A DNA stretch of 64,000 bases from Paracoccus saliphilus (lineage in GTDB: Bacteria; Pseudomonadota; Alphaproteobacteria; Rhodobacterales; Rhodobacteraceae), in assembly GCF_028553805.1 (NCBI RefSeq), contig NZ_CP067140.1, positions 3,038,001-3,102,000 on the forward strand. Reading direction: 5' to 3'. Numbering within the stretch: position 1 is the stretch's first letter; each line of letters opens with the position of its first letter. Below, piece after piece: positions 1-64,000 of this stretch. The translations under genes were made by a program, and so were the position numbers. The notes under the pieces were generated by a model. That model had not been told where the DNA came from and searched no databases. It saw nothing but the letters and a program-made list of their open reading frames with translations.

Positions 1-384
1 ATTTCTGCCGCCATCGCGCAATTCGAACTGTCCCCCTACGCCCTGATCGCCTTACTGACGCTGCTCTACATCGTGCTGGGCATGTTCCTCGAGGGTGTGT
101 CGATGACGGTGATGAGCCTGCCGATCACCCTGCCGCTGGTGATGACTGCCGGGTTCGACCCGATCTGGTTCGGCATCTTCCTGATCCTGATGATCGAATT
201 GGCGCAGATCACCCCGCCGATCGGGTTCAACCTCTTCATCCTGCAGGACCTCACGCGAACCAGCATCACCCGGATCATCGTAGCCGCATCGCCATTCTTC
301 CTGCTGATGTGCACGGGCGTGCTGGTCATCACGGTCTGGCCAGAGATCGTGCTCTGGTTGCCCGACCAGCTCTACTCGAAATAG
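1..384 (+). CDS. TRAP transporter large permease (DctM family), C-terminal part
   Basis: The reading frame is open from the first base, so the gene begins before the window; 127 residues are visible. They form the last membrane segments of a TRAP large (DctM-type) permease. Visible markers are a hydrophobic helix with FLEGVSMTVMSLPITLPL, then GFDPIWFGIFLILMIELAQITPPIGFNLF, here a continuous membrane stretch whose Q-x-TPPxG signature is typical of the DctM family, and a last hydrophobic helix ending at LYSK. TRAP systems import organic acids, amino-acid derivatives or sugar acids by sodium symport with a periplasmic binding protein. The next gene starts 12 bases after the stop, so the downstream oxidoreductases are probably co-transcribed and act on the imported compound. 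Confidence 0.9.
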   Translation: MSAAIAQFELSPYALIALLTLLYIVLGMFLEGVSMTVMSLPITLPLVMTAGFDPIWFGIFLILMIELAQITPPIGFNLFILQDLTRTSITRIIVAASPFFLLMCTGVLVITVWPEIVLWLPDQLYSK

Positions 385-395
385 GAATCATCGTG

Positions 396-1142
396 ATGTC
401 TGAACACCGCCTGAACGGAAAGCTCTGCGTCGTGACAGGGGCCGCCGCGGGTATCGGCCGCGAGACTGTCCTCGCATTTGCCGAGGCGGGGGCAAAGGTC
501 CATGCCGTGGACCGCGACAGCGGCGGGCTCGGCAAACTCGCGGCCGAGGTTCCGAGCATCGCGACTCATGCCTTCGACATCACCGATGCGCAGGCCGTCG
601 CAGAGTTTCACGCCGAGCTGCCGCGGCTCGACGTTCAGTTCAACTGCGCCGGAATCGTTACGGTCGGTGGGTTGGGCGACTGCAGCAAGGAAGACTGGGA
701 GCAGGCACTATCGGTCAACGTGACTTCAATCTTCCTGATGATGCAGGCTGCGCTGCCGCGACTCCAGTCCGGTGGGGGCGGCTCGATCATCAACATGGCG
801 TCGGTTATCTCCTCCATCGGCGCGGCCCCGCAACGCTTTGCCTACGGTGCGACAAAGGCCGCCGTGCTGGGGATGACGAAATCCGTTGCACTCGACTATG
901 CAAGTGTCGGCATCCGTTGCAACGCCATCTGCCCCTCGGGCGTGGAAACACCATCCATGACCGACCGGATCGAGGCCATGGAAGACCCGGACGCCGCTCG
1001 GGCGATGTTCTCATCCCGGCAGCCAGTCGGGCGGATGGGTACACCGGCGGAAATCGCCGAGCTCGCGCTCTATCTTGCCTCCGATGCCTCGGTCTACATG
1101 ACCGGCAGTCACATCGTCATCGACGGCGGGGCCAAACTATGA
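396..1142 (+). CDS. SDR-family NAD(P)-dependent oxidoreductase
   Basis: This is a 248-residue classical short-chain dehydrogenase. The cofactor loop TGAAAGIG is near residue 15, the NCAG motif near 85, the catalytic Tyr-Lys pair in YGATKAA near 150, and the C-terminal IDGGAKL ends the typical 250-residue fold. I chose ATG 396, which follows AGGAA; the longer open frame from 309 runs back into the TRAP gene and has no SDR similarity. The stop overlaps the next start (ATGA), which indicates translational coupling. It probably oxidises or reduces a hydroxyl/keto group of the compound brought in by the TRAP transporter; the substrate cannot be told from sequence. Confidence 0.88.
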   Translation: MSEHRLNGKLCVVTGAAAGIGRETVLAFAEAGAKVHAVDRDSGGLGKLAAEVPSIATHAFDITDAQAVAEFHAELPRLDVQFNCAGIVTVGGLGDCSKEDWEQALSVNVTSIFLMMQAALPRLQSGGGGSIINMASVISSIGAAPQRFAYGATKAAVLGMTKSVALDYASVGIRCNAICPSGVETPSMTDRIEAMEDPDAARAMFSSRQPVGRMGTPAEIAELALYLASDASVYMTGSHIVIDGGAKL

Positions 1143-2161
1143 GCGCGGCAAGGGTCACCACCGGCATTGTCGGCCTGGGCCGTTGGGGCCGAAACCTTGT
1201 TACATCCGGTCAAGGCGGTCCGCTCTGTTTCACCCACGCGGCCACCCGGACACCCGCGAAAGCAACGGAATTCTGCATCGAACAGGGCCTCGATTTGCGC
1301 CCCGCGCTGGCAGACATTCTGGATGACGTCGAGGCCGTGGTCCTCGCCACGCCACACAGCCAGCACGGGGCGCAGGTGCGTGCGGCTGCCGCTGCCAGAC
1401 GTCATGTCTTCGTCGAGAAACCGCTGGCACTGAACGTAGAGGATGCCGCCAGCGCATTCGATGCTTGCACGGCAGCGGGTGTGCAACTCGCCGTCGGCTT
1501 CAACCGCCGCCACCTGCCGGGTTATCAGGCGCTTTGCGCCCGCGTGCAAGGTGGTGCCATTGGCCGCCCACTGCATGTCGAGGGCAGTTTCTGCGGCCCC
1601 TTCGGCTACGATTACAGCGACGAGATGTGGCGCGGCTCATCCGACGAGAACCCGGCGGGCGGCATGGCAGCCATGGGCATCCACATCCTTGACGCCATGA
1701 TCGCGGTGATGGGGCGGATCGCCCGCGTCTCCGTCCTGAGCCGCCGCCTCGCCGTATCGAGCCAGCTTGACGACACCACGACCGTGCATCTGGATTTCGC
1801 CTCCGGCGCAACCGGAACCCTGTCGACCCTGATGGCCTCTGCCCCGTTCTGGCGACTGCATGTCTTCGGCAGTGAGGGATGGGCACAGATGCCGGACCAG
1901 ACGCGGTTGCTCACCTCGAACCTCGCAGGCGAGTGCACCGAGCAGAGCTTCGCCCCAGTGGACACCCTGGCCGCAGAACTGGCGTCCTTCGCGGCAGCCA
2001 TGCGCCGGAGCGAGGACTATCCGGTGACGCGTGAGCAAGCCCTGGCGGGGGTGGCGACAATGGAGGCGATCGGCCGGTCGGCGACGTGGCAAGGCGCATG
2101 GGTCGAGGTTCCGGCACTGCCGCCGTCAGCATCCCTAGACAGGTCAGGCACCCCTACCTAA
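1139..2161 (+). CDS. Gfo/Idh/MocA family oxidoreductase
   Basis: This 340-residue protein opens with the Rossmann motif GIVGLGRWGRN and has the family's EKPLALN motif near residue 95, where the Lys is the usual catalytic residue. The central part carries GGMAAMGIHILDAM, with the His expected in the C-terminal substrate domain. Family members use NAD(P) to oxidise or reduce sugars, inositols, amino sugars and related polyols. The start codon overlaps the stop of the SDR by four bases, so both enzymes are made together. With the TRAP permease and the GntR regulator it forms one plus-strand operon. Exact substrate unknown. Confidence 0.87.
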   Translation: MSAARVTTGIVGLGRWGRNLVTSGQGGPLCFTHAATRTPAKATEFCIEQGLDLRPALADILDDVEAVVLATPHSQHGAQVRAAAAARRHVFVEKPLALNVEDAASAFDACTAAGVQLAVGFNRRHLPGYQALCARVQGGAIGRPLHVEGSFCGPFGYDYSDEMWRGSSDENPAGGMAAMGIHILDAMIAVMGRIARVSVLSRRLAVSSQLDDTTTVHLDFASGATGTLSTLMASAPFWRLHVFGSEGWAQMPDQTRLLTSNLAGECTEQSFAPVDTLAAELASFAAAMRRSEDYPVTREQALAGVATMEAIGRSATWQGAWVEVPALPPSASLDRSGTPT

Positions 2162-2197
2162 AGGTAAGCGGAAGCGCATAGCAATGGAGGCGAAACA

Positions 2198-2962
2198 ATG
2201 TCGGAACGCGATGGTGTCAAGGTCGCCAAGCTGCTGAGAAATTCCATCCTGCGCCTTGAGCTCAGGCCGGGCGTGATCCTCGACGAGGCCGAACTTGGCG
2301 CGCGGCTCAATGTCTCCCGGACCCCCGTGCGCGAGGCGATCATCCAGCTCATTGCAGATGGTTTGGTCGTGCGTGAGGGACGCAAGGCAAAAGTCGCACC
2401 GCTCGATTTCGATGACGTGCCCAAGCTGTACGACGCATTGCTGATCTCCAGCCGTCTTGTACATCGCCAGGCAGCTTTGAACAGGATCGAAAGCAATCTC
2501 AGGGACATTACCCGTGAGATGGAAAGATTCGAGGCGCTGACCGCAACCGGCAACGGCGTCGAGCGATCGGAAGTAAACGTCGCATTTCACAAGGCGATCT
2601 CGGCTTCCGCCGACAATCGCTATATCTCCGATTTCTACGAACAGGCGCTTTTCGGAACGATCAGGCTTTCCCGGGCATGCTTCAGCAAACGTGAACTTGC
2701 GGGCCGGGAGGCCGGCACGACCCAGCTGTCAGAACACCTGAACGAAACCGTGCGTCAACACCGGCGCATCTACGAGGCCATCGAGGCTCAGGATATGGAA
2801 GCAGCCGACGCCACTGCAATCGAGCACTACCAGCTGACCAAGAAGCGCGTTACCGAAGTCCTGTTCAGTCAGACAGAGGCCCTCACCGAGTTGGAGGACC
2901 TCACGCTGGACAGCTGGGACGTGCCCGAGCTGTCGCCAGAAACGTCCGGTATGCACCGCTGA
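2198..2962 (+). CDS. GntR family transcriptional regulator, FadR/FCD subfamily
   Basis: This 254-residue regulator has an N-terminal winged helix (about residues 8-75) with the family's hallmark LNVSRTPVREAI, followed by an all-helical FCD ligand-binding domain; the His residues that often hold a metal are plausible in VAFHKAI (near 130) and VRQHRRIYEAI (near 190). GGAGG lies just before the ATG. Being the last gene of the TRAP/SDR/Gfo-Idh operon, it probably senses the substrate or an intermediate and represses that operon. It converges with the minus-strand SDR only 19 bases away. Confidence 0.88.
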   Translation: MSERDGVKVAKLLRNSILRLELRPGVILDEAELGARLNVSRTPVREAIIQLIADGLVVREGRKAKVAPLDFDDVPKLYDALLISSRLVHRQAALNRIESNLRDITREMERFEALTATGNGVERSEVNVAFHKAISASADNRYISDFYEQALFGTIRLSRACFSKRELAGREAGTTQLSEHLNETVRQHRRIYEAIEAQDMEAADATAIEHYQLTKKRVTEVLFSQTEALTELEDLTLDSWDVPELSPETSGMHR

Positions 2963-2981
2963 AGCGTCCTGAGGCGGCGCG

Positions 2982-3740
2982 TCAGCGGACCAGCACGCCC
3001 GAGGCCATGAAGCCCCCATCCACGTTGAGGATATGCCCGTTGATGTAAGCTGCATCGTCGGAGGCCAGAAACTGAATCGCCGCGGCCACTTCCTCGGGCT
3101 TTGCGTATCGCTTCGCCGGGATCTGGGCCTCCCACATCGCGCGATCTTTCGGTCCGTGCACCTGCAACACCATCGGCGTGTCCACAGGCACCGGCGCGAC
3201 TGCATTGGCTGTGATCCCCTTGTCACCGAGTTCCGCGGCCAGCAGGCGGGTAAGCATATCGACTCCGCCCTTGGTGCAGGAATAGGCCCCGCGCCCGGTG
3301 TTGGCAATCTGACCGTTGACCGAGCTGACGGTGATAATCCGCCCCTTGCCCTTCTCGAGCATCTGCCGCCCGGCGAACTGGCAACAATGGAACGTGCCCG
3401 TGAGGTTCACCTCCAGGATCCTGCTCCAGTCGTCGGGGTCGAAATCGAGGATATGCCCGGTCTTCACGATGGCAGCGGTCGCCACCAGGATGTCCGTCCC
3501 GCCTGCCTCGCCGAGCACCGCGAAGGCGGCCTCAAGTGCTGCACGGTCCGTCACATCGACCTTCACGGCCCTGACATCTCCATGCGGCGAGAGCCGCACC
3601 ATCGCGGCATCGAGCGCCTCCTGCGACCAATCCATGATCGTTACAGCGGCACCCGACTTCGCGAAGGCTTCGGCACTGGATTCACCGATGCCGCCCGCTC
3701 CGCCGGTGACAACCACGTTCTTTCCGGAAAAATCGCGCAT
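2982..3740 (-). CDS. SDR-family oxidoreductase
   Basis: A 252-residue classical SDR with TGGAGGIG near residue 12, a catalytic Tyr-Lys in YSCTKGGVDML near 150, and LNVDGGFMASG near the end. ATG 3740 starts MRDFSGKNVVVTGG; the upstream extension to 3815 adds 25 residues unlike any SDR. It lies downstream of the RidA and aminotransferase genes on the same strand, about 200 bases after RidA, so it may belong to the same unit or have its own promoter. It is only distantly related to the SDR at 396-1142. Substrate unknown. Confidence 0.87.
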   Translation of the reverse strand: MRDFSGKNVVVTGGAGGIGESSAEAFAKSGAAVTIMDWSQEALDAAMVRLSPHGDVRAVKVDVTDRAALEAAFAVLGEAGGTDILVATAAIVKTGHILDFDPDDWSRILEVNLTGTFHCCQFAGRQMLEKGKGRIITVSSVNGQIANTGRGAYSCTKGGVDMLTRLLAAELGDKGITANAVAPVPVDTPMVLQVHGPKDRAMWEAQIPAKRYAKPEEVAAAIQFLASDDAAYINGHILNVDGGFMASGVLVR

Positions 3741-3939
3741 GCTATCTCTCTTCTTCAGTCGTTTTGTTGTCTGGGGCTCGCGGTCATGTCGCCAGTAGCC
3801 AAATTCGATGACCAACTTGAACAGAACCGAAGCCGGAAAGAAACCTGCAGATGTCTCGCCTTGCCCGGCAGATGATTAAATCGCACGCGCATGAAGGATG
3901 CCGGTCACTACCGGGCCAATAGCGAGCTATCGGCAAGGA

Positions 3940-4368
3940 TCACACGGCCGCCACCAGCTGGATCTCGACCGGGGCATTGCCCGGCAAATTGGCCACGCCG
4001 ATTGCACAACGGCTGCAGATTCCCCGATCTCCAAGCCGTTCTCTCAGAAATGCAGAGGCAAAATCGGCAATCTTGCTGTGCTCGCTGAAGCCGTCTTCCG
4101 CGGCGACGTAAACGGTCATGGTCAGCATGGCGGCGATTTCCTCATCACCGCGCAGCTTATCTTCGATGGCCAACAAGGCATTGGTGCAGGCCAGCCGCAC
4201 GGCCTCTCTCTGCACGTCGATCTGCCCTGTCCGGACCGGGCCATCAAACATCATTCTGCCGTTCTGACGCGGTGTCATTCCGGCGGTGTAAATCAGCCCG
4301 CCGTGGCGGCTCGCGGGCACATAGTCACCTTGCGGAACGGGCATTGCGGCCTCCTGCATCCCGCTCAT
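3940..4368 (-). CDS. RidA/YjgF/YER057c/UK114 family protein
   Basis: This 142-residue protein has the RidA fold signatures: GGLIYTAGMTP near residue 25, a conserved central helix ACTNALLAIEDKL, and ARG/Cys-containing ICSRCAIGVANLPG near the end, where RidA enzymes place the imine-binding Arg. RidA proteins hydrolyse reactive enamine/imine intermediates made by PLP enzymes, which fits the aminotransferase immediately upstream. Its first ATG overlaps the aminotransferase stop (ATGA). A second in-frame ATG at 4344 follows AGGAGG and would give 134 residues; either start is possible. Catalytic deaminase activity is inferred only from family. Confidence 0.85.
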   Translation of the reverse strand: MSGMQEAAMPVPQGDYVPASRHGGLIYTAGMTPRQNGRMMFDGPVRTGQIDVQREAVRLACTNALLAIEDKLRGDEEIAAMLTMTVYVAAEDGFSEHSKIADFASAFLRERLGDRGICSRCAIGVANLPGNAPVEIQLVAAV

Positions 4369-5576
4369 GCCCGGTACCTTTCCACGAGTTCGGCCAGCCG
4401 CCGGACGGCTTCAACCGAGGCCGCGTGATCCTGCGAGAAGTTCAGGCGGACACTTCGAGGGGTGTGAGGGCTGAACTCGGTTCCCGGCGTAACGGTCACC
4501 GCGGCCTGCTCTCGCAGGGCCGTCACGAAATCCCTGGGCGAAATCGAAAGCTTGGGCAGTTGCGGAAACAGATAGCTTCCTGCCCCGGGGACCCGCACAT
4601 CGCAGCCCTCGATCTTGCGGAACGATTGCACGAGGTCGTCCCGGATGCGTTGGTGCGCTGCGATGCGCGTTTCCATCCAGCCTTCCGGCTCTGCAAACCA
4701 TGTGGTCAGAACGGCCTGTGAATAGCCTGCAGCACGCAGGGAAACGATGGCTTGAAGCTTTTCCATCCGCTCGATGATCGCCGGCGCACCGAAAGCCACT
4801 CCCAATCGATAACCGCTCAGGGACTCGGTCTTCGACGGGCCCATGATCGTCACCACGTTGTCCGCGGCAATGTTCTGTGCACGTAGATGAGTGTAGGCAA
4901 CCCCCTCATAGCGCAGGCGCGAATAGAGCTGATCGACAATGACCGTGGCATCATAGCGGCTGGCCAGGGCCGCGATCCGGGCAATCTCACCGGAAGAGTA
5001 AACAACACCGGCCGGATTGTTGGGATTGGAGAAAAGGAAAACCTTCGCGCCATTGCGGAAAACCGCTTCGAGCTCGTTCAGATCGAGCCCCGCACCATCT
5101 TCGGTCGAGTTGTAGTGCATCTGCACCGGCATCATCTCGCCCTCGAAAAACTCGACGAGCTTGCGATTGGCGAAATAATCCGGCTGAACGATGGCCACCT
5201 TGTCGCCGCGCGCCACGGTCGCCGCGACTGCCAGGAACAGCGCTCCCTGGGTCCCGGGCGTCACGATCAGCCCGTCGCGTGCGTCGACCGAAGCGCCGGT
5301 GAAACCAGCAAGCCGCTCTGCCAGCCCTTCGCGGATGGCCATGGCGCCGCGATACTCTGTATAGGCCTGTGCACCACCTGTCCGCACCCCGGCCTCGAAG
5401 GCATCGAAGGCGCCCGGCGTGGGCTCATGTGCATCAACGTCGCCATGCGAAAAATCGACTGGCCTACCGGACAAGACTTCGCCTCTCATCCAGGTTCCAC
5501 CTTTGGCACCGAGGCGCACCTCCTGTCCGGGGGCCGCGTCGACACCCAGCTTTTCGAACTTGCTTTGCACGGTCAT
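4365..5576 (-). CDS. PLP-dependent aminotransferase, class I/II
   Basis: This 403-residue fold-type I aminotransferase shows NPNNPAGVV for the cofactor region, a DQLYSRLRYEG segment in place of the usual DxxY, and the PLP-lysine motif GPSKTESLSGYRLG near residue 240, followed by a C-terminal Arg region RLNFSQ that binds the substrate carboxylate. I prefer ATG 5576, which has AGAAGG upstream, over a TTG eight codons earlier. Translationally coupled to RidA, it very likely transaminates an amino acid or amino acid-like substrate of this locus and RidA removes a reactive imine. It is divergent from the LysR regulator at 5684, its probable controller. Confidence 0.87.
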   Translation of the reverse strand: MTVQSKFEKLGVDAAPGQEVRLGAKGGTWMRGEVLSGRPVDFSHGDVDAHEPTPGAFDAFEAGVRTGGAQAYTEYRGAMAIREGLAERLAGFTGASVDARDGLIVTPGTQGALFLAVAATVARGDKVAIVQPDYFANRKLVEFFEGEMMPVQMHYNSTEDGAGLDLNELEAVFRNGAKVFLFSNPNNPAGVVYSSGEIARIAALASRYDATVIVDQLYSRLRYEGVAYTHLRAQNIAADNVVTIMGPSKTESLSGYRLGVAFGAPAIIERMEKLQAIVSLRAAGYSQAVLTTWFAEPEGWMETRIAAHQRIRDDLVQSFRKIEGCDVRVPGAGSYLFPQLPKLSISPRDFVTALREQAAVTVTPGTEFSPHTPRSVRLNFSQDHAASVEAVRRLAELVERYRA

Positions 5577-5683
5577 GCGGTCGCCTTCTGCTTGGGGCAA
5601 TAAACTCTATCGGCACCCTAACGGCGCACAATAAAGAAAGCAAAACTGGTGTTTTTGTTTTCAAATGATAGTAAAAATATCTT

Positions 5684-6574
5684 ATGAACACACGTTTCCT
5701 GCAGAGTTTCATCATGGTCGCCGATTGCGGCTCCATCGCCGAGGCAGCGCGAAGGCTGAACCTTACCCCTGCGGCTGTCGCCCAACGTTTGCGCGCGCTG
5801 GAGGATGACCTCGGTCACGATCTGGTCGTCCGCGCAGGCTCTACCGTGCAACCCACCGAAGAAGGCTTGGCCATCCTCGAGAATGCTCGCACCCTAGTGC
5901 AGGGCGCACGCGACCTGCGGGCCATCGCAGCCAGGGGCGTGCCTGCCGGTCAACTTCGTCTCGGTGCCACGGCCAGCGCGATGACCGGAATCCTTCCGGC
6001 CGTGATCGCCGAACTCAGCACCGGCTGGCCGGATATCGAGTATTTCGTACAGCCGGGATCGTCCCAGGAACTCTACCACCAGGTCATTCGCGGGGAGCTT
6101 GACGCAGCCCTTATCGTCAAGCCCAGCTTTTCGATCCCGAAATCGGTAGACTGGAAAACTGTTCGCGACGAGCCTTTGGTGCTGATCGGGCCTGCCGACA
6201 TACCCAAGGGCGAAATTTCCAGCTTGCTCGGCAGATTTCGTTTCATTCGCTACGATCGCAATCAATGGGGCGGTCATATCGTCGACCAATACCTTCGGAA
6301 AAACAACCTCACCGTCCAGGAATGGCTGGAACTCGATGCTCTGGACGCCATCGCGGCAATGGTCGATCGCGGCCTCGGCATTTCCATCGTCCCCGATTGG
6401 GCCCCGCCTTGGCCCACCGGGCTTCAGCTCTCGAAACGACCCCTGGCGGGAGGGCAAACCCGGCAGACGGGCATATTGTGGAACCGCGCCGGAGCACGAA
6501 TTGCGGCGGTCAATGCGTTTGTCGGCGCCTGTGCCAAGATGGCCCCTCTTCCCCTACGGACACTCGGCAAGTGA
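5684..6574 (+). CDS. LysR family transcriptional regulator
   Basis: This 296-residue protein has an N-terminal LysR helix-turn-helix (about residues 1-60) with GSIAEAARRLNLTPAAVAQRLRALE, and a C-terminal periplasmic-binding-protein-like effector domain (about 90-290) with AMVDRGLGISIVPDW near 230, a typical LysR segment. It is divergent from the aminotransferase-RidA genes, separated by an AT-rich 107-base spacer, the common layout for a LysR activator and its target. No strong ribosome site is seen before the ATG. Confidence 0.87.
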   Translation: MNTRFLQSFIMVADCGSIAEAARRLNLTPAAVAQRLRALEDDLGHDLVVRAGSTVQPTEEGLAILENARTLVQGARDLRAIAARGVPAGQLRLGATASAMTGILPAVIAELSTGWPDIEYFVQPGSSQELYHQVIRGELDAALIVKPSFSIPKSVDWKTVRDEPLVLIGPADIPKGEISSLLGRFRFIRYDRNQWGGHIVDQYLRKNNLTVQEWLELDALDAIAAMVDRGLGISIVPDWAPPWPTGLQLSKRPLAGGQTRQTGILWNRAGARIAAVNAFVGACAKMAPLPLRTLGK

Positions 6575-6664
6575 ATCGGCTACAATCTTGGCCAATTTCT
6601 TGTCCGAATTGATCAGCTCCGACTTTGCCTTGATCCGTTTCAGCCCTATCGGTGAAGCCGGATG

Positions 6665-6697
6665 CCTCCCCGCCATGCAGTCAAGGCAGGGAGGTTT
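6665..6697. terminator. Candidate terminator between convergent genes
   Basis: A ten-base-pair stem with one mismatch (CCTCCCCGCC with GGCAGGGAGG, ten-base loop) is followed by TTT on the plus strand. It lies between the LysR gene and the converging hydrolase, where a bidirectional terminator is expected. Confidence 0.45.
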
Positions 6698-6702
6698 GGC
6701 AG

Positions 6703-7389
6703 TTATTCCACCTTGACGGACATTTCCCCGAGACCGGCCACTGCTATCGTCATTTCGTCGCCGCGATTTACCGGGCCGACGCCAGAGGGTGTGCCCGACA
6801 GGATCACGTCACCTGCCGCGAGGGTGAAATAGTCGGAGAGGTAGGAAATCATTTCCGGCACCTTCCAGATCATCTGGTTCAGATCGCCTTCCTGCCGCAC
6901 TTCACCATTAACGGAAAGAGCGATACGTCCTTCGTTCAGAAGGCCGGTTTCGCTGGCAGGATGAACGGGACCGCAAGGTGCCGAGCGTTCGAATGCCTTG
7001 CCGATCTCCCAGGGGCGGCCCATCTTCTTTTGCTCGCCCTGCAGGTCGCGGCGCGTCATGTCCAGCGACAGAGCGTAACCATAGATGTGATCCTCCGCGT
7101 CGGCGATCGAGATCCGGTTGCCCCCCGACTTCAGCATCACCGCCATCTCGACCTCGAAGTGAACATCCGAGGAATGGTCCGGATAGGGGAACACGCCGGA
7201 CGGGTCGAGATTGTCGGGGTTCTTCTGAAAGAAGAAGGGCGGCTCGCGATCCGGATCATGGCCCATTTCAATAGCATGTGCGGCGTAGTTTCGACCGATG
7301 CAATAAACTCGGCGCACCGGAAACTTCGCCGCGCTTCCCGCAACTGGCAGTGCCACGACAGGCGGCATTGGGATCACATAGTCCGACAT
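6703..7389 (-). CDS. Fumarylacetoacetate hydrolase family protein, fumarylpyruvate hydrolase-like
   Basis: This 228-residue protein is a single FAH domain. It shows RVYCIGRNYAAHA near residue 30, the metal-binding acidic set in DVHFEVEMAVML near 75 and the Asp in GYALSLDMTRRDLQ near 105, and the closing loop SGTPSGVG near 205. The pattern RNYAAHAIEMGHDPDREPPFFF is that of gentisate-pathway fumarylpyruvate hydrolases (NagK), which split fumarylpyruvate to fumarate and pyruvate using Mg or Mn. ATG 7389 has a strong GGGAGGAAT. No gentisate dioxygenase or maleylpyruvate isomerase is in the window, so it may instead cleave another acylpyruvate. It is divergent from the GntR regulator at 7522. Confidence 0.85.
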   Translation of the reverse strand: MSDYVIPMPPVVALPVAGSAAKFPVRRVYCIGRNYAAHAIEMGHDPDREPPFFFQKNPDNLDPSGVFPYPDHSSDVHFEVEMAVMLKSGGNRISIADAEDHIYGYALSLDMTRRDLQGEQKKMGRPWEIGKAFERSAPCGPVHPASETGLLNEGRIALSVNGEVRQEGDLNQMIWKVPEMISYLSDYFTLAAGDVILSGTPSGVGPVNRGDEMTIAVAGLGEMSVKVE

Positions 7390-7470
7390 TCGATTCCTCC
7401 CGATCAATTTGGATTGTGTCTTGTATTAGTCTTAAAGATAGGTAAGATCAATCGCAACCAATCATCTAAA

Positions 7471-7490
7471 AATCTGGCCATTTCCAGATT
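7471..7490. promoter_or_regulatory. Perfect inverted repeat, candidate GntR operator
   Basis: AATCTGG and CCAGATT form seven-base perfect arms around a six-base spacer in the 132-base gap between the divergent hydrolase and GntR genes. Position and symmetry fit a dimeric GntR operator; no binding is known. Confidence 0.5.
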
Positions 7491-7521
7491 GATTGCAAAA
7501 ATTAACGCAATACGGCCGAAT

Positions 7522-8250
7522 ATGAGTAAAATTGGTAGACCAATATTGGAGGGCAGCTTGCTCACCAAACCAGAACCATCGGACCAGAACGATGCAGCGG
7601 CGCGCCTTCGGGCGTTTATAGTCGAAGGTGGCTACGAACCCGGCGATCGGCTCCCGCCCGAGCGTGAATTGACGGGTGCGCTGGCGATGGGTCGGTCGAT
7701 GTTGCGCCGCGCGCTCGACCAGCTGGAGCGTGACGGCGCCATCTGGCGGCATGTGGGCAAGGGCACCTTCGTGGCTAATGGGATTGCCGCTGCCGGCGGC
7801 GCGGGGGGGCTCGTCGAGCTAGGCCGACAACTGACACCGTTTCGGATGATGCGCGCCCGGCGTTGCATCGAGCCCGCGATCGCGCGGGAAGCCGCAATGA
7901 ACGCCTCGGGCGAGTCCATGACACGCATGCGCCTGGCCATGGAACGCGCCAGATCGGCATCGAACTGGGAAGACTACGAGGCGCAGGACGACCATTTCCA
8001 TCGCACCATCGCGATGGGTGCCGACAACCTGCTGCTGCTTTCCCTCTTCGATCAACTCAACCAGGTGCGGCGGGCCGTCGCCTGGGGCAATGTCACGCGT
8101 GATACGATCAGGCCTGACGCGGATCACCAGAGTTTCGGTGAGCATGAGGCGATCGCCACCGCGATCGAAGCCCGTGATCCTGATCGCGCATACGAAGCGA
8201 TGCGCCTGCATCTGGGATCTGTCAACGCGCGCCTTTTCGACGAGGGGTAG
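7522..8250 (+). CDS. GntR family transcriptional regulator, FadR/FCD subfamily
   Basis: This regulator (242 residues from ATG 7522) has a GntR winged helix with GDRLPPERELTGALAMGRSMLRRALDQLERDGAIWR, then a helical FCD effector domain with the expected metal-ligand positions DDHFHRTIA near 155 and SFGEHEAIATAIEARD near 205. ATG 7522 has no good ribosome site; an in-frame TTG at 7558 follows GGAGGG at ideal spacing and may be the true start. It lies between the divergent hydrolase gene and the ABC transporter operon and probably controls one or both. The open frame continues far upstream through unrelated antisense sequence, which I exclude. Confidence 0.83.
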   Translation: MSKIGRPILEGSLLTKPEPSDQNDAAARLRAFIVEGGYEPGDRLPPERELTGALAMGRSMLRRALDQLERDGAIWRHVGKGTFVANGIAAAGGAGGLVELGRQLTPFRMMRARRCIEPAIAREAAMNASGESMTRMRLAMERARSASNWEDYEAQDDHFHRTIAMGADNLLLLSLFDQLNQVRRAVAWGNVTRDTIRPDADHQSFGEHEAIATAIEARDPDRAYEAMRLHLGSVNARLFDEG

Positions 8251-8312
8251 GAGCAACAGAACTGAAAAGAGCCCGCCAACCGGGCCAGTCACATCGAATT
8301 TGGGAGGAGACG

Positions 8313-9308
8313 ATGAAACTGCATGGAAGAACCATAGTGAAAACCGTGGCAGGCTTGGCCATGGGCGCTGCGTTGGCGTTTGCCGGCCCGGTGTTGGCGC
8401 AAGACGACGATCCCATTCGCGTGGCGTTCGGCGACATCGCCAGTGTCGAGAGCCTGAATCTGCTGATCGCCATGGAGCGCACCAAGGAACGCGGCGTCCC
8501 CATGGAGTTGACCTACTTCAACTCCGAGGATGTCGCGTCGCAGGCGGTTCTTGGGGGAGAGGCCGATATCGGCGTGGGCGCGCCCTATGCCTTCATCCAG
8601 AATGCCAAGGCTCCGATCCGGATGTTCTTCCGGATGTCCGGCCTGCTGTTTTTCCCCGTGGTGAACAGTGAAGTCTATTCCGGCTGGAAGGACCTGGACG
8701 GTGAGGAGGTCACGGTCCATTCGCGCGGCTCGGGCACAGAGGCGCTGATGCGCCTGATGGAAGATGTCCACGATATCGAGTTTTCGCAGATATCCTATGT
8801 CCCGGGCTCCGAGGTGCGGGCCGGCGCAATGCTGCAGGGTACGATCGACGCGTCGATCGTGGATGCCGCGAACTTCCGGCTTTTGCAGGAGCAAGGCGGT
8901 GACAAGTTCATGCGACTGCCGCTCGAAGGGATCGATGCAACGGATGAGGCGCTCTATGCGAACGCGGATGCCTTTGAAGACCGCGCCGAGGATCTGACGA
9001 TCTTCGTCGAGGAACTGTTGCGGACCTGGAAGGATATCAACGACGATCCGTCCATCGTCGGCGAATTACGCGAGCAATACGGCCTGCTTCCGGATCTTCC
9101 GGACGAGGCGGCGTCCGAGGCAGTGCCATATTACACTCAGGCCGTTGAAGGCGGTGTCTACCCGCTTGACGGCGGTGAGCCACAGAATGCGCGCGACGAC
9201 ATCGCATTTCTTTCGGCCGCAGGTCAGGTCGAAGGTGATCCGGAAGAGATCGATCCTTCGGACTACTGGAATTTCGGTCCGCTTGAAGCTGCGAAATCGG
9301 CCGAATGA
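8313..9308 (+). CDS. ABC transporter substrate-binding protein, NMT1/TauA-SsuA type
   Basis: This 331-residue exported protein has a signal peptide with cleavage after AFAGPVLAQ (about residue 30). The mature part begins IRVAFGDIASVESL and has the family's EADIGVGAPYAF segment, where ligand contacts lie, and GTIDASIVDAANF. Such proteins deliver sulfonates, nitrate, pyrimidine precursors or aromatic acids to the cognate importer. It starts after GGGAGGAGACG and leads a four-gene operon. The mature protein is very acidic. The ligand cannot be assigned. Confidence 0.85.
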   Translation: MKLHGRTIVKTVAGLAMGAALAFAGPVLAQDDDPIRVAFGDIASVESLNLLIAMERTKERGVPMELTYFNSEDVASQAVLGGEADIGVGAPYAFIQNAKAPIRMFFRMSGLLFFPVVNSEVYSGWKDLDGEEVTVHSRGSGTEALMRLMEDVHDIEFSQISYVPGSEVRAGAMLQGTIDASIVDAANFRLLQEQGGDKFMRLPLEGIDATDEALYANADAFEDRAEDLTIFVEELLRTWKDINDDPSIVGELREQYGLLPDLPDEAASEAVPYYTQAVEGGVYPLDGGEPQNARDDIAFLSAAGQVEGDPEEIDPSDYWNFGPLEAAKSAE

Positions 9309-9323
9309 AGATTACCAGTTGCC

Positions 9324-9344
9324 CACCCCGGCCCGTCCGGGGTG
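9324..9344 (+). promoter_or_regulatory. Intercistronic hairpin after the binding-protein gene
   Basis: CACCCCGG and CCGGGGTG pair over a five-base loop, with no U-tract. Hairpins here commonly stabilise the 3' end of the binding-protein message, or attenuate read-through, so that the binding protein outnumbers the permease. Confidence 0.55.
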
Positions 9345-9357
9345 AGCACTGGAACTG

Positions 9358-10185
9358 ATGGATCACGGAATGACATCACGAACCTCGACCACAAGCGCCG
9401 TCGCCGGCCCAATATCTGGCGCCTTCAGTGCACTGGCAGATACGCCAATCGTCTGGCGGCTTCTCTCGCTCGCCCTGTTCTGCGCGGCATGGGAAATCGC
9501 CGGGCGGAGTAATTTCAACTACGCGTTTCCGACCTTCTTCGAAACGATGGGGGCTCTTTGGGAAATGTGTGCCGACGGGTCGATATTCTCGGCATATTTG
9601 CGCACTCTCCAGCCGCTCGTCATTGGGCTGGCCTTCTCACTGACTGTCGGGGTGAGCGCGGGGGTTCTGATGGGCCTGCGCGAAGATGCAGAATGGATGA
9701 CCCTGCCGGTATTCATCACGATGCAGGCGGCGCCGATGGCGGCCCTGATCCCGCTGGTCACCTTCGTCTATGGGATCGGGCTCATCTCCAAGGTCCTCGC
9801 CGTGGTCATGCTGGCCATGCCGGTGATCGCAATAAACAGTTACAAGGCGGTTCGAAACGTGCCGCCCTCGCTGATCGATATGTGTCGCTCCTTTCAGGGT
9901 TCGCAGCGCCAGCAGATCGTCAGGATCATCCTGCCTGCCGCCAGCCCGATGATGTTCGCGGGGATCCGCCTGGGCGTCGCCGAGGGCTTCTCCGGCGCCG
10001 TTCTGGCCGAACTTCTGATCACACCCACCGGCATCGGCGATCTGATCACCTACAGCAGATCGGTCGCGCAATTCGACCACATGTACGCGGTTATCCTGTC
10101 CATCGTGGCGTTCGCGGTGATCACCGTGTCGCTCCTGCAAAAGCTGGAAACCAAGCTGTTCCGGCCCGAAACACGAGGCATCTGA
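9358..10185 (+). CDS. ABC transporter permease, SsuC/TauC type
   Basis: This 275-residue integral membrane protein has about six predicted helices and the BPD_transp_1 signature around residues 170-205 (the EAA loop, here MCRSFQGSQRQQIVRIILPAASPMMFAGIRLGV), which docks the ATPase. It follows the binding-protein gene after 49 bases and its stop shares one base with the ATG of the ATPase. It is paired with a second, different permease downstream, so the channel is probably a heterodimer. Alternative start codons close to 9358 (for example MTSR at 9370) are possible. Confidence 0.86.
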   Translation: MDHGMTSRTSTTSAVAGPISGAFSALADTPIVWRLLSLALFCAAWEIAGRSNFNYAFPTFFETMGALWEMCADGSIFSAYLRTLQPLVIGLAFSLTVGVSAGVLMGLREDAEWMTLPVFITMQAAPMAALIPLVTFVYGIGLISKVLAVVMLAMPVIAINSYKAVRNVPPSLIDMCRSFQGSQRQQIVRIILPAASPMMFAGIRLGVAEGFSGAVLAELLITPTGIGDLITYSRSVAQFDHMYAVILSIVAFAVITVSLLQKLETKLFRPETRGI

Positions 10186-10979
10186 TGCATATGACGCAAA
10201 CCATCGTGGCCGAAACGGAGGCCGACCAGATCATCGAGGTGGCCGGCATCCACAAGACCTACGGCAACGTGGTCACGGCGCTTCAAGACATAAACCTGGG
10301 CTTTCAGCGCGGAGAGTTGACGAGCCTCCTCGGACCGTCGGGCTGCGGAAAGACCACGCTTCTGAAGATCATCGCCGGGCTTCTGGAGCCCACCGAGGGC
10401 GAGGTCCGCGTACATGGCAAGCCCGTCACGGGACCGGGCCCGGAACGCGCCTTCGTCTTTCAGGATTTCGCGCTGATGCCCTGGGCCACGGTGATCAAGA
10501 ATGCAGCCTTCGGACTGGAGTTGAAAGGAGTTGCCCTGGAGGAGCGCGAGGACCGGGCGCGCCACTACATCAATGAGGTCGGCCTGGCGGGGTTCGAGGA
10601 CAAGTATCCGCATGAGCTGTCCGGCGGCATGCGGCAGCGGGTCGGGCTCGCGCGTGCGCTCGCAGTCGAAGCCGAGGTTCTGCTGATGGATGAGCCGTTC
10701 TCCGCTGTCGACGAGCAGACCCGCCGCAAGTTCCAGGAGGACCTGATCCGCCTGCGCGAGACCGAGAACAAGACCTTCATTCTCGTGACCCATTCCATCG
10801 AAGAGGCCGTCTACCTTTCCGACCGGATCGTACTTCTCTCACCGCGTCCCGGTCGTCTGAAACAGATCGTGGCCCCCGAAATCGACCGCTCGGGCGATCC
10901 AGAGGCCATTCGGCGAAACACCGAATATCTCGATCTGATCGACGATATCTGGGCCGGTCTGCGCGACTACGTGGAGTGA
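10185..10979 (+). CDS. ABC transporter ATP-binding protein, SsuB/TauB type
   Basis: A complete ABC ATPase of 264 residues. Walker A GPSGCGKTT is near residue 50, the Q-loop FVFQDFALMPW near 90, the ABC signature LSGGMRQRVGLARALA near 145, Walker B VLLMDEPFSAVD near 165 and the switch His in LVTHSIEEAVYLSDRI near 200. The ATG at 10185 overlaps the permease stop by one base; ATG 10191 is an alternative. It powers the two flanking permeases. The frame is open upstream only as a shadow of the permease gene. Confidence 0.9.
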   Translation: MHMTQTIVAETEADQIIEVAGIHKTYGNVVTALQDINLGFQRGELTSLLGPSGCGKTTLLKIIAGLLEPTEGEVRVHGKPVTGPGPERAFVFQDFALMPWATVIKNAAFGLELKGVALEEREDRARHYINEVGLAGFEDKYPHELSGGMRQRVGLARALAVEAEVLLMDEPFSAVDEQTRRKFQEDLIRLRETENKTFILVTHSIEEAVYLSDRIVLLSPRPGRLKQIVAPEIDRSGDPEAIRRNTEYLDLIDDIWAGLRDYVE

Positions 10980-10983
10980 GGGC

Positions 10984-11736
10984 ATGGAACTTTACGGATA
11001 TCAGGTTCCCAAGATGGCTGCACTTCTGGTGTGGGCCGTCATCTGGGAGATTATCGGTCAGTTTGAACTCGTCATGCTGTTCCCGCCCTTTACAGATGTC
11101 CTGATGGCGATCCCCGACGTGATCACGACGCCCAGCTTCTTCGAGGCGGCCCGCATCACCGTGCTGAGCTATCTGGGCGGGCTGGCTCTGGCGCTCGTCA
11201 TCGGTGTTTCACTGGGGCTTCTGATGGGATTGGTGAAACCGGCCGACGCCCTGCTCAACATGTGGGTGAACGTCTTTCTCTCGGCGCCGCTTTCGGCATT
11301 GGTTCCGGTGATCATGATCCTGTTTGGAATGGGCATGCCCACGGTCATCGTCACCGTCTTCATGTTCGCAGTCTGGATCATCGCGCTGGATACCCGTGCG
11401 GGGGTCCTGCACGTCTCGTCCTCACTGCTGGAAATGTCAGCTTCCTTCGGTGCCTCTCGCTGGCAGCGGATGAAGATCATTCTTCTCTCGGCTCTGCCTG
11501 AAATTCTGGCTGGTTTCCGGCTCGGGGTGATCCGCGGCGTGAAGGGAGTTGTGATCGGCCAGCTGCTGGTTTCGATCATTGGGGTTGGGGCGCTGTTTGC
11601 GCTGTACTCCCAGAACTTCCTGATGGCCCATTTCTGGGCGCTGATCCTGATCCTGTTCGGCTTTGCCCTCGGCTTGGCGGAACTGATCGGGCGATTGGAG
11701 CAACGCGTCGAATACTACGCGGGGGCACGTAGCTAG
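10984..11736 (+). CDS. ABC transporter permease, SsuC/TauC type
   Basis: The last gene of the importer operon encodes a 250-residue membrane protein with about six helices and the EAA-type loop MSASFGASRWQRMKIILLSALPEILAGFRLGV near residues 145-180. It starts four bases after the ATPase stop. It differs clearly from the first permease. An importer with two distinct permeases and one ATPase is seen in several pyrimidine-precursor and aromatic-acid transporters of this superfamily, but the substrate here is unknown. Confidence 0.86.
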   Translation: MELYGYQVPKMAALLVWAVIWEIIGQFELVMLFPPFTDVLMAIPDVITTPSFFEAARITVLSYLGGLALALVIGVSLGLLMGLVKPADALLNMWVNVFLSAPLSALVPVIMILFGMGMPTVIVTVFMFAVWIIALDTRAGVLHVSSSLLEMSASFGASRWQRMKIILLSALPEILAGFRLGVIRGVKGVVIGQLLVSIIGVGALFALYSQNFLMAHFWALILILFGFALGLAELIGRLEQRVEYYAGARS

Positions 11737-11754
11737 CAAAAGTATTAGCAGATT

Positions 11755-13041
11755 TTAGTCAATTCCCGCAGCGCGAGTTCGAATTCCGTTAGCGATACTC
11801 TCTGCCAAGTCGGTCGGAAAACCCGCAGGTAGAGCTGACATGGTGTCCGCCAATGCTGAATCGATCCGAGCGGTGATGTCGTCCAACACCTCCTCGGCCA
11901 ATGCCACGCCGAAACCCGCCGCCCTCGCTGCTTGCAGGAAATGGCGCGGCACGATTTCGTTGACCCGATAGCGACCATCTATCGCCATCGCGAGGCGCAT
12001 CCGGTTCTGACGAATCTGCCCGTCATCAACTGCCTTCTGCGCACTGAGCACATCGTAGAGAGGCGTCATACGGAAACCGCCGGGACGCAACGCGATGCTG
12101 AAATTCTTCGCATGACCGTCGGTCGCACCCAAAAGCCAAAAAAGTGCTTGCGCACGAACGAACGCTCGCCGATCCAATTCAGGGGTATCGCTGCCTTCCA
12201 GCAAGGCGATTCCGTCGGAAAATCCCGGTCCACCATCCGTCTGGTATTTTTGACTTGGAGCAATTCCAAGCGCCTGACAGAAATCCTCTTGGGGAAGACG
12301 GATCAGCCGCCCTGCCCCGGTCCATTGCCGGTCAGAACGTGTCACCACGAGACTGCGCACTTCCTCGAAATCCGCAATCTCAATTTCGGCCACAGCCGCC
12401 CCCATACTGCGGCAGAAACTCATGCAGAAATACTCGTTCTCGACACTGTCGGAGAGATTGATACCGCTCGGTAATTCGCCGATCTGCGTCTTGAGGATAT
12501 GGGTGGTGGGCGTCAGCCCCGTGGGCCGCAACCAATTCCCGTCATGGCGCAGCAATGCCGTCTTTTCCTGAGTGCCCGCAATCGAGATGCGGAAGTCATC
12601 CTCAGCATCCAGCCCCAATGGAGCGTTCGCCAGGTTGCGCAGCATTGTGGCGATCTGCGCATCGTTTACCGGCTCCCCTTGCAAGGCTGGTGTATCGGGC
12701 ATTTCGTCCGCAACGAATTGCAGTGCGCCCACGCAATCGTGGCCGATCTTTTCGAGGATGCGCCAGGCATCGGTGCCCTCTGCCCGCACCTTTGCGGCGA
12801 CACGCTCACGGACCGCCTGATTGTCGGGCAGCAGATTTTCCAGATAGGCGATGACCGGCCCGCCGTGATACGCTTCTTCGCGCAGAGGCAACGAGAGCGA
12901 GATGGGCATCGCATGCTGCCAGGCAAGCCAACCCGGATCATAGGTAAAGCTGATCGCGCCGGTCCGGGCCAGGCGCAACTGCCCCACGAGCCGCCCGTTC
13001 AAAAGCACCTGCATCGTGCCGCCACGCCCGCGCTTCGCCAT
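11755..13041 (-). CDS. hipA: HipA-type Ser/Thr kinase toxin
   Basis: This 428-residue protein has the HipA N-terminal subdomain 1 (about residues 10-110, with GPVIAYLENLLPDN), the ATP/peptide region FRISIAGTQEKTALL near 145, and the catalytic core GATDGHAKNFSI near 320, where the Asp and Asn act as general base and Mg ligand. HipA kinases phosphorylate aminoacyl-tRNA synthetases or other targets and drive growth arrest. It overlaps hipB by one base (13041), so antitoxin and toxin are co-translated. The possible second start MQVLLNGRLVG lies nine codons in. The length matches the family. Confidence 0.88.
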   Translation of the reverse strand: MAKRGRGGTMQVLLNGRLVGQLRLARTGAISFTYDPGWLAWQHAMPISLSLPLREEAYHGGPVIAYLENLLPDNQAVRERVAAKVRAEGTDAWRILEKIGHDCVGALQFVADEMPDTPALQGEPVNDAQIATMLRNLANAPLGLDAEDDFRISIAGTQEKTALLRHDGNWLRPTGLTPTTHILKTQIGELPSGINLSDSVENEYFCMSFCRSMGAAVAEIEIADFEEVRSLVVTRSDRQWTGAGRLIRLPQEDFCQALGIAPSQKYQTDGGPGFSDGIALLEGSDTPELDRRAFVRAQALFWLLGATDGHAKNFSIALRPGGFRMTPLYDVLSAQKAVDDGQIRQNRMRLAMAIDGRYRVNEIVPRHFLQAARAAGFGVALAEEVLDDITARIDSALADTMSALPAGFPTDLAESIANGIRTRAAGID

Positions 13042-13286
13042 CAGAAGATGTCCTCGATCTCGACCGATCCGCCACGTTCGACCAACCGGAATTCCAGCTC
13101 GAGCGCAGCCATCACCGCCAAAACGGTTGCCAGCTTCGTGCCCGCGTCGCCGTTTTCCAGCGACGATATCGTCGCCACACGCAGATTGGTGCGTGCGCTG
13201 ATATCACCTTGCGTCCAGCCGCGCGCCTTGCGGGCACGGCGGATCGCTTCACCAATCTGTTCCGCAGTTCTTGCCGTGAGGTTCAT
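13041..13286 (-). CDS. hipB: HipB-type XRE antitoxin and autorepressor
   Basis: An 81-residue protein made almost entirely of an XRE helix-turn-helix: IRRARKARGWTQGDISARTNLRVATISSLENGD. Strong AGGAGGTG precedes the ATG. HipB antitoxins bind and inhibit HipA and, as dimers, repress their own promoter by binding several palindromes. The three regularly spaced palindromes directly upstream support this. The C-terminal tail (GSVEIEDIF) is acidic, as in other HipB proteins whose tails are degraded or contact HipA. Confidence 0.88.
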   Translation of the reverse strand: MNLTARTAEQIGEAIRRARKARGWTQGDISARTNLRVATISSLENGDAGTKLATVLAVMAALELEFRLVERGGSVEIEDIF

Positions 13287-13297
13287 AACACACCTCC

Positions 13298-13369
13298 TTT
13301 ACGCCACAGCGTAAAACGATTTGAATTACGCTTCAAAGTAAATTTTTATAAATTACTCTATGGCGTAAA
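13298..13369. promoter_or_regulatory. Triple operator of hipBA with 27-bp spacing
   Basis: Three related 18-mers start at 13298, 13325 and 13352: TTTACGCCACAGCGTAAA, ATTACGCTTCAAAGTAAA and ATTACTCTATGGCGTAAA. The first is a perfect seven-base inverted repeat with a four-base spacer; the others keep TTAC and GTAA outer arms. The spacing is exactly 27 bases each time. The first copy touches the ribosome site of hipB, so binding would block both transcription and translation initiation. Confidence 0.75.
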
Positions 13370-13375
13370 TTCCTC

Positions 13376-13960
13376 AGAACCAATCCAGCTGCGCAAAAGA
13401 ACGCGTCCAGAATCTGCCCGGCAATCGGAAATGAGGAATGGCTAGACCGCGCCCAGTCCGGCGCCGGACCCCTATCCGGTTTTCAAACCAGGCCTGAATA
13501 GCTGGAGATCACGCGGTCCCTTGGCCCCGATGGACCCACCACCTACAGCGCACCAAAACTTTCCAGCGCGCATCGCCCGAGTTCTGATTTCGGGCGACCG
13601 CTAATCCCGATCGCACGCCCCGATCAGCGAGTTTCGTCCAGCAAAATTCTGAGCCTGCGAACCCGCTCGGGATTTACTGCCGGATCACGGCCACATATTG
13701 CGGCGTCATCTCCTCGCGCCAAGAGTAAGCGGAGCGCGGCGCGGATTCTTTCTTTGAACGTGATCGGATGATGGCTCATATTGGCGAAACGGCTCAAATG
13801 AGCCGACGGCATAAATCTATTTCATTTCTACCCGGTATACTGTGATCACCGGTCTGTGGGATTGTAGGCTTAAGCAATCTGGCCTCGCTTGCCGCTTCGG
13901 CTCGGGTTCGCCGCAGTTCGAAGCCTCCGCACTGGTAAAATTGAACCGCGAGAAATGGGG
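13376..13960. other. Intergenic region without a confident gene
   Basis: This 585-base stretch between the hipBA operators and the DUF1801-like gene has no convincing long gene. A 62-codon minus-strand frame (13624-13812, with an internal start MSHHPITFKERI) is Arg-rich and could be a small protein or chance; I cannot support it. Confidence 0.4.
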
Positions 13961-14308
13961 TTAAAATCCCTTCATGCTGAGCGAACTAACCGCCAATTTC
14001 TTCACCAGTTCATCAGTGATAGGCTTACTCACCGAAAACGTAACTCCGGTCTTGGTTGCCTTGAGTTTCAAGGAAGCGATCTCGTCGGCATGGGCAGCAA
14101 TCGCACCCGGATCAACATATAGACCACATTGTTTACTAAAGGCAGCATAGCCCACGATGATCGTTCCATCGATCTGAAATCCGGGCATATCGTATTTAAT
14201 GACTTCCTCGGCGCCTGGTAGTGCCCGCGATAGCTGTGCACGCAGTTGGCCTAACATGGCGCGAAACTGCTCCGGTGCGGCAGCTATATAGGCGTCATGC
14301 CTATCCAT
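13961..14308 (-). CDS. DUF1801/YdhG-like small protein
   Basis: A 115-residue protein with the DUF1801 pattern: an N-terminal helix YIAAAPEQFRAMLGQLRAQL, then LPGAEEVIKYDMPGFQIDGTIIVGYAAFSKQCGLY, where the central Lys-Tyr and Met-Pro-x-F segment is conserved, and a C-terminal helix TDELVKKLA. The family has a frataxin-like fold and has been tied to iron delivery in one Bacillus protein, but most members have no known role. It stands alone, between intergenic sequence and a LysR gene on the same strand. Confidence 0.75.
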   Translation of the reverse strand: MDRHDAYIAAAPEQFRAMLGQLRAQLSRALPGAEEVIKYDMPGFQIDGTIIVGYAAFSKQCGLYVDPGAIAAHADEIASLKLKATKTGVTFSVSKPITDELVKKLAVSSLSMKGF

Positions 14309-14389
14309 GCCGACAGTATGTCTTTGAGCAGTTCCAAAGGCAACCAGTGAGGCGCTAAAGTTCTTTGTGCCGCGTTGTCCGGTTCGATA

Positions 14390-15283
14390 TCACTTCCGCT
14401 TCGACATGGACCTGAATGAATCCACGAGAGCGTCGAATACCGCACGCACCCGCGGGACCCTAACCAGGTTCTCATGCGTCACGATCCATGTTTCCAGAAC
14501 GGCAAGCTCGAAATCTGGCAGGATGCGGATGAGGTTCGGGTCATTCTCGCCAACAGGCAGCTGCGCCACGGCAATTCCCACGCCGGCGCGGGCGGCAGCA
14601 AGTTGAGCCGGATGATTGTCTGTGCGCAAGACGAGATTATTGCGTGTGAAGCCAGGACCCAACCGTTCCGCCAAGTCGAGATCGCGGCGGTTGCGATCCG
14701 GACCAATCATGTCGTGCGAGGCCAAGTCCGCGATATTAGCCGGGCTGCCGTGGCGCTCGATATAGGCCCGTGAGGCGAACAGACCGAGCGGGATCGACGC
14801 CACCTTGCGGGCAACCAACGCTTCTTGTTTCGGTGCAACGGTTCTAACTGCGACATCGACCTCTTGGGTAAGCAGGTCCGCTGGGAGGTTGCTCAGAGAC
14901 AGTTCAACCTTGATTCCGGGATGCGCATTTCGCAATTGCGCGAGCATCGCCGGCATGACCTCGATCCCCATGAATTCGGGCACGCTGATCCGGACGGTTC
15001 CGGCGATTGCCCCGCTTGAAGCGGAAGCCTGCCGGACAAACAGGTCTGAAGCCATCGACATCCGGCGTGCAGGCTCGCGTAGCATTTCAGCCGTTTCGGT
15101 GGGCGTAAGACCATTGACGGAACGGGTGAACAGAACCGCGTCCAGTTGTTGTTCCAGCACCCCGATCCGGCTGCGCACGGTGGGATGCGACAAGCCGAGT
15201 TTGCGGGCGGCGGCTGACAGGCTACCCTCCTCCAGAACAGCCAAGAAGATGCGCTGATCGTCCCATGTGACAGTATAACTCAT
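14390..15283 (-). CDS. LysR family transcriptional regulator
   Basis: This 297-residue regulator has an N-terminal helix-turn-helix with GSLSAAARKLGLSHPTVRSRIGVLE (residues 20-45) and an effector domain with GTVRISVPEFMGIEVMPAML near 95 and AQLAAARAGVGIAVAQLPVG near 230. It is divergent from the epimerase-like gene at 15384 across a 100-base AT-rich spacer, so it probably controls that gene. It belongs to the YafC/AaeR-like group of LysR proteins with a short first helix. Confidence 0.86.
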   Translation of the reverse strand: MSYTVTWDDQRIFLAVLEEGSLSAAARKLGLSHPTVRSRIGVLEQQLDAVLFTRSVNGLTPTETAEMLREPARRMSMASDLFVRQASASSGAIAGTVRISVPEFMGIEVMPAMLAQLRNAHPGIKVELSLSNLPADLLTQEVDVAVRTVAPKQEALVARKVASIPLGLFASRAYIERHGSPANIADLASHDMIGPDRNRRDLDLAERLGPGFTRNNLVLRTDNHPAQLAAARAGVGIAVAQLPVGENDPNLIRILPDFELAVLETWIVTHENLVRVPRVRAVFDALVDSFRSMSKRK

Positions 15284-15383
15284 AAGAAAATTTCTATCAT
15301 CGAGAAAGTTTCTTGCAATTCTTTTTCATGCTCAGATACCGCATTTTCTCTCCATTGAAACGAATTGGAGTGGAGCGATTTCG

Positions 15384-16373
15384 ATGGAAACGACCAACAC
15401 AGCGCTCGTCCTCGGAGCCACCGGCGGTATCGGCGGTGCCATCGCGGCGGCGCTTCTTCGGCATGGTTGGCGGGTGAGAGGTATGGCACGCAGCCTAGCG
15501 ACCGCTCGCAAGATTGGATCTTCGCGGATCGAATGGATCGAGGGCGACGCAATGCGACGCGCCGATGTGATGCGGGCGGCAGATGGGGCGTCCATTGTCG
15601 TTCATGCGGTCAACCCGCCGAATTACATGAACTGGGATCGCCTGGTTCTGCCGATGATCGACAACACGATCGCGGCGGCGAGTTCCGCAGGCGCGCGTAT
15701 TGTTCTGCCGGGAACTATCTACAATTTCGATCCGGCGACAACGCCAGTGATTGATGGTGACAGCATTCAGCGCCCGAGAAGCCGCAAGGGTGAAATCCGC
15801 GTGGCGCTGGAAGAGCGACTGGAACGAGCCGCGCCCGAGGTGACTTCGCTGATCTTGCGTGCCGGTGACTTTTTCGGGCCTGGCGTGCGCTCCAGCTGGT
15901 TCGCTCAGGCCATGATCTCATCCGGCAAACCGGTGCGCCGCATCCTCAACCCCGCGCGTGGCGCCGGTCATAGTTGGGCCTATCTTCCTGACCTCGCCGA
16001 GACCTTCGCACAACTCGTCGAGGTTCCTGACCAACTACGCCCATTCGAAGTGGTTCAGTTCGAGGGCCTCCATGACAAGGATGGCATGCAGATGGTGAAG
16101 GCGATCCGACGGGTCTGCGGTCGCGAGATCCGCAGTATAGCTTTTCCATGGTGGGCAATGAGCCTGCTCGCCCCATTCGGCGGCTTTCCGCGGGAGGCAG
16201 TGGAAATTGCCCCATATTGGCGCCATCCAATGCGTCTCGACAATACTCGCCTTGTCGGGTTGTTGGGTGCCGAGCCCAGAACGCCTCTCGATGAAGCGGT
16301 CAGGGCGAGCCTTGTCTCCATGGGGTGCCTCGGGGATGATGCCACGCTGGGCGCACAAGTGTCGTTGACCTGA
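15384..16373 (+). CDS. NAD(P)-binding epimerase/dehydratase-like protein (extended SDR)
   Basis: This 329-residue protein starts with the extended-SDR dinucleotide motif GATGGIGGAIAAALLRHGW. It lacks a clear YxxxK; the equivalent region shows RKGEIRVALEERL, so catalysis by the usual Tyr-Lys pair is doubtful. The end of the protein (LDEAVRASLVSMG) resembles atypical SDRs. Candidates are an NmrA-like redox sensor or a sugar/steroid-type epimerase. The LysR gene diverges 100 bases upstream and is the likely regulator. Confidence 0.78.
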   Translation: METTNTALVLGATGGIGGAIAAALLRHGWRVRGMARSLATARKIGSSRIEWIEGDAMRRADVMRAADGASIVVHAVNPPNYMNWDRLVLPMIDNTIAAASSAGARIVLPGTIYNFDPATTPVIDGDSIQRPRSRKGEIRVALEERLERAAPEVTSLILRAGDFFGPGVRSSWFAQAMISSGKPVRRILNPARGAGHSWAYLPDLAETFAQLVEVPDQLRPFEVVQFEGLHDKDGMQMVKAIRRVCGREIRSIAFPWWAMSLLAPFGGFPREAVEIAPYWRHPMRLDNTRLVGLLGAEPRTPLDEAVRASLVSMGCLGDDATLGAQVSLT

Positions 16374-16688
16374 GCAATGATACCCATCGCCTACTTTGAT
16401 CGGCTTCTGAGAAGCTCATTTCACGCCCTTGACACATGGCTTGTTGAAGCTTGGCACTTTGGCGATCAAATTCACCCTGTTAGTGCAAGTTACACGAATA
16501 CCGTGCCCCGATAGTTCTGCGCGAAATTTCGCGATCAGACCTGTGTCAACCGTCTGAGGTTCGAAGCAGCCACGCCCGCTACAAAAGAGATGACAATCTC
16601 ACCGCTTTTGCGGATGATAGGTTAACCAGACAGATGAAGCCTACGGATATGACCGCGACCGAGAAAACTCGGATGGAGGGCTGCCACA
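16374..16688. other. Intergenic region with a possible promoter
   Basis: No gene seen. A TTGACA hexamer occurs near 16429, and GGAGGG lies ten bases before the ATG of the OmpA-family gene. I see no good -10 box. Confidence 0.35.
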
Positions 16689-17648
16689 ATGCGTTTTCTG
16701 ACCACTCTCATCGCTATGGGCCTCGCGGCATTCACTGCCCAAGCTGCCGATATTGACGGCAGTGCGGACCACCCGTTGGTGCCGCGCTACGAAGATTCCG
16801 AGATTGTCGCCTATTCGAATGAGGAGTTCACAGACTACCGGCTGCTCAATGCCCGGACGGAAAATTATGGCGGCCTCGACAAGAACCACGATGCCGCCTT
16901 GTTGCTGGAAGGCAAGGTGACGCGGATCAGTTATCGCGCACCAGCCGAACGGTCGGTCCTGGAAGTGTTCCGCAACTATGAAAACGCGCTCGACGCTGCC
17001 GGCTTCGAGACGATCTTCACATGCGACCGCGAAGCCTGCGGCGGCCGCAATTTCAACCATGCTATAGCGGAAGGATCGCTCTACTCCTTGTTCGGCGAAT
17101 ACCAGGCCGAGCAACGTTACCTGGCAGCGAAACGTCCAAGCCCGGAAGGCGATGTCTATGCCGCCGTTTATTCCGTCATGAACAAGTCCGGCGGCGGGCC
17201 GAACAAGGATCGAGCCATGGTGCAACTCGATACCATTGAGCTACAGCCTATGGACGACAAAATGGTCGTGCTTGACGCAGGCAAGCTGGATGCCGGTTTG
17301 GCAGCAGATGGCAAAATCGCAGTCTACGGAATCCTGTTCGATTTTGACAAAGCCGATATCCGTTCCGATTCAGAACCTCAACTGGAGGAAATCGCGAAAC
17401 TATTGAAAGAGTCGCCGGAACTCGAGGTTCTCATCGTCGGGCATACAGATAATGAGGGCGCGCTCGATTATAATCAACTTCTGTCAACCCGGCGTGCCGC
17501 TGCCGTTGTGGAGGCCCTGACGGATACCTATGGCATCGATGCAGCACGGCTGACGCCTGTTGGTGCAGGCATGGCCGCACCCGTCGCCACCAACCGCACT
17601 GACGATGGACGAGCCGCCAATCGCAGGGTCGAGATCGTGGAACGATAA
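16689..17648 (+). CDS. OmpA-family exported protein with DUF4892-like N-terminal part
   Basis: This 319-residue protein has a signal peptide ending near AFTAQA (residue 19). Residues 20-200 resemble DUF4892, including DHPLVPRYEDSEIVAY and the Cys pair CDREACGG, which may form a disulfide. Residues 215-319 are an OmpA C-terminal domain: LFDFDKADIRSDSEPQLEEIAKLL, then VGHTDNEGALDYNQLLSTRRAAAV with the Asp and Arg that bind meso-diaminopimelate. It probably sits in the periplasm or outer membrane tied to peptidoglycan. It is a single gene with GGAGGG upstream. Confidence 0.86.
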   Translation: MRFLTTLIAMGLAAFTAQAADIDGSADHPLVPRYEDSEIVAYSNEEFTDYRLLNARTENYGGLDKNHDAALLLEGKVTRISYRAPAERSVLEVFRNYENALDAAGFETIFTCDREACGGRNFNHAIAEGSLYSLFGEYQAEQRYLAAKRPSPEGDVYAAVYSVMNKSGGGPNKDRAMVQLDTIELQPMDDKMVVLDAGKLDAGLAADGKIAVYGILFDFDKADIRSDSEPQLEEIAKLLKESPELEVLIVGHTDNEGALDYNQLLSTRRAAAVVEALTDTYGIDAARLTPVGAGMAAPVATNRTDDGRAANRRVEIVER

Positions 17649-17795
17649 CTTACTGCTTGAAGATCAACGCGGGCCATTGCCTTGGCAAAGTTCATGCCCT
17701 GACATCCACGAGAACGAGCACGTTCAATGATTGAAAACTGGGCATGAACAGCAGATCGGCAATGCGGGACTTTTCTGCCGTGGATTGCCAGCCGC

Positions 17796-18284
17796 TTAGC
17801 GCCTCGCCATCATTGGCAAGATCAGGCCCCACTGAGTTTCCTGAGGTGGACCGAATGGTTCGAAACCCAATTTTTTGTAAACAGCAATCGCCCGTGCGTT
17901 GTCAGGATGAGGATCAGTCGCGATCACGGGCGCTTCCTCATCAAAGAGAGCCTGCATTCTCGCGGCGATAAACGCTGAACCATGACCAACACCTATCATT
18001 TCAGGGTCTCCAATATATTGGTCAACTCCCCGCGAGCCCTTGGGAAGTTTGGCAAAATGGTGATCTTCCCACCCATGAACTGTGTAATCCTGCATGAACG
18101 CGAAGGGAACTCCGAAGGTTGAAATAATCCAGCGTGCTACCCGAGGATCAGCTAATTCTTCTTCATCGTATGGCTCATCCGAATCCCACCATTCACGGAC
18201 ATGAGGCTTCGATTGCCATTCCATGAGTAAATCGAGGTCATCCAGTGTCGCTTTGCGAAAACTGTATTGATTGGTTGTCATCAT
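17796..18284 (-). CDS. GNAT acetyltransferase, AAC(6')-like
   Basis: A 162-residue GNAT-fold protein. LMEWQSKPHVREWW near residue 20 and the segment SRGVDQYIGDPEMIGVGHGSAF, with acetyl-CoA loop-like GVGHGSAF, followed by TDPHPDNARAIAVYKKLGFEPFG, resemble the AacA/AAC(6') branch (Acetyltransf_8). The pyrophosphate-binding loop is normally Q/RxxGxG/A. Many chromosomal relatives acetylate small amines or siderophore precursors rather than drugs, so no resistance role should be assumed. It stands alone on the minus strand. Confidence 0.75.
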   Translation of the reverse strand: MMTTNQYSFRKATLDDLDLLMEWQSKPHVREWWDSDEPYDEEELADPRVARWIISTFGVPFAFMQDYTVHGWEDHHFAKLPKGSRGVDQYIGDPEMIGVGHGSAFIAARMQALFDEEAPVIATDPHPDNARAIAVYKKLGFEPFGPPQETQWGLILPMMARR

Positions 18285-18570
18285 TAGATCAGTTTAGCAA
18301 ATCATCCGCCGGTAGGTATAGGCGCGACCCGCTCCGTTGCCGCGCACATGAAGAACGACCGGCAACACGGCTCAAATGCTTGATGCCCTGAGAGGAAATG
18401 TGCCGAGATGAACCTGATCATTCTGATGACACGCGCGTAGAATCGAAGGGGAGGTCTGCCCGTTCACGCTCATTCATGGCATGATGGAACTCGTGGCACT
18501 CGACAGGCCTGTGTCATGTAGTTCCGCCGGCACCAGTCCAAAGCCCTGTTCGGCAACTGACGTGCTGCCT

Positions 18571-19818
18571 TCAGCGCCCGGCAGTGATGGCAAGCCCATC
18601 GGTGACAGCAGTGAAGACCTCGCTGAAAGAATGACGCGCAACGGGAAATTGTGCCTTCATCGTATCGGAAACCATGACCATCAGGCTGGAGCCGCCGACA
18701 TAGATCACCTGCTGGACATCAGCCGCGTCGATACCGGCGATCTGCAGCGTTTCCCGCGCTCCACCTGACAGCAAATCAGCGTGCCGCAAAAGGCTCCGCT
18801 CCAATCCCTCGGCTGGCAATGGCGCGAACAGGTCGCGCTCGATCTGGTCCAGCAGGATACGTGACTGCCCGTCTCCACCATTGGCCGCGATCTTGCCGCG
18901 CTCGACGGCAAAGGCCAGATCATGACCAAGCTCATCGTCCAGCACCTTCGCCAGACGGGATAGCCGGTCCGGGAACTGCGCCAGGCGGACCATCTCTGCG
19001 ACCATCCGGCGGTTCTGCGGCGAGTAGACGAAGGGGATTTTCTCCCATGTGGCAAGATCGTTGAAGATCGCGTTCGGGGTGGGCGACATGCCCGGTCCCA
19101 TCACCTTGCGCAACTGCGTTCCCTTGCCCAGCAACGGCATCACGTGATCGATATTGATCGACCTGTCGAAATCCGTGCCACCGATGCGCACACCGTGATT
19201 GGCAAGGATCGTCACACCCTCATTGCCGGAGCGGAATAGTGAGAAATCCGAGGTGCCACCCCCGACATCGACGATCAGGCCGATCGCGCCGGGGTGATCC
19301 AGCGCGCCGCCAGCGATCGCGGCGGCCTCGGGTTCGGGCATGAAGCTCACTTCGCGAAACCCCGCTGCCAGGTAACAGCTACGCAGATCCGCCTCGGCCT
19401 GCTCCTCGCGCGGATCGCCGGAGCCATGGAACACCACGGGTCTACCCGACAGGGCGTGGTCGAAGACCATCCCGGTCTCGGCTTCGGCGCGGGTTTTGAT
19501 CTGTTTCAGGAAGCGGGCGATGATCTCGACAAAGGTCACCCGTTCGTTGAGGATCTGGCGCTTCTCATGCATCAACGTGGTGCCGAGCACTCGCTTCAGC
19601 GCACGCATGAAGCGCCCTTCCACGCCGTCCAGAAGTGCCCTGTTGGCCGCTTCGCCGATCAATGTCTGCCGGGTCTCGTAATCGAAGAAGAACGTTGTGG
19701 GCAGCGTGTCCTGGCCAGGGGCCATCTGGATCAACCGGGGCTTGCCATCGCAAAGATAGCCCGCAGCGGAATTGGAGGTGCCGAAGTCGACACCCAGGAT
19801 GCGGGTCTGCCGCGCCAT
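18571..19818 (-). CDS. Hsp70-family protein, YegD-like
   Basis: This 415-residue protein is the nucleotide-binding domain of an Hsp70/actin-like ATPase. It has the phosphate-1 motif GVDFGTSNSAAGY at residue 9, phosphate-2 IGLIVDVGGGTSDFSLF near 200, and the adenosine-binding motif VIYVGGSSLM near 380. There is no substrate-binding domain, matching E. coli YegD rather than DnaK. It stands alone between an intergenic region and the MFS gene on the same strand, separated from it by 57 bases. The role is unknown. Confidence 0.85.
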   Translation of the reverse strand: MARQTRILGVDFGTSNSAAGYLCDGKPRLIQMAPGQDTLPTTFFFDYETRQTLIGEAANRALLDGVEGRFMRALKRVLGTTLMHEKRQILNERVTFVEIIARFLKQIKTRAEAETGMVFDHALSGRPVVFHGSGDPREEQAEADLRSCYLAAGFREVSFMPEPEAAAIAGGALDHPGAIGLIVDVGGGTSDFSLFRSGNEGVTILANHGVRIGGTDFDRSINIDHVMPLLGKGTQLRKVMGPGMSPTPNAIFNDLATWEKIPFVYSPQNRRMVAEMVRLAQFPDRLSRLAKVLDDELGHDLAFAVERGKIAANGGDGQSRILLDQIERDLFAPLPAEGLERSLLRHADLLSGGARETLQIAGIDAADVQQVIYVGGSSLMVMVSDTMKAQFPVARHSFSEVFTAVTDGLAITAGR

Positions 19819-19875
19819 GCCTATTCCTCCGATTTGAAATAAGGAGCGGGTCGATAGGGTGCGGAAATAGGTATG

Positions 19876-21078
19876 TCAAGCGAGCTGACGCAAAGCCGAG
19901 AATAGAGCCGTAGCGGCAAAGACGACCGCCGCGAACCCCAGTATCGTCCCTAATCCTAAGCCACTGTTGTGCCATCCCCATTGTGCGAGGGCGGGACTGC
20001 TGAGAACGGGCGAAAGGAACTGCCCGAGAAAAACCGACCCCGTCAGCAACGCGCCGGTCCTGCCGCGACGCTCTGGCGGGGTGGCGGCCAGCGACAGCAC
20101 GACAAAGCCTGGAATGGCCAGCGCATAACCCGCGCCGATCGCGGCGCACCCGACAAACACCGCCGCCTCCGTCTCGCTCGCGACAAGCAAAACAAACCCC
20201 GTGGCCATGAGACCAAAGCCACAGGCCCAGTTTCCGTCATTGCCAATACGCACGCGAATCCGGGGATAGAACAGCGCCGTCACAGCGCCCGCCAGCATCA
20301 GCATTCCCAAGGCCGCGCCGGTCATGGCTGGTGAACTATAGCCTTTGGCCGACAGGAAGAACGGCAGCTGGGTCGGCATCGTGAAGAACAGCATCGTCAC
20401 AACCATCTGGCCACAGGCAAGCAGGATCACCAGTCGCCGCGACGTCTCGGCGCCGGGCAAGTTGCGGACCCCGGCGACGGTTGTCTGGCGTTGTGGCTCA
20501 ACGATTACCCGCCAGAAAAAGGGCAGGATCAGCAAAGGTAAGGCGTAGATAGCGAAGGGCAGCCGTGGACTGATCATTGCCAGCAATCCGGCGAGAAGGA
20601 TGAAGACCAGCCCTCCGAAATTGCGGGCCGAGACCTGCCCGCTGGACACCTTGTGCAGCGCGTTGCCCGAGAAGTAATCGCCTAGCAATGCAGATTGTGC
20701 CGTCATGATCATCGCAAGTGCCACACCCAGAGCCAGCCTGCTGACAAGGATCAGGGGCAGCGAAGGCAGAACCAACCCGACGCTTCCGGCAAGGACGAAC
20801 AATACCAGTCCTGCCAGAAGCATGCGCCGTCTTCCGGACCTGTCTGCCATGGCCCCGCAGAATGGTGCGAATAGAACCACTGCCAAAGACGGCGCGGGGA
20901 CCAGCATGCGCACCAGGAAGGAGTTGATTTCCGTCTCCGGAAACTGCCGTTCCAGCCCCGGCAATGCGGGACTGATGGTCGCAGCAGTCATCACCGTCAG
21001 CGATGCTGCGATCATCAGGGCTATGGCGCGCGGATCGCGCCAGGTCGGTTGTTCGGTTAAACTGATAGGTTGGTGCAT
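19876..21078 (-). CDS. MFS transporter, probable efflux pump
   Basis: This 400-residue protein has about twelve membrane segments and the MFS motif A in the loop between helices 2 and 3 (GAMADRSGRRRMLLAG). Motif C-like residues of drug-proton antiporters are plausible near helix 5 but not certain. The start codon lies 38 bases beyond a MerR-type promoter on the minus strand, and the divergent MerR regulator begins 70 bases away, so export is probably induced by a compound the regulator senses. The substrate is unknown. Confidence 0.85.
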   Translation of the reverse strand: MHQPISLTEQPTWRDPRAIALMIAASLTVMTAATISPALPGLERQFPETEINSFLVRMLVPAPSLAVVLFAPFCGAMADRSGRRRMLLAGLVLFVLAGSVGLVLPSLPLILVSRLALGVALAMIMTAQSALLGDYFSGNALHKVSSGQVSARNFGGLVFILLAGLLAMISPRLPFAIYALPLLILPFFWRVIVEPQRQTTVAGVRNLPGAETSRRLVILLACGQMVVTMLFFTMPTQLPFFLSAKGYSSPAMTGAALGMLMLAGAVTALFYPRIRVRIGNDGNWACGFGLMATGFVLLVASETEAAVFVGCAAIGAGYALAIPGFVVLSLAATPPERRGRTGALLTGSVFLGQFLSPVLSSPALAQWGWHNSGLGLGTILGFAAVVFAATALFSALRQLA

Positions 21079-21115
21079 GGGCCTTGTCCTCTTGTCTGAG
21101 TTGTCAAAGGCAGGC

Positions 21116-21146
21116 AGGCTACGACTTCAAGTCAGCTTGAGGTCAA
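21116..21146 (-). promoter_or_regulatory. MerR-type promoter with 19-bp spacer and dyad
   Basis: On the minus strand, TTGACC and TAGCCT are separated by exactly 19 bases, which is too long for normal polymerase binding and is the hallmark of MerR-activated promoters. The spacer contains the dyad at 21124-21143 (ACTTCAAGTCAGCTTGAGGT), with perfect TCAAG/CTTGA arms, similar to SoxR boxes. It drives the MFS gene and overlaps the ribosome site of the divergent regulator, so the regulator would also repress itself. Confidence 0.75.
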
Positions 21147-21148
21147 GA

Positions 21149-21619
21149 ATGAAATTGCTAGATATTTCAGACGTCGTGGAAGCAAGCGGCACCCCCGCTT
21201 CGACACTGCGATACTACGAGTCGCTTCGCCTGATCGCGCCGGCGGGTAGACATGGCCTGCGACGCCAATATGAGCCCGAGGTTCTACAGCGATTGGCGTT
21301 GATCGGCATGGGGCGATCTGCCGGGCTGTCGCTCGGCGAAATCTCGGAATTGTTCGGCCGCAATGCCACTCCCGAGATTCCACGCGAGGACCTGCACCAG
21401 CGTGCCAATGCGTTGGACAGCAAGGCGCGTGAGATGATCGCTCTGGCCACCATGATGCGCCATGTGGCCGACTGCCCCGCCCCATCCCATATGGAATGCC
21501 CGACGTTCCTCAAGCTGCTGCGTATAGGCTCTGCCCACCGGTCGCGTGCGCGCAAACGGCAGGCACGCAGATCAACTGATCGAAAAATCAAGGACGCAAA
21601 AGCCGGGGAAGCACCATAG
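21149..21619 (+). CDS. MerR family transcriptional regulator
   Basis: This 156-residue protein has the MerR winged helix (residues 1-70) with ISDVVEASGTPASTLRYYESLRLI and the wing RRQYEPEVLQRL, a dimer helix 80-115, and a C-terminal Cys pair in ADCPAPSHMECPTF that could bind metal or react with oxidants. This differs from the CxxCxC cluster of SoxR. ATG 21149 is the natural start; the frame runs open further upstream only as antisense of the MFS gene. It is divergent from the MFS gene over the 19-bp-spacer promoter. The basic C-terminal tail of about 30 residues is unusual for the family. Confidence 0.84.
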   Translation: MKLLDISDVVEASGTPASTLRYYESLRLIAPAGRHGLRRQYEPEVLQRLALIGMGRSAGLSLGEISELFGRNATPEIPREDLHQRANALDSKAREMIALATMMRHVADCPAPSHMECPTFLKLLRIGSAHRSRARKRQARRSTDRKIKDAKAGEAP

Positions 21620-21725
21620 AGCAGCTTGCGAAGCTGTCCGCGCTGGATTTTCACGCCGAGTCCATGCTCGCATTTTGTATCATTGCCAATCTCCTCAATA
21701 TCCGGACCACAGGAAACAACACGAG

Positions 21726-21772
21726 GAATGGCTGGGATGTGGGACCGACCGAAGAACCGTGGTAGCGGCGAA
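21726..21772 (+). repeat. 47-bp direct repeat, copy 1
   Basis: This sequence recurs at 26271-26317 with about three mismatches, in the same orientation. It begins GAATGGCTGGGATGTGGGAC. The two copies bracket a 4.5-kb segment with the first winged-helix regulator and two secreted-protein genes. Confidence 0.75.
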
Positions 21773-21819
21773 CAGCGGGCATGAACTAGGATCAAAGGCA
21801 CAACTACCCGCAGTTTGCC

Positions 21820-22250
21820 TTCAGAACTCCAGCCACAGGGCAAAGCCACTGAAGAGTTCACCGAATGCGGCGATCAGCGCGACGCAGATAATGTTCAGCT
21901 CGTCCCTACCTCGCGCCATCTGGGCAATTGTGACGGCGCCGGTGCCGGACATGTTCGCGTTCAGTGACATCCATGGGCAATTGGATCAGCGACAACGACC
22001 GGTAAACTGGAAAGTCAGCGCAAAGGCAACGGGCGTCGTCAATCGTGTGAGCAGGAAAGCGATCGGCCAGGCAATGATGATCTGAACCACCCTCGCGGAC
22101 TTCCAGCGCGACGATCCGGATCACCTCCATCAGGAGCGTGAGGAACCTGCCTATATGGAGATCCTTCAGCTTCAGGAGGAGGGCTATCTCGAAGATTGGG
22201 AATACGACCCGGACGATCTACCAACCCGACGAAGGGGATGATTGGCCGGA
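21820..22250. pseudogene. Decayed coding remnants, no intact gene
   Basis: The minus strand from about 22100 to 21820 shows hydrophobic stretches broken by stops and frame changes: VVQIIIAWPIAFLLTRL in one piece and NIICVALIAAFGELFSGFALW ending in a stop near 21825. They look like two helices of a small membrane protein. The plus strand at about 22110-22240 has an acidic, gene-like piece (EEPAYMEILQLQEEGYLEDW) without a start. I cannot name either ancestor. Confidence 0.3.
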
Positions 22251-22294
22251 CAGCCCTACGCCGAATCTCCCGACTCGGCGATATGAAGGCCCCA

Positions 22295-23899
22295 TCACCG
22301 ACGAGATCCCCCATATGAAGAATGATAAACAAAGCTGTTCAGTCCACTGATGCCATGATTATTGGCTGGAGAACCGGCCGTTGACGCCACAAGCTCGGGG
22401 AAGCGCCTTGCGATTTCCGAGGCAATGGAGTCGCTTCCGTGGTGTCTCTGAAGATGGTGCACGAAACCCTTTAAGACATTCTGTTGATGTTCATGCTGCT
22501 GGAACTGCCTCGCCCAGGCCCTAAACATATAACGTGTCAGATGCTGGCCATCTTCATGTGTCATCGTTGCAAACATGTTTTCGGCATCTGCGCAAAGTTG
22601 CCTGGCCTTCGGTGGAACAAATAAGAGACCGAACGGGCCTCTATTCACCGGGGTAATACTGTGCAGATCAATGACGGAATTATAGGCGGCGGTCCGGTTC
22701 TCTCCGGCCATTAATGCGAATATCTTCAAAATGAGCAGATGGATGTGAAATTTCGAGTTAGGTTCGATCATACTGATCGCTTTATCATAGAGCGTCACCG
22801 CCACATCTATCCTGCCCCTGCTGGCTTCGATCTGCCCCTTCATGGCAAAGACCTCAGCGAATGACGTGCTATTTTGAAACGCCTCATTGGTCAGCCTGCC
22901 GGCCAGCTCAAGATATCCCCGGTCGATGAATCGCAGGAGTTTCGCTATAGGCAGGAGGAGATAGGGGTTGTTATGCGCGTCAGGCAGCGCCCTGAGGGCC
23001 AAGTCCTCGATTTCATCCTCCAGGGCCGTCCATTCATCGCCGCCTGAAGGGGCGTAATGGATACTTCGGATCAGCTTTTTATATGCGTTGAGTGCGAGCA
23101 TAACTGAAATCTCCGCTTCAGCATGCTCATCCCCACGTTCCATGTGAAGGTAGGCAACGGATTCACGCCACCTCGTGCCGTCATTAAGCGACATCACGGC
23201 GGCCTCTACACCCGGATCGATCAGTAACGCATGTCGCCAAAGGGCACATGCAATCCTATGCGATAATTCATCGATACGGTCACAACCATCTTCCTGCAGC
23301 CATGTCCGCCGGAAACTCTCAATGTTCCGGCGCGACCGCCCCTCCCGGAGCACCATCGCCAAGTGAACGATGCCGTTTTCAATATGTGTGCTGACATCGA
23401 GAGTGTAATCAAGGTTATCGTGCCCATGCGGACCAGGATTCCAATTGGGTCTGGGGATAATAACCTGATGTCCGCCGGTTTCGGCTGAAATCGCCGAGGC
23501 GAGCTGACTTGGAAAATTACCGATGACATCCTGGTCGTCACTCGATCCATAGACCGGTCCGATGAGCAGAAATGCCGAGATGGGTTCAGACTTTACCGGA
23601 TCGGCGACCCAGACATATCCGTCGCCATATCTGGTGGCGATGAAGCGGGAATCCTTGGCGGTATCGCCGAGACGCTTGCGAAGCCGATTGACGAGATAAT
23701 CGATATTCCGTTCGGAAAGATTGTCGTTTTTACCACCGAGGGCTTCAAGTAATTCCGCGCGAGTTATCAAGGTGTGAGGGTGTCGCACGAACCGCAACAG
23801 GAGCGCGTGCTCCTGTCGGGACAGGCGAATTGTCGTGCCGTCCTCACGTTTCGCAGTGAGCATATCCGGCTGAAAGATGAGATCGTGATAACAAGTCAA
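22295..23899 (-). CDS. Winged-helix (OmpR/PhoB-type) regulator with TPR-like C-terminal half
   Basis: This 534-residue protein starts with a Trans_reg_C domain (residues 1-95), including LSERNIDYLVNRLRKRLGD and the wing FIATRYGDGYVWV. Residues 110-230 form a conserved region opening FLLIGPVYG, and residues 280-480 are helical and TPR-like. There is no membrane segment, unlike CadC, and no receiver domain. I chose TTG 23899 after GGGGGGCGG because its paralogue at 27498-29075 and a third remnant also start with TTG at the aligned position. A frame extending to ATG 23953 adds 18 residues absent from the paralogue. It probably controls the secreted proteins beside it. Confidence 0.8.
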   Translation of the reverse strand: MTCYHDLIFQPDMLTAKREDGTTIRLSRQEHALLLRFVRHPHTLITRAELLEALGGKNDNLSERNIDYLVNRLRKRLGDTAKDSRFIATRYGDGYVWVADPVKSEPISAFLLIGPVYGSSDDQDVIGNFPSQLASAISAETGGHQVIIPRPNWNPGPHGHDNLDYTLDVSTHIENGIVHLAMVLREGRSRRNIESFRRTWLQEDGCDRIDELSHRIACALWRHALLIDPGVEAAVMSLNDGTRWRESVAYLHMERGDEHAEAEISVMLALNAYKKLIRSIHYAPSGGDEWTALEDEIEDLALRALPDAHNNPYLLLPIAKLLRFIDRGYLELAGRLTNEAFQNSTSFAEVFAMKGQIEASRGRIDVAVTLYDKAISMIEPNSKFHIHLLILKIFALMAGENRTAAYNSVIDLHSITPVNRGPFGLLFVPPKARQLCADAENMFATMTHEDGQHLTRYMFRAWARQFQQHEHQQNVLKGFVHHLQRHHGSDSIASEIARRFPELVASTAGSPANNHGISGLNSFVYHSSYGGSRR

Positions 23900-24001
23900 A
23901 CCGCCCCCCGCATCTCGATTTTTTTGATTTCCTCGTCCCGGACTCGAAGGCAAATCAATAACAAACGGCGCGCAGCCTCATCACTCAGCCGGGGTAGAGG
24001 T

Positions 24002-24027
24002 CTGCCGTAGGAACTATCCTACGGCAG
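24002..24027. terminator. Hairpin between regulator and exported-protein gene
   Basis: An eleven-base perfect stem (CTGCCGTAGGA with TCCTACGGCAG, loop ACTA) lies 15 bases after the stop of the exported-protein gene. A U-tract is lacking on the minus strand, so it may stabilise the message end or work with Rho. Confidence 0.5.
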
Positions 24028-24041
24028 GTTGCCTATTTTTC

Positions 24042-24926
24042 CTACTGCCCAGTTCGGCAGAACTGGGCTATCCGATCATCGCTGAAAGGCGCATTACGGC
24101 TCTTTCTCGCGACGAGCTGGCCGCTGTCGTTGCGCGAGCAGGTGACATAATCCGAAATGGATGCTGCCGGTTTCTGCTCTTCTGCGAAGTTCAATGCGAT
24201 CAGATCGATCTGTCCACGGCAATGCTGCGAGATCTGCGCATCGCTGAACGGGGCATCACCGCGTTTACGTGCGACGATCTGACCGCTGTCATTCCGCGAA
24301 CATGTCACGTAATCGGTGATTGAGCCGATCGATTCAGCAGCGACCGGTGTCGCGGCAGCAAAGCTCGGTGTGGCGCTCTGCTCGCGATCCGCACGCTCCG
24401 CGGCCCGGCGCTCAGATGAGGAACATATGCTGCTGGCAGGTATGCTCCCGACCTGACGAAGCGCCGCGCAGGCGCCCGGATCTCTTGAGGCGACCATGAT
24501 CAGCGCAGCTTGCCCTTGGCCCATCTGGGCCAGTAGGCAAGCCTCGTCGACCTGCGTCACACCTCCCGAGGCACCGCCGCCGATGATCGAGATCCCGATG
24601 CTGCCCGCGAGGCCGCAGGGATGTCCCGAGCCCATTGATGGCGGCTGAACCGCAGGAGCTGACCGCACCTCGTAGGACCCGCTATATTCATGCTGGGTTC
24701 TGGTCTCGGATTGTCCGCGTTGATCGAGATAGATCTGGGCATTTGACGTGCCACCGGATGCCGAAGCAGCCGCGGAACTTTCGACATGCGCGGAACTCGA
24801 TGAGCTGGATGTCGAATTACTGCTGGTTGTCTGGGCTCCAGCCTGGGGCACCCAGATCGCCGACGCGGTCAAAATTGATATCACGGCGACAGCTGCAGGA
24901 GCGATATTTCTATTGTTGCTATACAT
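24042..24926 (-). CDS. Exported protein with duplicated C-terminal module
   Basis: This 294-residue protein of unknown function has a signal peptide (AVISILTASAIWVPQAGAQ), then a Ser-rich linker (residues 32-60). A middle region has three Cys. Two copies of a 38-residue module follow near residues 200 and 255: each has DYVTCSRNDSGQ, then VARK, APFSD and a final Cys, suggesting two small disulfide-linked units. ATG 24926 has GGGAGG at good spacing; upstream codons are not part of the gene. It is 118 bases downstream of the Gly-rich exported protein and on the same strand, possibly in one operon. Confidence 0.75.
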   Translation of the reverse strand: MYSNNRNIAPAAVAVISILTASAIWVPQAGAQTTSSNSTSSSSSSAHVESSAAASASGGTSNAQIYLDQRGQSETRTQHEYSGSYEVRSAPAVQPPSMGSGHPCGLAGSIGISIIGGGASGGVTQVDEACLLAQMGQGQAALIMVASRDPGACAALRQVGSIPASSICSSSERRAAERADREQSATPSFAAATPVAAESIGSITDYVTCSRNDSGQIVARKRGDAPFSDAQISQHCRGQIDLIALNFAEEQKPAASISDYVTCSRNDSGQLVARKSRNAPFSDDRIAQFCRTGQ

Positions 24927-25002
24927 TGTATTTTCCTCCCCTCCGAACGCAGAGGTGGTGATGAAGGCCGGAGCCGGCACGTTCGGACACCCACCCCGGC
25001 CA

Positions 25003-25030
25003 ACTTAAGCCCGGTCATGCAGGCTTAAGT
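25003..25030. terminator. Hairpin after the Gly-rich protein gene
   Basis: ACTTAAGCC and GGCTTAAGT form a nine-base perfect stem with a ten-base loop, 15 bases downstream of the Gly-rich gene. No U-tract follows on the minus strand, so termination may be partial. Confidence 0.5.
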
Positions 25031-25044
25031 CGTGACACCTGGTC

Positions 25045-25437
25045 TCAGAACATGGTGCCGAAGCCGCCGAAAGCGCCGGAGCTGCTTCCGTTCGAACCGG
25101 TATATCCACCCGTTGCGGTCGCTCCGCCAAAGCCGATGGAACCCGAGGTCGAGGTGTTGTCCACACCACCCGTGGCAGTGGTGGCCGATCCAGAACCTGA
25201 GGCAGCTCCACCGAGACCGATGGTTGTAAAACCACCAGCGACACCGGTAGAACTCAGGCTCATGGTAGTCGTATTGGACGCACCCGACACTCCACCAAAG
25301 GTTCCCGATGCGGTTTCACCACCAAAGGTGGCACCACTTTCCGAGCCGGACCAGGAACCAGTGCCGAGCACCGTATCGGCCGAAGCAACGCCCACGGTCA
25401 AAAATACCGCTGAAGCGGCAACAACAAACTTCATCAT
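25045..25437 (-). CDS. Small Gly/Ser/Thr-rich exported protein
   Basis: This 130-residue protein has a clear signal peptide (MMKFVVAASAVFLTVGVASA). The mature part is almost only Gly, Ser, Thr and Ala with scattered Phe, in short alternating blocks such as SGATFGGETASGTFGG and GGFTTIGLGG, with no Cys. This composition suits a surface, matrix or amyloid-like protein, but no family is recognised. ATG 25437 follows GAGGGGAG. It faces a long AT-rich control region upstream and the exported protein at 24042-24926 downstream. Confidence 0.72.
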   Translation of the reverse strand: MMKFVVAASAVFLTVGVASADTVLGTGSWSGSESGATFGGETASGTFGGVSGASNTTTMSLSSTGVAGGFTTIGLGGAASGSGSATTATGGVDNTSTSGSIGFGGATATGGYTGSNGSSSGAFGGFGTMF

Positions 25438-25512
25438 TTGATTATCTCCCCTCTCTGGAACCGACCCAATGTCGTTCCAAGGAAATATGAGTAGCAATAA
25501 ACCGCCTAGCAA

Positions 25513-25930
25513 TCAATTAAATTTAGCAAATAACCGCTCAAGAAATAATTCATTTTAAATCAATGAATTAAATATATATCTTTAGAATTAATCTCGAAAT
25601 TTTTGACATCTAAATATTGGTCAACATATCTGTCTATATATTAATAATAATTAAAAGAAATTGATAGAATTTACCGAAGAGTCAAAAAATTTTCTCGGCC
25701 AAAACGCCCCGACCGATCCCAACTCCAATTATTGATGCAACATTGACTATGGCAAATTTGCAATTAAATACGAATTTGCATAAAATGCAAACACTATGTA
25801 GGGATTTATTCGCAGGGATTGTAATTTAACTATTCCAAATTAATCGAATCAAATAATATGCATGGCATTTATTGGGTTTTTGGAATAAAATTCAACCTCA
25901 CAGGAAAACCAAATATTCTACGTGAGAATC
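25513..25930. promoter_or_regulatory. Long AT-rich upstream region of the Gly-rich gene
   Basis: Over 400 bases are strikingly AT-rich against GC-rich neighbours, with no gene. ACCAAATATT at 25908-25917 and AAATATTGGT at 25612-25621 match halves of the palindrome ACCAAATATTGGT found before the large autotransporter. It may hold regulator and silencer sites. Confidence 0.45.
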
Positions 25931-25965
25931 ATCAGCTGGAACTGATTCGCGCTTTCAACCATTCG

Positions 25966-26219
25966 GTATGCCATGTTCCGAAACAACATCGGTGTTCCGC
26001 TCGATGTGATCCAGGGTAATCGACAGCTTGTCCACCGCCCCCTCCTGCGAATCTTCGATGTCCCCCAAGAGCAACTGATCGCTCAAATAGCTTTCCAATG
26101 CCTGCTGGTTCTTCCGTGTTCATTATCCCGATCGCTTGCAGAGATTTCTGTATGACCGCAAGAATGCGTAGTCGTGCCGGATCGCGCTCGGTAGCCATTT
26201 CTGGCCAAAAATCAGTCAT
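25966..26219 (-). pseudogene. Frameshifted small gene of unknown family
   Basis: The first part reads MTDFWPEMATERDPARLRIL then IQKSLQAIGIMNTEE. Beyond about 26110 the natural continuation is in another frame (RKNQQALESYLSDQLLLGD, then a stretch ending EHGIPNG and a stop). The unshifted frame becomes low-complexity Gly/Arg sequence. One indel near 26105-26125 would restore a protein of about 84 residues. I do not recognise it. Confidence 0.4.
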
Positions 26220-26270
26220 TCATGATCCTCACCGATAAGAGCTGATCTGTGCCGCAGTGTCCGGCACTGG

Positions 26271-26317
26271 GAATGGCTGGGATGTGGGACCGACCGAGGA
26301 ACCATGGCAGCGGCGAA
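26271..26317 (+). repeat. 47-bp direct repeat, copy 2
   Basis: It matches 21726-21772 with about 44 of 47 identical bases, same orientation. The copies flank the regulator and the two exported-protein genes, which may mark a past duplication or integration. Confidence 0.75.
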
Positions 26318-26432
26318 GTGCTATCCCCGGATTACCGACAGGCAATGAAACCCCGGCACAATGATTTCAGCCAGGACAATATGAGCAAGCCCGGCGACTG
26401 GACGGCGGCGAGCCCCGGGCTCTGTGGACGGT

Positions 26433-26745
26433 TTAGGCGGTGCCGCGCTTGATCCATTGCGGCGTGATGGTCCGGAATTCCGACGGTCCGGCGAGCAGTG
26501 CCGCCGTTTCCTGCTCATACGCCTTAAACCATGGCTGCTTGACGAAATCATCCGTTGCTGCTTCGCCGGTGAAGAGTTGATAAGCTACGATCGCATCGGG
26601 ATCGGTGTCATCAAATCCGTAGACATATGCGATCTGGCCATCTGCACGCTCGATATAGGAGCGCATATTTCTCCCATATTTGCTTGACCTCTTCGCGCTT
26701 GCCGGGTTGCGCCCTGTGCCTGATGTAAAGTGCTTTCATGCTCAT
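26433..26745 (-). pseudogene. Frameshifted antibiotic-biosynthesis-monooxygenase (ABM) domain protein
   Basis: From ATG 26745 (after GGAG) the frame reads MSMKALYIRHRAQPGKREEV then KQIWEKYA, the usual start of putative quinol monooxygenases. Around 26664 the continuation switches to another frame: RSYIERADGQIAYVYGFDD, then DPDAIVAYQLF and a normal C-terminus ending WIKRGTA. The two halves together match the length of about 100 residues of the family, so one small indel has broken the gene. Confidence 0.65.
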
Positions 26746-26803
26746 GATTCATCTCCTCGAACGTTACGGCGTTTGCCGCTGATGGTCGGGCGTCGTGCCC
26801 ATA

Positions 26804-27031
26804 TTACATGACGATCGAGCAGCGCCGTTTGTGACATGGGCAGAATTCCGGTCGATCAAAACAGTGCCAATCAGGTTCGCCAACAATCAGCCGGATCGCG
26901 TCCCAGCGGTGCAGATAGGCGCCCAGCTCGGCGGCACCCCACAGGACCAGGGCGATATTCTTAGAGAAATTGGCTAAGCTCTGGACGCGCAGGTTGTGGC
27001 TTTTGACATGATCAATCTCGGTTTTCGACAT
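26804..27031 (-). CDS. Small hypothetical protein
   Basis: A 75-residue frame starting MSKTEIDHVKSHNLRVQSLA after AAGGA, with a hydrophobic stretch NIALVLWGAAELGAYLH and a Cys-rich end (CFDRPEFCPCHKRRC). No family recognised. The ribosome site and non-random start support it, but the C-terminal half could be out of frame. Confidence 0.3.
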   Translation of the reverse strand: MSKTEIDHVKSHNLRVQSLANFSKNIALVLWGAAELGAYLHRWDAIRLIVGEPDWHCFDRPEFCPCHKRRCSIVM

Positions 27032-27152
27032 ATTTCCTTATGTTATCAGTTTATTACGCGATAACTGTAAGTTGCCAGACCGTCGCTGTCCGGTGGGATT
27101 TGGTGCATGTATCGGGAGTTCGACGGGAATGACCGAAGCCTTAGAAAATCCC

Positions 27153-27190
27153 GTCAGACCGATGGGGATGCGTTTGGTGCCCGAGGTAGG
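27153..27190. repeat. Degenerate repeat fragment, copy 1
   Basis: A stretch of about 36 bases (GTCAGACCGATGGGGATGCG onward) matches 36713-36750 with few mismatches. Both copies sit in gene-poor, decayed DNA, likely relics of one mobile element. Confidence 0.5.
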
Positions 27191-27497
27191 ATGGACCTAG
27201 CCCTCCATCCCTTCACAGCCGTCGCGACAAGCCAAAACGGTCAGACAGATTCATCCAAGCACTGTGACTAGGAAACTTCGGCCCCACGGACGTACCACCA
27301 TTTATCCAGGGGTCCGCGCAGGCCGGCAAGGAAATGCGCTGAGTAACGGTAGTGGTTGCCCGGTAGTGTTGTGACAGCTGGATAGCTCTTGCCCCGACCG
27401 GCGCCCATGTCTGCCGCTCCGGCTTTATCCTGCACAGGCGCAATCTTGTGTGCGGAGGGAATAATGAAAGGCCACGCCCGGCGGCACTTACGACAAC

Positions 27498-29075
27498 TTA
27501 TCCATCGCTTGACTTCAGTTCCGGAAACCTCCCGGCGATTTCCGGATCGATCGCCTCACCCCCATGAATGCGTGTGAGATGTGAGATGATCCCGTGCAGG
27601 ATATTGCGCTGATGGTTCCGGCGTTGGAACTGGCGCGCGGAGATCATGAACAGGTATCGGGTCAGATGCCGGCCGATCTCCGGAGGTATCGCAGTGAGGG
27701 CATGCTCCAGGGGAGCCGGAAGCTGCCGGGATTTCGGTGAGATGAGAAACAGGCCCGCTGTGGCCTGCGACGCTGGATCGATATCACGAAGCTGAATGGC
27801 GATGTGATCCACTGCGCCCCGCCGATCCGCCGCCATCAAGGTAACGGCTTTCAGGATCAGAAGGTAGATGTGAAACTGGGAGCCCGGCCCGGACAGCTCG
27901 ATTGCCTTGTCATAGAACGATACCGCTTCATCGATCTCGCCCCTGCTTGCCGCGATCTGCGCCTTCATGGAAAATGCGGCCGCGAAAGCGGTGCTGTCGT
28001 TAAAGGCCTTCTCGGTCAGCCGATGGGCAAGTTCCAGATAGCCCCGGTCGATGAAGCGCAGCAGCTTCGCGATTGCGAGGAGCAGTTGCGGATGCTCATA
28101 GGCATCCGGCAATGCGCGCAGGCAAAGCGCCTCGATCTCCGTTTCAAGGACCTGCCATTCCCCCTCCCCGATGGGAGCCGTGTGAACCTCTCCGAGGCTC
28201 TGGAGCAGCCTGGCATAATGATTGAGGGCCAGCATGACGGAGATATCGGGATTTTCGCGATCCTCCTCATGGGCCTTCCGAAGGCGCTCCGCATTCTCCC
28301 GCCAACTGGTGAGATCATTGGTCAGCAGCACCGCCGCATCATGCATGCGCAGATGCATGGGGCGATCGCCGGGCTGATCCGCGCCCGGACCGGGAAGCGC
28401 GTTATGGCGCCAGACCGCTTCGGTCAGCTCCTGCGCCAGCTGTCTGACATGGTTCGGTTTCTGACCGCGGGGGAGTTTCCGCCGAAAACTCTGGACAACC
28501 TGGCGAGAGCGCCCTTCGCGCAGAACGATCGCCAGGTGCAGATGCTCGGCATCCATATGGGTGCTGATTTCGAGCGAGTAATCCAGCTTGTCGGGATTTT
28601 CCGGGTTATGTCGCCAATCCGGCCGGCAGAGGACGGTTTTCTGCCCGTCGAGCACCGCTCTGATCTCGGAGGTGAGAAGATGCGGAAACCCGTTCAGGGC
28701 ATTCCGATCATCATCGAGGCCGAATACAGGTCCGATCAGCAGGAATGCCGACAGGGCTTCTTCGCTCTCCGGCTCCACCGCCCAATAATAGCCCTCGCCA
28801 TATTGGGTTGCGATAAACCGGGGTTTTCTGGCCGACTCGCCGAGGCGTTTTCGCAGCCTGTTGACGAGATAATCGATATTCCGTTCGGAGAGTGCACCGG
28901 TATTGTCGTCTCCGAGCGCTTCAAGCAATTGTGAACGCGTCACCAATGTCTGCGGGGTTTTCACGAGACGCAGGAGCAGGGCGCGCTCAAGCCGGGTCAG
29001 GCGAATGACCGCGCCGTCATCCTTTTGTGCCGTCAGCATGTCAGGCTGAAAAACGAGATCCTTGTAGCGAATCAA
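27498..29075 (-). CDS. Winged-helix (OmpR/PhoB-type) regulator with TPR-like C-terminal half, paralogue 2
   Basis: This 525-residue paralogue of the 22295-23899 protein shares the Trans_reg_C domain (LSERNIDYLVNRLRKRLG, wing FIATQYGEGYYW), the FLLIGPVFG region, and the helical C-terminal half with PLLAIAKLL-like repeats (LLLAIAKLLRFIDRGYLELA). It starts with TTG after AAGGGA, as do its relatives. It is divergent from the broken autotransporter gene at 29401, over a control region that is repeated before the intact autotransporter. It is thus likely to be the specific regulator of a surface protein, sensing an unknown signal in the cytoplasm. Confidence 0.82.
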   Translation of the reverse strand: MIRYKDLVFQPDMLTAQKDDGAVIRLTRLERALLLRLVKTPQTLVTRSQLLEALGDDNTGALSERNIDYLVNRLRKRLGESARKPRFIATQYGEGYYWAVEPESEEALSAFLLIGPVFGLDDDRNALNGFPHLLTSEIRAVLDGQKTVLCRPDWRHNPENPDKLDYSLEISTHMDAEHLHLAIVLREGRSRQVVQSFRRKLPRGQKPNHVRQLAQELTEAVWRHNALPGPGADQPGDRPMHLRMHDAAVLLTNDLTSWRENAERLRKAHEEDRENPDISVMLALNHYARLLQSLGEVHTAPIGEGEWQVLETEIEALCLRALPDAYEHPQLLLAIAKLLRFIDRGYLELAHRLTEKAFNDSTAFAAAFSMKAQIAASRGEIDEAVSFYDKAIELSGPGSQFHIYLLILKAVTLMAADRRGAVDHIAIQLRDIDPASQATAGLFLISPKSRQLPAPLEHALTAIPPEIGRHLTRYLFMISARQFQRRNHQRNILHGIISHLTRIHGGEAIDPEIAGRFPELKSSDG

Positions 29076-29244
29076 GATATTCCCTTTTCAAATTTCGGGT
29101 CGATCAAAACATCGGGGGAACTGTTTCAATGTGAAGGTAACCGCCAATTCTCCCCGTTGAAAAGACACTTATCCACAGGAGACGTTATTTTATTTCCGAA
29201 AAACCTCGAAAATTCAGCTCAACCAAATACTGGTGCGAGATTCT
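29032..29244. repeat. Duplicated regulator/autotransporter control region, copy 1
   Basis: It spans the first codons of the minus-strand regulator and the upstream region. It resembles 31141-31352. Shared landmarks are the regulator start, TTATCCACA (29169-29177) and the near-palindrome ACCAAATACTGGT (29222-29234), in the same order and spacing. Confidence 0.75.
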
Positions 29245-29400
29245 TTTGTTATAGCTGCACAGTGAAGAGCGTTCCGTTTCAGGCATGTTTCATTTGTCCT
29301 GACAGGAAGCTCGATCGTGGTCGTTCTGTTTAGCCCTCGTGCGGACAGAGCGAAGGTTCCGAGTGTCTTGTGTGACCGCAAAGGAAAACAAGGGGGCCTT

Positions 29401-30948
29401 ATGAACCGTTCACCGAAAGACGCCAGCGCACGCCGCCTGCAGCTTCTGCTCGCCGGGACAGCTCTTCTGCTTCACCCGGCGCCCATGGCGGCCCAGGCAC
29501 AGACACTGGGTCATGCGACTGGTGGCGGTGGCGGGGGATCGAATGATATCAGCGGCGGTGGCGGCGCGGGTATCGTAATCACGGATGGCGCCGCGATATC
29601 GCTCGATCTTGGTGGCTCGGGCATAATTGGCGACACTACGGTTGCGGATGGCGGTGTGCTTGCACCGGGCAGCTCGATCGGCATGCTCACGGTGAACGGC
29701 GCCCTGTCGCTCGCTTCGGGATCGATCCTCGATTACGAGATTGGCAGTCCCGGAACAACCGCCGACCTCGGCACCAGCGACCGGATCGAAGTGACCGGGG
29801 AGCTTGCGCTGAACGGCACGCTGGATCTGGCGCAAAGCGATGATGCCGCAGACGGCACGGCAGGTCTCGGCTATTACCGGTTAATAACCTATGGGGCACG
29901 CTCCCTGGTGACGGGCTGACGGTCGGGGAAACGGGCGCGATCGGTGATCCGGCCGATTATGAAATCCAGACTGGTGACAACAATGTCGATCTGTTTATAG
30001 CCGCTCCCGGCGACGATAGTCTGCAGCAGTGGCAGGGCGGTGATGGCACTTGGGATGCAACGAACGCGAATGACGCCGGAAACGCCTCCACATGGACCAA
30101 TAGCGGCATACTCATTGTCAGCCATTCGGCACCGGCAGGCTCACCATATCGGACGGTGGACTTGTGACCTCAGGGACAGCCTCTCTTGGCGACGGCTGGG
30201 CTGAGGCATCGGGCGCGATCGCGCTGAACAGCAGCGGTGTTCTCGCCACCGGCCTTGTCAAGAATAGTCTAGATTCCGGCACGCTCTCGTTCGATGGCAG
30301 GCATTCTGCGCGCCACCGCAAATAAGGCTGATTTCATGCTCGGTTTCGACGAAGGCGATGTGACGATCGACGCAGGTCTGACCAAGACCGAGGCTGGCAC
30401 GCTGGTGCTGTCCGGGCGGAATTCCTACCAGGATGGTACAATGATCGACGCGGGTATCGTGCAGGTCTCGGCCGATTACGATGCGAGCAGCCTGCAGGCC
30501 TTTGGCGAGTTGGGATATCGGATCGAGACCGCGACGGTGTCCTATGAGCCCTTTGTCGGGCTTGCCCATCTTCGCCTGAAAACGGACGGGTTCACGGAGC
30601 GAGGCGGCACTGCATGTCGCGGAACAGCAGACCGAGATCAGCTTCGCCACGCTTGGCGTCCGGGCCTCTACGGATATCCGTTTCGAGGGAGTGGCCGGCA
30701 CCCTGCGTGGCATGCTGGACTGGCGTCACGCCTTTGGCGATACCACGCCGCTGTCGCGTCATGCCTTCTCGGCCGGTGACGCCTTCACCATCGCCGGCGT
30801 GCCCATCGCCGAGGACGCGGCGGTCATCGAAGCCGGTATCGACCTGAACCTCTCGGACACCGCCAGGCTCGGCCTGTCCTACCAGGGACAGTTCGGAAGC
30901 GGCGTTCAGGAGAGCGGCCTTAAGGCCGATCTGAAGGTCAGGTTCTGA
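29401..30948 (+). pseudogene. Decayed autotransporter gene
   Basis: From ATG 29401 the protein has a signal peptide (LLLAGTALLLHPAPMAAQAQ), a Gly-rich start, and passenger repeats typical of autotransporters (VADGGVLAPGSSIGMLTVNG, then LDYEIGSPGTTADLG). At about 29890 the frame shifts; the next piece has GDGTWDATNAND and stops near 30167. A third piece (30305-30600) has KTEAGTLVLSG and barrel-like strands, and a fourth frame (30609-30948) has FEGVAGTLRGMLDWRHAFGD and ends with a barrel-type KVRF. At least three frame changes and a large internal loss (most of the passenger) mean that no outer-membrane protein can be made. Confidence 0.8.
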
Positions 30949-31104
30949 CAGGGGATGTTCAGAATTCAGAACCTGGCTGATAGATCGCGGCGACCAAGGA
31001 TGAATGATGTCAGGACCGTTGGGCTAAATCTTTTCGGTTCTGGCACATTTTATCCGGCTAATCGATATCCCGCCGGGAGATCGCGACGGAATTATTGCCC
31101 CTGA

Positions 31105-31179
31105 TTGCTGCGAATGATGATGCCGTTATGTTTTCTTGTTGTCGGCATCTCCGGCTGAAAAACGAGACCCTTGTAGCGA
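31105..31179 (-). pseudogene. 5' stub of a third winged-helix regulator
   Basis: From a TTG preceded by AAAAGGAAATGCG the minus strand reads IRYKGLVFQPEMPTTRK, then HNGIIIRSN and a stop. The first 23 codons align with the regulator at 27498-29075 (IRYKDLVFQPDMLT). The rest of the gene has been replaced by the end of the preceding autotransporter copy. Confidence 0.75.
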
Positions 31180-31352
31180 ATCAACGCATTTCCTTTTCGC
31201 TTTATGACACCTTTGATAGGCATTGAGTTATTCTTCGTTCAGGTTAATCGGGCATTTCCGTGTTTGGGGAGGCACTTATCCACAGAAAAAGTAAAATTAT
31301 TCCCGAAAAAGCGCGAAGATTCGGCTCAACCAAATATTGGTGCGAGATTCTG
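31141..31352. repeat. Duplicated regulator/autotransporter control region, copy 2
   Basis: It resembles 29032-29244. It has TTATCCACA at 31276-31284 and the palindrome ACCAAATATTGGT at 31329-31341, about 140 bases before the autotransporter start. Confidence 0.75.
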
Positions 31353-31482
31353 GTGATACAGTCCCTCCGGACTTAAACTTCGCGTCAAGGCACTGTAAGT
31401 AACCTGTTCCGATCTTTCCCGATAACGAGATGCTGACGCGGACGGTCTTCGATTGTGAAAATCGAATATCTTGGGGGATGAT

Positions 31483-34400
31483 ATGAAGCGGACAAACATT
31501 TCCGGGTATTTTTCTGAATTGGGGAGCGCGAAAGAATCACCCCGGAAGGTCCTTAGAACATGGTTGTTGGTGATTTTTACCATCATGATTTCCAGCCTCG
31601 GGATGTCGGCACCTGCCCAGGCGCAGGTCATCAATATTACCTCGAGCCCCACGAGCTTTAGCACCGAGGGTGAGACGATCACCTTCACCTATGAACTGGA
31701 GAACCTGGGTTCATATTACCTGACCAGCATCGACACGATCACCCCGACCAATCCGGACCCCGGCGGCGGCCCCGGCGTCACGATGGGCGCCTGCGAATCG
31801 TTCCCGAACGGCGAGCTTGCACCGAATGAGACAGTGACCTGCACAGGCACTTACCAGATTACCGCCAGCAATATCATGAGCGGGCAACTGACCCATCAGA
31901 TTTCCATGGATGGGCAACGTATTGGCGGCAGCTGGAACGTCACCAGCAGCAATTTCACCATGCAGCTTGTCGGAGGTGGCCCGACCTCGACATCCGTAGA
32001 GTCCCTCACCAATCCCAGCGAACTCGGTGAGGACGCGACATTCCGCGCAACTGTTGCCTCATTCGGGTGCAATGCGGGGCTGGCCCCGCAAGGCACTGTG
32101 ACTTTCACGGTCGGGTCGGTTACCTCCTCCGCGATTGCGGTTACACCGATCAGCCCCATTTCCGGGCAGGGGACAGCGGAGTTTACCACCAACAGCCTTC
32201 CCGCGGGTTCTTATGGGGTCAGTGCCGCTTTTACGCCTTCCGGAGCGGATAATTGCGGGCCGAGCAGCGGCACCGCCTCTACAAATCACATCGTCAACGA
32301 ACCTCTGCCCGCGCTTCCGGTGGTCAATAATACCAATACGGTCGTGGATGCGAATAGCACCGACAACCCTGTCACGCTCGATATTTCCGGAGAGGATATT
32401 CAATCCGTTGCCGTTGCCTCGGGGCCATCCAACGGCACGGCGACAGTCAGCGGGACGGATATCGTCTACACACCGGATTCCGGCTTCTCGGGTAGGGACA
32501 GTTTCACCTACACCGCAACCAATGCCGCCGGCACCAGCGAAGCGGCCACCGCGACGATTAATGTGGAGGCTGCAGATCCGCCGCCGACCGTTACTTTCGC
32601 GGACGTTCCGGAAATCGTGAACAGTTCGTTTCAGGTAACTTTCTCCTTCAGTGAGGCCGTAGACAACCTCACAATGGGCGATCTTGTTGTCACAAACGGG
32701 CTTCTCAATTTCCTGTCTTATTCCGGAGGCGTTTACTCGGCGCATATTACCCCGACAGCCGATGGCGCGGTGACAATCGACATCCCTGCGGGCGTGACGC
32801 AGGATAGTGCTGGAAATGACAACCTGGCCGCACAGGCCTTGACCTTCTATGACGGAACGGCACCTGTGCCCCTAATGATGCTGTCATCTGACACGCAGCC
32901 AAGGATAATCCAGGTCGATGTGACATTTACGGAAAGCGTAATCGGGCTGGATGCCAGCGACTTTCGGATCACCAATGGTTCGCTTGTCAGCCTATCGGGA
33001 TCTGACTTTACCTATAAGCTTGCTGTTGCACCAAATGGCACCGGTGACGTGATCATCGATTTGAATTCGGCAGCCGTTCAGGATGCCGCCGGTAATGACA
33101 GCGCAAGAGCCACCCTTACAGTTGATGCCCCTGTCATCTCGATCTCCGTGTCAGACCTGCCGGTCGGAAAGGTGAATTCTGAGTATGAGACGGTGAGCCT
33201 GTCGGCATCGGGCGGAACTGGACCCTATGCCTTCGATCTCTCCTCGGGCCGCCTGCCAGATGGCATCACGCTGTCGAATGACGGCAAGCTGACAGGCACG
33301 CCGACAGAGGATGGGAATTTTTCGCTGACGTTCAGGGCAACAGATGCCTCCGGCTTCACAGGTATTGCCGAATCCAGTCTGACCGTCGAACCTTCGAGAG
33401 CGGTTATAGTGACATGGGATGTGTCTGGCGGTGGAAATGTTTGGGCATTCACACCGACCGGGGCTAACCCTGGCGGGGAGGTAACAAGCCCAGCGGTCAT
33501 CACCGATACGAGTGTTCATTTTGATCTGGACTCCGACAGCGGATACGTTTTCGAAGGCGCCAGCGACAATTGTGGTGGGCACCTTTCTGCTGGTGGCAGC
33601 TTCTGGCAATTGCCTAACCCTCTTGCGATTGACTGTCATGTGGATTTTACCTTCACCCCTGCAAACGCTCCGACTGTCAGCAATACAGATACACCTGTTA
33701 ACGCAGGTAGTACCGACAATCCGGTGATCCTCGATATCGAGGGTCTTGATATCGAGTCCGTTGCCATCGCATCGGGGCCGTCCAACGGCGTGGCGACGAT
33801 CAGCGGGACAGACATCACTTACACGCCAAACGTTGGATTCTTCGGCACGGACAGCTTCACCTACACCGCGACCAATGCGACAGGCACCAGCGCACCTGCC
33901 ACCGCGACAATCACCGTCAAGGCGCCCGATATCACGCTCGGACCGGGCAGCCTTCCGGCGGGTACCGGCGGCGCGCCCTACGGCCCGGTAACCATGACCG
34001 CCGATGGTGGTTCGGGAGATTATACTTTCTCCACCACGGATACCCTTCCTGACGGGATCTCGCTTGCCACGGATGGCACGCTTTCTGGCAGTCCAACCGA
34101 GGATGGCAGTTTCACCTTTACCGTGACGGCAAAAGACGAGAACGGCTTCACCGGCCAGCACGACTTCACTTTGTCCATAGATACGCCCGAGATCACGCTT
34201 GATCCGGACGGCCTGCCGGACGCCGTGGCAGGCAAGCCATATGAAGCCCTGACCTTCACCGCAGCGGGCGGCAATGCGCCCTATGGCTTTACCCTCGACG
34301 GAACCGTGCCGCAGGGCATGAGCCTTGAAGGCGGCAAGCTCTCCGGGACGCCAACCGAAGCGGGGAATTTCCAGTTCAACCTGATCGCAGAGGACCGGGA

Positions 34401-36567
34401 CGGGTTCACCGGGCAGCGCGGCTATACGCTCAGTGTGAGCGCCCCGGACATCTCGCTTTCGCCGGAGGCATTGCCGGAAGCCACGGCCTATGCCGAGTAT
34501 ACTCAGGCTTTCACGGTTAGTGGCGGCAAGGGACCCTATAGCTACCAGCTCACCGAGGGCCGTTTGCCGGACGGTATGACCTTCGAGGACGGAACCCTCT
34601 CAGGCACGCCCCTCGAAGCCGGCGATTTCCCGTTCAGCCTGATGGCAACCGACGGGAACGGTTTTACCATCGCCGGGGATTATACCCTCAGCGTGATCGT
34701 TCCGGGAATTGCCCTGACGCCCGAGAACCTGCCCGATGGGCTGGCGGGAACGGAATACGCGCCGGTCAGCTTCGCTGCCGAAGGCGGCAAGACGCCCTAC
34801 AGCTTCGAACTGGAAGGTGATCTGCCCGAGGGAATGATCTTCCGGAACCGCGCACTGTCTGGAACGCCGACCGAAGCCGGTGAATTCATGTTTACCGTGC
34901 ATGCCACGGATCAGGGCGATTTCACCGGACAGCGGGAATACACGCTGACCATCGCGGCGCCGGACCTTGCTCTAACTCCGGAAGCCTTGCCCGAAGGCCG
35001 GGTGAACTCCGCCTATAGCGCATCGCTTCAGGCAGAGGGCGGCACCGCCCCCTACGCGTTCACGGTGGCACGGGGGCAATTGCCCGAGGGGCTGAGCCTC
35101 GCCGAGGACGGCACCCTGTCTGGCACGCCGCTCGATCCCGGCAGTTTCGAGGTCACCATGACAGCCACCGACCGCTACGGCTTCACCGGCAGCCGCGTCT
35201 ACGAGATTGCCATCGAGGACATCACCCTGCCGCAGCCCCGGAACCATGAACTGACCGTCATGGCCGGAACCAGCGGGACGGTCGACCTCACCCGCGGCGC
35301 GTCGGGCGGCCCCTTCATCGATGCTGCGATCGTGGCGAATCCGGCGGATGAGGCCGGCACCGCGCGGATTGCGCGCGAAGGCGGCAGTCATATCCTGCAT
35401 TTCTCGGCTTCGGGGATCTACGCGGGCACGACCAGCCTGAGCTATACGCTCTCCAATGCCGATGGCATCTCCGACCCGGCGAGCGTGACGATCACCGTGG
35501 TAGCGCGGCCCGATCCCTCGCTGGACCCGGAGGTCATCGGGCTGGTCCGGGCCCAGACCGAGACGGCAAAACGGTTCGCCAAGGCGCAGATCAGGAATTT
35601 CAGCCAGCGGCTCGAACAACTGCATGACGAGGGCACGCGGCGGCGCAATTCCATCGTACTCAATCTGGTTGCCCAAAGCTCACGCCATGACAGTGACTCC
35701 CTCTCCCTTCGCGGCCCCGAGCGCTTCGGCAACCAAAGCAGTGACCTGGCTTTCTGGAGTGGCGGCTATGTCAATTTCGGCTCCAGCGACGATGACGGGA
35801 TCGATCTCGACCATACGCTTGTTGGCATAAGCGCCGGGGCCGATTATCGGTTCACGCCGAAATTCACCGCCGGGCTGGGGCTGGGTTACGGCCGCGATGT
35901 CACCGATATCGGCAATAACGGCACCGAAAGCCGGGCCAGGGCCATCTCGATGGCGGCCTATGGCAGCTACCGGCCAAAACCCGGCTTCTTCATTGACGGA
36001 TTGGCCGGTTACAGTTCGCTGGACTTCGACAGCAAGCGTTACGTGACATCGACAGGCGACATGGCGACAGGAACGCGTGGCGGCGAGCAGCTCTTCGCCG
36101 CATTGACGGCAGGCTATGAGCATCGCCGCGATGGATTGCTGATCTCGCCCTATGGACGGCTATCCGGATCGCGCTCCACGCTCGACATGTTCACCGAGGA
36201 AGGCGGCGGGGTCTATAACCTCAGCTATGATGAACAGGTCGTCGAAACCCTCTCCGGCACGCTGGGCTTGCGCTTCGAGCATTCGCGGCCAATGGATTGG
36301 GGCAACCTGACATCGCGCGCGCGGATCGAATACACCCATGAATTCGAGAATTCGAGCGAGGCGCGTATTGGTTACGCGGATCTTGGAACCTTCCCCTATG
36401 CGATCGATGTCGAGGGCTATTCACGCGATGAACTGGCGATCGGTCTTGGCCTCGATGCGCAGATCGGCGAGTTCTGGACCCTGGGCCTTGATTACCGCAC
36501 CGCCTTCGGCACCGACGGAGACAGTCGCGATCAGGCCGTCGCTGTGAAACTGGATGTCAGGTTCTGA
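31483..36567 (+). CDS. Large autotransporter-like protein with He_PIG/Ig-like repeats
   Basis: This 1694-residue protein has a long signal region (about residues 1-48, hydrophobic core WLLVIFTIMISSLGM, end SAPAQAQ). Residues 50-540 hold several Ig/cadherin-like domains, including two copies of TDNPV...GTDIxYTP (near 295 and 745). About six He_PIG-type repeats of roughly 87 residues start near 552, 816, 903, 990, 1075 and 1161, each with a version of SGTPTEAGxFxFxxxATD. A linker rich in charged helix (FAKAQIRNFSQRLEQLHDEG) precedes a C-terminal beta-barrel (about 1415-1694) ending VKLDVRF with terminal Phe. It should be anchored in the outer membrane with the repeats outside, as an adhesin. 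I prefer ATG 31483 after GGGGGATG. Confidence 0.85.
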   Translation: MKRTNISGYFSELGSAKESPRKVLRTWLLVIFTIMISSLGMSAPAQAQVINITSSPTSFSTEGETITFTYELENLGSYYLTSIDTITPTNPDPGGGPGVTMGACESFPNGELAPNETVTCTGTYQITASNIMSGQLTHQISMDGQRIGGSWNVTSSNFTMQLVGGGPTSTSVESLTNPSELGEDATFRATVASFGCNAGLAPQGTVTFTVGSVTSSAIAVTPISPISGQGTAEFTTNSLPAGSYGVSAAFTPSGADNCGPSSGTASTNHIVNEPLPALPVVNNTNTVVDANSTDNPVTLDISGEDIQSVAVASGPSNGTATVSGTDIVYTPDSGFSGRDSFTYTATNAAGTSEAATATINVEAADPPPTVTFADVPEIVNSSFQVTFSFSEAVDNLTMGDLVVTNGLLNFLSYSGGVYSAHITPTADGAVTIDIPAGVTQDSAGNDNLAAQALTFYDGTAPVPLMMLSSDTQPRIIQVDVTFTESVIGLDASDFRITNGSLVSLSGSDFTYKLAVAPNGTGDVIIDLNSAAVQDAAGNDSARATLTVDAPVISISVSDLPVGKVNSEYETVSLSASGGTGPYAFDLSSGRLPDGITLSNDGKLTGTPTEDGNFSLTFRATDASGFTGIAESSLTVEPSRAVIVTWDVSGGGNVWAFTPTGANPGGEVTSPAVITDTSVHFDLDSDSGYVFEGASDNCGGHLSAGGSFWQLPNPLAIDCHVDFTFTPANAPTVSNTDTPVNAGSTDNPVILDIEGLDIESVAIASGPSNGVATISGTDITYTPNVGFFGTDSFTYTATNATGTSAPATATITVKAPDITLGPGSLPAGTGGAPYGPVTMTADGGSGDYTFSTTDTLPDGISLATDGTLSGSPTEDGSFTFTVTAKDENGFTGQHDFTLSIDTPEITLDPDGLPDAVAGKPYEALTFTAAGGNAPYGFTLDGTVPQGMSLEGGKLSGTPTEAGNFQFNLIAEDRDGFTGQRGYTLSVSAPDISLSPEALPEATAYAEYTQAFTVSGGKGPYSYQLTEGRLPDGMTFEDGTLSGTPLEAGDFPFSLMATDGNGFTIAGDYTLSVIVPGIALTPENLPDGLAGTEYAPVSFAAEGGKTPYSFELEGDLPEGMIFRNRALSGTPTEAGEFMFTVHATDQGDFTGQREYTLTIAAPDLALTPEALPEGRVNSAYSASLQAEGGTAPYAFTVARGQLPEGLSLAEDGTLSGTPLDPGSFEVTMTATDRYGFTGSRVYEIAIEDITLPQPRNHELTVMAGTSGTVDLTRGASGGPFIDAAIVANPADEAGTARIAREGGSHILHFSASGIYAGTTSLSYTLSNADGISDPASVTITVVARPDPSLDPEVIGLVRAQTETAKRFAKAQIRNFSQRLEQLHDEGTRRRNSIVLNLVAQSSRHDSDSLSLRGPERFGNQSSDLAFWSGGYVNFGSSDDDGIDLDHTLVGISAGADYRFTPKFTAGLGLGYGRDVTDIGNNGTESRARAISMAAYGSYRPKPGFFIDGLAGYSSLDFDSKRYVTSTGDMATGTRGGEQLFAALTAGYEHRRDGLLISPYGRLSGSRSTLDMFTEEGGGVYNLSYDEQVVETLSGTLGLRFEHSRPMDWGNLTSRARIEYTHEFENSSEARIGYADLGTFPYAIDVEGYSRDELAIGLGLDAQIGEFWTLGLDYRTAFGTDGDSRDQAVAVKLDVRF

Positions 36568-37183
36568 GTGCCACTGCAATGCCGTCTTATTCTCGACAAG
36601 GGGACAGATTGACAAGATGGCGTAACGGAGGGTTTCGGGCTCCTCACCATCAGCATGAAGTGGCGATGAGCCTGAAATCCGGAACGCATAAGCCGATGTT
36701 CTAGAGAAATGCGTCAGATCGATGGAGATGTGTCCGGTGCCCAAGATGATTTGGTATCCGATCCTCCCAACCTGCCGGTCGCGCGGACGGAGTCGCGCAT
36801 GAAGATTTTCCCAGACACTGCGATCGTGACTACCCACGGCGTGTTATGCGCAGCCAGAACGCCAAGGGCTCACGGAGACAGGCGATGAGCCTTGGTGAGT
36901 AGCAGTAAGCTGTCCGGTGGTCTGATACCCTCTGTGCATCTCCCAGCGGTCGGGGCTCACTGCCGCACCTACGTGTCGTTCAAGCCTGAACATGTCGATA
37001 TTATCCGGCAGAAACGCGGGCAAAGTTCCGATGCGGCTGGACGAAAGAGTGTGCGTTGAGACCATCATATTGATGAAGCTGCGCTCACGCCTGCTTTGAT
37101 CTCCGCGACGGCACCATTTGAGCGCACGATATACCCATGGAGACGCTCAGAGCCTCGCTGAGGCAAATACATATGATTTTGCA
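36568..37183. other. Decayed region between autotransporter and integrase remnant
   Basis: No supported gene. Minus-strand frames such as 36421-36837 and 36844-37068 look like broken pieces. It contains the repeat fragment 36713-36750 and marks the change from the autotransporter region to the island. Confidence 0.4.
36713..36750. repeat. Degenerate repeat fragment, copy 2
   Basis: It matches 27153-27190 in about 31 of 36 positions by eye (GTCAGATCGATGGAGATGTG onward). It lies in decayed DNA beside the integrase remnant. Confidence 0.5.
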
Positions 37184-37931
37184 TTATCTTTTCGCACCCC
37201 AGGGGCGCTTTCTATGGGCCATGCCTTGGCCAAGCCATCCAGCCCGATCATTCATACACGCAGCTATCCCTATGAACATGGTTGCTGGGGCTAGTAGACG
37301 ACGCCCACCCCGTAGGATCAACGTAGCTCTTGGAAGGTCGTCAGCCTTTCTCGCCACGATTGCAGCCTTGCCAAAGGAACCTCCAGTAAGCGGGCCGCAA
37401 GACCGTGCGGAGAGTCGGATCAGCTGCGCGACTCGTCGCGCGGTTTCGTGCTTCTCAGTCCAGATCGGGGACAACACCTGCAATATTTCCGGCTGACCGA
37501 TATCCGAAACTGGCATTCGGCCGATCTTGGGAAAGGCATAGTCAGCGAGTGTGTTGATCCACTGCTGTCCGTGTTTCGGGTTCTCCCAGATTGGCAGGCG
37601 ATCAATATGTACTTGCCGTACCACCTCTTCAAAACACGGCACTTCCTGATCCTTATGGTATTTCGGATTAAGGCCCTGCTTAGCGAGGAGACGATATTCC
37701 AAGGCGCGTTCGCGAGCTACGTTGAGCCTCACCACGTCCGCCGCCGAGACCGAAATCGGTGCGGAGCGGCTTTACCTGCCGATTCCGGTGCCCTCCACCG
37801 TCACGCGCACGATCCAGCGACGCGCGCCGGATGGATCGACCACCAGATAGAGCCCGTGGCCGTCGCCGTGCCTGCCAGGGCCGAGCGTTCGGACTAGATT
37901 CTTCGTCAACTTTCCCGACGAGTAGGCCATA
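37184..37931 (-). pseudogene. Broken tyrosine-recombinase (phage-type integrase) gene
   Basis: From ATG 37931 the first frame reads MAYSSGKLTKNLVRTLGPG, then GLYLVVDPSGARRWIVRVTV, the standard N-terminal DUF4102 domain of island integrases, and stops at about 37774. A frame change leads to ARERALEYRLLAKQGLNP and the core-binding domain (HGQQWINTLADYAFPKIGRM, ETARRVAQLIR). The catalytic domain with the R-H-R-Y tetrad is missing. The gene was once a complete integrase entering the island here and is now dead. Confidence 0.75.
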
Positions 37932-38327
37932 GAAAACACCTCAGTTCATACCACCAAATGAACAGAACCGAGCGCTATCAAAACGAAGCCAATGAGAATA
38001 ACGAGCGCATATAATCGCATGAATTCAACATCTTATACGCTATCAAACAATCCAGTGAGGATCAGCATAAATAGTAAATGGCGGGCCGCGGCCGATAATG
38101 ATGATCACTACGTTTACGCTATAGCCCTCCATTTCTCTGCTAAATAGAGCTGCAGTTAAGCGACACCCGCATACAGGATGTTTCGCTTGGCTGTCCCGGC
38201 GAGATTGCCGAGGTTCAGATCGCCGGAATCGGGGCGATTATTGAGAGCCGCACTGGCATTTCTTGAGTGATCTTGCCATTATCATCTCAATTTTAGGCGA
38301 TTCTTTGGTTACTGAAAGGTTGTTGCT
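37932..38327. other. Upstream region of the VgrG cassette
   Basis: No confident gene. A 24-codon minus-strand frame (37946-38020, MRLYALVILIGFVLIALGSV) is hydrophobic throughout but lacks a ribosome site. TACGCTATAGCCCTC at 38115-38129 is shared exactly with the two 215-bp repeats. AAAGG precedes the vgrG start. Confidence 0.45.
38115..38129. repeat. Short match to the 215-bp repeats
   Basis: The 15-mer TACGCTATAGCCCTC recurs at 43841-43855 and 53417-53431 inside the 215-bp repeats. Here it may be a degenerate third copy or an end of the same element, on the left side of the VgrG cassette. Confidence 0.45.
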
Positions 38328-40403
38328 ATGAACGCTCCTTTCAAGCAGACAGAACGGCTGGGCCGCCTGATCACGGCTTTGGGCGAAAATGTTCTGGTTC
38401 TGCTGCGCTTCGAGGGAAGCGATTATCTCAACGATCTGTTCGAATACCGGGTCGAAGCCCTTGCCACGCGCGACGATCTCGACTTCGATACCCTGATCGG
38501 CACCCATGCGACGGTTGAAATCGAGGCGCATGAAGTGATGCGGCCCTTCGATGGTATCGTCACCTCGGCGCAATATTCCGGCGTGGGCGAGAACGGTCAT
38601 ATCTACACCCTGACCCTGCGCCCGTGGTTCTGGCTGGCGGGCAAGCGACGCAACTACCGGATTTTCCATAGCAAGCGTGTGGATCAGATTCTACGGGAAC
38701 TGCTGTCGGATTATGGCGTGTTCAGCAATCCGCATCTGGAGATCCGGATCAGCAACCAATACGAGGAACTGGAATATACGGTCCAGCATGGGGTCTCGGA
38801 CCTGGAATTTGCGCGCCGCCAGATGGAGCGGCACGGGATCAGCTTTCATTTCCGGCATGAGAAGGGCAGTCACACGCTCGTTCTGACCGATGACGAGCTG
38901 GCGCATGAGGAGATCGGCGAGATCCCCTTCAAGCGCTATGACGGCCATCACCAGTATGAATTCGAGCACTTCTGGGACTGGAAGCCGGAGCGGAACTTTA
39001 CCACCGGGGCGATCTTTCAGACCGACTATAATTTCAAGCATCCGACCCAGAAGATGGACACTTGGCAGGCGAGCGATGCGCAATACGCCTTCGGCCATGT
39101 CGAGAGTTTCGATTATCCAGGCGATTATCTCTCTGAAGCCCCCGGAAAGATCGTCACGCGGATGCGTCAGCGGCAGGAGCGAGGCGCGGATCGCCGCAAT
39201 CGTGCTGTGGGAGACTGCGTGAGCCTGGCTTCGGGACAGCGTGTTACATTGGGCGGCGACAAGGTGCCGGGGCATGGCGAGACCTATCTCTGCCTCTCGG
39301 CCACGCATCGCTTTGTCAGTGAATCCTACGGTTCCGGCGGAGAGGGCAGCGACGGTTACAGCTATTCCGGCTCCTGGGTGCTGATGCCCGATACCGCGCC
39401 GATGGTGCCTCCGAAACGGACACCGCTATCGCGCGTCTACGGTCCGCAGACTGCCATGGTGGTGGGTGAAGGTGAAATCGACTGCGACGAGCATGGCCGG
39501 ATACTTGTGCGCTTCCATTGGGATCTGGAAGAGGCGTTCTCGATGCGCTGCCGGGTCAGCCAATCATGGGCCAGCCAGGGCTGGGGCGGGATGGTGATCC
39601 CTCGGATCGGCATGGAGGTGGTGGTGGAATTCCTCGAAGGCGATCCCGACAAACCGTTGGTGACCGGCTGCGTCTATAACGGCAGGAACACGACCCCCTA
39701 TGACTTGCCCAGGCACAAGACCAAATCAGTGTTCCGCTCGGATACTCACCAAGGCGACGGATTCAACGAATTCACCTTCGAGGATCAGGCGGGCGAAGAA
39801 AAAATCTACCTACATGCCGAGAAGGACCACGAACTTCATATCGAGAACAACCGCGCCAAACGCGTGGATCGCAACCAGTCTGAAAGCGTCGGACACAACA
39901 AGTCCATCGAGGTCGGTAACAACCATCACGAGATAATCGGTGGCAACATGACCCTCATGGTCGGGCCGAACAAGCTACAGAACGCAGTCACATCGGCTTT
40001 CCATAAATTCACCGGTGCCATCGGCGATCTCGCCAATAAGTTGGGTCTTCCGGATTTTATGAACATGGGAGAAGGCAATCTCGTCATCGGTGTAGCCAAG
40101 AACAAGGCCGAGACGGTGATGGTGAGTTCCAACGAGATTGTCGGCGCAGCTAAGACCGTGACTGTGGGAGGAGGCTACCAGCTTACAGTGCAGGGCATTC
40201 GCAATGAATCAGTTTTGCTCGGAGCCTACGAAGAGGTCGGCCAGAATAAGGTGGTCGTGGCCGGCAAACGCCTCGAGATGGTCTGTGGGAAGTCAAAGTT
40301 CCAGATGAACGAAGACGGCACAATCGTGCTTGAGGGAATCGACATCAAGGTTTCCGGCTCGAGCAAGGTCGCTGTCAATGGCGGCCGCATCGACCTTAAC
40401 TGA
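38328..40403 (+). CDS. vgrG: Type VI secretion system tip protein VgrG (TssI)
   Basis: This 691-residue protein matches VgrG along its length: gp27-like part (residues 1-370) with PFDGIVTSAQYSG and SHTLVLTDDELAH; the OB-fold/gp5-like part (about 370-470) with GRILVRFHWDLEE and SQSWASQGWGGMVIPRIGMEVVVEFLEGDPDKPLVTG, the strongest family signature; and a beta-helix stalk (480-691) with FRSDTHQGDGFNEFTFEDQAGEEKIYLHAEKD. VgrG trimers form the spike of the T6SS and carry effectors. There is no C-terminal enzymatic extension, so cargo is probably the downstream effector. No T6SS structural genes are in the window, so this is an orphan cargo cluster. Confidence 0.9.
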   Translation: MNAPFKQTERLGRLITALGENVLVLLRFEGSDYLNDLFEYRVEALATRDDLDFDTLIGTHATVEIEAHEVMRPFDGIVTSAQYSGVGENGHIYTLTLRPWFWLAGKRRNYRIFHSKRVDQILRELLSDYGVFSNPHLEIRISNQYEELEYTVQHGVSDLEFARRQMERHGISFHFRHEKGSHTLVLTDDELAHEEIGEIPFKRYDGHHQYEFEHFWDWKPERNFTTGAIFQTDYNFKHPTQKMDTWQASDAQYAFGHVESFDYPGDYLSEAPGKIVTRMRQRQERGADRRNRAVGDCVSLASGQRVTLGGDKVPGHGETYLCLSATHRFVSESYGSGGEGSDGYSYSGSWVLMPDTAPMVPPKRTPLSRVYGPQTAMVVGEGEIDCDEHGRILVRFHWDLEEAFSMRCRVSQSWASQGWGGMVIPRIGMEVVVEFLEGDPDKPLVTGCVYNGRNTTPYDLPRHKTKSVFRSDTHQGDGFNEFTFEDQAGEEKIYLHAEKDHELHIENNRAKRVDRNQSESVGHNKSIEVGNNHHEIIGGNMTLMVGPNKLQNAVTSAFHKFTGAIGDLANKLGLPDFMNMGEGNLVIGVAKNKAETVMVSSNEIVGAAKTVTVGGGYQLTVQGIRNESVLLGAYEEVGQNKVVVAGKRLEMVCGKSKFQMNEDGTIVLEGIDIKVSGSSKVAVNGGRIDLN

Positions 40404-40412
40404 GGTGGAGTC

Positions 40413-40775
40413 ATGAGTTATCTCAAGGGTGTTTTCGTTCAAAAGGAGGCAGAGCGCCGGGCGCTCCGCGACAAGATGCGTGATGCATTCTTCGCCGATT
40501 ACAGTGCCAAGCGCCTGAAGGATCCAATGCGTATCGACGCCGATCCGGCCACGCAGCATGCGAAAGTGCTTGAACTGATTGGCATCGCGCGCGGAATCCA
40601 TGACGAGAATATCTCCGGGCTTGATGCCCTCGAAGGAACGCTGACGTCACTTGCGGTCGGAATGCCGACCATCCGTATCGGTCTGCCCAACCAACTGACG
40701 TTGGAGCAGGTCATGCAGGAGGGCATGGAGCGCAGCCACTTCAACATGATCTGGGCCGGATGGTTTGATGGGTAG
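40413..40775 (+). CDS. Small protein between VgrG and effector candidate
   Basis: This 120-residue protein of unknown family (MSYLKGVFVQKEAERRALRD) starts ten bases after vgrG and overlaps the next gene by 11 bases, so its translation is coupled to both. Its N-terminal half is basic and helical. The position is that of T6SS adaptors (DUF4123, DUF1795, DUF2169), but it shows none of their signatures that I recognise. A chaperone/adaptor loading the effector on the spike is an inference from position. Confidence 0.7.
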   Translation: MSYLKGVFVQKEAERRALRDKMRDAFFADYSAKRLKDPMRIDADPATQHAKVLELIGIARGIHDENISGLDALEGTLTSLAVGMPTIRIGLPNQLTLEQVMQEGMERSHFNMIWAGWFDG

Positions 40776-42429
40776 CCCGGAAACGGACGATATCGCAGCG
40801 CTCGCGGCGCTGGAGAGTATAGATTCCGCCGCTGTCCCCGACATTACCGACACCAGCTACCAGGCACAATTTGCCTCGCTGGGGGAGTATGCCCAGACCG
40901 CTTTCAACGAGGTTCTCGCTCAGTACCGGTTCCTCGGCCTTCTTGCGGGAATCCGGGGGCCCAATGATACTGATCAGGATGTGACTGATGCCCGCGAAGC
41001 AGTCATGGAAGCCCTGGCGGAGTTTCTTCAGGCCGGCCCACTCGCGTTGCAGGCAGATGAGCGCTGGGATGAAGTTCAGGCGGAGCGCGATGCGCTTCAG
41101 GAGCGCATTTTTGAAGAGTATCGAAGCGGCAACGCGGATTGGGAAACTTGGAACAACGCCGAACAACTTGTGAATGATATCATTCCCGGCCATTTCGCGA
41201 ACCAATCCGAAATCTGGCTCGAGCAGATGGGATCGAGCGGAGCATATTATGAGGGGTACTCAGGCCGCCTGGCGAGCGTGCCCGATGAAGTCCGCCCGCA
41301 GATGCAGTCTTTGCTCAACCAGGCTTCTGACCTCGCAAGCATCCACGACATGCTGCGGGCCGAGCGTCGAGCGGCCGTGGTGAATTTTTTCAACCGAATC
41401 TGGCAGGGCGTACGCGATTACTACAACGAGAACATGGAATTGATCCGTAATGGCCAGTGGCTTCTTGCTACTGGGCGGATTGCAATCGACGCCGCCGTTT
41501 TCGCTGCCGAGGAGATCGTAGTTGCTGGCATCGTCACCGCGATCATCGGAATCACCGGCGGTGTTGCTGCCGGAATGGCCCTGGCACTTCGCAGCGCGGT
41601 GCGTATCATGCTCAGCATCGTGCGCCAGGGCACGCGGGTCGTCCGCAACGTGCGGGCCACCTACGTGTTCCGCATTGAACTCCGCAAGGTGGAGCCCGGC
41701 GTGCTCTACTCCAACCCGATCCCGATCAACGTCCAGATCGGACGACGCATCGACTACAACAAGTCGATAGATGTCCAGCGAGACCTGACCCCCGACGAAG
41801 CCCGCGCATTTGGAGAGGGCGGTCAAGGATCCTTGGAGCCCGATGTGGATGCTCCGGAACAGGGAAACAGGGGGAGTGGTCAGAGCGATGAACCGGCACG
41901 CGAAACCGAAGCTACAGGTTCACCCCGCTCAGTTGACGAGCTTCTTCCCAATGGCCGCGTTCCTTACAACAATCGAGGTTTTGCCGATTGGTGGGACGAT
42001 CTCACGCTTGATGAGCTCGACAGCCTGATTGAGGCGGGTCACGGTGAAACCATCGAGAACCGCATTCGTGCCGGGCGCGGTGTCCATGAATGGCTAAAGA
42101 CCTCCCAATACAGGGAGCACAAACGACTTGGCTTCTCGATGCACGAGATACAGGATTGGGTGACGGCTACAAATGCTGCCGAGGGACCTTTGCCGGTACA
42201 GGCTGCGGATGGGGCGATGCGCTGGCGGCATGTTTCGGCTGATCAACCGAACACGTCCGGCTCAACTATGATGCACAACGCGCTCGATGAAATCTATCAG
42301 CCTCCACCCGCCAGTAGGAACGATCTATTGAGACGAATGGGGTATTTTGCAAATCACTATCTGGATGGCGGCGTCGATGCCTTGCCCTCGGGGTTGAGAG
42401 ATGCGATCCTTGCAACAGGAGGTGGCTGA
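40765..42429 (+). CDS. Putative T6SS effector with C-terminal toxin-like domain
   Basis: This 554-residue protein is helical and acidic in its first third. It has a hydrophobic stretch near 235-285 (AAEEIVVAGIVTAIIGITGG, then AAGMALALRSAV), a disordered acidic linker (near 350-395), and a C-terminal module (395-554) with RGFADWWDDLTLDELDSLIE, HEWLKTSQYREHKRLGFSMH and a MHNALDEIYQ segment. The module resembles C-terminal domains of polymorphic toxins from Rhs/T6SS proteins, as I recall them. The spaced His residues suggest a nuclease, but this is not shown. Position between VgrG and a probable immunity gene supports an effector. Confidence 0.7.
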   Translation: MMGSPETDDIAALAALESIDSAAVPDITDTSYQAQFASLGEYAQTAFNEVLAQYRFLGLLAGIRGPNDTDQDVTDAREAVMEALAEFLQAGPLALQADERWDEVQAERDALQERIFEEYRSGNADWETWNNAEQLVNDIIPGHFANQSEIWLEQMGSSGAYYEGYSGRLASVPDEVRPQMQSLLNQASDLASIHDMLRAERRAAVVNFFNRIWQGVRDYYNENMELIRNGQWLLATGRIAIDAAVFAAEEIVVAGIVTAIIGITGGVAAGMALALRSAVRIMLSIVRQGTRVVRNVRATYVFRIELRKVEPGVLYSNPIPINVQIGRRIDYNKSIDVQRDLTPDEARAFGEGGQGSLEPDVDAPEQGNRGSGQSDEPARETEATGSPRSVDELLPNGRVPYNNRGFADWWDDLTLDELDSLIEAGHGETIENRIRAGRGVHEWLKTSQYREHKRLGFSMHEIQDWVTATNAAEGPLPVQAADGAMRWRHVSADQPNTSGSTMMHNALDEIYQPPPASRNDLLRRMGYFANHYLDGGVDALPSGLRDAILATGGG

Positions 42430-42434
42430 CCGCT

Positions 42435-43082
42435 ATGGCCCTGATTGACGATTGGCTGATTTATCTCGAAGAACCCGATGCGTTCTCGAAGAACCACTTC
42501 GAGCCGATGATTACAGATACTGGCAACCCGCTCGACCTGCAGCGAGCTTTCGGCTCCCTTCCGCAGGGCGCTGCTATGATCGAGCGGATAGAACGCTTGC
42601 GCAGCGAAACCAACTTCACGGGACTCTACCATGTGCAGGATCCGAGCCGTAGGCTCGGGCACGATGCAATGATTGAAAAGGCACGTAAGTATTGCGATCA
42701 TGTCTCGGATTTTCTCCGGGATATCGACATGGCTGATTTGGCAAAGTCCGTCGATAACGGAGGTTTCAGTTATCTTGATGTCCACAGTTATGACTTTCGC
42801 GATTCCGATGGGCGTCTTGGTCTCAACGAGACAGGCGAAGTCTTGGAGGATGAGTTCACCCTCAAGTTGAAGAAGGGCCCCCACTATCTCTTGGGTTTGT
42901 TTCAGGCCGTTTTGTTCATGACGAAAATTCCCGTTGTGACGCGCTATATCATGCAACCCGTCGTGAAATTTCCGTTGAACGAGGCGGACGGTTACGCCAC
43001 TTGGATCGGCGGCGCAGCTATTGCATTCGGAGACAGAGGCAACTTTCTGCTCGTTGAGCCTGAACTCATTCGGCAAAGCTAG
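42435..43082 (+). CDS. Putative immunity protein
   Basis: This 215-residue protein has no family I recognise. It starts five bases after the effector stop, as immunity genes usually do. It is acidic in the first half (MALIDDWLIYLEEPDAF), and has a single hydrophobic stretch near 150-170 (YLLGLFQAVLFMTKIPVV). No signal peptide is seen, so it is probably cytoplasmic, which would suit a toxin acting in the cytoplasm. The assignment rests on position only. Confidence 0.6.
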   Translation: MALIDDWLIYLEEPDAFSKNHFEPMITDTGNPLDLQRAFGSLPQGAAMIERIERLRSETNFTGLYHVQDPSRRLGHDAMIEKARKYCDHVSDFLRDIDMADLAKSVDNGGFSYLDVHSYDFRDSDGRLGLNETGEVLEDEFTLKLKKGPHYLLGLFQAVLFMTKIPVVTRYIMQPVVKFPLNEADGYATWIGGAAIAFGDRGNFLLVEPELIRQS

Positions 43083-43154
43083 GCGGCCGGGATCGGCCAC
43101 AGGCGAATGGTCGGGTAAGTCCTTTGGGACGCATCGGTTTTGAGGAGAGCATGG

Positions 43155-43460
43155 ATGGCAGGAAAGTCCTCTACCCGTCTCGGTGACATTGGCTCTGGCC
43201 ACGCCTGCCATTTCCCGCCGACACCGAGCATCGGAGCGTCGGACGATGTGAATATTGATGGTATTCCTGCCGTCCGACAGGGCGACGCCTATGCACCCCA
43301 TGCCTGTCCGACATGTCCGGCCCCGCCGCATCCACGGTCGTTGTCTGGCGGCTCCGGATCGGTTTTCATCAATGGAAAGCCTGCTGGCCGAGTCGGTGAC
43401 GCGATCTCATGTGGCGGTTCCGCCGACACGGGTTCCAGCACGGTGTTTATTGGCGATTAG
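43155..43460 (+). CDS. PAAR-domain protein
   Basis: This 101-residue protein is a single PAAR domain: AGKSSTRLGDIGSGHACHFP, SIGASDDVNIDGIPAVRQGD, then SGSVFINGKPAGRVGDAISCGG and SSTVFIGD. The His/Cys residues (HACHF, HACPTCP, SCGG) fit zinc binding. PAAR tips cap the VgrG spike. ATG 43155 follows GAGGAG. It is last in the cassette, 72 bases after the immunity candidate. Confidence 0.88.
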   Translation: MAGKSSTRLGDIGSGHACHFPPTPSIGASDDVNIDGIPAVRQGDAYAPHACPTCPAPPHPRSLSGGSGSVFINGKPAGRVGDAISCGGSADTGSSTVFIGD

Positions 43461-43890
43461 CAGTTATTGTAGTTCGCCTTGGATTAACATTCTTTTTTTG
43501 TTTTTTAGCAGCGATCGACAGTCTCTACACGTTGGTTGGTTCAGCATCTTTTAGAACCGCGAAGGCGGGGACCGCCGCGATAATCGAGGTCTTCGCGCTT
43601 CCCGTCTTCGCTACCGTTGTGTTTCCGACCTTGTTGATCGGATCAACCGCCGAAAGTTATGCAATGGTTGCTGAAGCTCCGTGCAAGTGAGTGCCGATCT
43701 ACTTGAGAACCAGCACGCGGACATGAAAAGTCGTTCAACAGAGCTGTTTGGAGCATGCGGTGATCGGCGGCGATATCGTGTTGTGGAGGGCAATCGGCGG
43801 CAAATGGCGAGCCGAAGACGGCGCAACTGAGAACTACACCTACGCTATAGCCCTCTAAATTGAGGGTACGATCAAGTAGCCATAATCGGA
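43461..43890. other. Intergenic region with repeat
   Basis: After PAAR comes about 290 bases with no supported gene, then the 215-bp repeat that runs into the RTX reading frame. Minus-strand frames here carry no recognisable domain. Confidence 0.45.
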
Positions 43891-43967
43891 TTGCCGACAT
43901 CTGCTGCAAGCTATCTGAAGCTCGTCTCTCGAAAAACATCCAATCATAAATGTGTGTCCCGGATCGT
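43753..43967 (+). repeat. 215-bp repeat, copy 1
   Basis: It matches 53329-53543 end to end, same orientation and length. The right two thirds (from ACTGAGAACTACACC on) differ at only a few bases; the left third is more divergent. It ends GGATCGT, immediately before the RTX repeats start. No terminal inverted repeats or transposase are seen, so it may be a remnant or a non-autonomous element. Confidence 0.8.
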
Positions 43968-44694
43968 ATGGGGTGGCAGCGGTCATGATACCATCTACGG
44001 TGGAAGCGGCCATGACTCCCTCTGGGGCGGGACTGGAGACGATCGCTTGGAGGCCGGGAGTGGAAACGACACCGTTCGGGGCGATCACGGAAATGATGTT
44101 ATCAAAGGCCAGGATGGCGCAGACCGCCTGTACGGAAACTCGGGCCACGATAACGTTGGCGGAAATTCCGGAGACGATGTCATCTATGGAGGGTATGGTC
44201 ACGATAAGATTTATGGCGGCTTAGGCAACGATGCCCTTCGCGGGAACGCCGGAAATGACATAATGTATGGAGGAAGTCACAACGATTCCCTGTTCGGAAG
44301 CGAAGGCAATGACAAGCTATATGGAGGTACTGGCGCCGATGTTCTCGTTGGTAGTTCCGGAGACGATACGCTGAACGGCGGTGGCGGCAATGATAAGCTG
44401 TATTTCGGGCAAGATGCACATTCGCGAGGCGGCACCGGGATCGATATCGCCTATGGAGGCGATGGTGCCGATCAGTTCATTTTCGGCGGCACGTCAGGGT
44501 GGACGCAAATCGCCGATTTCGAGGACGGTGTGGACAAGATCGTCTTTTCGGATTCGGATATCAATTCCATGTCCGACCTGTCGATCAACCGCGATGCCAA
44601 TAACGATAAGGTCGTGATCGATTACGGCGATGGCATCATCCGTATCGAAACCAACGATGTGTCCTCAGTCGGCGCGGATGATTTCATCTTCTAA
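43891..44694 (+). CDS. RTX calcium-binding repeat protein, 5'-truncated
   Basis: The frame from TTG 43891 gives 267 residues. The first 26 come from the 215-bp repeat (PTSAASYLKLVSRKTSNHK) and are not an RTX protein start; the RTX nonapeptides begin at GGSGHDTIYGGSGHDSLW and run for about 15 repeats of GGxGxDxxx, followed by a C-terminal part (WTQIADFEDGVDKIVFSD) and a GADDFIF end typical of type I secretion signals. The 5' end was probably replaced when the repeat was inserted. If expressed it could still be secreted, as the signal is at the C-terminus. Confidence 0.75.
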   Translation: MPTSAASYLKLVSRKTSNHKCVSRIVWGGSGHDTIYGGSGHDSLWGGTGDDRLEAGSGNDTVRGDHGNDVIKGQDGADRLYGNSGHDNVGGNSGDDVIYGGYGHDKIYGGLGNDALRGNAGNDIMYGGSHNDSLFGSEGNDKLYGGTGADVLVGSSGDDTLNGGGGNDKLYFGQDAHSRGGTGIDIAYGGDGADQFIFGGTSGWTQIADFEDGVDKIVFSDSDINSMSDLSINRDANNDKVVIDYGDGIIRIETNDVSSVGADDFIF

Positions 44695-44706
44695 CGCCGT
44701 GAAGAC

Positions 44707-44734
44707 AGGTAGCGCATCCTGTGATGCGCTACCT
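44707..44734. terminator. Terminator-like hairpin between convergent genes
   Basis: AGGTAGCGCATC and GATGCGCTACCT form a perfect twelve-base stem with loop CTGT. It lies after the RTX gene and overlaps the last codons of the opposing gene. It lacks a U-tract, but its stability and place suggest shared 3'-end function. Confidence 0.6.
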
Positions 44735-45070
44735 TGCACCCCGATAGAAGCCATCATCCAACTCGGGGAACCCGAGATCCGATGCGCTCACCTCCCCGTT
44801 CGCCGCGGAGATTCCAAGGGTGAGCTGTTGCCTGGCCTGGTCAAGAAAGGCGCGGGATTTCAGTATCTGTGCGGATACAGCGGATGAATTCGTCCTCTCC
44901 TTCCCTGCCGCACACTCAAGTCTCAATTCCAAGCATTTAAGATATTGCTCGCTGAAGGCCAGCATATCCCGCATCACATCCTCGATGGACTCGACGTGAT
45001 CTTGCGGTATGTCCACGATCTCCAATGCTGCCTCGTCGGCGCTTTCAGAGCGTCTAAGTTCTGCTTTCAT
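44729..45070 (-). CDS. Small helical hypothetical protein
   Basis: This 113-residue protein starts MKAELRRSESADEAALEIVD after GGAAGG, at ATG 45070. It is mostly helix, with VMRDMLAFSEQYLKCLELRL in the middle and QILKSRAFLDQARQQLTLGI near 75, likely a coiled coil. The longer frame to 45382 is a shadow of the sulfotransferase. It begins 19 bases after the sulfotransferase stop, in the same operon. Function unknown. Confidence 0.6.
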   Translation of the reverse strand: MKAELRRSESADEAALEIVDIPQDHVESIEDVMRDMLAFSEQYLKCLELRLECAAGKERTNSSAVSAQILKSRAFLDQARQQLTLGISAANGEVSASDLGFPELDDGFYRGAR

Positions 45071-45089
45071 CTGGTCGTCCTTCCCATGT

Positions 45090-45923
45090 TCAGCGGCTTT
45101 TCTCGTAAAACTCCGCACCAAACCGATCCTTGATAAATGCCACCTGGGGCTGCAGGCGTTCTTCCAAAGCCTCCCGCACGTAGTCGGGGATCTGAAAATC
45201 GCTTGTCGCGTAAACCTTGCGTTCCAGATTATCGTAATTGGCGGTCGGCACTCCGATGAATTCCTCCACCTGGCGCATGACCTCATGCGGTGCGCGGGCG
45301 ATCTGTCCGAAGGGGATGAACAACAGCGTTTCAGCCGGGCGTTCCTTCTGCCAGCGTGCAACATGGCTGAGATAGTCGCCACGTTCCATTACCTGATCGT
45401 CCATGGCCATCCCAAGCCACTCATCGCGGCTCTTCGGAGATAGCTTCTTGCGCCTCAAATTCATCCTCAGTTGCGACAGAGCCCGTTCGACCGGTTCCCG
45501 GATGACATAGATCGCCTTGAAATCCGCCCCGAGAAATCGCGCGACGAAGTTGATCCCTTCCTTCGGGATGGAGGAATATTCGGGGGTTATGTCCACGGGC
45601 AAACGATCCTCGGGGCAGAGCGAGAAGATCTTCTTATACCAGTTCCCGTTGAAGCGCGGCTTGCTTGTCACCTCATAGAGCCAGTCCAGGCGTTTCTGAT
45701 TGAGGATACCCTGCTTTTTCCAAGTCTCGCGCGCACGTTCCAGCCCGTTATTCAGATGCCAATCCGTCCATGTCCGGTTCGGGGGGACGAACTTATGGTC
45801 AAAGAAATGTATTTCCTTGAACGGTGGCATCCATAAGGACTTGTTTTGTTTTAGGTTCTCATGCAGCCAGGAGGTTCCGGCCTTCTGGGCGCCGATACCG
45901 AGGACATGGGGTAGGATGGTCAT
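45090..45923 (-). CDS. Sulfotransferase family protein
   Basis: This 277-residue protein is a PAPS-dependent sulfotransferase. The 5'-phosphosulfate loop is GIGAQKAGTSWLHENL (residues 9-24), with the conserved Lys; the 3'-phosphate segment is YVIREPVERALSQLRMNL near 140, with Arg and Ser. In between lies FKEIHFFDHKF, where the likely catalytic His sits. Such enzymes sulfate sugars, glycans or lipids on the cell surface. Its ATG overlaps the stop of the larger gene upstream by four bases. Confidence 0.85.
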   Translation of the reverse strand: MTILPHVLGIGAQKAGTSWLHENLKQNKSLWMPPFKEIHFFDHKFVPPNRTWTDWHLNNGLERARETWKKQGILNQKRLDWLYEVTSKPRFNGNWYKKIFSLCPEDRLPVDITPEYSSIPKEGINFVARFLGADFKAIYVIREPVERALSQLRMNLRRKKLSPKSRDEWLGMAMDDQVMERGDYLSHVARWQKERPAETLLFIPFGQIARAPHEVMRQVEEFIGVPTANYDNLERKVYATSDFQIPDYVREALEERLQPQVAFIKDRFGAEFYEKSR

Positions 45924-47425
45924 TCTGAACTCTTTTTCAAATTCGGTTCCTGTTCGTCGTCAGCCAAGTTCCTGGACATATCGACTTTCTCGTCGGCTTC
46001 CTCGCGGATGGCCAGGGTAATCAACTCGTTGAAATCATCATTAGCCAGCCGCGGCTGCTTCATTCCCTCTGTCCGGCGGAAGCGGGCGATACTGCTGTTG
46101 CGGTTACTGATGCGGGCGATGATCTCTGCCGTGAAGGGAGCGGCCGGGCTGTCGGATTCGAGGATTCCGTCACAGCGCCTGAGCAGGTTATCGATCATGT
46201 CACCGCGTTCCGGCCAGAAGGAGATCACCCCGTCAAACATCTCTCCCCCCCGGCGGAAACGAATTTTCGGCGGCCAGGGAATGCTCGGGTAATAGAGGCG
46301 GCGTTCGGTTTCGCCCAGCTTGACCAGGGCAACCGTCATTGAACCGGTCATGGCGACCGCACGATCCTCGCCGGTGCGCCCCATCTCGAGAAAGGTATCG
46401 CAGACCGAAGCCAGCCAACGCAGATTGAGATCCCCGGCAAGCTGCGCACCATGCTCGCCCACCAGGCGGTGGAACAGGTTCTGTGCGGTCGCGTTCGCTG
46501 GCTCACGGCGCAAGACGACTATGGTGCAGGCCAACAGGTGGCTTAGGCGCGAGCAGCCCCGGAACTCGGGTTCGAGATTTCTGAAATGCTCCAGAATATT
46601 GCGCTTGCGATTGGGCCATGTCCTGCCCTTGCCACCCGGAATAATGTCATCCAGCAGCACCGAGAGTTCGGCATCCGGCGCAGGCAAGGCATCGGAGAAA
46701 GGGAAATCATCGGTTCCCTTGCTCTCGAAATAGGCCGGCCATACCGAACTGGAAGGGTTCGGGGTGATTTGCAGTGGCGGCGATTCGGTACTTGTCACCG
46801 GAGTTTCAATACGCCCCTGCGTTGGTGGAGTGTAGCCGAGTTCGGCGAAATCGCGGGCGAAGATACGGGTGAGACGGATCATTTCATCATGTGTGAAATC
46901 CTCGGCTCGGAGACTTCCGGCCCGGCCTTTTGTTCGACGGCTCCAATCGAGTCGATAGGAAAGCCCGTGCCGGGCCAGGAACGTGGATAAATCGGATTCA
47001 AGCGTCTCGTAGCGCAGGATATCATCAGCCTGCGACAAACAGAAAAACGGTTCCGTTTGCGGCCATAGATGATGCTTGAGATTGTGGAGCGGCTTGCGCA
47101 CGCGCCGATCATAGCCGATCTCTGGATCTTCAAGAATGTCCAGAGCCTGGCTGATCGTCAGATCCGGCAGCGTCGGGTTGCGATAGTCCCTGTAATGACT
47201 GTCAGGTTCCGGGGTGCCCATTCGGAACATGTTAACCGCCGACAGAAAACGGTCTACCGGGGCGCGCACCACGGCAAAAGAGGAGGCATCGCCCCATCTG
47301 CTCGGGAGACGGCCCATCGCTTGTCTGGGCTTGTCGTCCTGACCCAAGGCCCGCCGGATAGAACTGCCTCCGGCCTTCTTGATATGAATGAAAATGATAT
47401 TTTTCTTTGGAAAGTAGAAATTCAT
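45920..47425 (-). CDS. Sulfotransferase-like N-terminal domain fused to a long C-terminal region
   Basis: A 501-residue protein. Residues 1-210 resemble the Sulfotransfer_2 type (5'-loop IFIHIKKAGGSSIRRAL, then SSFAVVRAPVDRFLSAVNMF, a likely 3'-phosphate segment). The remaining 290 residues are of unknown type, with several helices (KRNILEHFRNLEPEFRGCS) and a polar tail. It sits between two other related genes in one minus-strand operon, so the products likely modify the same surface glycan. The role of the long C-terminal region is not evident. Confidence 0.72.
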   Translation of the reverse strand: MNFYFPKKNIIFIHIKKAGGSSIRRALGQDDKPRQAMGRLPSRWGDASSFAVVRAPVDRFLSAVNMFRMGTPEPDSHYRDYRNPTLPDLTISQALDILEDPEIGYDRRVRKPLHNLKHHLWPQTEPFFCLSQADDILRYETLESDLSTFLARHGLSYRLDWSRRTKGRAGSLRAEDFTHDEMIRLTRIFARDFAELGYTPPTQGRIETPVTSTESPPLQITPNPSSSVWPAYFESKGTDDFPFSDALPAPDAELSVLLDDIIPGGKGRTWPNRKRNILEHFRNLEPEFRGCSRLSHLLACTIVVLRREPANATAQNLFHRLVGEHGAQLAGDLNLRWLASVCDTFLEMGRTGEDRAVAMTGSMTVALVKLGETERRLYYPSIPWPPKIRFRRGGEMFDGVISFWPERGDMIDNLLRRCDGILESDSPAAPFTAEIIARISNRNSSIARFRRTEGMKQPRLANDDFNELITLAIREEADEKVDMSRNLADDEQEPNLKKSSE

Positions 47426-47433
47426 TTATGCGC

Positions 47434-48186
47434 CTATGATATTCCTCGCGTACCAAGCTGAACATTTGGCATGGTCTCGAATGCTTCGAGATCGTCCTCG
47501 TAGAGCGTTTCGAGAAGAACCTCGAATTCTCCATCGAGGGGCAAGGTGCGCGAACGGGCGAACCTGTCCTCGGTAGCTATTTGCCTGATCCGTTCACGTT
47601 GGGCTTTGTCAAAGGGTAGGGCGGTCAAGCCACAGAGAAAATCAGCTGCTTGTTCAACCGGATCCTCGATCGCCCATACAACCATGGGTGACGAGGGGAA
47701 CCGTTTCTGGATTTTCCGGATCACGGGCTGCCAAGACATCAGTTCTGGCTTCTTCCAAATCTCCGGGCCCGCGAAGTTCTCGGCAAAGTCGATCACGGGG
47801 GCATAGGTAGATTGGGGGGTGATCACGACATGAATCGTCATGGATGTGCTGGAAAAAATTCGGGCCAGCGTGCCAAAGGAAGCGGCCAATGTACCATAGA
47901 GCCCCTGGAAGGAAGATATCTTCTCCGGAGGGCATAACAGGCCATGTCCTGAAAGCACTGCGCGAAGGCAGTCTTGCCTAGTCTGAAGATGTTGAAGATC
48001 AGGCAGCTCCCCCTGCTGTGCGTCAGCCTTGCGTAACACACCGCGAATTTGTTGCGGAGAGATCAGGTCAATCAGATGCTCCTCGAAGAATTCAGGGAAT
48101 TCGGCAAAGACATTCTTTGCCAATGTCGGATAAAGGTCATGAGCGCCGACATGCAGATGATGGCCTAGAGGTACTGAAGTTAACAT
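47434..48186 (-). CDS. Hypothetical protein, sulfotransferase-operon member
   Basis: This 250-residue protein begins MLTSVPLGHHLHVGAHDLYP. The HxHVGAHD start resembles the beginning of sulfotransferase-like proteins (usually HIGxHKTGT), but it lacks the Lys-Thr-Gly of the phosphosulfate loop, so it may be inactive or have another role. The centre has MTIHVVITPQSTYAPVID and the C-terminal part PFDKAQRERIRQIA. It is first in the operon, nine bases before the 501-residue gene. Confidence 0.6.
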   Translation of the reverse strand: MLTSVPLGHHLHVGAHDLYPTLAKNVFAEFPEFFEEHLIDLISPQQIRGVLRKADAQQGELPDLQHLQTRQDCLRAVLSGHGLLCPPEKISSFQGLYGTLAASFGTLARIFSSTSMTIHVVITPQSTYAPVIDFAENFAGPEIWKKPELMSWQPVIRKIQKRFPSSPMVVWAIEDPVEQAADFLCGLTALPFDKAQRERIRQIATEDRFARSRTLPLDGEFEVLLETLYEDDLEAFETMPNVQLGTRGIS

Positions 48187-48388
48187 TCGATGTGATATCC
48201 CATTCCCGACGCACCTTTCCTGTAGTGCACACTTATCGCTTTTGGGGAGCAGGACTCAATACAGGGCATACGCCCCGGCATAGCCATGCCTTTTAGCGAA
48301 CAGCGCTGATCAGTGTCGCATATGCGCACGTACCCGTAGTGGCAAGTGAGTAGTTATGCGTTGTTGAGAACGTCGCCTCACCTGTTTC

Positions 48389-48730
48389 CGCCAATACGGC
48401 AACACCGGGAACGATATCCTGATCGGCGGTGGCGGAGATGGCCGAATGATCGGCACAGACGGAAATGACTGGCTTCGGGGCGACATGGGCAAGGACACGC
48501 TGAAGGGTGGCGCGGGCAGCGATGTCTTCATCTTTACGAGGAATGGCGGTCAGGACCGGATCAAGGATTTCCAGGACGATATCGATACGGTTGAGATCCG
48601 GGGGCTTGATATTATCGGGAGCTTCGCCCAGACACGAGACTTGGCTACACAAAAAGGTGATGATGTGTTCTTCGAGTTTGGCGACGGGGATCGACTGATT
48701 GTCAAGGATACCAGGATCGCAACATTCTAG
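48389..48730 (+). pseudogene. RTX protein remnant, 5'-truncated
   Basis: The frame from about 48389 reads RQYGNTGNDILIGGGGDGRM, then GTDGNDWLRGDMGKDTLKGG, three RTX repeats, and continues into a C-terminal secretion-type end (FIFTRNGGQDRIKDFQDD, VFFEFGDGDRLIVKD, ending at 48730). An in-frame stop at 48365 and no start codon upstream show that the 5' part is gone; an internal ATG (48446) could still make a 94-residue piece. It mirrors the other truncated RTX gene across the sulfotransferase operon. Confidence 0.7.
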
Positions 48731-48858
48731 GATGACATGATCTTTACTGGCTGATCTCACCGGCTATACATCAGCCTGCCCACCCCACCAGTCGTGAGGC
48801 GGGCAGGAAGGTAAAAAAACAAAGAAAGACGGCATGATCCACGATCTCGCGACCGGCG

Positions 48859-49812
48859 ATGGATAATACGGGAAACACTAGAAAGAGCGCGGCATTCATC
48901 TATGTTGTGGACCCGCCGATTCTGACCCTGGAAGCAATTCTGCTCTCCGCGTCTGTTCGCCGGCATTTGCCGGATGCCGAATTGATCGCCTATTGCCCTT
49001 CGGAGAAAGTGGGTCAATTACCGCTGCCGCTTCGGGAATATATGGAGGAGATCAACACCCGGTTCGAGCTCATGGACACCCGGGGATATTTTCCGAAACC
49101 CTACGGGCATGGCAACAAGCTGATCGCGGCTGCACAGCCACGACCGCATGAATATACCATCTTTCTGGATACGGATGTGGTGATCTGGCAACCCTTCGAT
49201 ATGGAAGCAATGGTTGCGCCGAATGTCATCTCGGCCGCGCCTGAGGGGCGTCGCACATGGGGCAAGCCCGTGGGGGATTGGGATGCGGCCTATTCCGTGT
49301 TCAACATGACAACGCCCGAGGAACGCATCCGCATGGCCCGGACAGGGGTGGAATCCCCGCCCTATTTTAATGCCGGGGTGGTCAGCTTTCCGAATGGTCC
49401 GGTCGGCGAGTTCAGTAATTTCGGCGAATGCTGGCTGAAAACAGCGATTGAGTTGGACGATCCCAAGCATGGTATCCCCGAAAGGCGGCCTTGGCTGGAC
49501 CAGATCGCTCTGCCGATTGCCATTCGCCGGGCAGGGTTGGATTACAGGGTGCTGGACGATCGATACAATTTGTCCCTGACGCATAAAGTGCTGACGCCGG
49601 AGATGAAGCCGCATATGGCTGCCAAGGTGCAGAAAGAGATTGATCGCCTCAACAGCTTCGATCCCATGATTTTGCATTACCATAATTTTGATGCACCGGG
49701 CGGGCTTCGCTATGAAGGTTACCTTGACGACCTCATTCGGGAGAACACGGTTTTCAAGAATCTGGCAGCCGCGCGAAGGCGCCTCAATGCGATCTCGGCA
49801 CAGCAATCCTGA
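48859..49812 (+). CDS. Glycosyltransferase-like protein
   Basis: A 317-residue protein with the look of a GT-A fold nucleotide-sugar transferase: FIYVVDPPILTLEAILLSAS at the start, a DxD metal site in HEYTIFLDTDVVIWQPF near residue 98, an acceptor-side PYFNAGVVSFPNG near 175 and a closing DPMILHYHNFDAP with His near 270. This order (DTD, then FNAG, then HYH) is that of GT8-type and related enzymes. It may build the glycan modified by the sulfotransferases. It precedes rfbA by 83 bases on the same strand. Confidence 0.72.
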   Translation: MDNTGNTRKSAAFIYVVDPPILTLEAILLSASVRRHLPDAELIAYCPSEKVGQLPLPLREYMEEINTRFELMDTRGYFPKPYGHGNKLIAAAQPRPHEYTIFLDTDVVIWQPFDMEAMVAPNVISAAPEGRRTWGKPVGDWDAAYSVFNMTTPEERIRMARTGVESPPYFNAGVVSFPNGPVGEFSNFGECWLKTAIELDDPKHGIPERRPWLDQIALPIAIRRAGLDYRVLDDRYNLSLTHKVLTPEMKPHMAAKVQKEIDRLNSFDPMILHYHNFDAPGGLRYEGYLDDLIRENTVFKNLAAARRRLNAISAQQS

Positions 49813-49895
49813 CCCCATCAGGGAGATTGAAGCATGATCCAACCTGATGCGATCATCCGTCTGGCCGGGTTCGTGGAAATACTGAGGAACTGTGC

Positions 49896-50843
49896 ATGAC
49901 GCAACGCAAAGGCATCATTCTCGCTGGCGGGTCGGGCAAGCGCCTCTATCCAATCACCATGGGCATGTCCAAGCAATTGTTGCCGATCTATGACAAGCCG
50001 ATGATTTACTACCCCATTACCGTCCTGATGCTGACCGGTATACGCGAGATCGCGATCATCACCACGCCCGAGGATCAATCACAATTCCAACGTCTTCTAG
50101 GGGATGGCAGCCATTGGGGAATACGGTTCGAATGGATTGCCCAACCCTCGCCCGATGGTCTGGCACAAGCATATCTGTTGGCCAGGGATTTCCTGGCGGG
50201 GGGGCCCTCAGCCATGATCTTGGGCGACAACGTCTTTTTCGGTCATGGCCTGTCGAACTTGCTGAAAGCCGCTGATACGCGGTGCGATGGCGGAACGGTC
50301 TTCGGCTATCACGTCTCGGAACCCTGTCGTTATGGTGTCATCGGCTTTGATGATCAGGGACGGGTCAGCACGATTGTAGAAAAGCCCACGGAACCGCCCT
50401 CACATTTCGCTCTGACCGGGCTTTATTTTCTCGACGGTTCTGCTCCTGCGCGGGCAGCGCAGGTAACTCCGTCCGAGCGGGGTGAACTGGAGATTACCAC
50501 GCTTCTGGAAAGCTATTTGAAAGAAGGCGTACTGACCGTGGAAATGATGGGCCGCGGTTTTGCATGGCTGGACACGGGAACCCATACCAGCCTTTTGGAT
50601 GCCGGGAACTTTGTTCGTACGTTGGAGAACCGCCAGGGATTGCAAACCGGATGCCCCGAGGAGATCGCCTATATGAATGGCTGGATCTCTGCTGAGGATA
50701 TCCGGATCATGGCAGAAAAATTCGCTAAGAACCGGTATGGGACCTACCTGTCTGAACTGATCGACCAGATCGATCATCCCGCACCAGGCAAGCAGCATAC
50801 AGATAGAAATATGATCCGGAAGGTGGATCGTTCGCCCATATGA
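49896..50843 (+). CDS. rfbA: Glucose-1-phosphate thymidylyltransferase
   Basis: This 315-residue protein has all marks of RfbA/RmlA: GIILAGGSGKRLYPITMGMSKQLLPIYDKPMIYYP (nucleotide loop and Lys), AMILGDNVFFGHG (metal Asp near 115), YGVIGFDDQGRVSTIVEKP (near 150) and RGFAWLDTGTHTSLLDAG (near 225). It makes dTDP-glucose for deoxysugar synthesis. The rest of the pathway (rfbB, rfbC, rfbD) is not in the window, so it may supply a pool made elsewhere. The C-terminal tail is about 20 residues longer than usual. Confidence 0.9.
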   Translation: MTQRKGIILAGGSGKRLYPITMGMSKQLLPIYDKPMIYYPITVLMLTGIREIAIITTPEDQSQFQRLLGDGSHWGIRFEWIAQPSPDGLAQAYLLARDFLAGGPSAMILGDNVFFGHGLSNLLKAADTRCDGGTVFGYHVSEPCRYGVIGFDDQGRVSTIVEKPTEPPSHFALTGLYFLDGSAPARAAQVTPSERGELEITTLLESYLKEGVLTVEMMGRGFAWLDTGTHTSLLDAGNFVRTLENRQGLQTGCPEEIAYMNGWISAEDIRIMAEKFAKNRYGTYLSELIDQIDHPAPGKQHTDRNMIRKVDRSPI

Positions 50844-51042
50844 GCAACCGGTAAGGGCGGTTTTGTTAACATGGATCGCCTGGATTGGGCTGCGACAACA
50901 GCCCCATCCCCTGCCGCGTATACCACGGCAGAAGCTGGTTCATTTCAATGTCTAGGTAATCACGCGCATGGATTGCTTGCGGTCAGTGCGTGTAGAGGGA
51001 GGGCATTGTCTCGCAAGGCTGTTGGTGACCAATTCATAGTAC

Positions 51043-51077
51043 GGCCCGCGCTTCCTCCCATCGAGCGCGGGCCTTTT
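51043..51077 (+). terminator. Rho-independent terminator downstream of rfbA
   Basis: GGCCCGCGC and GCGCGGGCC form a perfect nine-base stem (13-base loop) followed by TTTT. It stands between rfbA and the converging holin-like gene. Confidence 0.75.
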
Positions 51078-51100
51078 ATGTTATAATACGCGCCGCGTCC

Positions 51101-51457
51101 TCACCACGCTCCCGCACGCTCAAGCGCCTCCGTCAATGCATCGGCCTCGTTCCGGGCACAGTTTGCCTGCGTCCTGCTCCAGATCACGCGCGTCTTGCCG
51201 AACAGCCGTTCCACGGCTGCCCAGATCGCTATGATGGTGAAGGCGACGCCATAGACCGTATCGGCGGCCAGCTCGGCCGAGATCGGTAGAGGGACGCCGA
51301 AGATCGCCAGCGCTGCGAAGATCAGCGAGAAGACCTGTGCGATGAAGCTACGGTTGGTCAAGAAGAGCGACCAACGCGGTCCGGCGCGGCCGTTTTGTTT
51401 CGCGATATCATTGGCCATGCGGACCGTTGTTGCGATTTCTCGAATGAGAGGGATCAT
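51101..51457 (-). CDS. Small membrane protein, holin-like
   Basis: This 118-residue protein has two hydrophobic segments (IAQVFSLIFAALAIFGVPLP near 40 and VYGVAFTIIAIWAAVERLF near 70) between charged ends. It begins four bases after the lysozyme stop on the same strand, the usual pairing of endolysin and holin in phages. The family is not recognised; the holin role is inferred from topology and neighbour. Confidence 0.55.
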   Translation of the reverse strand: MIPLIREIATTVRMANDIAKQNGRAGPRWSLFLTNRSFIAQVFSLIFAALAIFGVPLPISAELAADTVYGVAFTIIAIWAAVERLFGKTRVIWSRTQANCARNEADALTEALERAGAW

Positions 51458-51460
51458 GGT

Positions 51461-52009
51461 TTATCCTCCAATGGCGGAAAGGCAGAGGCGCTGTTCAGCG
51501 GCGCGGCGGTTGACGAGACCTTGCACGACTCTGCCACCAGCCTTGTTCCAGCGTGGCAGCTCATTGCAGGCATCACGCCATCGATCGGCATTGGCACGCC
51601 TGGCCAGCGTGGAGCTGCAGGCGGCGCCAGTGCCGACATTGTAGGACCAGGACACCAGCGCGACCTGGACGCCTTCGGGCTGTTGCGGTAAGGCCGGGAT
51701 GCAGTTGACTAGGCGGTCGCGAAAATCGCCCAGAGCATCCATCAACATGGCGTTGCACTCGGCCGAGCTGTATCGATCGCCTGGTTTCACCCCGCGAGTC
51801 TCGCCGTAACAGACCGTCCAGACGGGCGGGCTGGCCACGCTATCGAGATAGGCCTCAAGGCGCTCACCCTCCCAGGGGCCGACAAACACCGCAGCGGCGG
51901 CAAGGATGGCGGTCGTGCCGGTCGTGGCGGCTGCCTTGCGCCTGGTCGAGACAAGCGATTTCAGCCACGCCAGAAGCGTGGATAGGAACTGGATCATGAT
52001 GCTCTCCAT
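51461..52009 (-). CDS. Phage-type lysozyme (GH24 endolysin) with N-terminal anchor
   Basis: This 182-residue protein has an N-terminal hydrophobic segment (residues 28-44, TTAILAAAAVFVGPW) that could act as a signal-arrest-release or membrane anchor. The GH24 catalytic pattern follows: Glu in WEGERLEAYLD, then the Asp, then TVCYGET with Thr and Cys. The later SWSYNVGTGAACSSTLARR segment matches T4-type lysozymes. An alternative start MIQFLS lies four codons in. No phage structural genes are near, so this may be a domesticated lysis pair or relic. Confidence 0.82.
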   Translation of the reverse strand: MESIMIQFLSTLLAWLKSLVSTRRKAAATTGTTAILAAAAVFVGPWEGERLEAYLDSVASPPVWTVCYGETRGVKPGDRYSSAECNAMLMDALGDFRDRLVNCIPALPQQPEGVQVALVSWSYNVGTGAACSSTLARRANADRWRDACNELPRWNKAGGRVVQGLVNRRAAEQRLCLSAIGG

Positions 52010-52011
52010 GA

Positions 52012-52034
52012 AAAAGCCCGCTCGAGGCGGGCGA
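52012..52034 (-). terminator. Terminator just upstream of the lysozyme gene
   Basis: On the minus strand, GCCCGC and GCGGGC pair over five bases, followed by TTTTT. It sits right before the ATG of the lysozyme gene, so upstream minus-strand transcription should stop here. The gene therefore needs a start signal inside the short remaining space or read-through. Confidence 0.6.
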
Positions 52035-52092
52035 ATGATGATAGTTTGACGATCGATATTGGATCTGGGGAACTGTGCCCCATCTACTCGTG

Positions 52093-52350
52093 ATGACAGG
52101 ACTCAAGCTCTACAAACGCTTGCGCAACATGCGTGACGAAGCCATCCGACGCCCGTCCTATCGGGTGGTCTATGCGCACGCGCTGACCGTGGCGCATATG
52201 GAAGGACACCTGGTCGCGGATGATCATCCTGCGTGGGAGGCGATCAACACCGCCATCAGCGCGGCGCGCAATGGAGACCCCGATGCGCTCGATACAATCG
52301 AGCGGGAAATCGCCCGGCTTCATGACCGACAGGTGAAGCCGTCATCCTAA
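52093..52350 (+). CDS. Small hypothetical protein
   Basis: An 85-residue frame starting MTGLKLYKRLRNMRDEAIRR, basic in the first third, with HPAWEAINTAISAARNGDPD and EREIARLHDRQV later; helical and gene-like in composition. No family recognised. ATG 52075 gives six more residues. It is divergent from the lysozyme gene. Confidence 0.45.
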   Translation: MTGLKLYKRLRNMRDEAIRRPSYRVVYAHALTVAHMEGHLVADDHPAWEAINTAISAARNGDPDALDTIEREIARLHDRQVKPSS

Positions 52351-52709
52351 TTCGTAGAGATGGGGTCTCGCTTATTGGCCCGAAATGCCCGCACGAAGCG
52401 GACTTGATGAATCGGCTGATCCGGGATTTATTGCTCAAGCCTGCCCATCTCGCCGTGGGACGGCATGGGGCCGGATGGTTTCGGCATGTTTTCTATCTGG
52501 TCCCGTTTTCCGCTCATCACTGATCCGTGATTTCGGCGCAGAATGAAGTCTGTTACCGTCGACCTACAGCAGCAGTAGTGTGCAGTTGTGTCTCCGCGGC
52601 CCGCGCTTAACAATTCGAGTTCCCTGATTGTGAGCGCGGGCCGACCTTCCTAACATTGGGTGAAGAATAGCCCACGCGAGGAAGGCTTGATGAATTGACT
52701 ATTTGTCGG
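52351..52709. other. Intergenic region without recognised features
   Basis: Only short frames without domains are seen (for example 52428-52613 minus). Confidence 0.4.
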
Positions 52710-52943
52710 CTATGTTGGCTTGCCTTCTTTGGCCTCTGGCCACGCATTGGTGAAGGTAGCGGCCGAGTTGCCCGGAAGCTTCGGCCCCGCATTCAACTCC
52801 GATCGATATTGGATTTGCACTTCCTCGCCATCCCAAAAATTGTAGCGCCGAAGATGGCGCATAACCCGCATGTAGACTGCACCATCAATTCCATTTTGCC
52901 CTATCGATGTACGCTCATCTTTTATGAGTTCTTTTAAGTTCAC
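52710..52943 (-). CDS. Small hypothetical protein
   Basis: A 77-residue frame with a GTG start after AAGGA (NLKELIKDERTSIGQNGIDG), containing YMRVMRHLRRYNFWDGEEVQ. Composition is gene-like, but no family is recognised. Confidence 0.4.
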   Translation of the reverse strand: MNLKELIKDERTSIGQNGIDGAVYMRVMRHLRRYNFWDGEEVQIQYRSELNAGPKLPGNSAATFTNAWPEAKEGKPT

Positions 52944-53328
52944 CCTAGTTTCCTTGCTCTAGAACCTTGATGCTAGAAAACGCGCTGCCAACAAGTGTCG
53001 CCAAATAGTTGAAGCGTAGAGATTATTTGTCACGATAAAAAGGGGCTCCACGCATCGCGCGACCCTCACCACCAAGGACAAGTGCTCCTTGCAATGTAGG
53101 AATCGCTCATCGAGCATCCCAACGATCGGCCGCAAAGCACCCTCTGAGTGTTGCGCTACCGTCTAAACTTAGCGGTCGCTATACCATCCACCTGAGTCCG
53201 CTCTGGGAAAGCAGTACTGCGGCGCCAGGAATCGCGACGAAGGGCAGGAACCGACTGCTGCCATCTCTAGCCTTTAGGTTTATCAGGCTGTAGCGTGGAA
53301 TTGGCAGTTCGTCACACCAACTTGGTGG
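52944..53328. other. Intergenic region before the second 215-bp repeat
   Basis: No gene is supported. It abuts the 215-bp repeat at 53329. Confidence 0.4.
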
Positions 53329-53543
53329 CGTGCGGTGATCGGCGGCACATAGGCTATTGTATGCGGCAATCGGTGGTGTTTGGCGGGCCGAAGACGGCGA
53401 AACTGAGAACTACACCTACGCTATAGCCCTCTAAATTAAGGGTGCGATCAAGTAGCCATAGTCGGATTGCCGACATCTGCTGCAAGCTATCTGAAGCTCG
53501 TCTCTCGAAAAACATCCAATCATAAATGTGTGTTCCGGATCGT
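53329..53543 (+). repeat. 215-bp repeat, copy 2
   Basis: It matches 43753-43967 in the same orientation. Its right end (GGATCGT) directly abuts the stop codon of the minus-strand gene fragment at 53544, and its left end adjoins the gene-poor stretch. Copies of the same unit at both places fit a mobile or recombination-prone element. Confidence 0.8.
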
Positions 53544-54580
53544 CTATGTTGAGCAATAGAACCTCAACCGGGTATTAGCTCTGGCGCAGGCAGTCTGCAT
53601 GGCATCCCAGTGCATAAGAAATTGCCGCAAACGGTTCCCCCAGGGTGCTAGGTCCAGACCGTCTGTCAGCGCTTGTCTGCGGGCCATCTTTGCGCCGACG
53701 ATCCAGATTTCACGGTCAAAGGACGGATTTCGAGATGACGCGCGCAGCAGATCGTTGAGGTGTGCGGCAGTGAGGCCGTCAGGATTCCGGAAGATCCGGT
53801 TTCTGCCATTCAGCGTTACTGCATTAGCCTGTACGGCGGCTTGCCAACGCTCGGGCGTCCAGACAGCGGACGGCTGACCCCGTGAGATGAAACCGAGGCT
53901 TGCGAGTGCCTGTCGACCGACATCCTGTAATCCGCCGACATGGTAGCCAGTGCCGTCCTGTCCTAAGCCGCCTACCTTCGCATGAACAAGCACGATCTTC
54001 TTGGTATCGGGATCAACCCCAATGAAATCCGCAGCTTCGCGATTGTCGTCGTCACACAGCCATACAGGAATAGCTTCAATTGCGGTGGTGAGGTTGTCGT
54101 CCATGATTCCGTTCGCATCACGCTGGCCATCACACGTAATCGAAAAGAGTCCGAAAATAGACTGCCGGTGCCAATTGACCCGGTTGACCGCGTAGTCGTT
54201 CTCGCCCTTCTCGCTTTCGACCGCATCGAGCGTAGTCGAAGCGTGGACATACTCCAGAACCGGTTTAACGTCACCATCCTGGACCCACTGCATCTTCGGT
54301 TCGTAGAAACTACCCTCCGAATACACCACGCCGTCGCGCTGTGTAAGAATGCGGAAGGCTTGCCCTTTGTTGAGCCGCTGCACGAGTGTCAGCGCCTGAC
54401 GCCTGCCATCCCCTTCCGGCGCGGGAGCAAGCTCATCCAGCCTGGTGCTGGTGAGCCTGTATTTGCGCGTTTCCGGAACGAACTCGACGCTGCACGGGAC
54501 GTCTTCTTCACCAATCTGGATCGCGAACTCCCCGGTCGCGTCATCCACCTCGGCGCAAAGGTCAAAGTAATCTATGCCTT
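53544..54580 (-). pseudogene. C-terminal fragment of an unknown large protein
   Basis: Good coding sequence begins at about 54580 on the minus strand (YFDLCAEVDDATGEFAIQIG) and runs to the stop at 53544, about 345 residues. Markers are DFIGVDPDTKKIVLVHAKVG, RIFRNPDGLTAAHLNDLLRA, FDREIWIVGAKMARRQAL and a final LRFYCST. These resemble the C-terminal part of large helicase-like or nuclease-like bacterial proteins, as I recall them. The gene's 5' half is missing where the recombinase sequence begins. The frame stays open further upstream only as antisense of the recombinase. Confidence 0.55.
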
Positions 54581-54581
54581 C

Positions 54582-56171
54582 ATGGAGACCAACGATCGCC
54601 GCCCCGAGTTCCAGCGCATGATCGAGGCGGGAATATCCAACCCGGCACCCTTCGATGTTGTCGTGGTTCATTCGTTCAGTCGATTCTTCCGCGATCACTT
54701 CGAATTGGAATTCTACGTCAGGAAGCTCGCCAAGAATGGTGTGAAGCTTCTCTCCATTACCCAGGAGATGGGCGATGATCCCATGCATGTCATGATGCGT
54801 CAGATCATGGCACTGTTCGATGAATACCAGTCGAAGGAAAATGCCAAGCATGTGAGCCGGGCCTTGAAGGAGAATGCGCGCCAGGGGTTCTGGAACGGCT
54901 CGCTTCCTCCCATCGGCTATCGCACCGTTGCCGCCGAGCAGCGCGGCGCCAAGGTCAAGAAGAAGCTGGAAATCGATCCACTCCACGCCGACACGGTGCG
55001 GTTGATCTTCCGGCTTGCCCTGCAGGGCGACGGCACGTCCGGTCAGATGGGCGTCAAGAACATTGTCTCTTATCTCAATCGTAATCGGATCTTCACTCGT
55101 GATAGTGGCCGGTGGGGCATCGGGCAGGTTCACCGCATCCTGACCCGGCGCACCTATATGGGCGAACATGAATGGGGAAAGAAGGGCAAGCACCAGAAAG
55201 ACAATGCGTCCAGCGACGTCGTGATCGTCCCCGTCCCGCCGATCATCGGCCGCGAGACCTTCAATGCGGTTCAGACCCTGCTCAAGGCCCGCAACCCCAA
55301 GGTCACGCCCGCCCGCGTGGTTAGTGGCCCGACCATGCTGACCGGCTTGATCCATTGCGCCAAATGCGGCGGAGCCATGACCATCCGGACCGGCAAGGGG
55401 GGACGCTATCGCTATTACACCTGCTCGACCAGAGCGCGGAAAGGACCAACCGCCTGTGAAGGCATGTCCGTACCAATGGAAAAGCTGGATGATCTGGTGG
55501 CCGATCACCTGGAAAGCCGACTGCTCCAGCCCGAACGGCTGGAAACCATCCTTGCTGCCATCCTCGACCGCAGGGAAGAACGCGCCGAGCGCCGTCAGGA
55601 ACATATCGCCGAGTTGAACAAGCGGACAACGGAAGCGGAACTGCGCCTCAAGCGGGTCTATGACGCCATTGAGGCAGGTGTGGTCGATCTGGATGATCCG
55701 GCGCTCAAGGATCGTATCGATGGGCTCAAAACTGTCCGAGATCAGGCAAAAGCGGATGCCGAGCGCGCACAAGCCATGCTTCGGCATTCAGGTCAGAAGG
55801 CCGTGACGCCGCAGATGCTGCGTAAGTTCGCCAGCACGGCCCGGCAACGCATCCGGCTCAAAGGGGGAGGTTATCGCCGCGACCACCTGCGAGCGCTCGC
55901 GCAGCGCGTCGAGGTCGATACCGGCGAAGTCAGGATCATGGGATCGAAGTCCCGGCTGCTTCAGACGCTGGTCGCGGGCGATGGCGTAAACCCAGTGCCC
56001 ACTCAAGGACTGAAGTGGCGGAGCGAGAGGGATTCGAACCCTCGAGACGGTTCCCCGCCTACACACTTTCCAGGCGTGCGCCTTCGACCACTCGGCCACC
56101 GCTCCGTGCTGGGTGGTCTAGCCTGCACCGCCGCGCTGTGCAAGTCAGAGCTTTGCAATTCGCTTCTGTAA
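54582..56171 (+). pseudogene. Large serine recombinase, N-terminal catalytic part missing
   Basis: From ATG 54582 (METNDRRPEFQRMIEAG) about 529 residues match a large serine recombinase: end of the resolvase domain (VVVVHSFSRFFRDHFELEFY), the recombinase domain (GQMGVKNIVSYLNRNRIFTR, QVHRILTRRTYMGEHEWGKK), a zinc-ribbon (IHCAKCGGAM, YYTCSTRARKGPTACEGM) and a coiled coil. The catalytic Ser with its YxRxS context is absent because everything before about 54580 is the fragment of another gene. The C-terminal codons run antisense through tRNA-Ser ([20 protein letters not shown]), typical of recombinases integrated at this tRNA. It overlaps the end of phaR. Confidence 0.75.
56016..56105 (-). tRNA. 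tRNA-Ser (GGA)
   Basis: On the minus strand the sequence starts GGAGCGGTGGCCGAGTGG, has the anticodon loop CTGGAAA within stem CACGC/GTGTG (anticodon GGA), a long variable arm, the T-loop GGTTCGAATCC, and ends CGCTCC-G-CCA with the CCA encoded. The class II arm and anticodon fix it as Ser(GGA). It appears intact. The recombinase frame crosses it antisense, and its 3' end faces the island, as for an integration site. Confidence 0.93.
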
Positions 56172-56747
56172 TTCTGCCAATTGCTTGCGGATCTCTTCCA
56201 TGTCGCCGGACTCCCCGGCCTGGCCGGATTTTTCCGAGGGCTTGGAGGCGCCGTTATCCTCTGCGCCGCTATCCGCCATCTCTCCCGGCTCGGGGCCCGA
56301 ACCGCCCTGCCATCCACCCATCATCGCGCGCAGGAACATCTGCTGCTGACGCTGCATTGCCTCGAAACCGGGAACGGTGTTCAGGGGGCTGGGCATCGTG
56401 GTCATGTTTTCCATCAGCTTGGACTGGCTGTCCCGCAGGATCTCGAAACTCGCAGCCAGGAACTGCGGCACCACGGAATTCGTGCTCGACGCATAGCTGC
56501 GGACCAGATCCGTCAGCACGTCGATGGGCAGGACACTCTCTCCCCGGCTCTCGTGCTCGGCGATGATCTGCAAAAGATACTGGCGGGTCAGATCGTCCCC
56601 GGATTTCAGATCGACGATCTTGACCTCGCGCCCGTCGCGGATGAACGTCGCGATATCCTCGAGCGTAACGTAATCGCTGGTCTCGGTATTATAGAGCCGT
56701 CTGCTGGCGTAACGCTTGATCAGCAGCGGGGCAGTTGTCGTGGCCAT
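56145..56747 (-). CDS. phaR: PHB synthesis repressor PhaR
   Basis: This 200-residue protein has the PHB/PHA accumulation DNA-binding domain (residues 8-70: LLIKRYASRRLYNTETSDYV, then TLEDIATFIRDGREVKIVD), then the PHB_acc region (LTRQYLLQIIAEHESRGESV) and an acidic C-terminal tail. PhaR senses PHB granules and represses phaP and itself. It is downstream of phaP on the same strand. Its last 27 bases overlap the recombinase frame, which shows that the island's recombinase reads into the core gene. Confidence 0.93.
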   Translation of the reverse strand: MATTTAPLLIKRYASRRLYNTETSDYVTLEDIATFIRDGREVKIVDLKSGDDLTRQYLLQIIAEHESRGESVLPIDVLTDLVRSYASSTNSVVPQFLAASFEILRDSQSKLMENMTTMPSPLNTVPGFEAMQRQQQMFLRAMMGGWQGGSGPEPGEMADSGAEDNGASKPSEKSGQAGESGDMEEIRKQLAELQKRIAKL

Positions 56748-56854
56748 AGGGGCCCCTTCTCTTGATCCGTTTCCGCAATGATGGGTCCAGCGTCGCGAAA
56801 AGGCAAAGGAAAAGAGACAATATGCCGGTCAACATGTTTCGACCGGGCATGAAA

Positions 56855-56877
56855 AAGGGGCGGGAGAACCGCCCCTT
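56855..56877 (-). terminator. Terminator of phaP
   Basis: AAGGGGCGG and CCGCCCCTT form a perfect nine-base stem (loop of five); on the minus strand it runs into TTTTTC. It lies 25 bases after the phaP stop. Confidence 0.8.
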
Positions 56878-56901
56878 CCAAATACAAGCTGCGAGCGAAG
56901 A

Positions 56902-57345
56902 TTACTTCGCGGCGCCAGCGGTCGCCTTCTTGACGGCAGCCTGCGTGGTGCGGGCGGCTTTCTGAGTTTCCGCGGCAGCATCCTTGCCGGCGGTCAGCAT
57001 CAGGTCGACGGTGTCCATCTGCACTTTCTTGGCCACTTCGGCAAAGGAAGCCATGTGCTCGGCAGCGACCTCGGCCGAAGCCGAAGCGTAATCGGTGACG
57101 GCCTTGGCGTAATCGGTGGGCTCTTCCTTGGTGGCGGTCAGCTCACCCATGCGGGCGATGCTGTCCTTGGCCCACTGGGCCGAGATCTCGGTCGAACGCT
57201 CGGCAGCGCCGAGGGCGACCCGGGCCAGCTTTTCGTTCAGCGCTTGCTGAGTCTTCACCGCTTCCTGGAAGGACGAGGTGTCGACCGGGAAGTTCGCCAG
57301 CATATCCTGGAAGGTCTTCGAGAAGTCAGGGGTCTTCGTTGCCAT
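56902..57345 (-). CDS. phaP: Phasin, PHB granule-coating protein
   Basis: This 147-residue protein is an all-helical phasin with long amphipathic segments (NEKLARVALGAAERSTEISA, EVAAEHMASFAEVAKKVQMD) and an Ala/Lys-rich end (TTQAAVKKATAGAAK). It coats the surface of PHB granules. It has AGGAG before the ATG and a PhaR-type operator about 125 bases upstream. It lies between phaC and phaR. Confidence 0.9.
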   Translation of the reverse strand: MATKTPDFSKTFQDMLANFPVDTSSFQEAVKTQQALNEKLARVALGAAERSTEISAQWAKDSIARMGELTATKEEPTDYAKAVTDYASASAEVAAEHMASFAEVAKKVQMDTVDLMLTAGKDAAAETQKAARTTQAAVKKATAGAAK

Positions 57346-57467
57346 GTCATTTACTCCTTTTCAGCGCAGCGGAGGGAGGGAGAGGAGGAGGAGAACCGTG
57401 CCGCCGCACTATCAATCTATCGTGGCAACAATATGAATGCTGCATCGCGGCATTTCAAGAATTTTTT

Positions 57468-57478
57468 CTGCACTGCAG
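57468..57478. promoter_or_regulatory. PhaR operator in the phaP promoter region
   Basis: CTGCACTGCAG has the form CTGC-N3-GCAG, the sequence bound by PhaR in Paracoccus as I recall it. Further in on the minus strand are TTGAAA and CATATT 17 bases apart, a plausible phaP promoter, with a second TGC-rich stretch (GATGCAGCAT) between them. Confidence 0.75.
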
Positions 57479-57545
57479 CAAAAAATTCACAAACCGCGGG
57501 ACACCCCTTGAAGCACATCGCATTTAATGCTGCGTTTCCAGTAGT

Positions 57546-59753
57546 CTAGCCGGATCGCTCGTGAACATAATCGCCGGGCGCCGGGGCAAGATCCTTATCC
57601 GGCCTGCGCGCCTGGACCATCTTGCCGGCCCGCGCGGACAGCCATTCACCCCAGGAAGGCCACCAGCTTCCCTTCTTCAGGCTGGCTGATTCGCGCCACG
57701 CCTCGGCGCCTTCGGCGAAGCCCGCCCCGCTGGTGTAGTGGCCGTATTTGTCCCGGCCGGGCGGGTTCACGATGCCCGCGACATGACCGGATTCCGACAG
57801 GATAAAGCTCTTGTCAGGCGACCCCATCTGCGCGACCCCGCGCCAGCAATCGGTCCATGGCGCGATATGATCGCCCTCGCAGGCGACAGAGCAAAGCGGC
57901 ACCTGCACATCTGCAAGCCGAAGCGTCGAGCCGAAGAGCTCGAAACCCTCCCCGGCGAATTGATTGGCCTGGCACAGCCCGCGCAGATACTGCATAGCCA
58001 TCTTGCCCGGCAGGTTGGTGCTGTCGCCGTTCCAGAACAGCAGGTCGAAGGCGGGCGGGGTCTCGCCCATCATGTAGCTGCGGATCGCCGGTCCCCAGAC
58101 CAGGTCATTGGCGCGCAGAAAGCTCATCGTGCGCGACATCAGCGGCGCCTTCAGCAGGCCGTGGCGCTTGATCTCGGCCTCGATCCCGTCGACGAAATCA
58201 TTCTGCAGGAAGGCCGTGAACTCGCCGTGATTCGAGAAATCGGTCAGCGTGGTCAGGAAAGTCGCGCAATTCACCCTGTCATCGCCACGCTTGTTCAGCA
58301 GTGCCAGCGTCAGCGAGAGCGTCGTGCCCGCGATGCAATAGCCCACCACGTTCAGCCTGCGCTGCTCGGTCAGGTCGCGCACCTTGTCCATCGCCTCCAG
58401 GTAGGCGGAGACATATTCCTCCATCCCGAACTCGGCATAGCTGGCATCGGGGTTCTTCCAACTGACCACGAACAGCGTGTGGCCCTGCCCGACCAGCCAG
58501 CGGATCAGGCTGTTCTGGGGCTTCAGGTCGAGGATGTAGAACTTGTTGATCCAGGGCGGAAAGATCAGCAGCGGCGTCTCATGCACCTTGTCGGTGGCCG
58601 GGTTGTACTGGATCAGCTCGTAAAGCGGCGTGCGATGCACCACCCTGCCCTCGGCCGTGCCGATATTCTCGCCCACGGTGAAGGCCTCGCGATCCGCCAG
58701 CGAGACGATCATCTCGCCGCCATGCTGCTCGACATCGCGCACCAGGTTCTCCAGCCCCTTCACGAGGCTCTCGCCCTCGGTCTCGAGCGCCTTTTCCAGT
58801 GCGTCCGGGTTGGTCGCCAGGAAATTCGTGGGCGACATCATGTCCACGATCTGGTTGGTCAGCCAGTTCACCCGGCGGCGCGCCGTCTCGTCCGGCAGTT
58901 CCAGCCCGTCGGCGGCGCGCTTCATCGCCTCGGCATTGGTCAGGTATTGTTTCCTGACGAAGTTGAAATAGGGATGGCTCTGCCAGAGCGGGTTCTTGAA
59001 CCGCTTGTCGGCCGGTGCCTCGTCCTCCTCCGGCATGGTCAGCTGCCCCTTGGCCAGCGAAACCTGCGCATTGGCATAGTTCTTCAGCGTCTCGCCCCAG
59101 AAATTCACCTGCTGCTCGATGATCCGGGTCGGCTGTTCGGTGAGGGTTCTCATCCAGGCATTGGCGGCAGTCACGTACAGGTCCGGCCCCGGCCCCTCGA
59201 CGCCCGGATTCGGGGGCTGCCGCTCCGAGAAGGCTGTCATGAGCCGATGGCTAAGCGCCTCTATCCGCTCGACATTCTCTGTCAATTTCTGCGCGGTGAA
59301 GCTGTTCGCCGCAAGGCCCGGACCGCCTCGCCCGCTTTCCGCCGTCCCCGCATCTTGCCTGGGCGTGTCGCTGGCGCGGGTCGAGGCGGCGGGCGAAAGC
59401 CCTCCCTTCGCGGGGTTGGGCTTGGCTGCGGGCTTCGCGGCGCCGGTCCCGGACCGAGAGCTGCGGCTGGTCGTCGCTTTCGGGGCGGCGGCCGTGCTCT
59501 TGGTCTTGCGGGTTGCGGTGGGCTTCGCGGCAGCTTTCGGCGTGGGTTTCGCGGCAGTCTTTGGCGCCGGCTTTGCGGCTGTTTTCGGTGCCGCCTTCGC
59601 CGCCGCCGCAGGCTTTGCGGATTTTGCCGCAACGCGGCGTTTCGATGTCGCCGAGGTCTTTTCTTCCGGCTCGGGTTTTGCAGGCTCCGGCTTTGCGGAA
59701 GTTACCCGACGAGTAGCATTTGAATTACTCTTGTTACTTGCGCGCCTTGCCAT
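57546..59753 (-). CDS. phaC: Class I PHB synthase PhaC with long Ala/Pro/Lys-rich N-terminal extension
   Basis: This 735-residue protein is a class I PHA synthase (normally about 590-620). The lipase-like box GYCIAGT near residue 465 carries the catalytic Cys; the partner Asp (GDHIAPW) and His (SGHVAGIVNPPG) are in place, as is VSWKNPDASYAEFG. The first 130 residues are an extension full of AAKPAPKTAAKPTPKAAAKP-type repeats, like histone H1 or PhaF-type tails, which could bind DNA or other proteins. It polymerises 3-hydroxybutyryl-CoA on the granule. It is divergent from phaZ over 133 bases. Confidence 0.92.
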   Translation of the reverse strand: MARRASNKSNSNATRRVTSAKPEPAKPEPEEKTSATSKRRVAAKSAKPAAAAKAAPKTAAKPAPKTAAKPTPKAAAKPTATRKTKSTAAAPKATTSRSSRSGTGAAKPAAKPNPAKGGLSPAASTRASDTPRQDAGTAESGRGGPGLAANSFTAQKLTENVERIEALSHRLMTAFSERQPPNPGVEGPGPDLYVTAANAWMRTLTEQPTRIIEQQVNFWGETLKNYANAQVSLAKGQLTMPEEDEAPADKRFKNPLWQSHPYFNFVRKQYLTNAEAMKRAADGLELPDETARRRVNWLTNQIVDMMSPTNFLATNPDALEKALETEGESLVKGLENLVRDVEQHGGEMIVSLADREAFTVGENIGTAEGRVVHRTPLYELIQYNPATDKVHETPLLIFPPWINKFYILDLKPQNSLIRWLVGQGHTLFVVSWKNPDASYAEFGMEEYVSAYLEAMDKVRDLTEQRRLNVVGYCIAGTTLSLTLALLNKRGDDRVNCATFLTTLTDFSNHGEFTAFLQNDFVDGIEAEIKRHGLLKAPLMSRTMSFLRANDLVWGPAIRSYMMGETPPAFDLLFWNGDSTNLPGKMAMQYLRGLCQANQFAGEGFELFGSTLRLADVQVPLCSVACEGDHIAPWTDCWRGVAQMGSPDKSFILSESGHVAGIVNPPGRDKYGHYTSGAGFAEGAEAWRESASLKKGSWWPSWGEWLSARAGKMVQARRPDKDLAPAPGDYVHERSG

Positions 59754-59886
59754 GACCCGGATTCCCCCCTAATACAGTTACAATGATATGCGCAGAGTTG
59801 GCACAGCGTAAAGCTGGGTTTTGGTTTTTCGGACCGCAACTTGGCAGCCTGTTCCGATTGCCGCGACGCAGCAAGGATTGGCCGCT

Positions 59887-61230
59887 ATGGCGATGAAGGG
59901 CATCAAGGGAATCGTCTCCTACGACGCGATGGAAACGATTCGGAACACGAATGAATGGCTCGGCGCGACGGCGCGTGCGGTCGCCTCCAACCCGATATTC
60001 GCCCTCAACCCGCATCCGGGTTTCCGGTTGATGAGTGCCTGGGGCCATGTCACCGAACGCAGCTTTGCCCGTATGGTCGTCAAGCCGGATTGGGAAATTC
60101 CGCCCATCTCCGGCGAGGATGGAGAGGACCATATCGTCTATGTCGAGCCGGTTCTGGAATGCCCCTTCGGCGACCTGATCCATTTCCGCGTCGCCCGGCG
60201 CGAGGTCAAACCCCGCAAGGTGCTGCTGGTTGCGCCGATGTCCGGCCATTACGCGACCCTGCTGCGCTCGACCGTGACCTCGCTGCTGCCCGATTGCGAA
60301 GTTTACGTGACCGACTGGCACAATGCCCGCGACATCCCGGTCAGCGAAGGCAAGTTCGACATCGAGGATTACACCAATTACCTGGTCGATTTCATCCGTC
60401 ATCTCGGCCCGGATACCAATGTCATCGCCGTCTGCCAACCCGCGCCCCTGGCGCTGGCCGCCACGGCCATCCTCGCAGAGGAGGAGCCAAAGGCCCAGCC
60501 CCGCAGCCTGACCCTGATCGGCGGTCCGGTCGATCCCGATGCCGCCGCGACCGATGTCACCGATTTCGGCAACCGCATGACCATGGGAGAGCTGGAGCAT
60601 CTGGCGATCCAGTCCGTCGGCTTCAAATATCGCGGCGCGGGCCGCAAGGTCTATCCGGGCCTCGCACAGCTCGCCTCGTTCATCGCCATGAATGCCGAGA
60701 CGCATGCCGGCGCTTTCATCAACAAGATCTTCAACGAGGCGCGCGGCACCGGCAGCGAGGGCGATAGGCATAACCGCTTCTATGACGAATATCTCGCCGT
60801 CATGGACATGACCGCGGAATTCTACCTCTCCACGGTCGAGCGTATCTTCAAGAAACTCGAAATCGCCCAGAACCGCTTTGTCGTGAATGGCCGTCAGGTC
60901 GATATCGGCAAGATCACCGATGTCGCGATCATGACGGTCGAGGGGGCGAATGACGACATCTCCGCCCCCGGTCAATGCGTTGCCGCCCTGGATCTGTGCA
61001 CCGGCGTTCCCGAGGCGAAGAAGACCCAGCACCTGGAAGAGGGCGCCGGGCATTACGGGATTTTTGCCGGGAAATCATGGCGGCTGAATATCCGCCCGCT
61101 GGTGCTTGACTTCATCGACGAGCATTCGACCATGCCGCCGGAAACCCGCCGCAAGCGCCGCCGCGGTGACAAGTCGTCGGATTGCGGCGTCAACGATCCG
61201 GTCAGCGACAGCCGCAAGATCGCGGTCTGA
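59887..61230 (+). CDS. phaZ: Intracellular PHB depolymerase PhaZ
   Basis: This 447-residue protein matches intracellular PHB depolymerases: the Cys in VCQPAPLALAATAI near 185 is the nucleophile in this family, the Asp is in EGANDDISAPGQC near 360 and the His in GAGHYGIFAGKSW near 395. It breaks granule PHB to monomers and oligomers. I chose ATG 59887 after AAGGA; the frame from 59821 has no support. The C-terminal tail is basic (RRKRRRGDKSS). Divergent from phaC, it forms the usual PHB locus with phaC-phaP-phaR. Confidence 0.9.
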   Translation: MAMKGIKGIVSYDAMETIRNTNEWLGATARAVASNPIFALNPHPGFRLMSAWGHVTERSFARMVVKPDWEIPPISGEDGEDHIVYVEPVLECPFGDLIHFRVARREVKPRKVLLVAPMSGHYATLLRSTVTSLLPDCEVYVTDWHNARDIPVSEGKFDIEDYTNYLVDFIRHLGPDTNVIAVCQPAPLALAATAILAEEEPKAQPRSLTLIGGPVDPDAAATDVTDFGNRMTMGELEHLAIQSVGFKYRGAGRKVYPGLAQLASFIAMNAETHAGAFINKIFNEARGTGSEGDRHNRFYDEYLAVMDMTAEFYLSTVERIFKKLEIAQNRFVVNGRQVDIGKITDVAIMTVEGANDDISAPGQCVAALDLCTGVPEAKKTQHLEEGAGHYGIFAGKSWRLNIRPLVLDFIDEHSTMPPETRRKRRRGDKSSDCGVNDPVSDSRKIAV

Positions 61231-61274
61231 TCCCTTCCCGGCGCATCCGGCTCTCGGATTGCGTCCCGCGATGG

Positions 61275-61325
61275 CCGGGGGCGCTTCGCCCCCCGGACCC
61301 CCAGAGGATATTTGCATGAAGAAGA
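61275..61325 (+). repeat. Rhodobacterales-type intergenic hairpin element
   Basis: CCGGGGGCG and CGCCCCCCGG pair over a small loop, followed by ACCCCCAGAGGATATTTG and then GAAGAAGAG. This hairpin-plus-GGATATTTG pattern is a common dispersed intergenic element in Rhodobacterales, from memory, and may act as a 3'-end structure for phaZ. Confidence 0.55.
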
Positions 61326-61490
61326 GAGAGTCGGTTCGGATGATCCGGGCTGGACCGGATTCTGTCGAGAGGGGTTTATTCCGTTGTGGAATCAATCATC
61401 CAGATATCCGCAAAATTACTATTCAAATGGAATCCATCTCTGCGCCCTGCCACGCGAAAATCGCCGTCAGACCCGCGCAACGCGCGCTTC

Positions 61491-61533
61491 CTGTGCACAG
61501 GTTGTGCACGTCCTGTGCACGGGCTGTGCGGCC
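61491..61533. repeat. TGTGCAC array with 11-bp period
   Basis: Four units of eleven bases: CTGTGCACAGG, TTGTGCACGTC, CTGTGCACGGG and a partial CTGTGCGGCC. GTGCACAGG and CCTGTGCAC also form a nine-base inverted repeat. The one-turn spacing places the palindrome GTGCAC on one face of the helix. Confidence 0.65.
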
Positions 61534-61614
61534 AGAATCCCAGCATTTGCTGATCGAATCGCGCGCGCTGTTGCGCCCTGCGGACATCGCGGCGTACGCT
61601 GCCGTTGCGGGCGA

Positions 61615-62355
61615 TTATCGCAACAGCTCGGTCACCGCGTCCTCGATCAGCCCCAGGCATTCCGGCGATGAGAAACGGTGATCCGCGCCCTTCACGAGGG
61701 TCAGGCGAATATCCTCTCCCTGCGCATGATCCAGCAGCTCCAGCGCCCAATTCACCGGCACGTCCTCATCCGCAGTTCCCTGCAGGAACCGGGCCGGGAA
61801 TGGCAGGACAAGCGACTGGTTCATGACCAGGTGATCGCGGCCATCCTCGATCAGCCTTCGCGTGATGACATTGGGTTCGTCACTGTATTCACTGGGAATT
61901 TCCACCCTCCCGTCACGCATCACCGCCTCGCGCTGCGCGTCGTCGAAACCGGCCCAGAACCCCTGTTCGCTGAAATCCGGCGCGGCGGCGACAGTCACCA
62001 GCCCCGCCACCCGCTGCGGCATCGCCCGCGCCAGCAGCAGCGCGATCCAGCCTCCCATGCTGGAGCCCACCAGGATCTGCGGCCCCTCGGTCAGGGTGGT
62101 CAGCGCGGCAGCGGCATCCGCGAACCAGTCACCGATGCAGCCTTCCTCGAAGGCACCGCTGCTGTCGCCATGCCCGGAATAGTCGAAGCGCAGGAAACCC
62201 CGCCCCTGCCCGCGCGCCCAATGCTCCAGGTGCATGGCCTTGGTGCCGGACATATCGGACTTGAATCCACCCAGGAAAACGATCCCGGTTCCCTTTCCCT
62301 TCAACAGGTTATAGGCAATTCTCCGGCCCTGCGGCGTATCGAGAAAATCAGTCAT
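61615..62355 (-). CDS. Alpha/beta hydrolase
   Basis: This 246-residue protein has the nucleophile elbow GSSMGGW near residue 98, an oxyanion region [11 protein letters not shown] near 28, and the His in GADHRFS near 230, with the Asp in GTADEDVP near 200. The start and [11 protein letters not shown] resemble ABHD10/BioH-type esterases or thioesterases. It is on the opposite strand to phaZ and thrS, and its promoter lies in the 118-base gap before thrS. Substrate unknown. Confidence 0.85.
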
Positions 62356-62473
62356 AGGTTATTCCCCATCATCTTGCCCTATCTTGACAGTTTTCGCGCA
62401 GAGGTCCATGGGACAGCCTCGACATACCCGCAGCCGGGCGTTCCGTGGGCGCCAAACCGACGAGGAGGACGAC

Positions 62474-64000
62474 ATGTCCCAGATCTCTCTTTCCTTCCCC
62501 GATGGCAATTCGCGCGACTACCCCGCCGGCACCACCGCCGCCGAGGTCGCCGAAAGCATCGCGCCCAGCCTTGCCAAGCGGGCGATCTCGGCCAATCTGG
62601 ACGGCCGCCATATCGACCTTGCATGGCCGATCGCCGAATCCGGCGCGATCACCATCAACACAATGAAAGACGAGGTCCCCGCGCTTGAACTGATCCGCCA
62701 TGATTTTGCCCATGTCATGGCCCGCGCGGTGCAGGAGATCTGGCCCGACGTCAAGGTGACCATCGGACCGGTGCGCGACTATGGCTGGTTCTATGACTTT
62801 GATCGCAAAGAACCTTTCACCCCCGAGGATCTTGGCCGGATCGAGGCGAAGATGAAGGAGATCATCGTCGCCCGCGACCCTATCCGCACCGAGGTCTGGG
62901 AGCGCGACCGCGCCATCGCCCATTACAGGGAACAGAACGAGCCCTTCAAGCTGGAACTGATCAACCGCATTCCCGAGGGCGAGGACGTGCGGATGTATTG
63001 GCATGGGGAGTGGCAGGATCTCTGCCGTGGCCCGCATCTGCAGAATACCGGCCAACTGCCTGCAGACGCGTTCCGCCTGACCCATGTCGCGGGCGCCTAT
63101 TGGTTGGGCGACGCCTCTCGCCCCATGCTGCAGCGCATTTATGGCGTGGCGTTCCGCAACAAGGCCGATCTGAAAGCGCATCTGACCATGCTGGAAGAGG
63201 CCGCCAAGCGCGATCACCGCAAGCTGGGCCGCGAGATGGAGCTGTTCCATTTCCAGGAGGAAGCGCCGGGCATGGTCTTCTGGCATCCGAATGGCTGGAC
63301 GATCTATCGCGAGCTGGAGGCCTATATGCGCCGCCGCCAGATCAAGGCGGGCTACAAGGAAATCAAGACTCCCCAGGTAGTTGACCGTATCCTGTGGGAA
63401 AAATCCGGCCATTGGGAAGCCTACCGCGAGAATATGTTCATCGTCGAGGTGGACGAGGAAGGCGCGAAGGAAAAGCGCACCAACGCGCTGAAACCGATGA
63501 ATTGCCCCTGCCATGTGCAGATCTACAACCAGGGCTTGAAATCCTATCGCGACCTGCCCCTGCGGCTGGCCGAGTTCGGATCCTGCCACCGCTATGAAAG
63601 CTCTGGCTCGATGCACGGGCTGATGCGGGTGCGCGGTTTCGTGCAGGACGATGCGCATATCTTCTGTACCGAGGACCAGATAGAGGCCGAATGCGCGAAT
63701 TTCATCGCGCTGCTCAGCTCGGTCTATGCCGATCTCGGCTTCGAGAGTTTCGACATCAAGCTGTCCACGCGCCCCGAAACCCGCGTCGGCTCGGACGAGA
63801 TCTGGGACAAGGCGGAATCGGCGCTCGAAGCGGCGATCCTCAAGGTCCGCAACGATTTCGTGGTCGATCCCGGCGAGGGTGCATTCTACGGCCCCAAGCT
63901 GGATTTCAAATTGACGGATGCCATCGGCCGCGAATGGCAATGCGGCACCTTCCAGGTCGATTTCAACCTGCCCGTGCGGCTGGATGCGGAATATATCGGC
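62474..64000 (+). CDS. thrS: Threonyl-tRNA synthetase, 5' part
   Basis: The first 509 residues of ThrRS are seen; the frame is open at the window end. The N-terminal TGS domain ([20 protein letters not shown]), the editing/SAD domain ([20 protein letters not shown], with the zinc-type His; [13 protein letters not shown]) and class II motif 1/2 ([33 protein letters not shown]) are all typical. ATG 62474 follows GAGGAGG. Alone on the plus strand, this is a housekeeping gene. Confidence 0.93.

Follow-up and report, generated by a model that had tools for sequence, protein, structure and literature searches.

The described regulator that most resembles the one studied here is HilA of Salmonella. 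In the sections of the published accounts drawn on here, HilA has an N-terminal winged helix (wHTH) and no membrane span (PMC5693285), carries TPR (PMC3574062) and drives the surface adhesin locus SPI4/SiiE (PMC6272769). The regulator R2 of Paracoccus saliphilus shares this architecture as those sections present it, with the wHTH first, no membrane span and a TPR half, the likeness being one of fold class (PMC5693285, PMC3574062). The initial annotation had held that a soluble one-component regulator with a long TPR-like half and dedicated surface proteins was not a system that could be named, which does not hold for the architecture, as an OmpR/ToxR-class wHTH, a TPR half and no membrane span are what these accounts give for HilA. 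HilA drives several secretion loci, whereas here one regulator stands with one adjacent partner gene and, within its own genome, with two exact sites, and no HilA model was among the NCBIfam families listed (the best 25 of 28 for the paralogue R1 and 25 of 25 for R2).

ToxR, CadC and TcpP are membrane-bound, whereas R2 has no membrane span and its sensor half is a cytoplasmic TPR domain. The RRNPP TPR peptide receptors have a DNA reader that differs from that of R2, and, although Rap and NprR matched the R2 structure model, they were among many TPR proteins of similar Z, unrelated ones matching equally well. The surface proteins of the locus share their barrel and passenger repeats with the classical and Ig-repeat autotransporters (PF03797 with PATR or He_PIG) and are ordinary members of these; compared with them, the dedicated regulator and its DNA element are the new part. 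A wHTH/TPR regulator paired with an autotransporter was not found described in the open-access papers searched. The locus picked out in the initial annotation is real and exceeds chance, and it bears out in part the reading given there. The parts are ordinary, and what is new is the pairing, together with a candidate operator common to regulator branches that have unrelated exported partners.

We propose, with a probability of roughly 0.7, that these are HilA-like one-component regulators of the soluble kind, that a candidate operator ties each of them to a single exported protein, and that R2 drives the autotransporter gene at 31483 in trans. Such a regulator begins with a winged helix of the OmpR/ToxR class, continues with an alpha/beta domain and ends in a TPR solenoid, and it would most likely bind its operator as a head-to-tail pair, on two 11-bp half-sites upstream of the partner gene, the first half being CAAATAYT and the second specific to the branch. 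Each regulator would serve one exported protein, an autotransporter in the R2 branch, and we infer that the partner would be switched on, rather than repressed, when the TPR half meets a cytoplasmic ligand or protein. In the divergent arrangement, the same site would probably also set the level of the regulator itself. In the window (the whole stretch of 64,000 nucleotides that was analysed), two such units are adjacent, one with R2 and a broken autotransporter and the other with an intact autotransporter and a regulator stub. As the candidate operator beside the stub survives, R2 probably serves both sites and therefore probably drives the 31483 gene in trans.

R2 (27498-29075, minus strand; Pfam, structure model and fold matches) is a soluble wHTH, alpha/beta and TPR regulator of 525 aa with a TTG start, and R1 (22295-23953, minus strand; Pfam, family alignment and tree) is a Paracoccus-type regulator. 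Both carry Trans_reg_C at the N-terminus in the Pfam scan (E 4.8e-16 for R1 and 4.8e-15 for R2), scoring 59 and 55.8 bits, respectively, for PF00486 (OmpR-class winged-helix), for which the curated cut-off is 26.2. They are 53% identical, in agreement with the initial annotation of two paralogous regulators, and are the sole full-length matches in their own genome, where four further matches span the DNA-binding part only. The TTG starts assigned to them are plausible, with homology beginning at 29075 in R2, but in R1 it begins at 23899, the likely start, and not at 23953. The R2 model (pLDDT 88.5) matches the OmpR-class wHTH fold when compared with VIA-align; TPR matches in the Pfam scan were weak, sub-threshold and confined to R2.

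A two-component response regulator was ruled out, as no receiver domain family was found in R1 or R2 by the Pfam scan and the wHTH begins at residue 1-25, leaving no N-terminal receiver. The membrane-bound ToxR/CadC type was ruled out by the missing membrane span after the wHTH in a hydropathy scan, the highest 19-residue value being 1.30 in R2 and 1.10 in R1. This value is at most 1.6 in 21 of 22 family members, and in the remaining one (L065) it is 1.84, in a stretch that is modelled as a strand in R2.

Both autotransporter genes of the window are on the plus strand. The gene at 31483-36567 encodes an intact He_PIG-type autotransporter of 1694 aa (Pfam, homology), with a PF03797 barrel (E 5.4e-49), Ig-like repeats and the C-terminus DVRF, and it belongs to type Va by its C-terminal PF03797 barrel with a final F. 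The other, at 29401-30948, is a broken PATR-type autotransporter that changes frame along its length (Pfam, homology, three-frame reading); its homology-supported pieces shift frame at least two times, and five segments were distinguished by eye in the three-frame reading. Genome-wide, PF03797 was found in these two genes and, weakly (E 4.5e-7), at one position of the second contig.

Between them lies the remnant of a third regulator, previously described as a 23-codon stub at 31105-31179. The DNA alignment (29001-29244 against 31110-31351, 70.6% identical over 248 bp, E 4.6e-24) confirms that the remnant is real, but its TTG start aligns at 31184, giving a span of 31092-31184 (minus strand) with 30 codons, of which 25 align with R2. 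The similarity to R2 extends through the promoter up to 31351. The stub is where a divergent regulator would be expected, as had been suggested, since Mesorhizobium sp. J18 has an intact R2-like regulator (68%) there, beside a 52%-identical autotransporter. Over the 25 codons, the stub shares 60 of 75 bases with R2, with 11 replacement and 4 silent changes, and fewer, 51 of 75, with the Mesorhizobium regulator; over the same stretch, replacement and silent changes number 10 and 7 between R2 and Mesorhizobium, and 7 and 12 between Mesorhizobium and R1. The changes in the stub are consistent with loss of constraint, although the counts are small. A stretch around 31058-31093 may be one more decayed fragment of the third regulator, but this is suggestive only, as 17 of 500 shuffles score as high. 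The stub and the frame-broken gene together bear out the proposed loss of one regulator and decay of one autotransporter.

The tandem duplication of a whole regulator-autotransporter unit, which the initial annotation considered a plausible origin of the units, is not supported. The 248-bp likeness between the start and promoter regions of R2 and the stub would fit such a duplication, as would the stub being closer to R2 than to Mesorhizobium. However, in a tree of 21 regulators, R1 fell within the Paracoccus clade (100/100) and a sister relationship of R1 and R2 was rejected (p-AU 7e-62), while a grouping of R2 with all Paracoccus R1-type regulators (p-AU 0.228) or with Mesorhizobium (p-AU 0.194) was not. 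R1 is no local copy of R2. The autotransporters are also of different types, each with relatives in other genera. The intact one is 52% identical to the Mesorhizobium autotransporter facing the regulator and 55% to the second one of Chelativorans, both He_PIG types, but 27% to the PATR types matched by the broken one, which are those of Chelativorans, Pelagibacterium, Halomonas and G955. Duplication of the whole unit is therefore improbable, and the separate relatives of the autotransporters, together with the tree, indicate two different units side by side. These units seem to share a duplicated or nearly related regulator-promoter end, the only regions in which they are alike, and a duplication of that end alone may have occurred.

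Upstream of both window autotransporters, and not noted in the initial annotation, is a 28-bp element, CAAATAYTGGTGCGAGATTNTTTTGNTA, which is our candidate operator. Copy 1 (29224-29251, plus strand) lies in the sense of the broken autotransporter, and copy 2 (31331-31358, plus strand), upstream of the intact one, is identical to it at 24 of 28 positions. The element recurs between R2-type regulators and the divergent gene in alpha-, beta- and gammaproteobacteria, at nine sites in eight genomes (it was first seen in seven sites, G955 and G855 being added later). Over the nine sites, 20 of the 28 columns are invariant, with a mean of 1.46 bits compared to 0.16 and 0.07 in the flanks, and about six bases 5' of the element are partly conserved. 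When the inner 19-mer was searched with up to two mismatches in 21 family-bearing genomes (G1177 and G1178 were excluded, and their loci L079 and L080 scanned separately), it gave 10 matches in eight genomes, which were the ones carrying an R2-type regulator. Nine of these matches are at regulator units and the tenth, with two mismatches, is elsewhere in G476; a reversed control gave three matches in all. A longer exact form of the element occurs in 1 of 385 genomes of the class, which is the genome studied here. The letters of the element were not found described in the open-access papers searched.

Both window promoters also contain a perfect DnaA-box-like word, TTATCCACA, at 29169-29177 and 31276-31284, 55 bases before the 28-bp element; this word was not found in the other R2-type intergenic regions compared. 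In sigma-54 sites the GG and GC steps are 10 apart. Such a site was rejected here, the steps being 14 apart by eye.

The first half of the element, CAAATAYT, is found in two other branches of the regulator family: four of four DUF1194 loci and four of four protease-autotransporter loci carry it on the sense strand, ahead of the gene for the exported partner. In a best-match scan of other loci, five from other branches begin with CAAATAYT at the right place, and its expectation is 0.018 per 570-base region (31 in 988,008 strand-bases, found sites included). In L048, L079, L080, L051 and L012 it occurs once in the whole examined locus. The regulator is not divergent in L013, L052 and L053, where the element is before the partner, so the element follows the target. 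The second half is branch-specific, with GGTGCGAGATT in the R2 type and, for example, CAGCAAACAATT or CTGACAACAATC in its place elsewhere.

These variants bear on another explanation, in which the regulator acts elsewhere and the element serves as a core promoter or is recognised by some other conserved host factor. The element ends in TGNTA, which by eye is like an extended -10, so that TTTTGNTA, at its 3' end, might belong to a promoter, and in six R2-type regions the listed ORF starts 92-177 bases downstream of it, both of which would suit a core promoter. A general site would, however, be expected elsewhere in the genomes, whereas all but one of the 19-mer matches were at these units and the exception is at the level of the reversed control, and the variants track the regulator branches despite unrelated partner genes. 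We therefore consider this explanation rather unlikely. Still less likely, to the point of being very improbable, is that the element works at the RNA level, within the leader of the partner's transcript, as a leader peptide, a small-RNA site or a structure site. Depending on where the transcript starts, the element may sit in the 5' leader, but a leader peptide was rejected by eye, as no reading frame continues over the element, with unconserved flanks and stops that differ between loci, and most third positions are invariant in every frame. An Rfam element was likewise rejected, the one match in 24000-31600 (E 0.11) being under the gathering score.

OmpR-class proteins bind 11-bp direct repeats. 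The second half of the protease-branch element is a repeat of the first, 11 bases on, with 25 of 32 matches (P 0.00045 at this lag, and 0.004 over lags 8-14). In neither the R2 branch (P 0.083, and 0.43 over lags) nor the DUF1194 branch (0.095 and 0.53) did the repeat reach significance, and for the R2-type element on its own a direct repeat was rejected (lag 11, P 0.048; lags 10-12, P 0.14). This non-significance weighs against our main reading, as do the seven of 28 loci without a partner and the R1 branch without CAAATAYT, both described below. The motif was also absent upstream of the second Chelativorans autotransporter and from the examined stretches of L062-L064 and L015-L017, and neither of its two occurrences in L054 is upstream of the regulator. 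A looser form of the element, CAAATAAT / CAAATAATTGTGCGACAATTGTCGATTA, is located at L049:8859-8886 and precedes a 511-aa ORF next to the second regulator-like gene of Chelativorans.

The regulator family is rare. It was found in 4 of 148 relatives of the genome studied here, itself counted (E 1e-20), and, at E 1e-90 with the centre genome counted, in 4/247 genomes of a Mesorhizobium family sample, 5/136 of the Pelagibacterium family, 4/250 of a Bordetella family sample, 3/103 of the Hyphomicrobium family and 1/250 of a Halomonas family sample. A protein search gave 271 matches at E 1e-30 among 8000 scored candidates, the best 120 of the 271 being listed. We read 29 distinct loci, of which 28 were assessable (L014 was left out as its contig ends); L047 (identical to L011), L050 (identical to L012), L066 (with the ORFs of L017), H2 (a near copy of H1) and short loci were dropped before counting. 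A putative exported partner was present in 21 of the 28, comprising all 16 loci at 44% identity or more to R2 and 5 of the 12 below. The suggested link of the regulator family to secreted proteins in other genomes is thus present throughout the near family, while part of the far family lacks it.

For the eight R2-type loci, a divergent autotransporter (PF03797) was found with R2 in the window and in Mesorhizobium J18, Chelativorans, Halomonas, Pelagibacterium montanilacus and G955, and in L061 the regulator faces a 297-aa ORF with an N-terminal hydrophobic stretch and no Pfam match; the eighth, L014, stops at a contig edge. The five R1-type loci are all from Paracoccus, and both putative exported genes are upstream in each (the small partner of L011/L047 is visible in the alignment only). 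An autotransporter adjoins the regulator in four of four Martelella-type loci; the S8 protease and barrel were Pfam-scanned in L053, with which L013 and L052 share 59-69% identity, as they do between themselves, and L012 was judged by eye from its ORFs. The four DUF1194-type loci all have a divergent DUF1194 protein (L048:8798-9697, L051:3219-4145, L079:6914-7843 and L080:7205-7990), L079 and L080 having been added once L048 and L051 had shown the link, and DUF1194, a family of unknown function, thereby has a candidate regulator. In L049 the autotransporter is beside a regulator of 30% identity. No exported partner was seen in L062, L063, L064, L015, L016, L017 and L054, which were judged from ORF lists or record annotation without Pfam, except for L064, which is cut at the regulator start so that the absence is half tested.

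In G955, the regulator-autotransporter unit (L065:107-16801) is between two near-identical, oppositely oriented transposase ORFs. Its barrel ORF, as listed, opens 1.8 kb after the element, which is why no CAAATAYT appeared in the upstream scan of this locus. As the flanking ORFs presumably belong with the abundant IS481, no mobility is claimed for a composite transposon here. A viral carrier was rejected, with no 18-mer of the element found in viral contigs and none of 28 pattern-matching stretches there encoding a relative, and for a plasmid carrier there were three plasmid records only, at 32-36% identity.

The initial annotation placed the regulators beside exported or autotransporter proteins, which is correct for R2 and the stub, but the neighbours of R1 are small proteins with an N-terminal hydrophobic stretch, by which they were called exported, and not autotransporters. 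These are a putative exported partner of unknown family with a C-terminal repeat (24042-24926, minus strand) and a second, Gly/Ser-rich one (25045-25439, minus strand). The former has relatives in other Rhodobacterales (Celeribacter, Pseudooceanicola, Oceanicola). Although the recognition helix of R1 is identical to that of R2, CAAATAYT was upstream of the partner in none of four R1-type regions, and the R1 branch has a different conserved footprint upstream of its partner set, in the window a separate stretch at 25492-25537 (minus strand) without the 28-bp element. A 48-bp direct repeat, 94% identical, bounds the R1 gene set (21725-21772 and 26270-26317), as if the set had been inserted or copied. 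Downstream, a phage-type integrase fragment (Phage_int_M, 37184-37735) adjoins the intact autotransporter, followed by a VgrG-like spike protein (Phage_GPD and Gp5 domains, 38328-40403), possibly part of a type VI secretion set. The GC content is 56% at 22-34 kb and again at 36-56 kb, with 63% in between (34-36 kb), compared to 61-62% at the window edges; together with the integrase fragment, the dip is consistent with foreign DNA, although it is not proof.

More tentatively, the regulator and element could form a portable control module, passed between bacterial classes and coupled to exported proteins that are unrelated to one another, namely PATR, He_PIG and protease autotransporters and DUF1194 proteins. 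The second half-site would drift while the first stays fixed, the TPR half would sense a cytoplasmic cue tied to export, and in the window an operator would have outlived its own regulator and been taken over by that of its neighbour. We regard this extended scenario as possible, though doubtful.

When bacteria make one large surface protein, the decision is commonly attributed to global regulators. If the scenario is true, a single surface protein would have its production coupled to its own secretion by one soluble protein. As this small family offers a single regulator and partner gene along with a precise candidate operator, the targets can be named from sequence alone. The half-lost unit in an environmental Paracoccus makes trans control testable by a single gene removal, and the branches, with their differing exported partners, offer a ready-made comparison for identifying the cue to which a soluble wHTH-TPR sensor responds.
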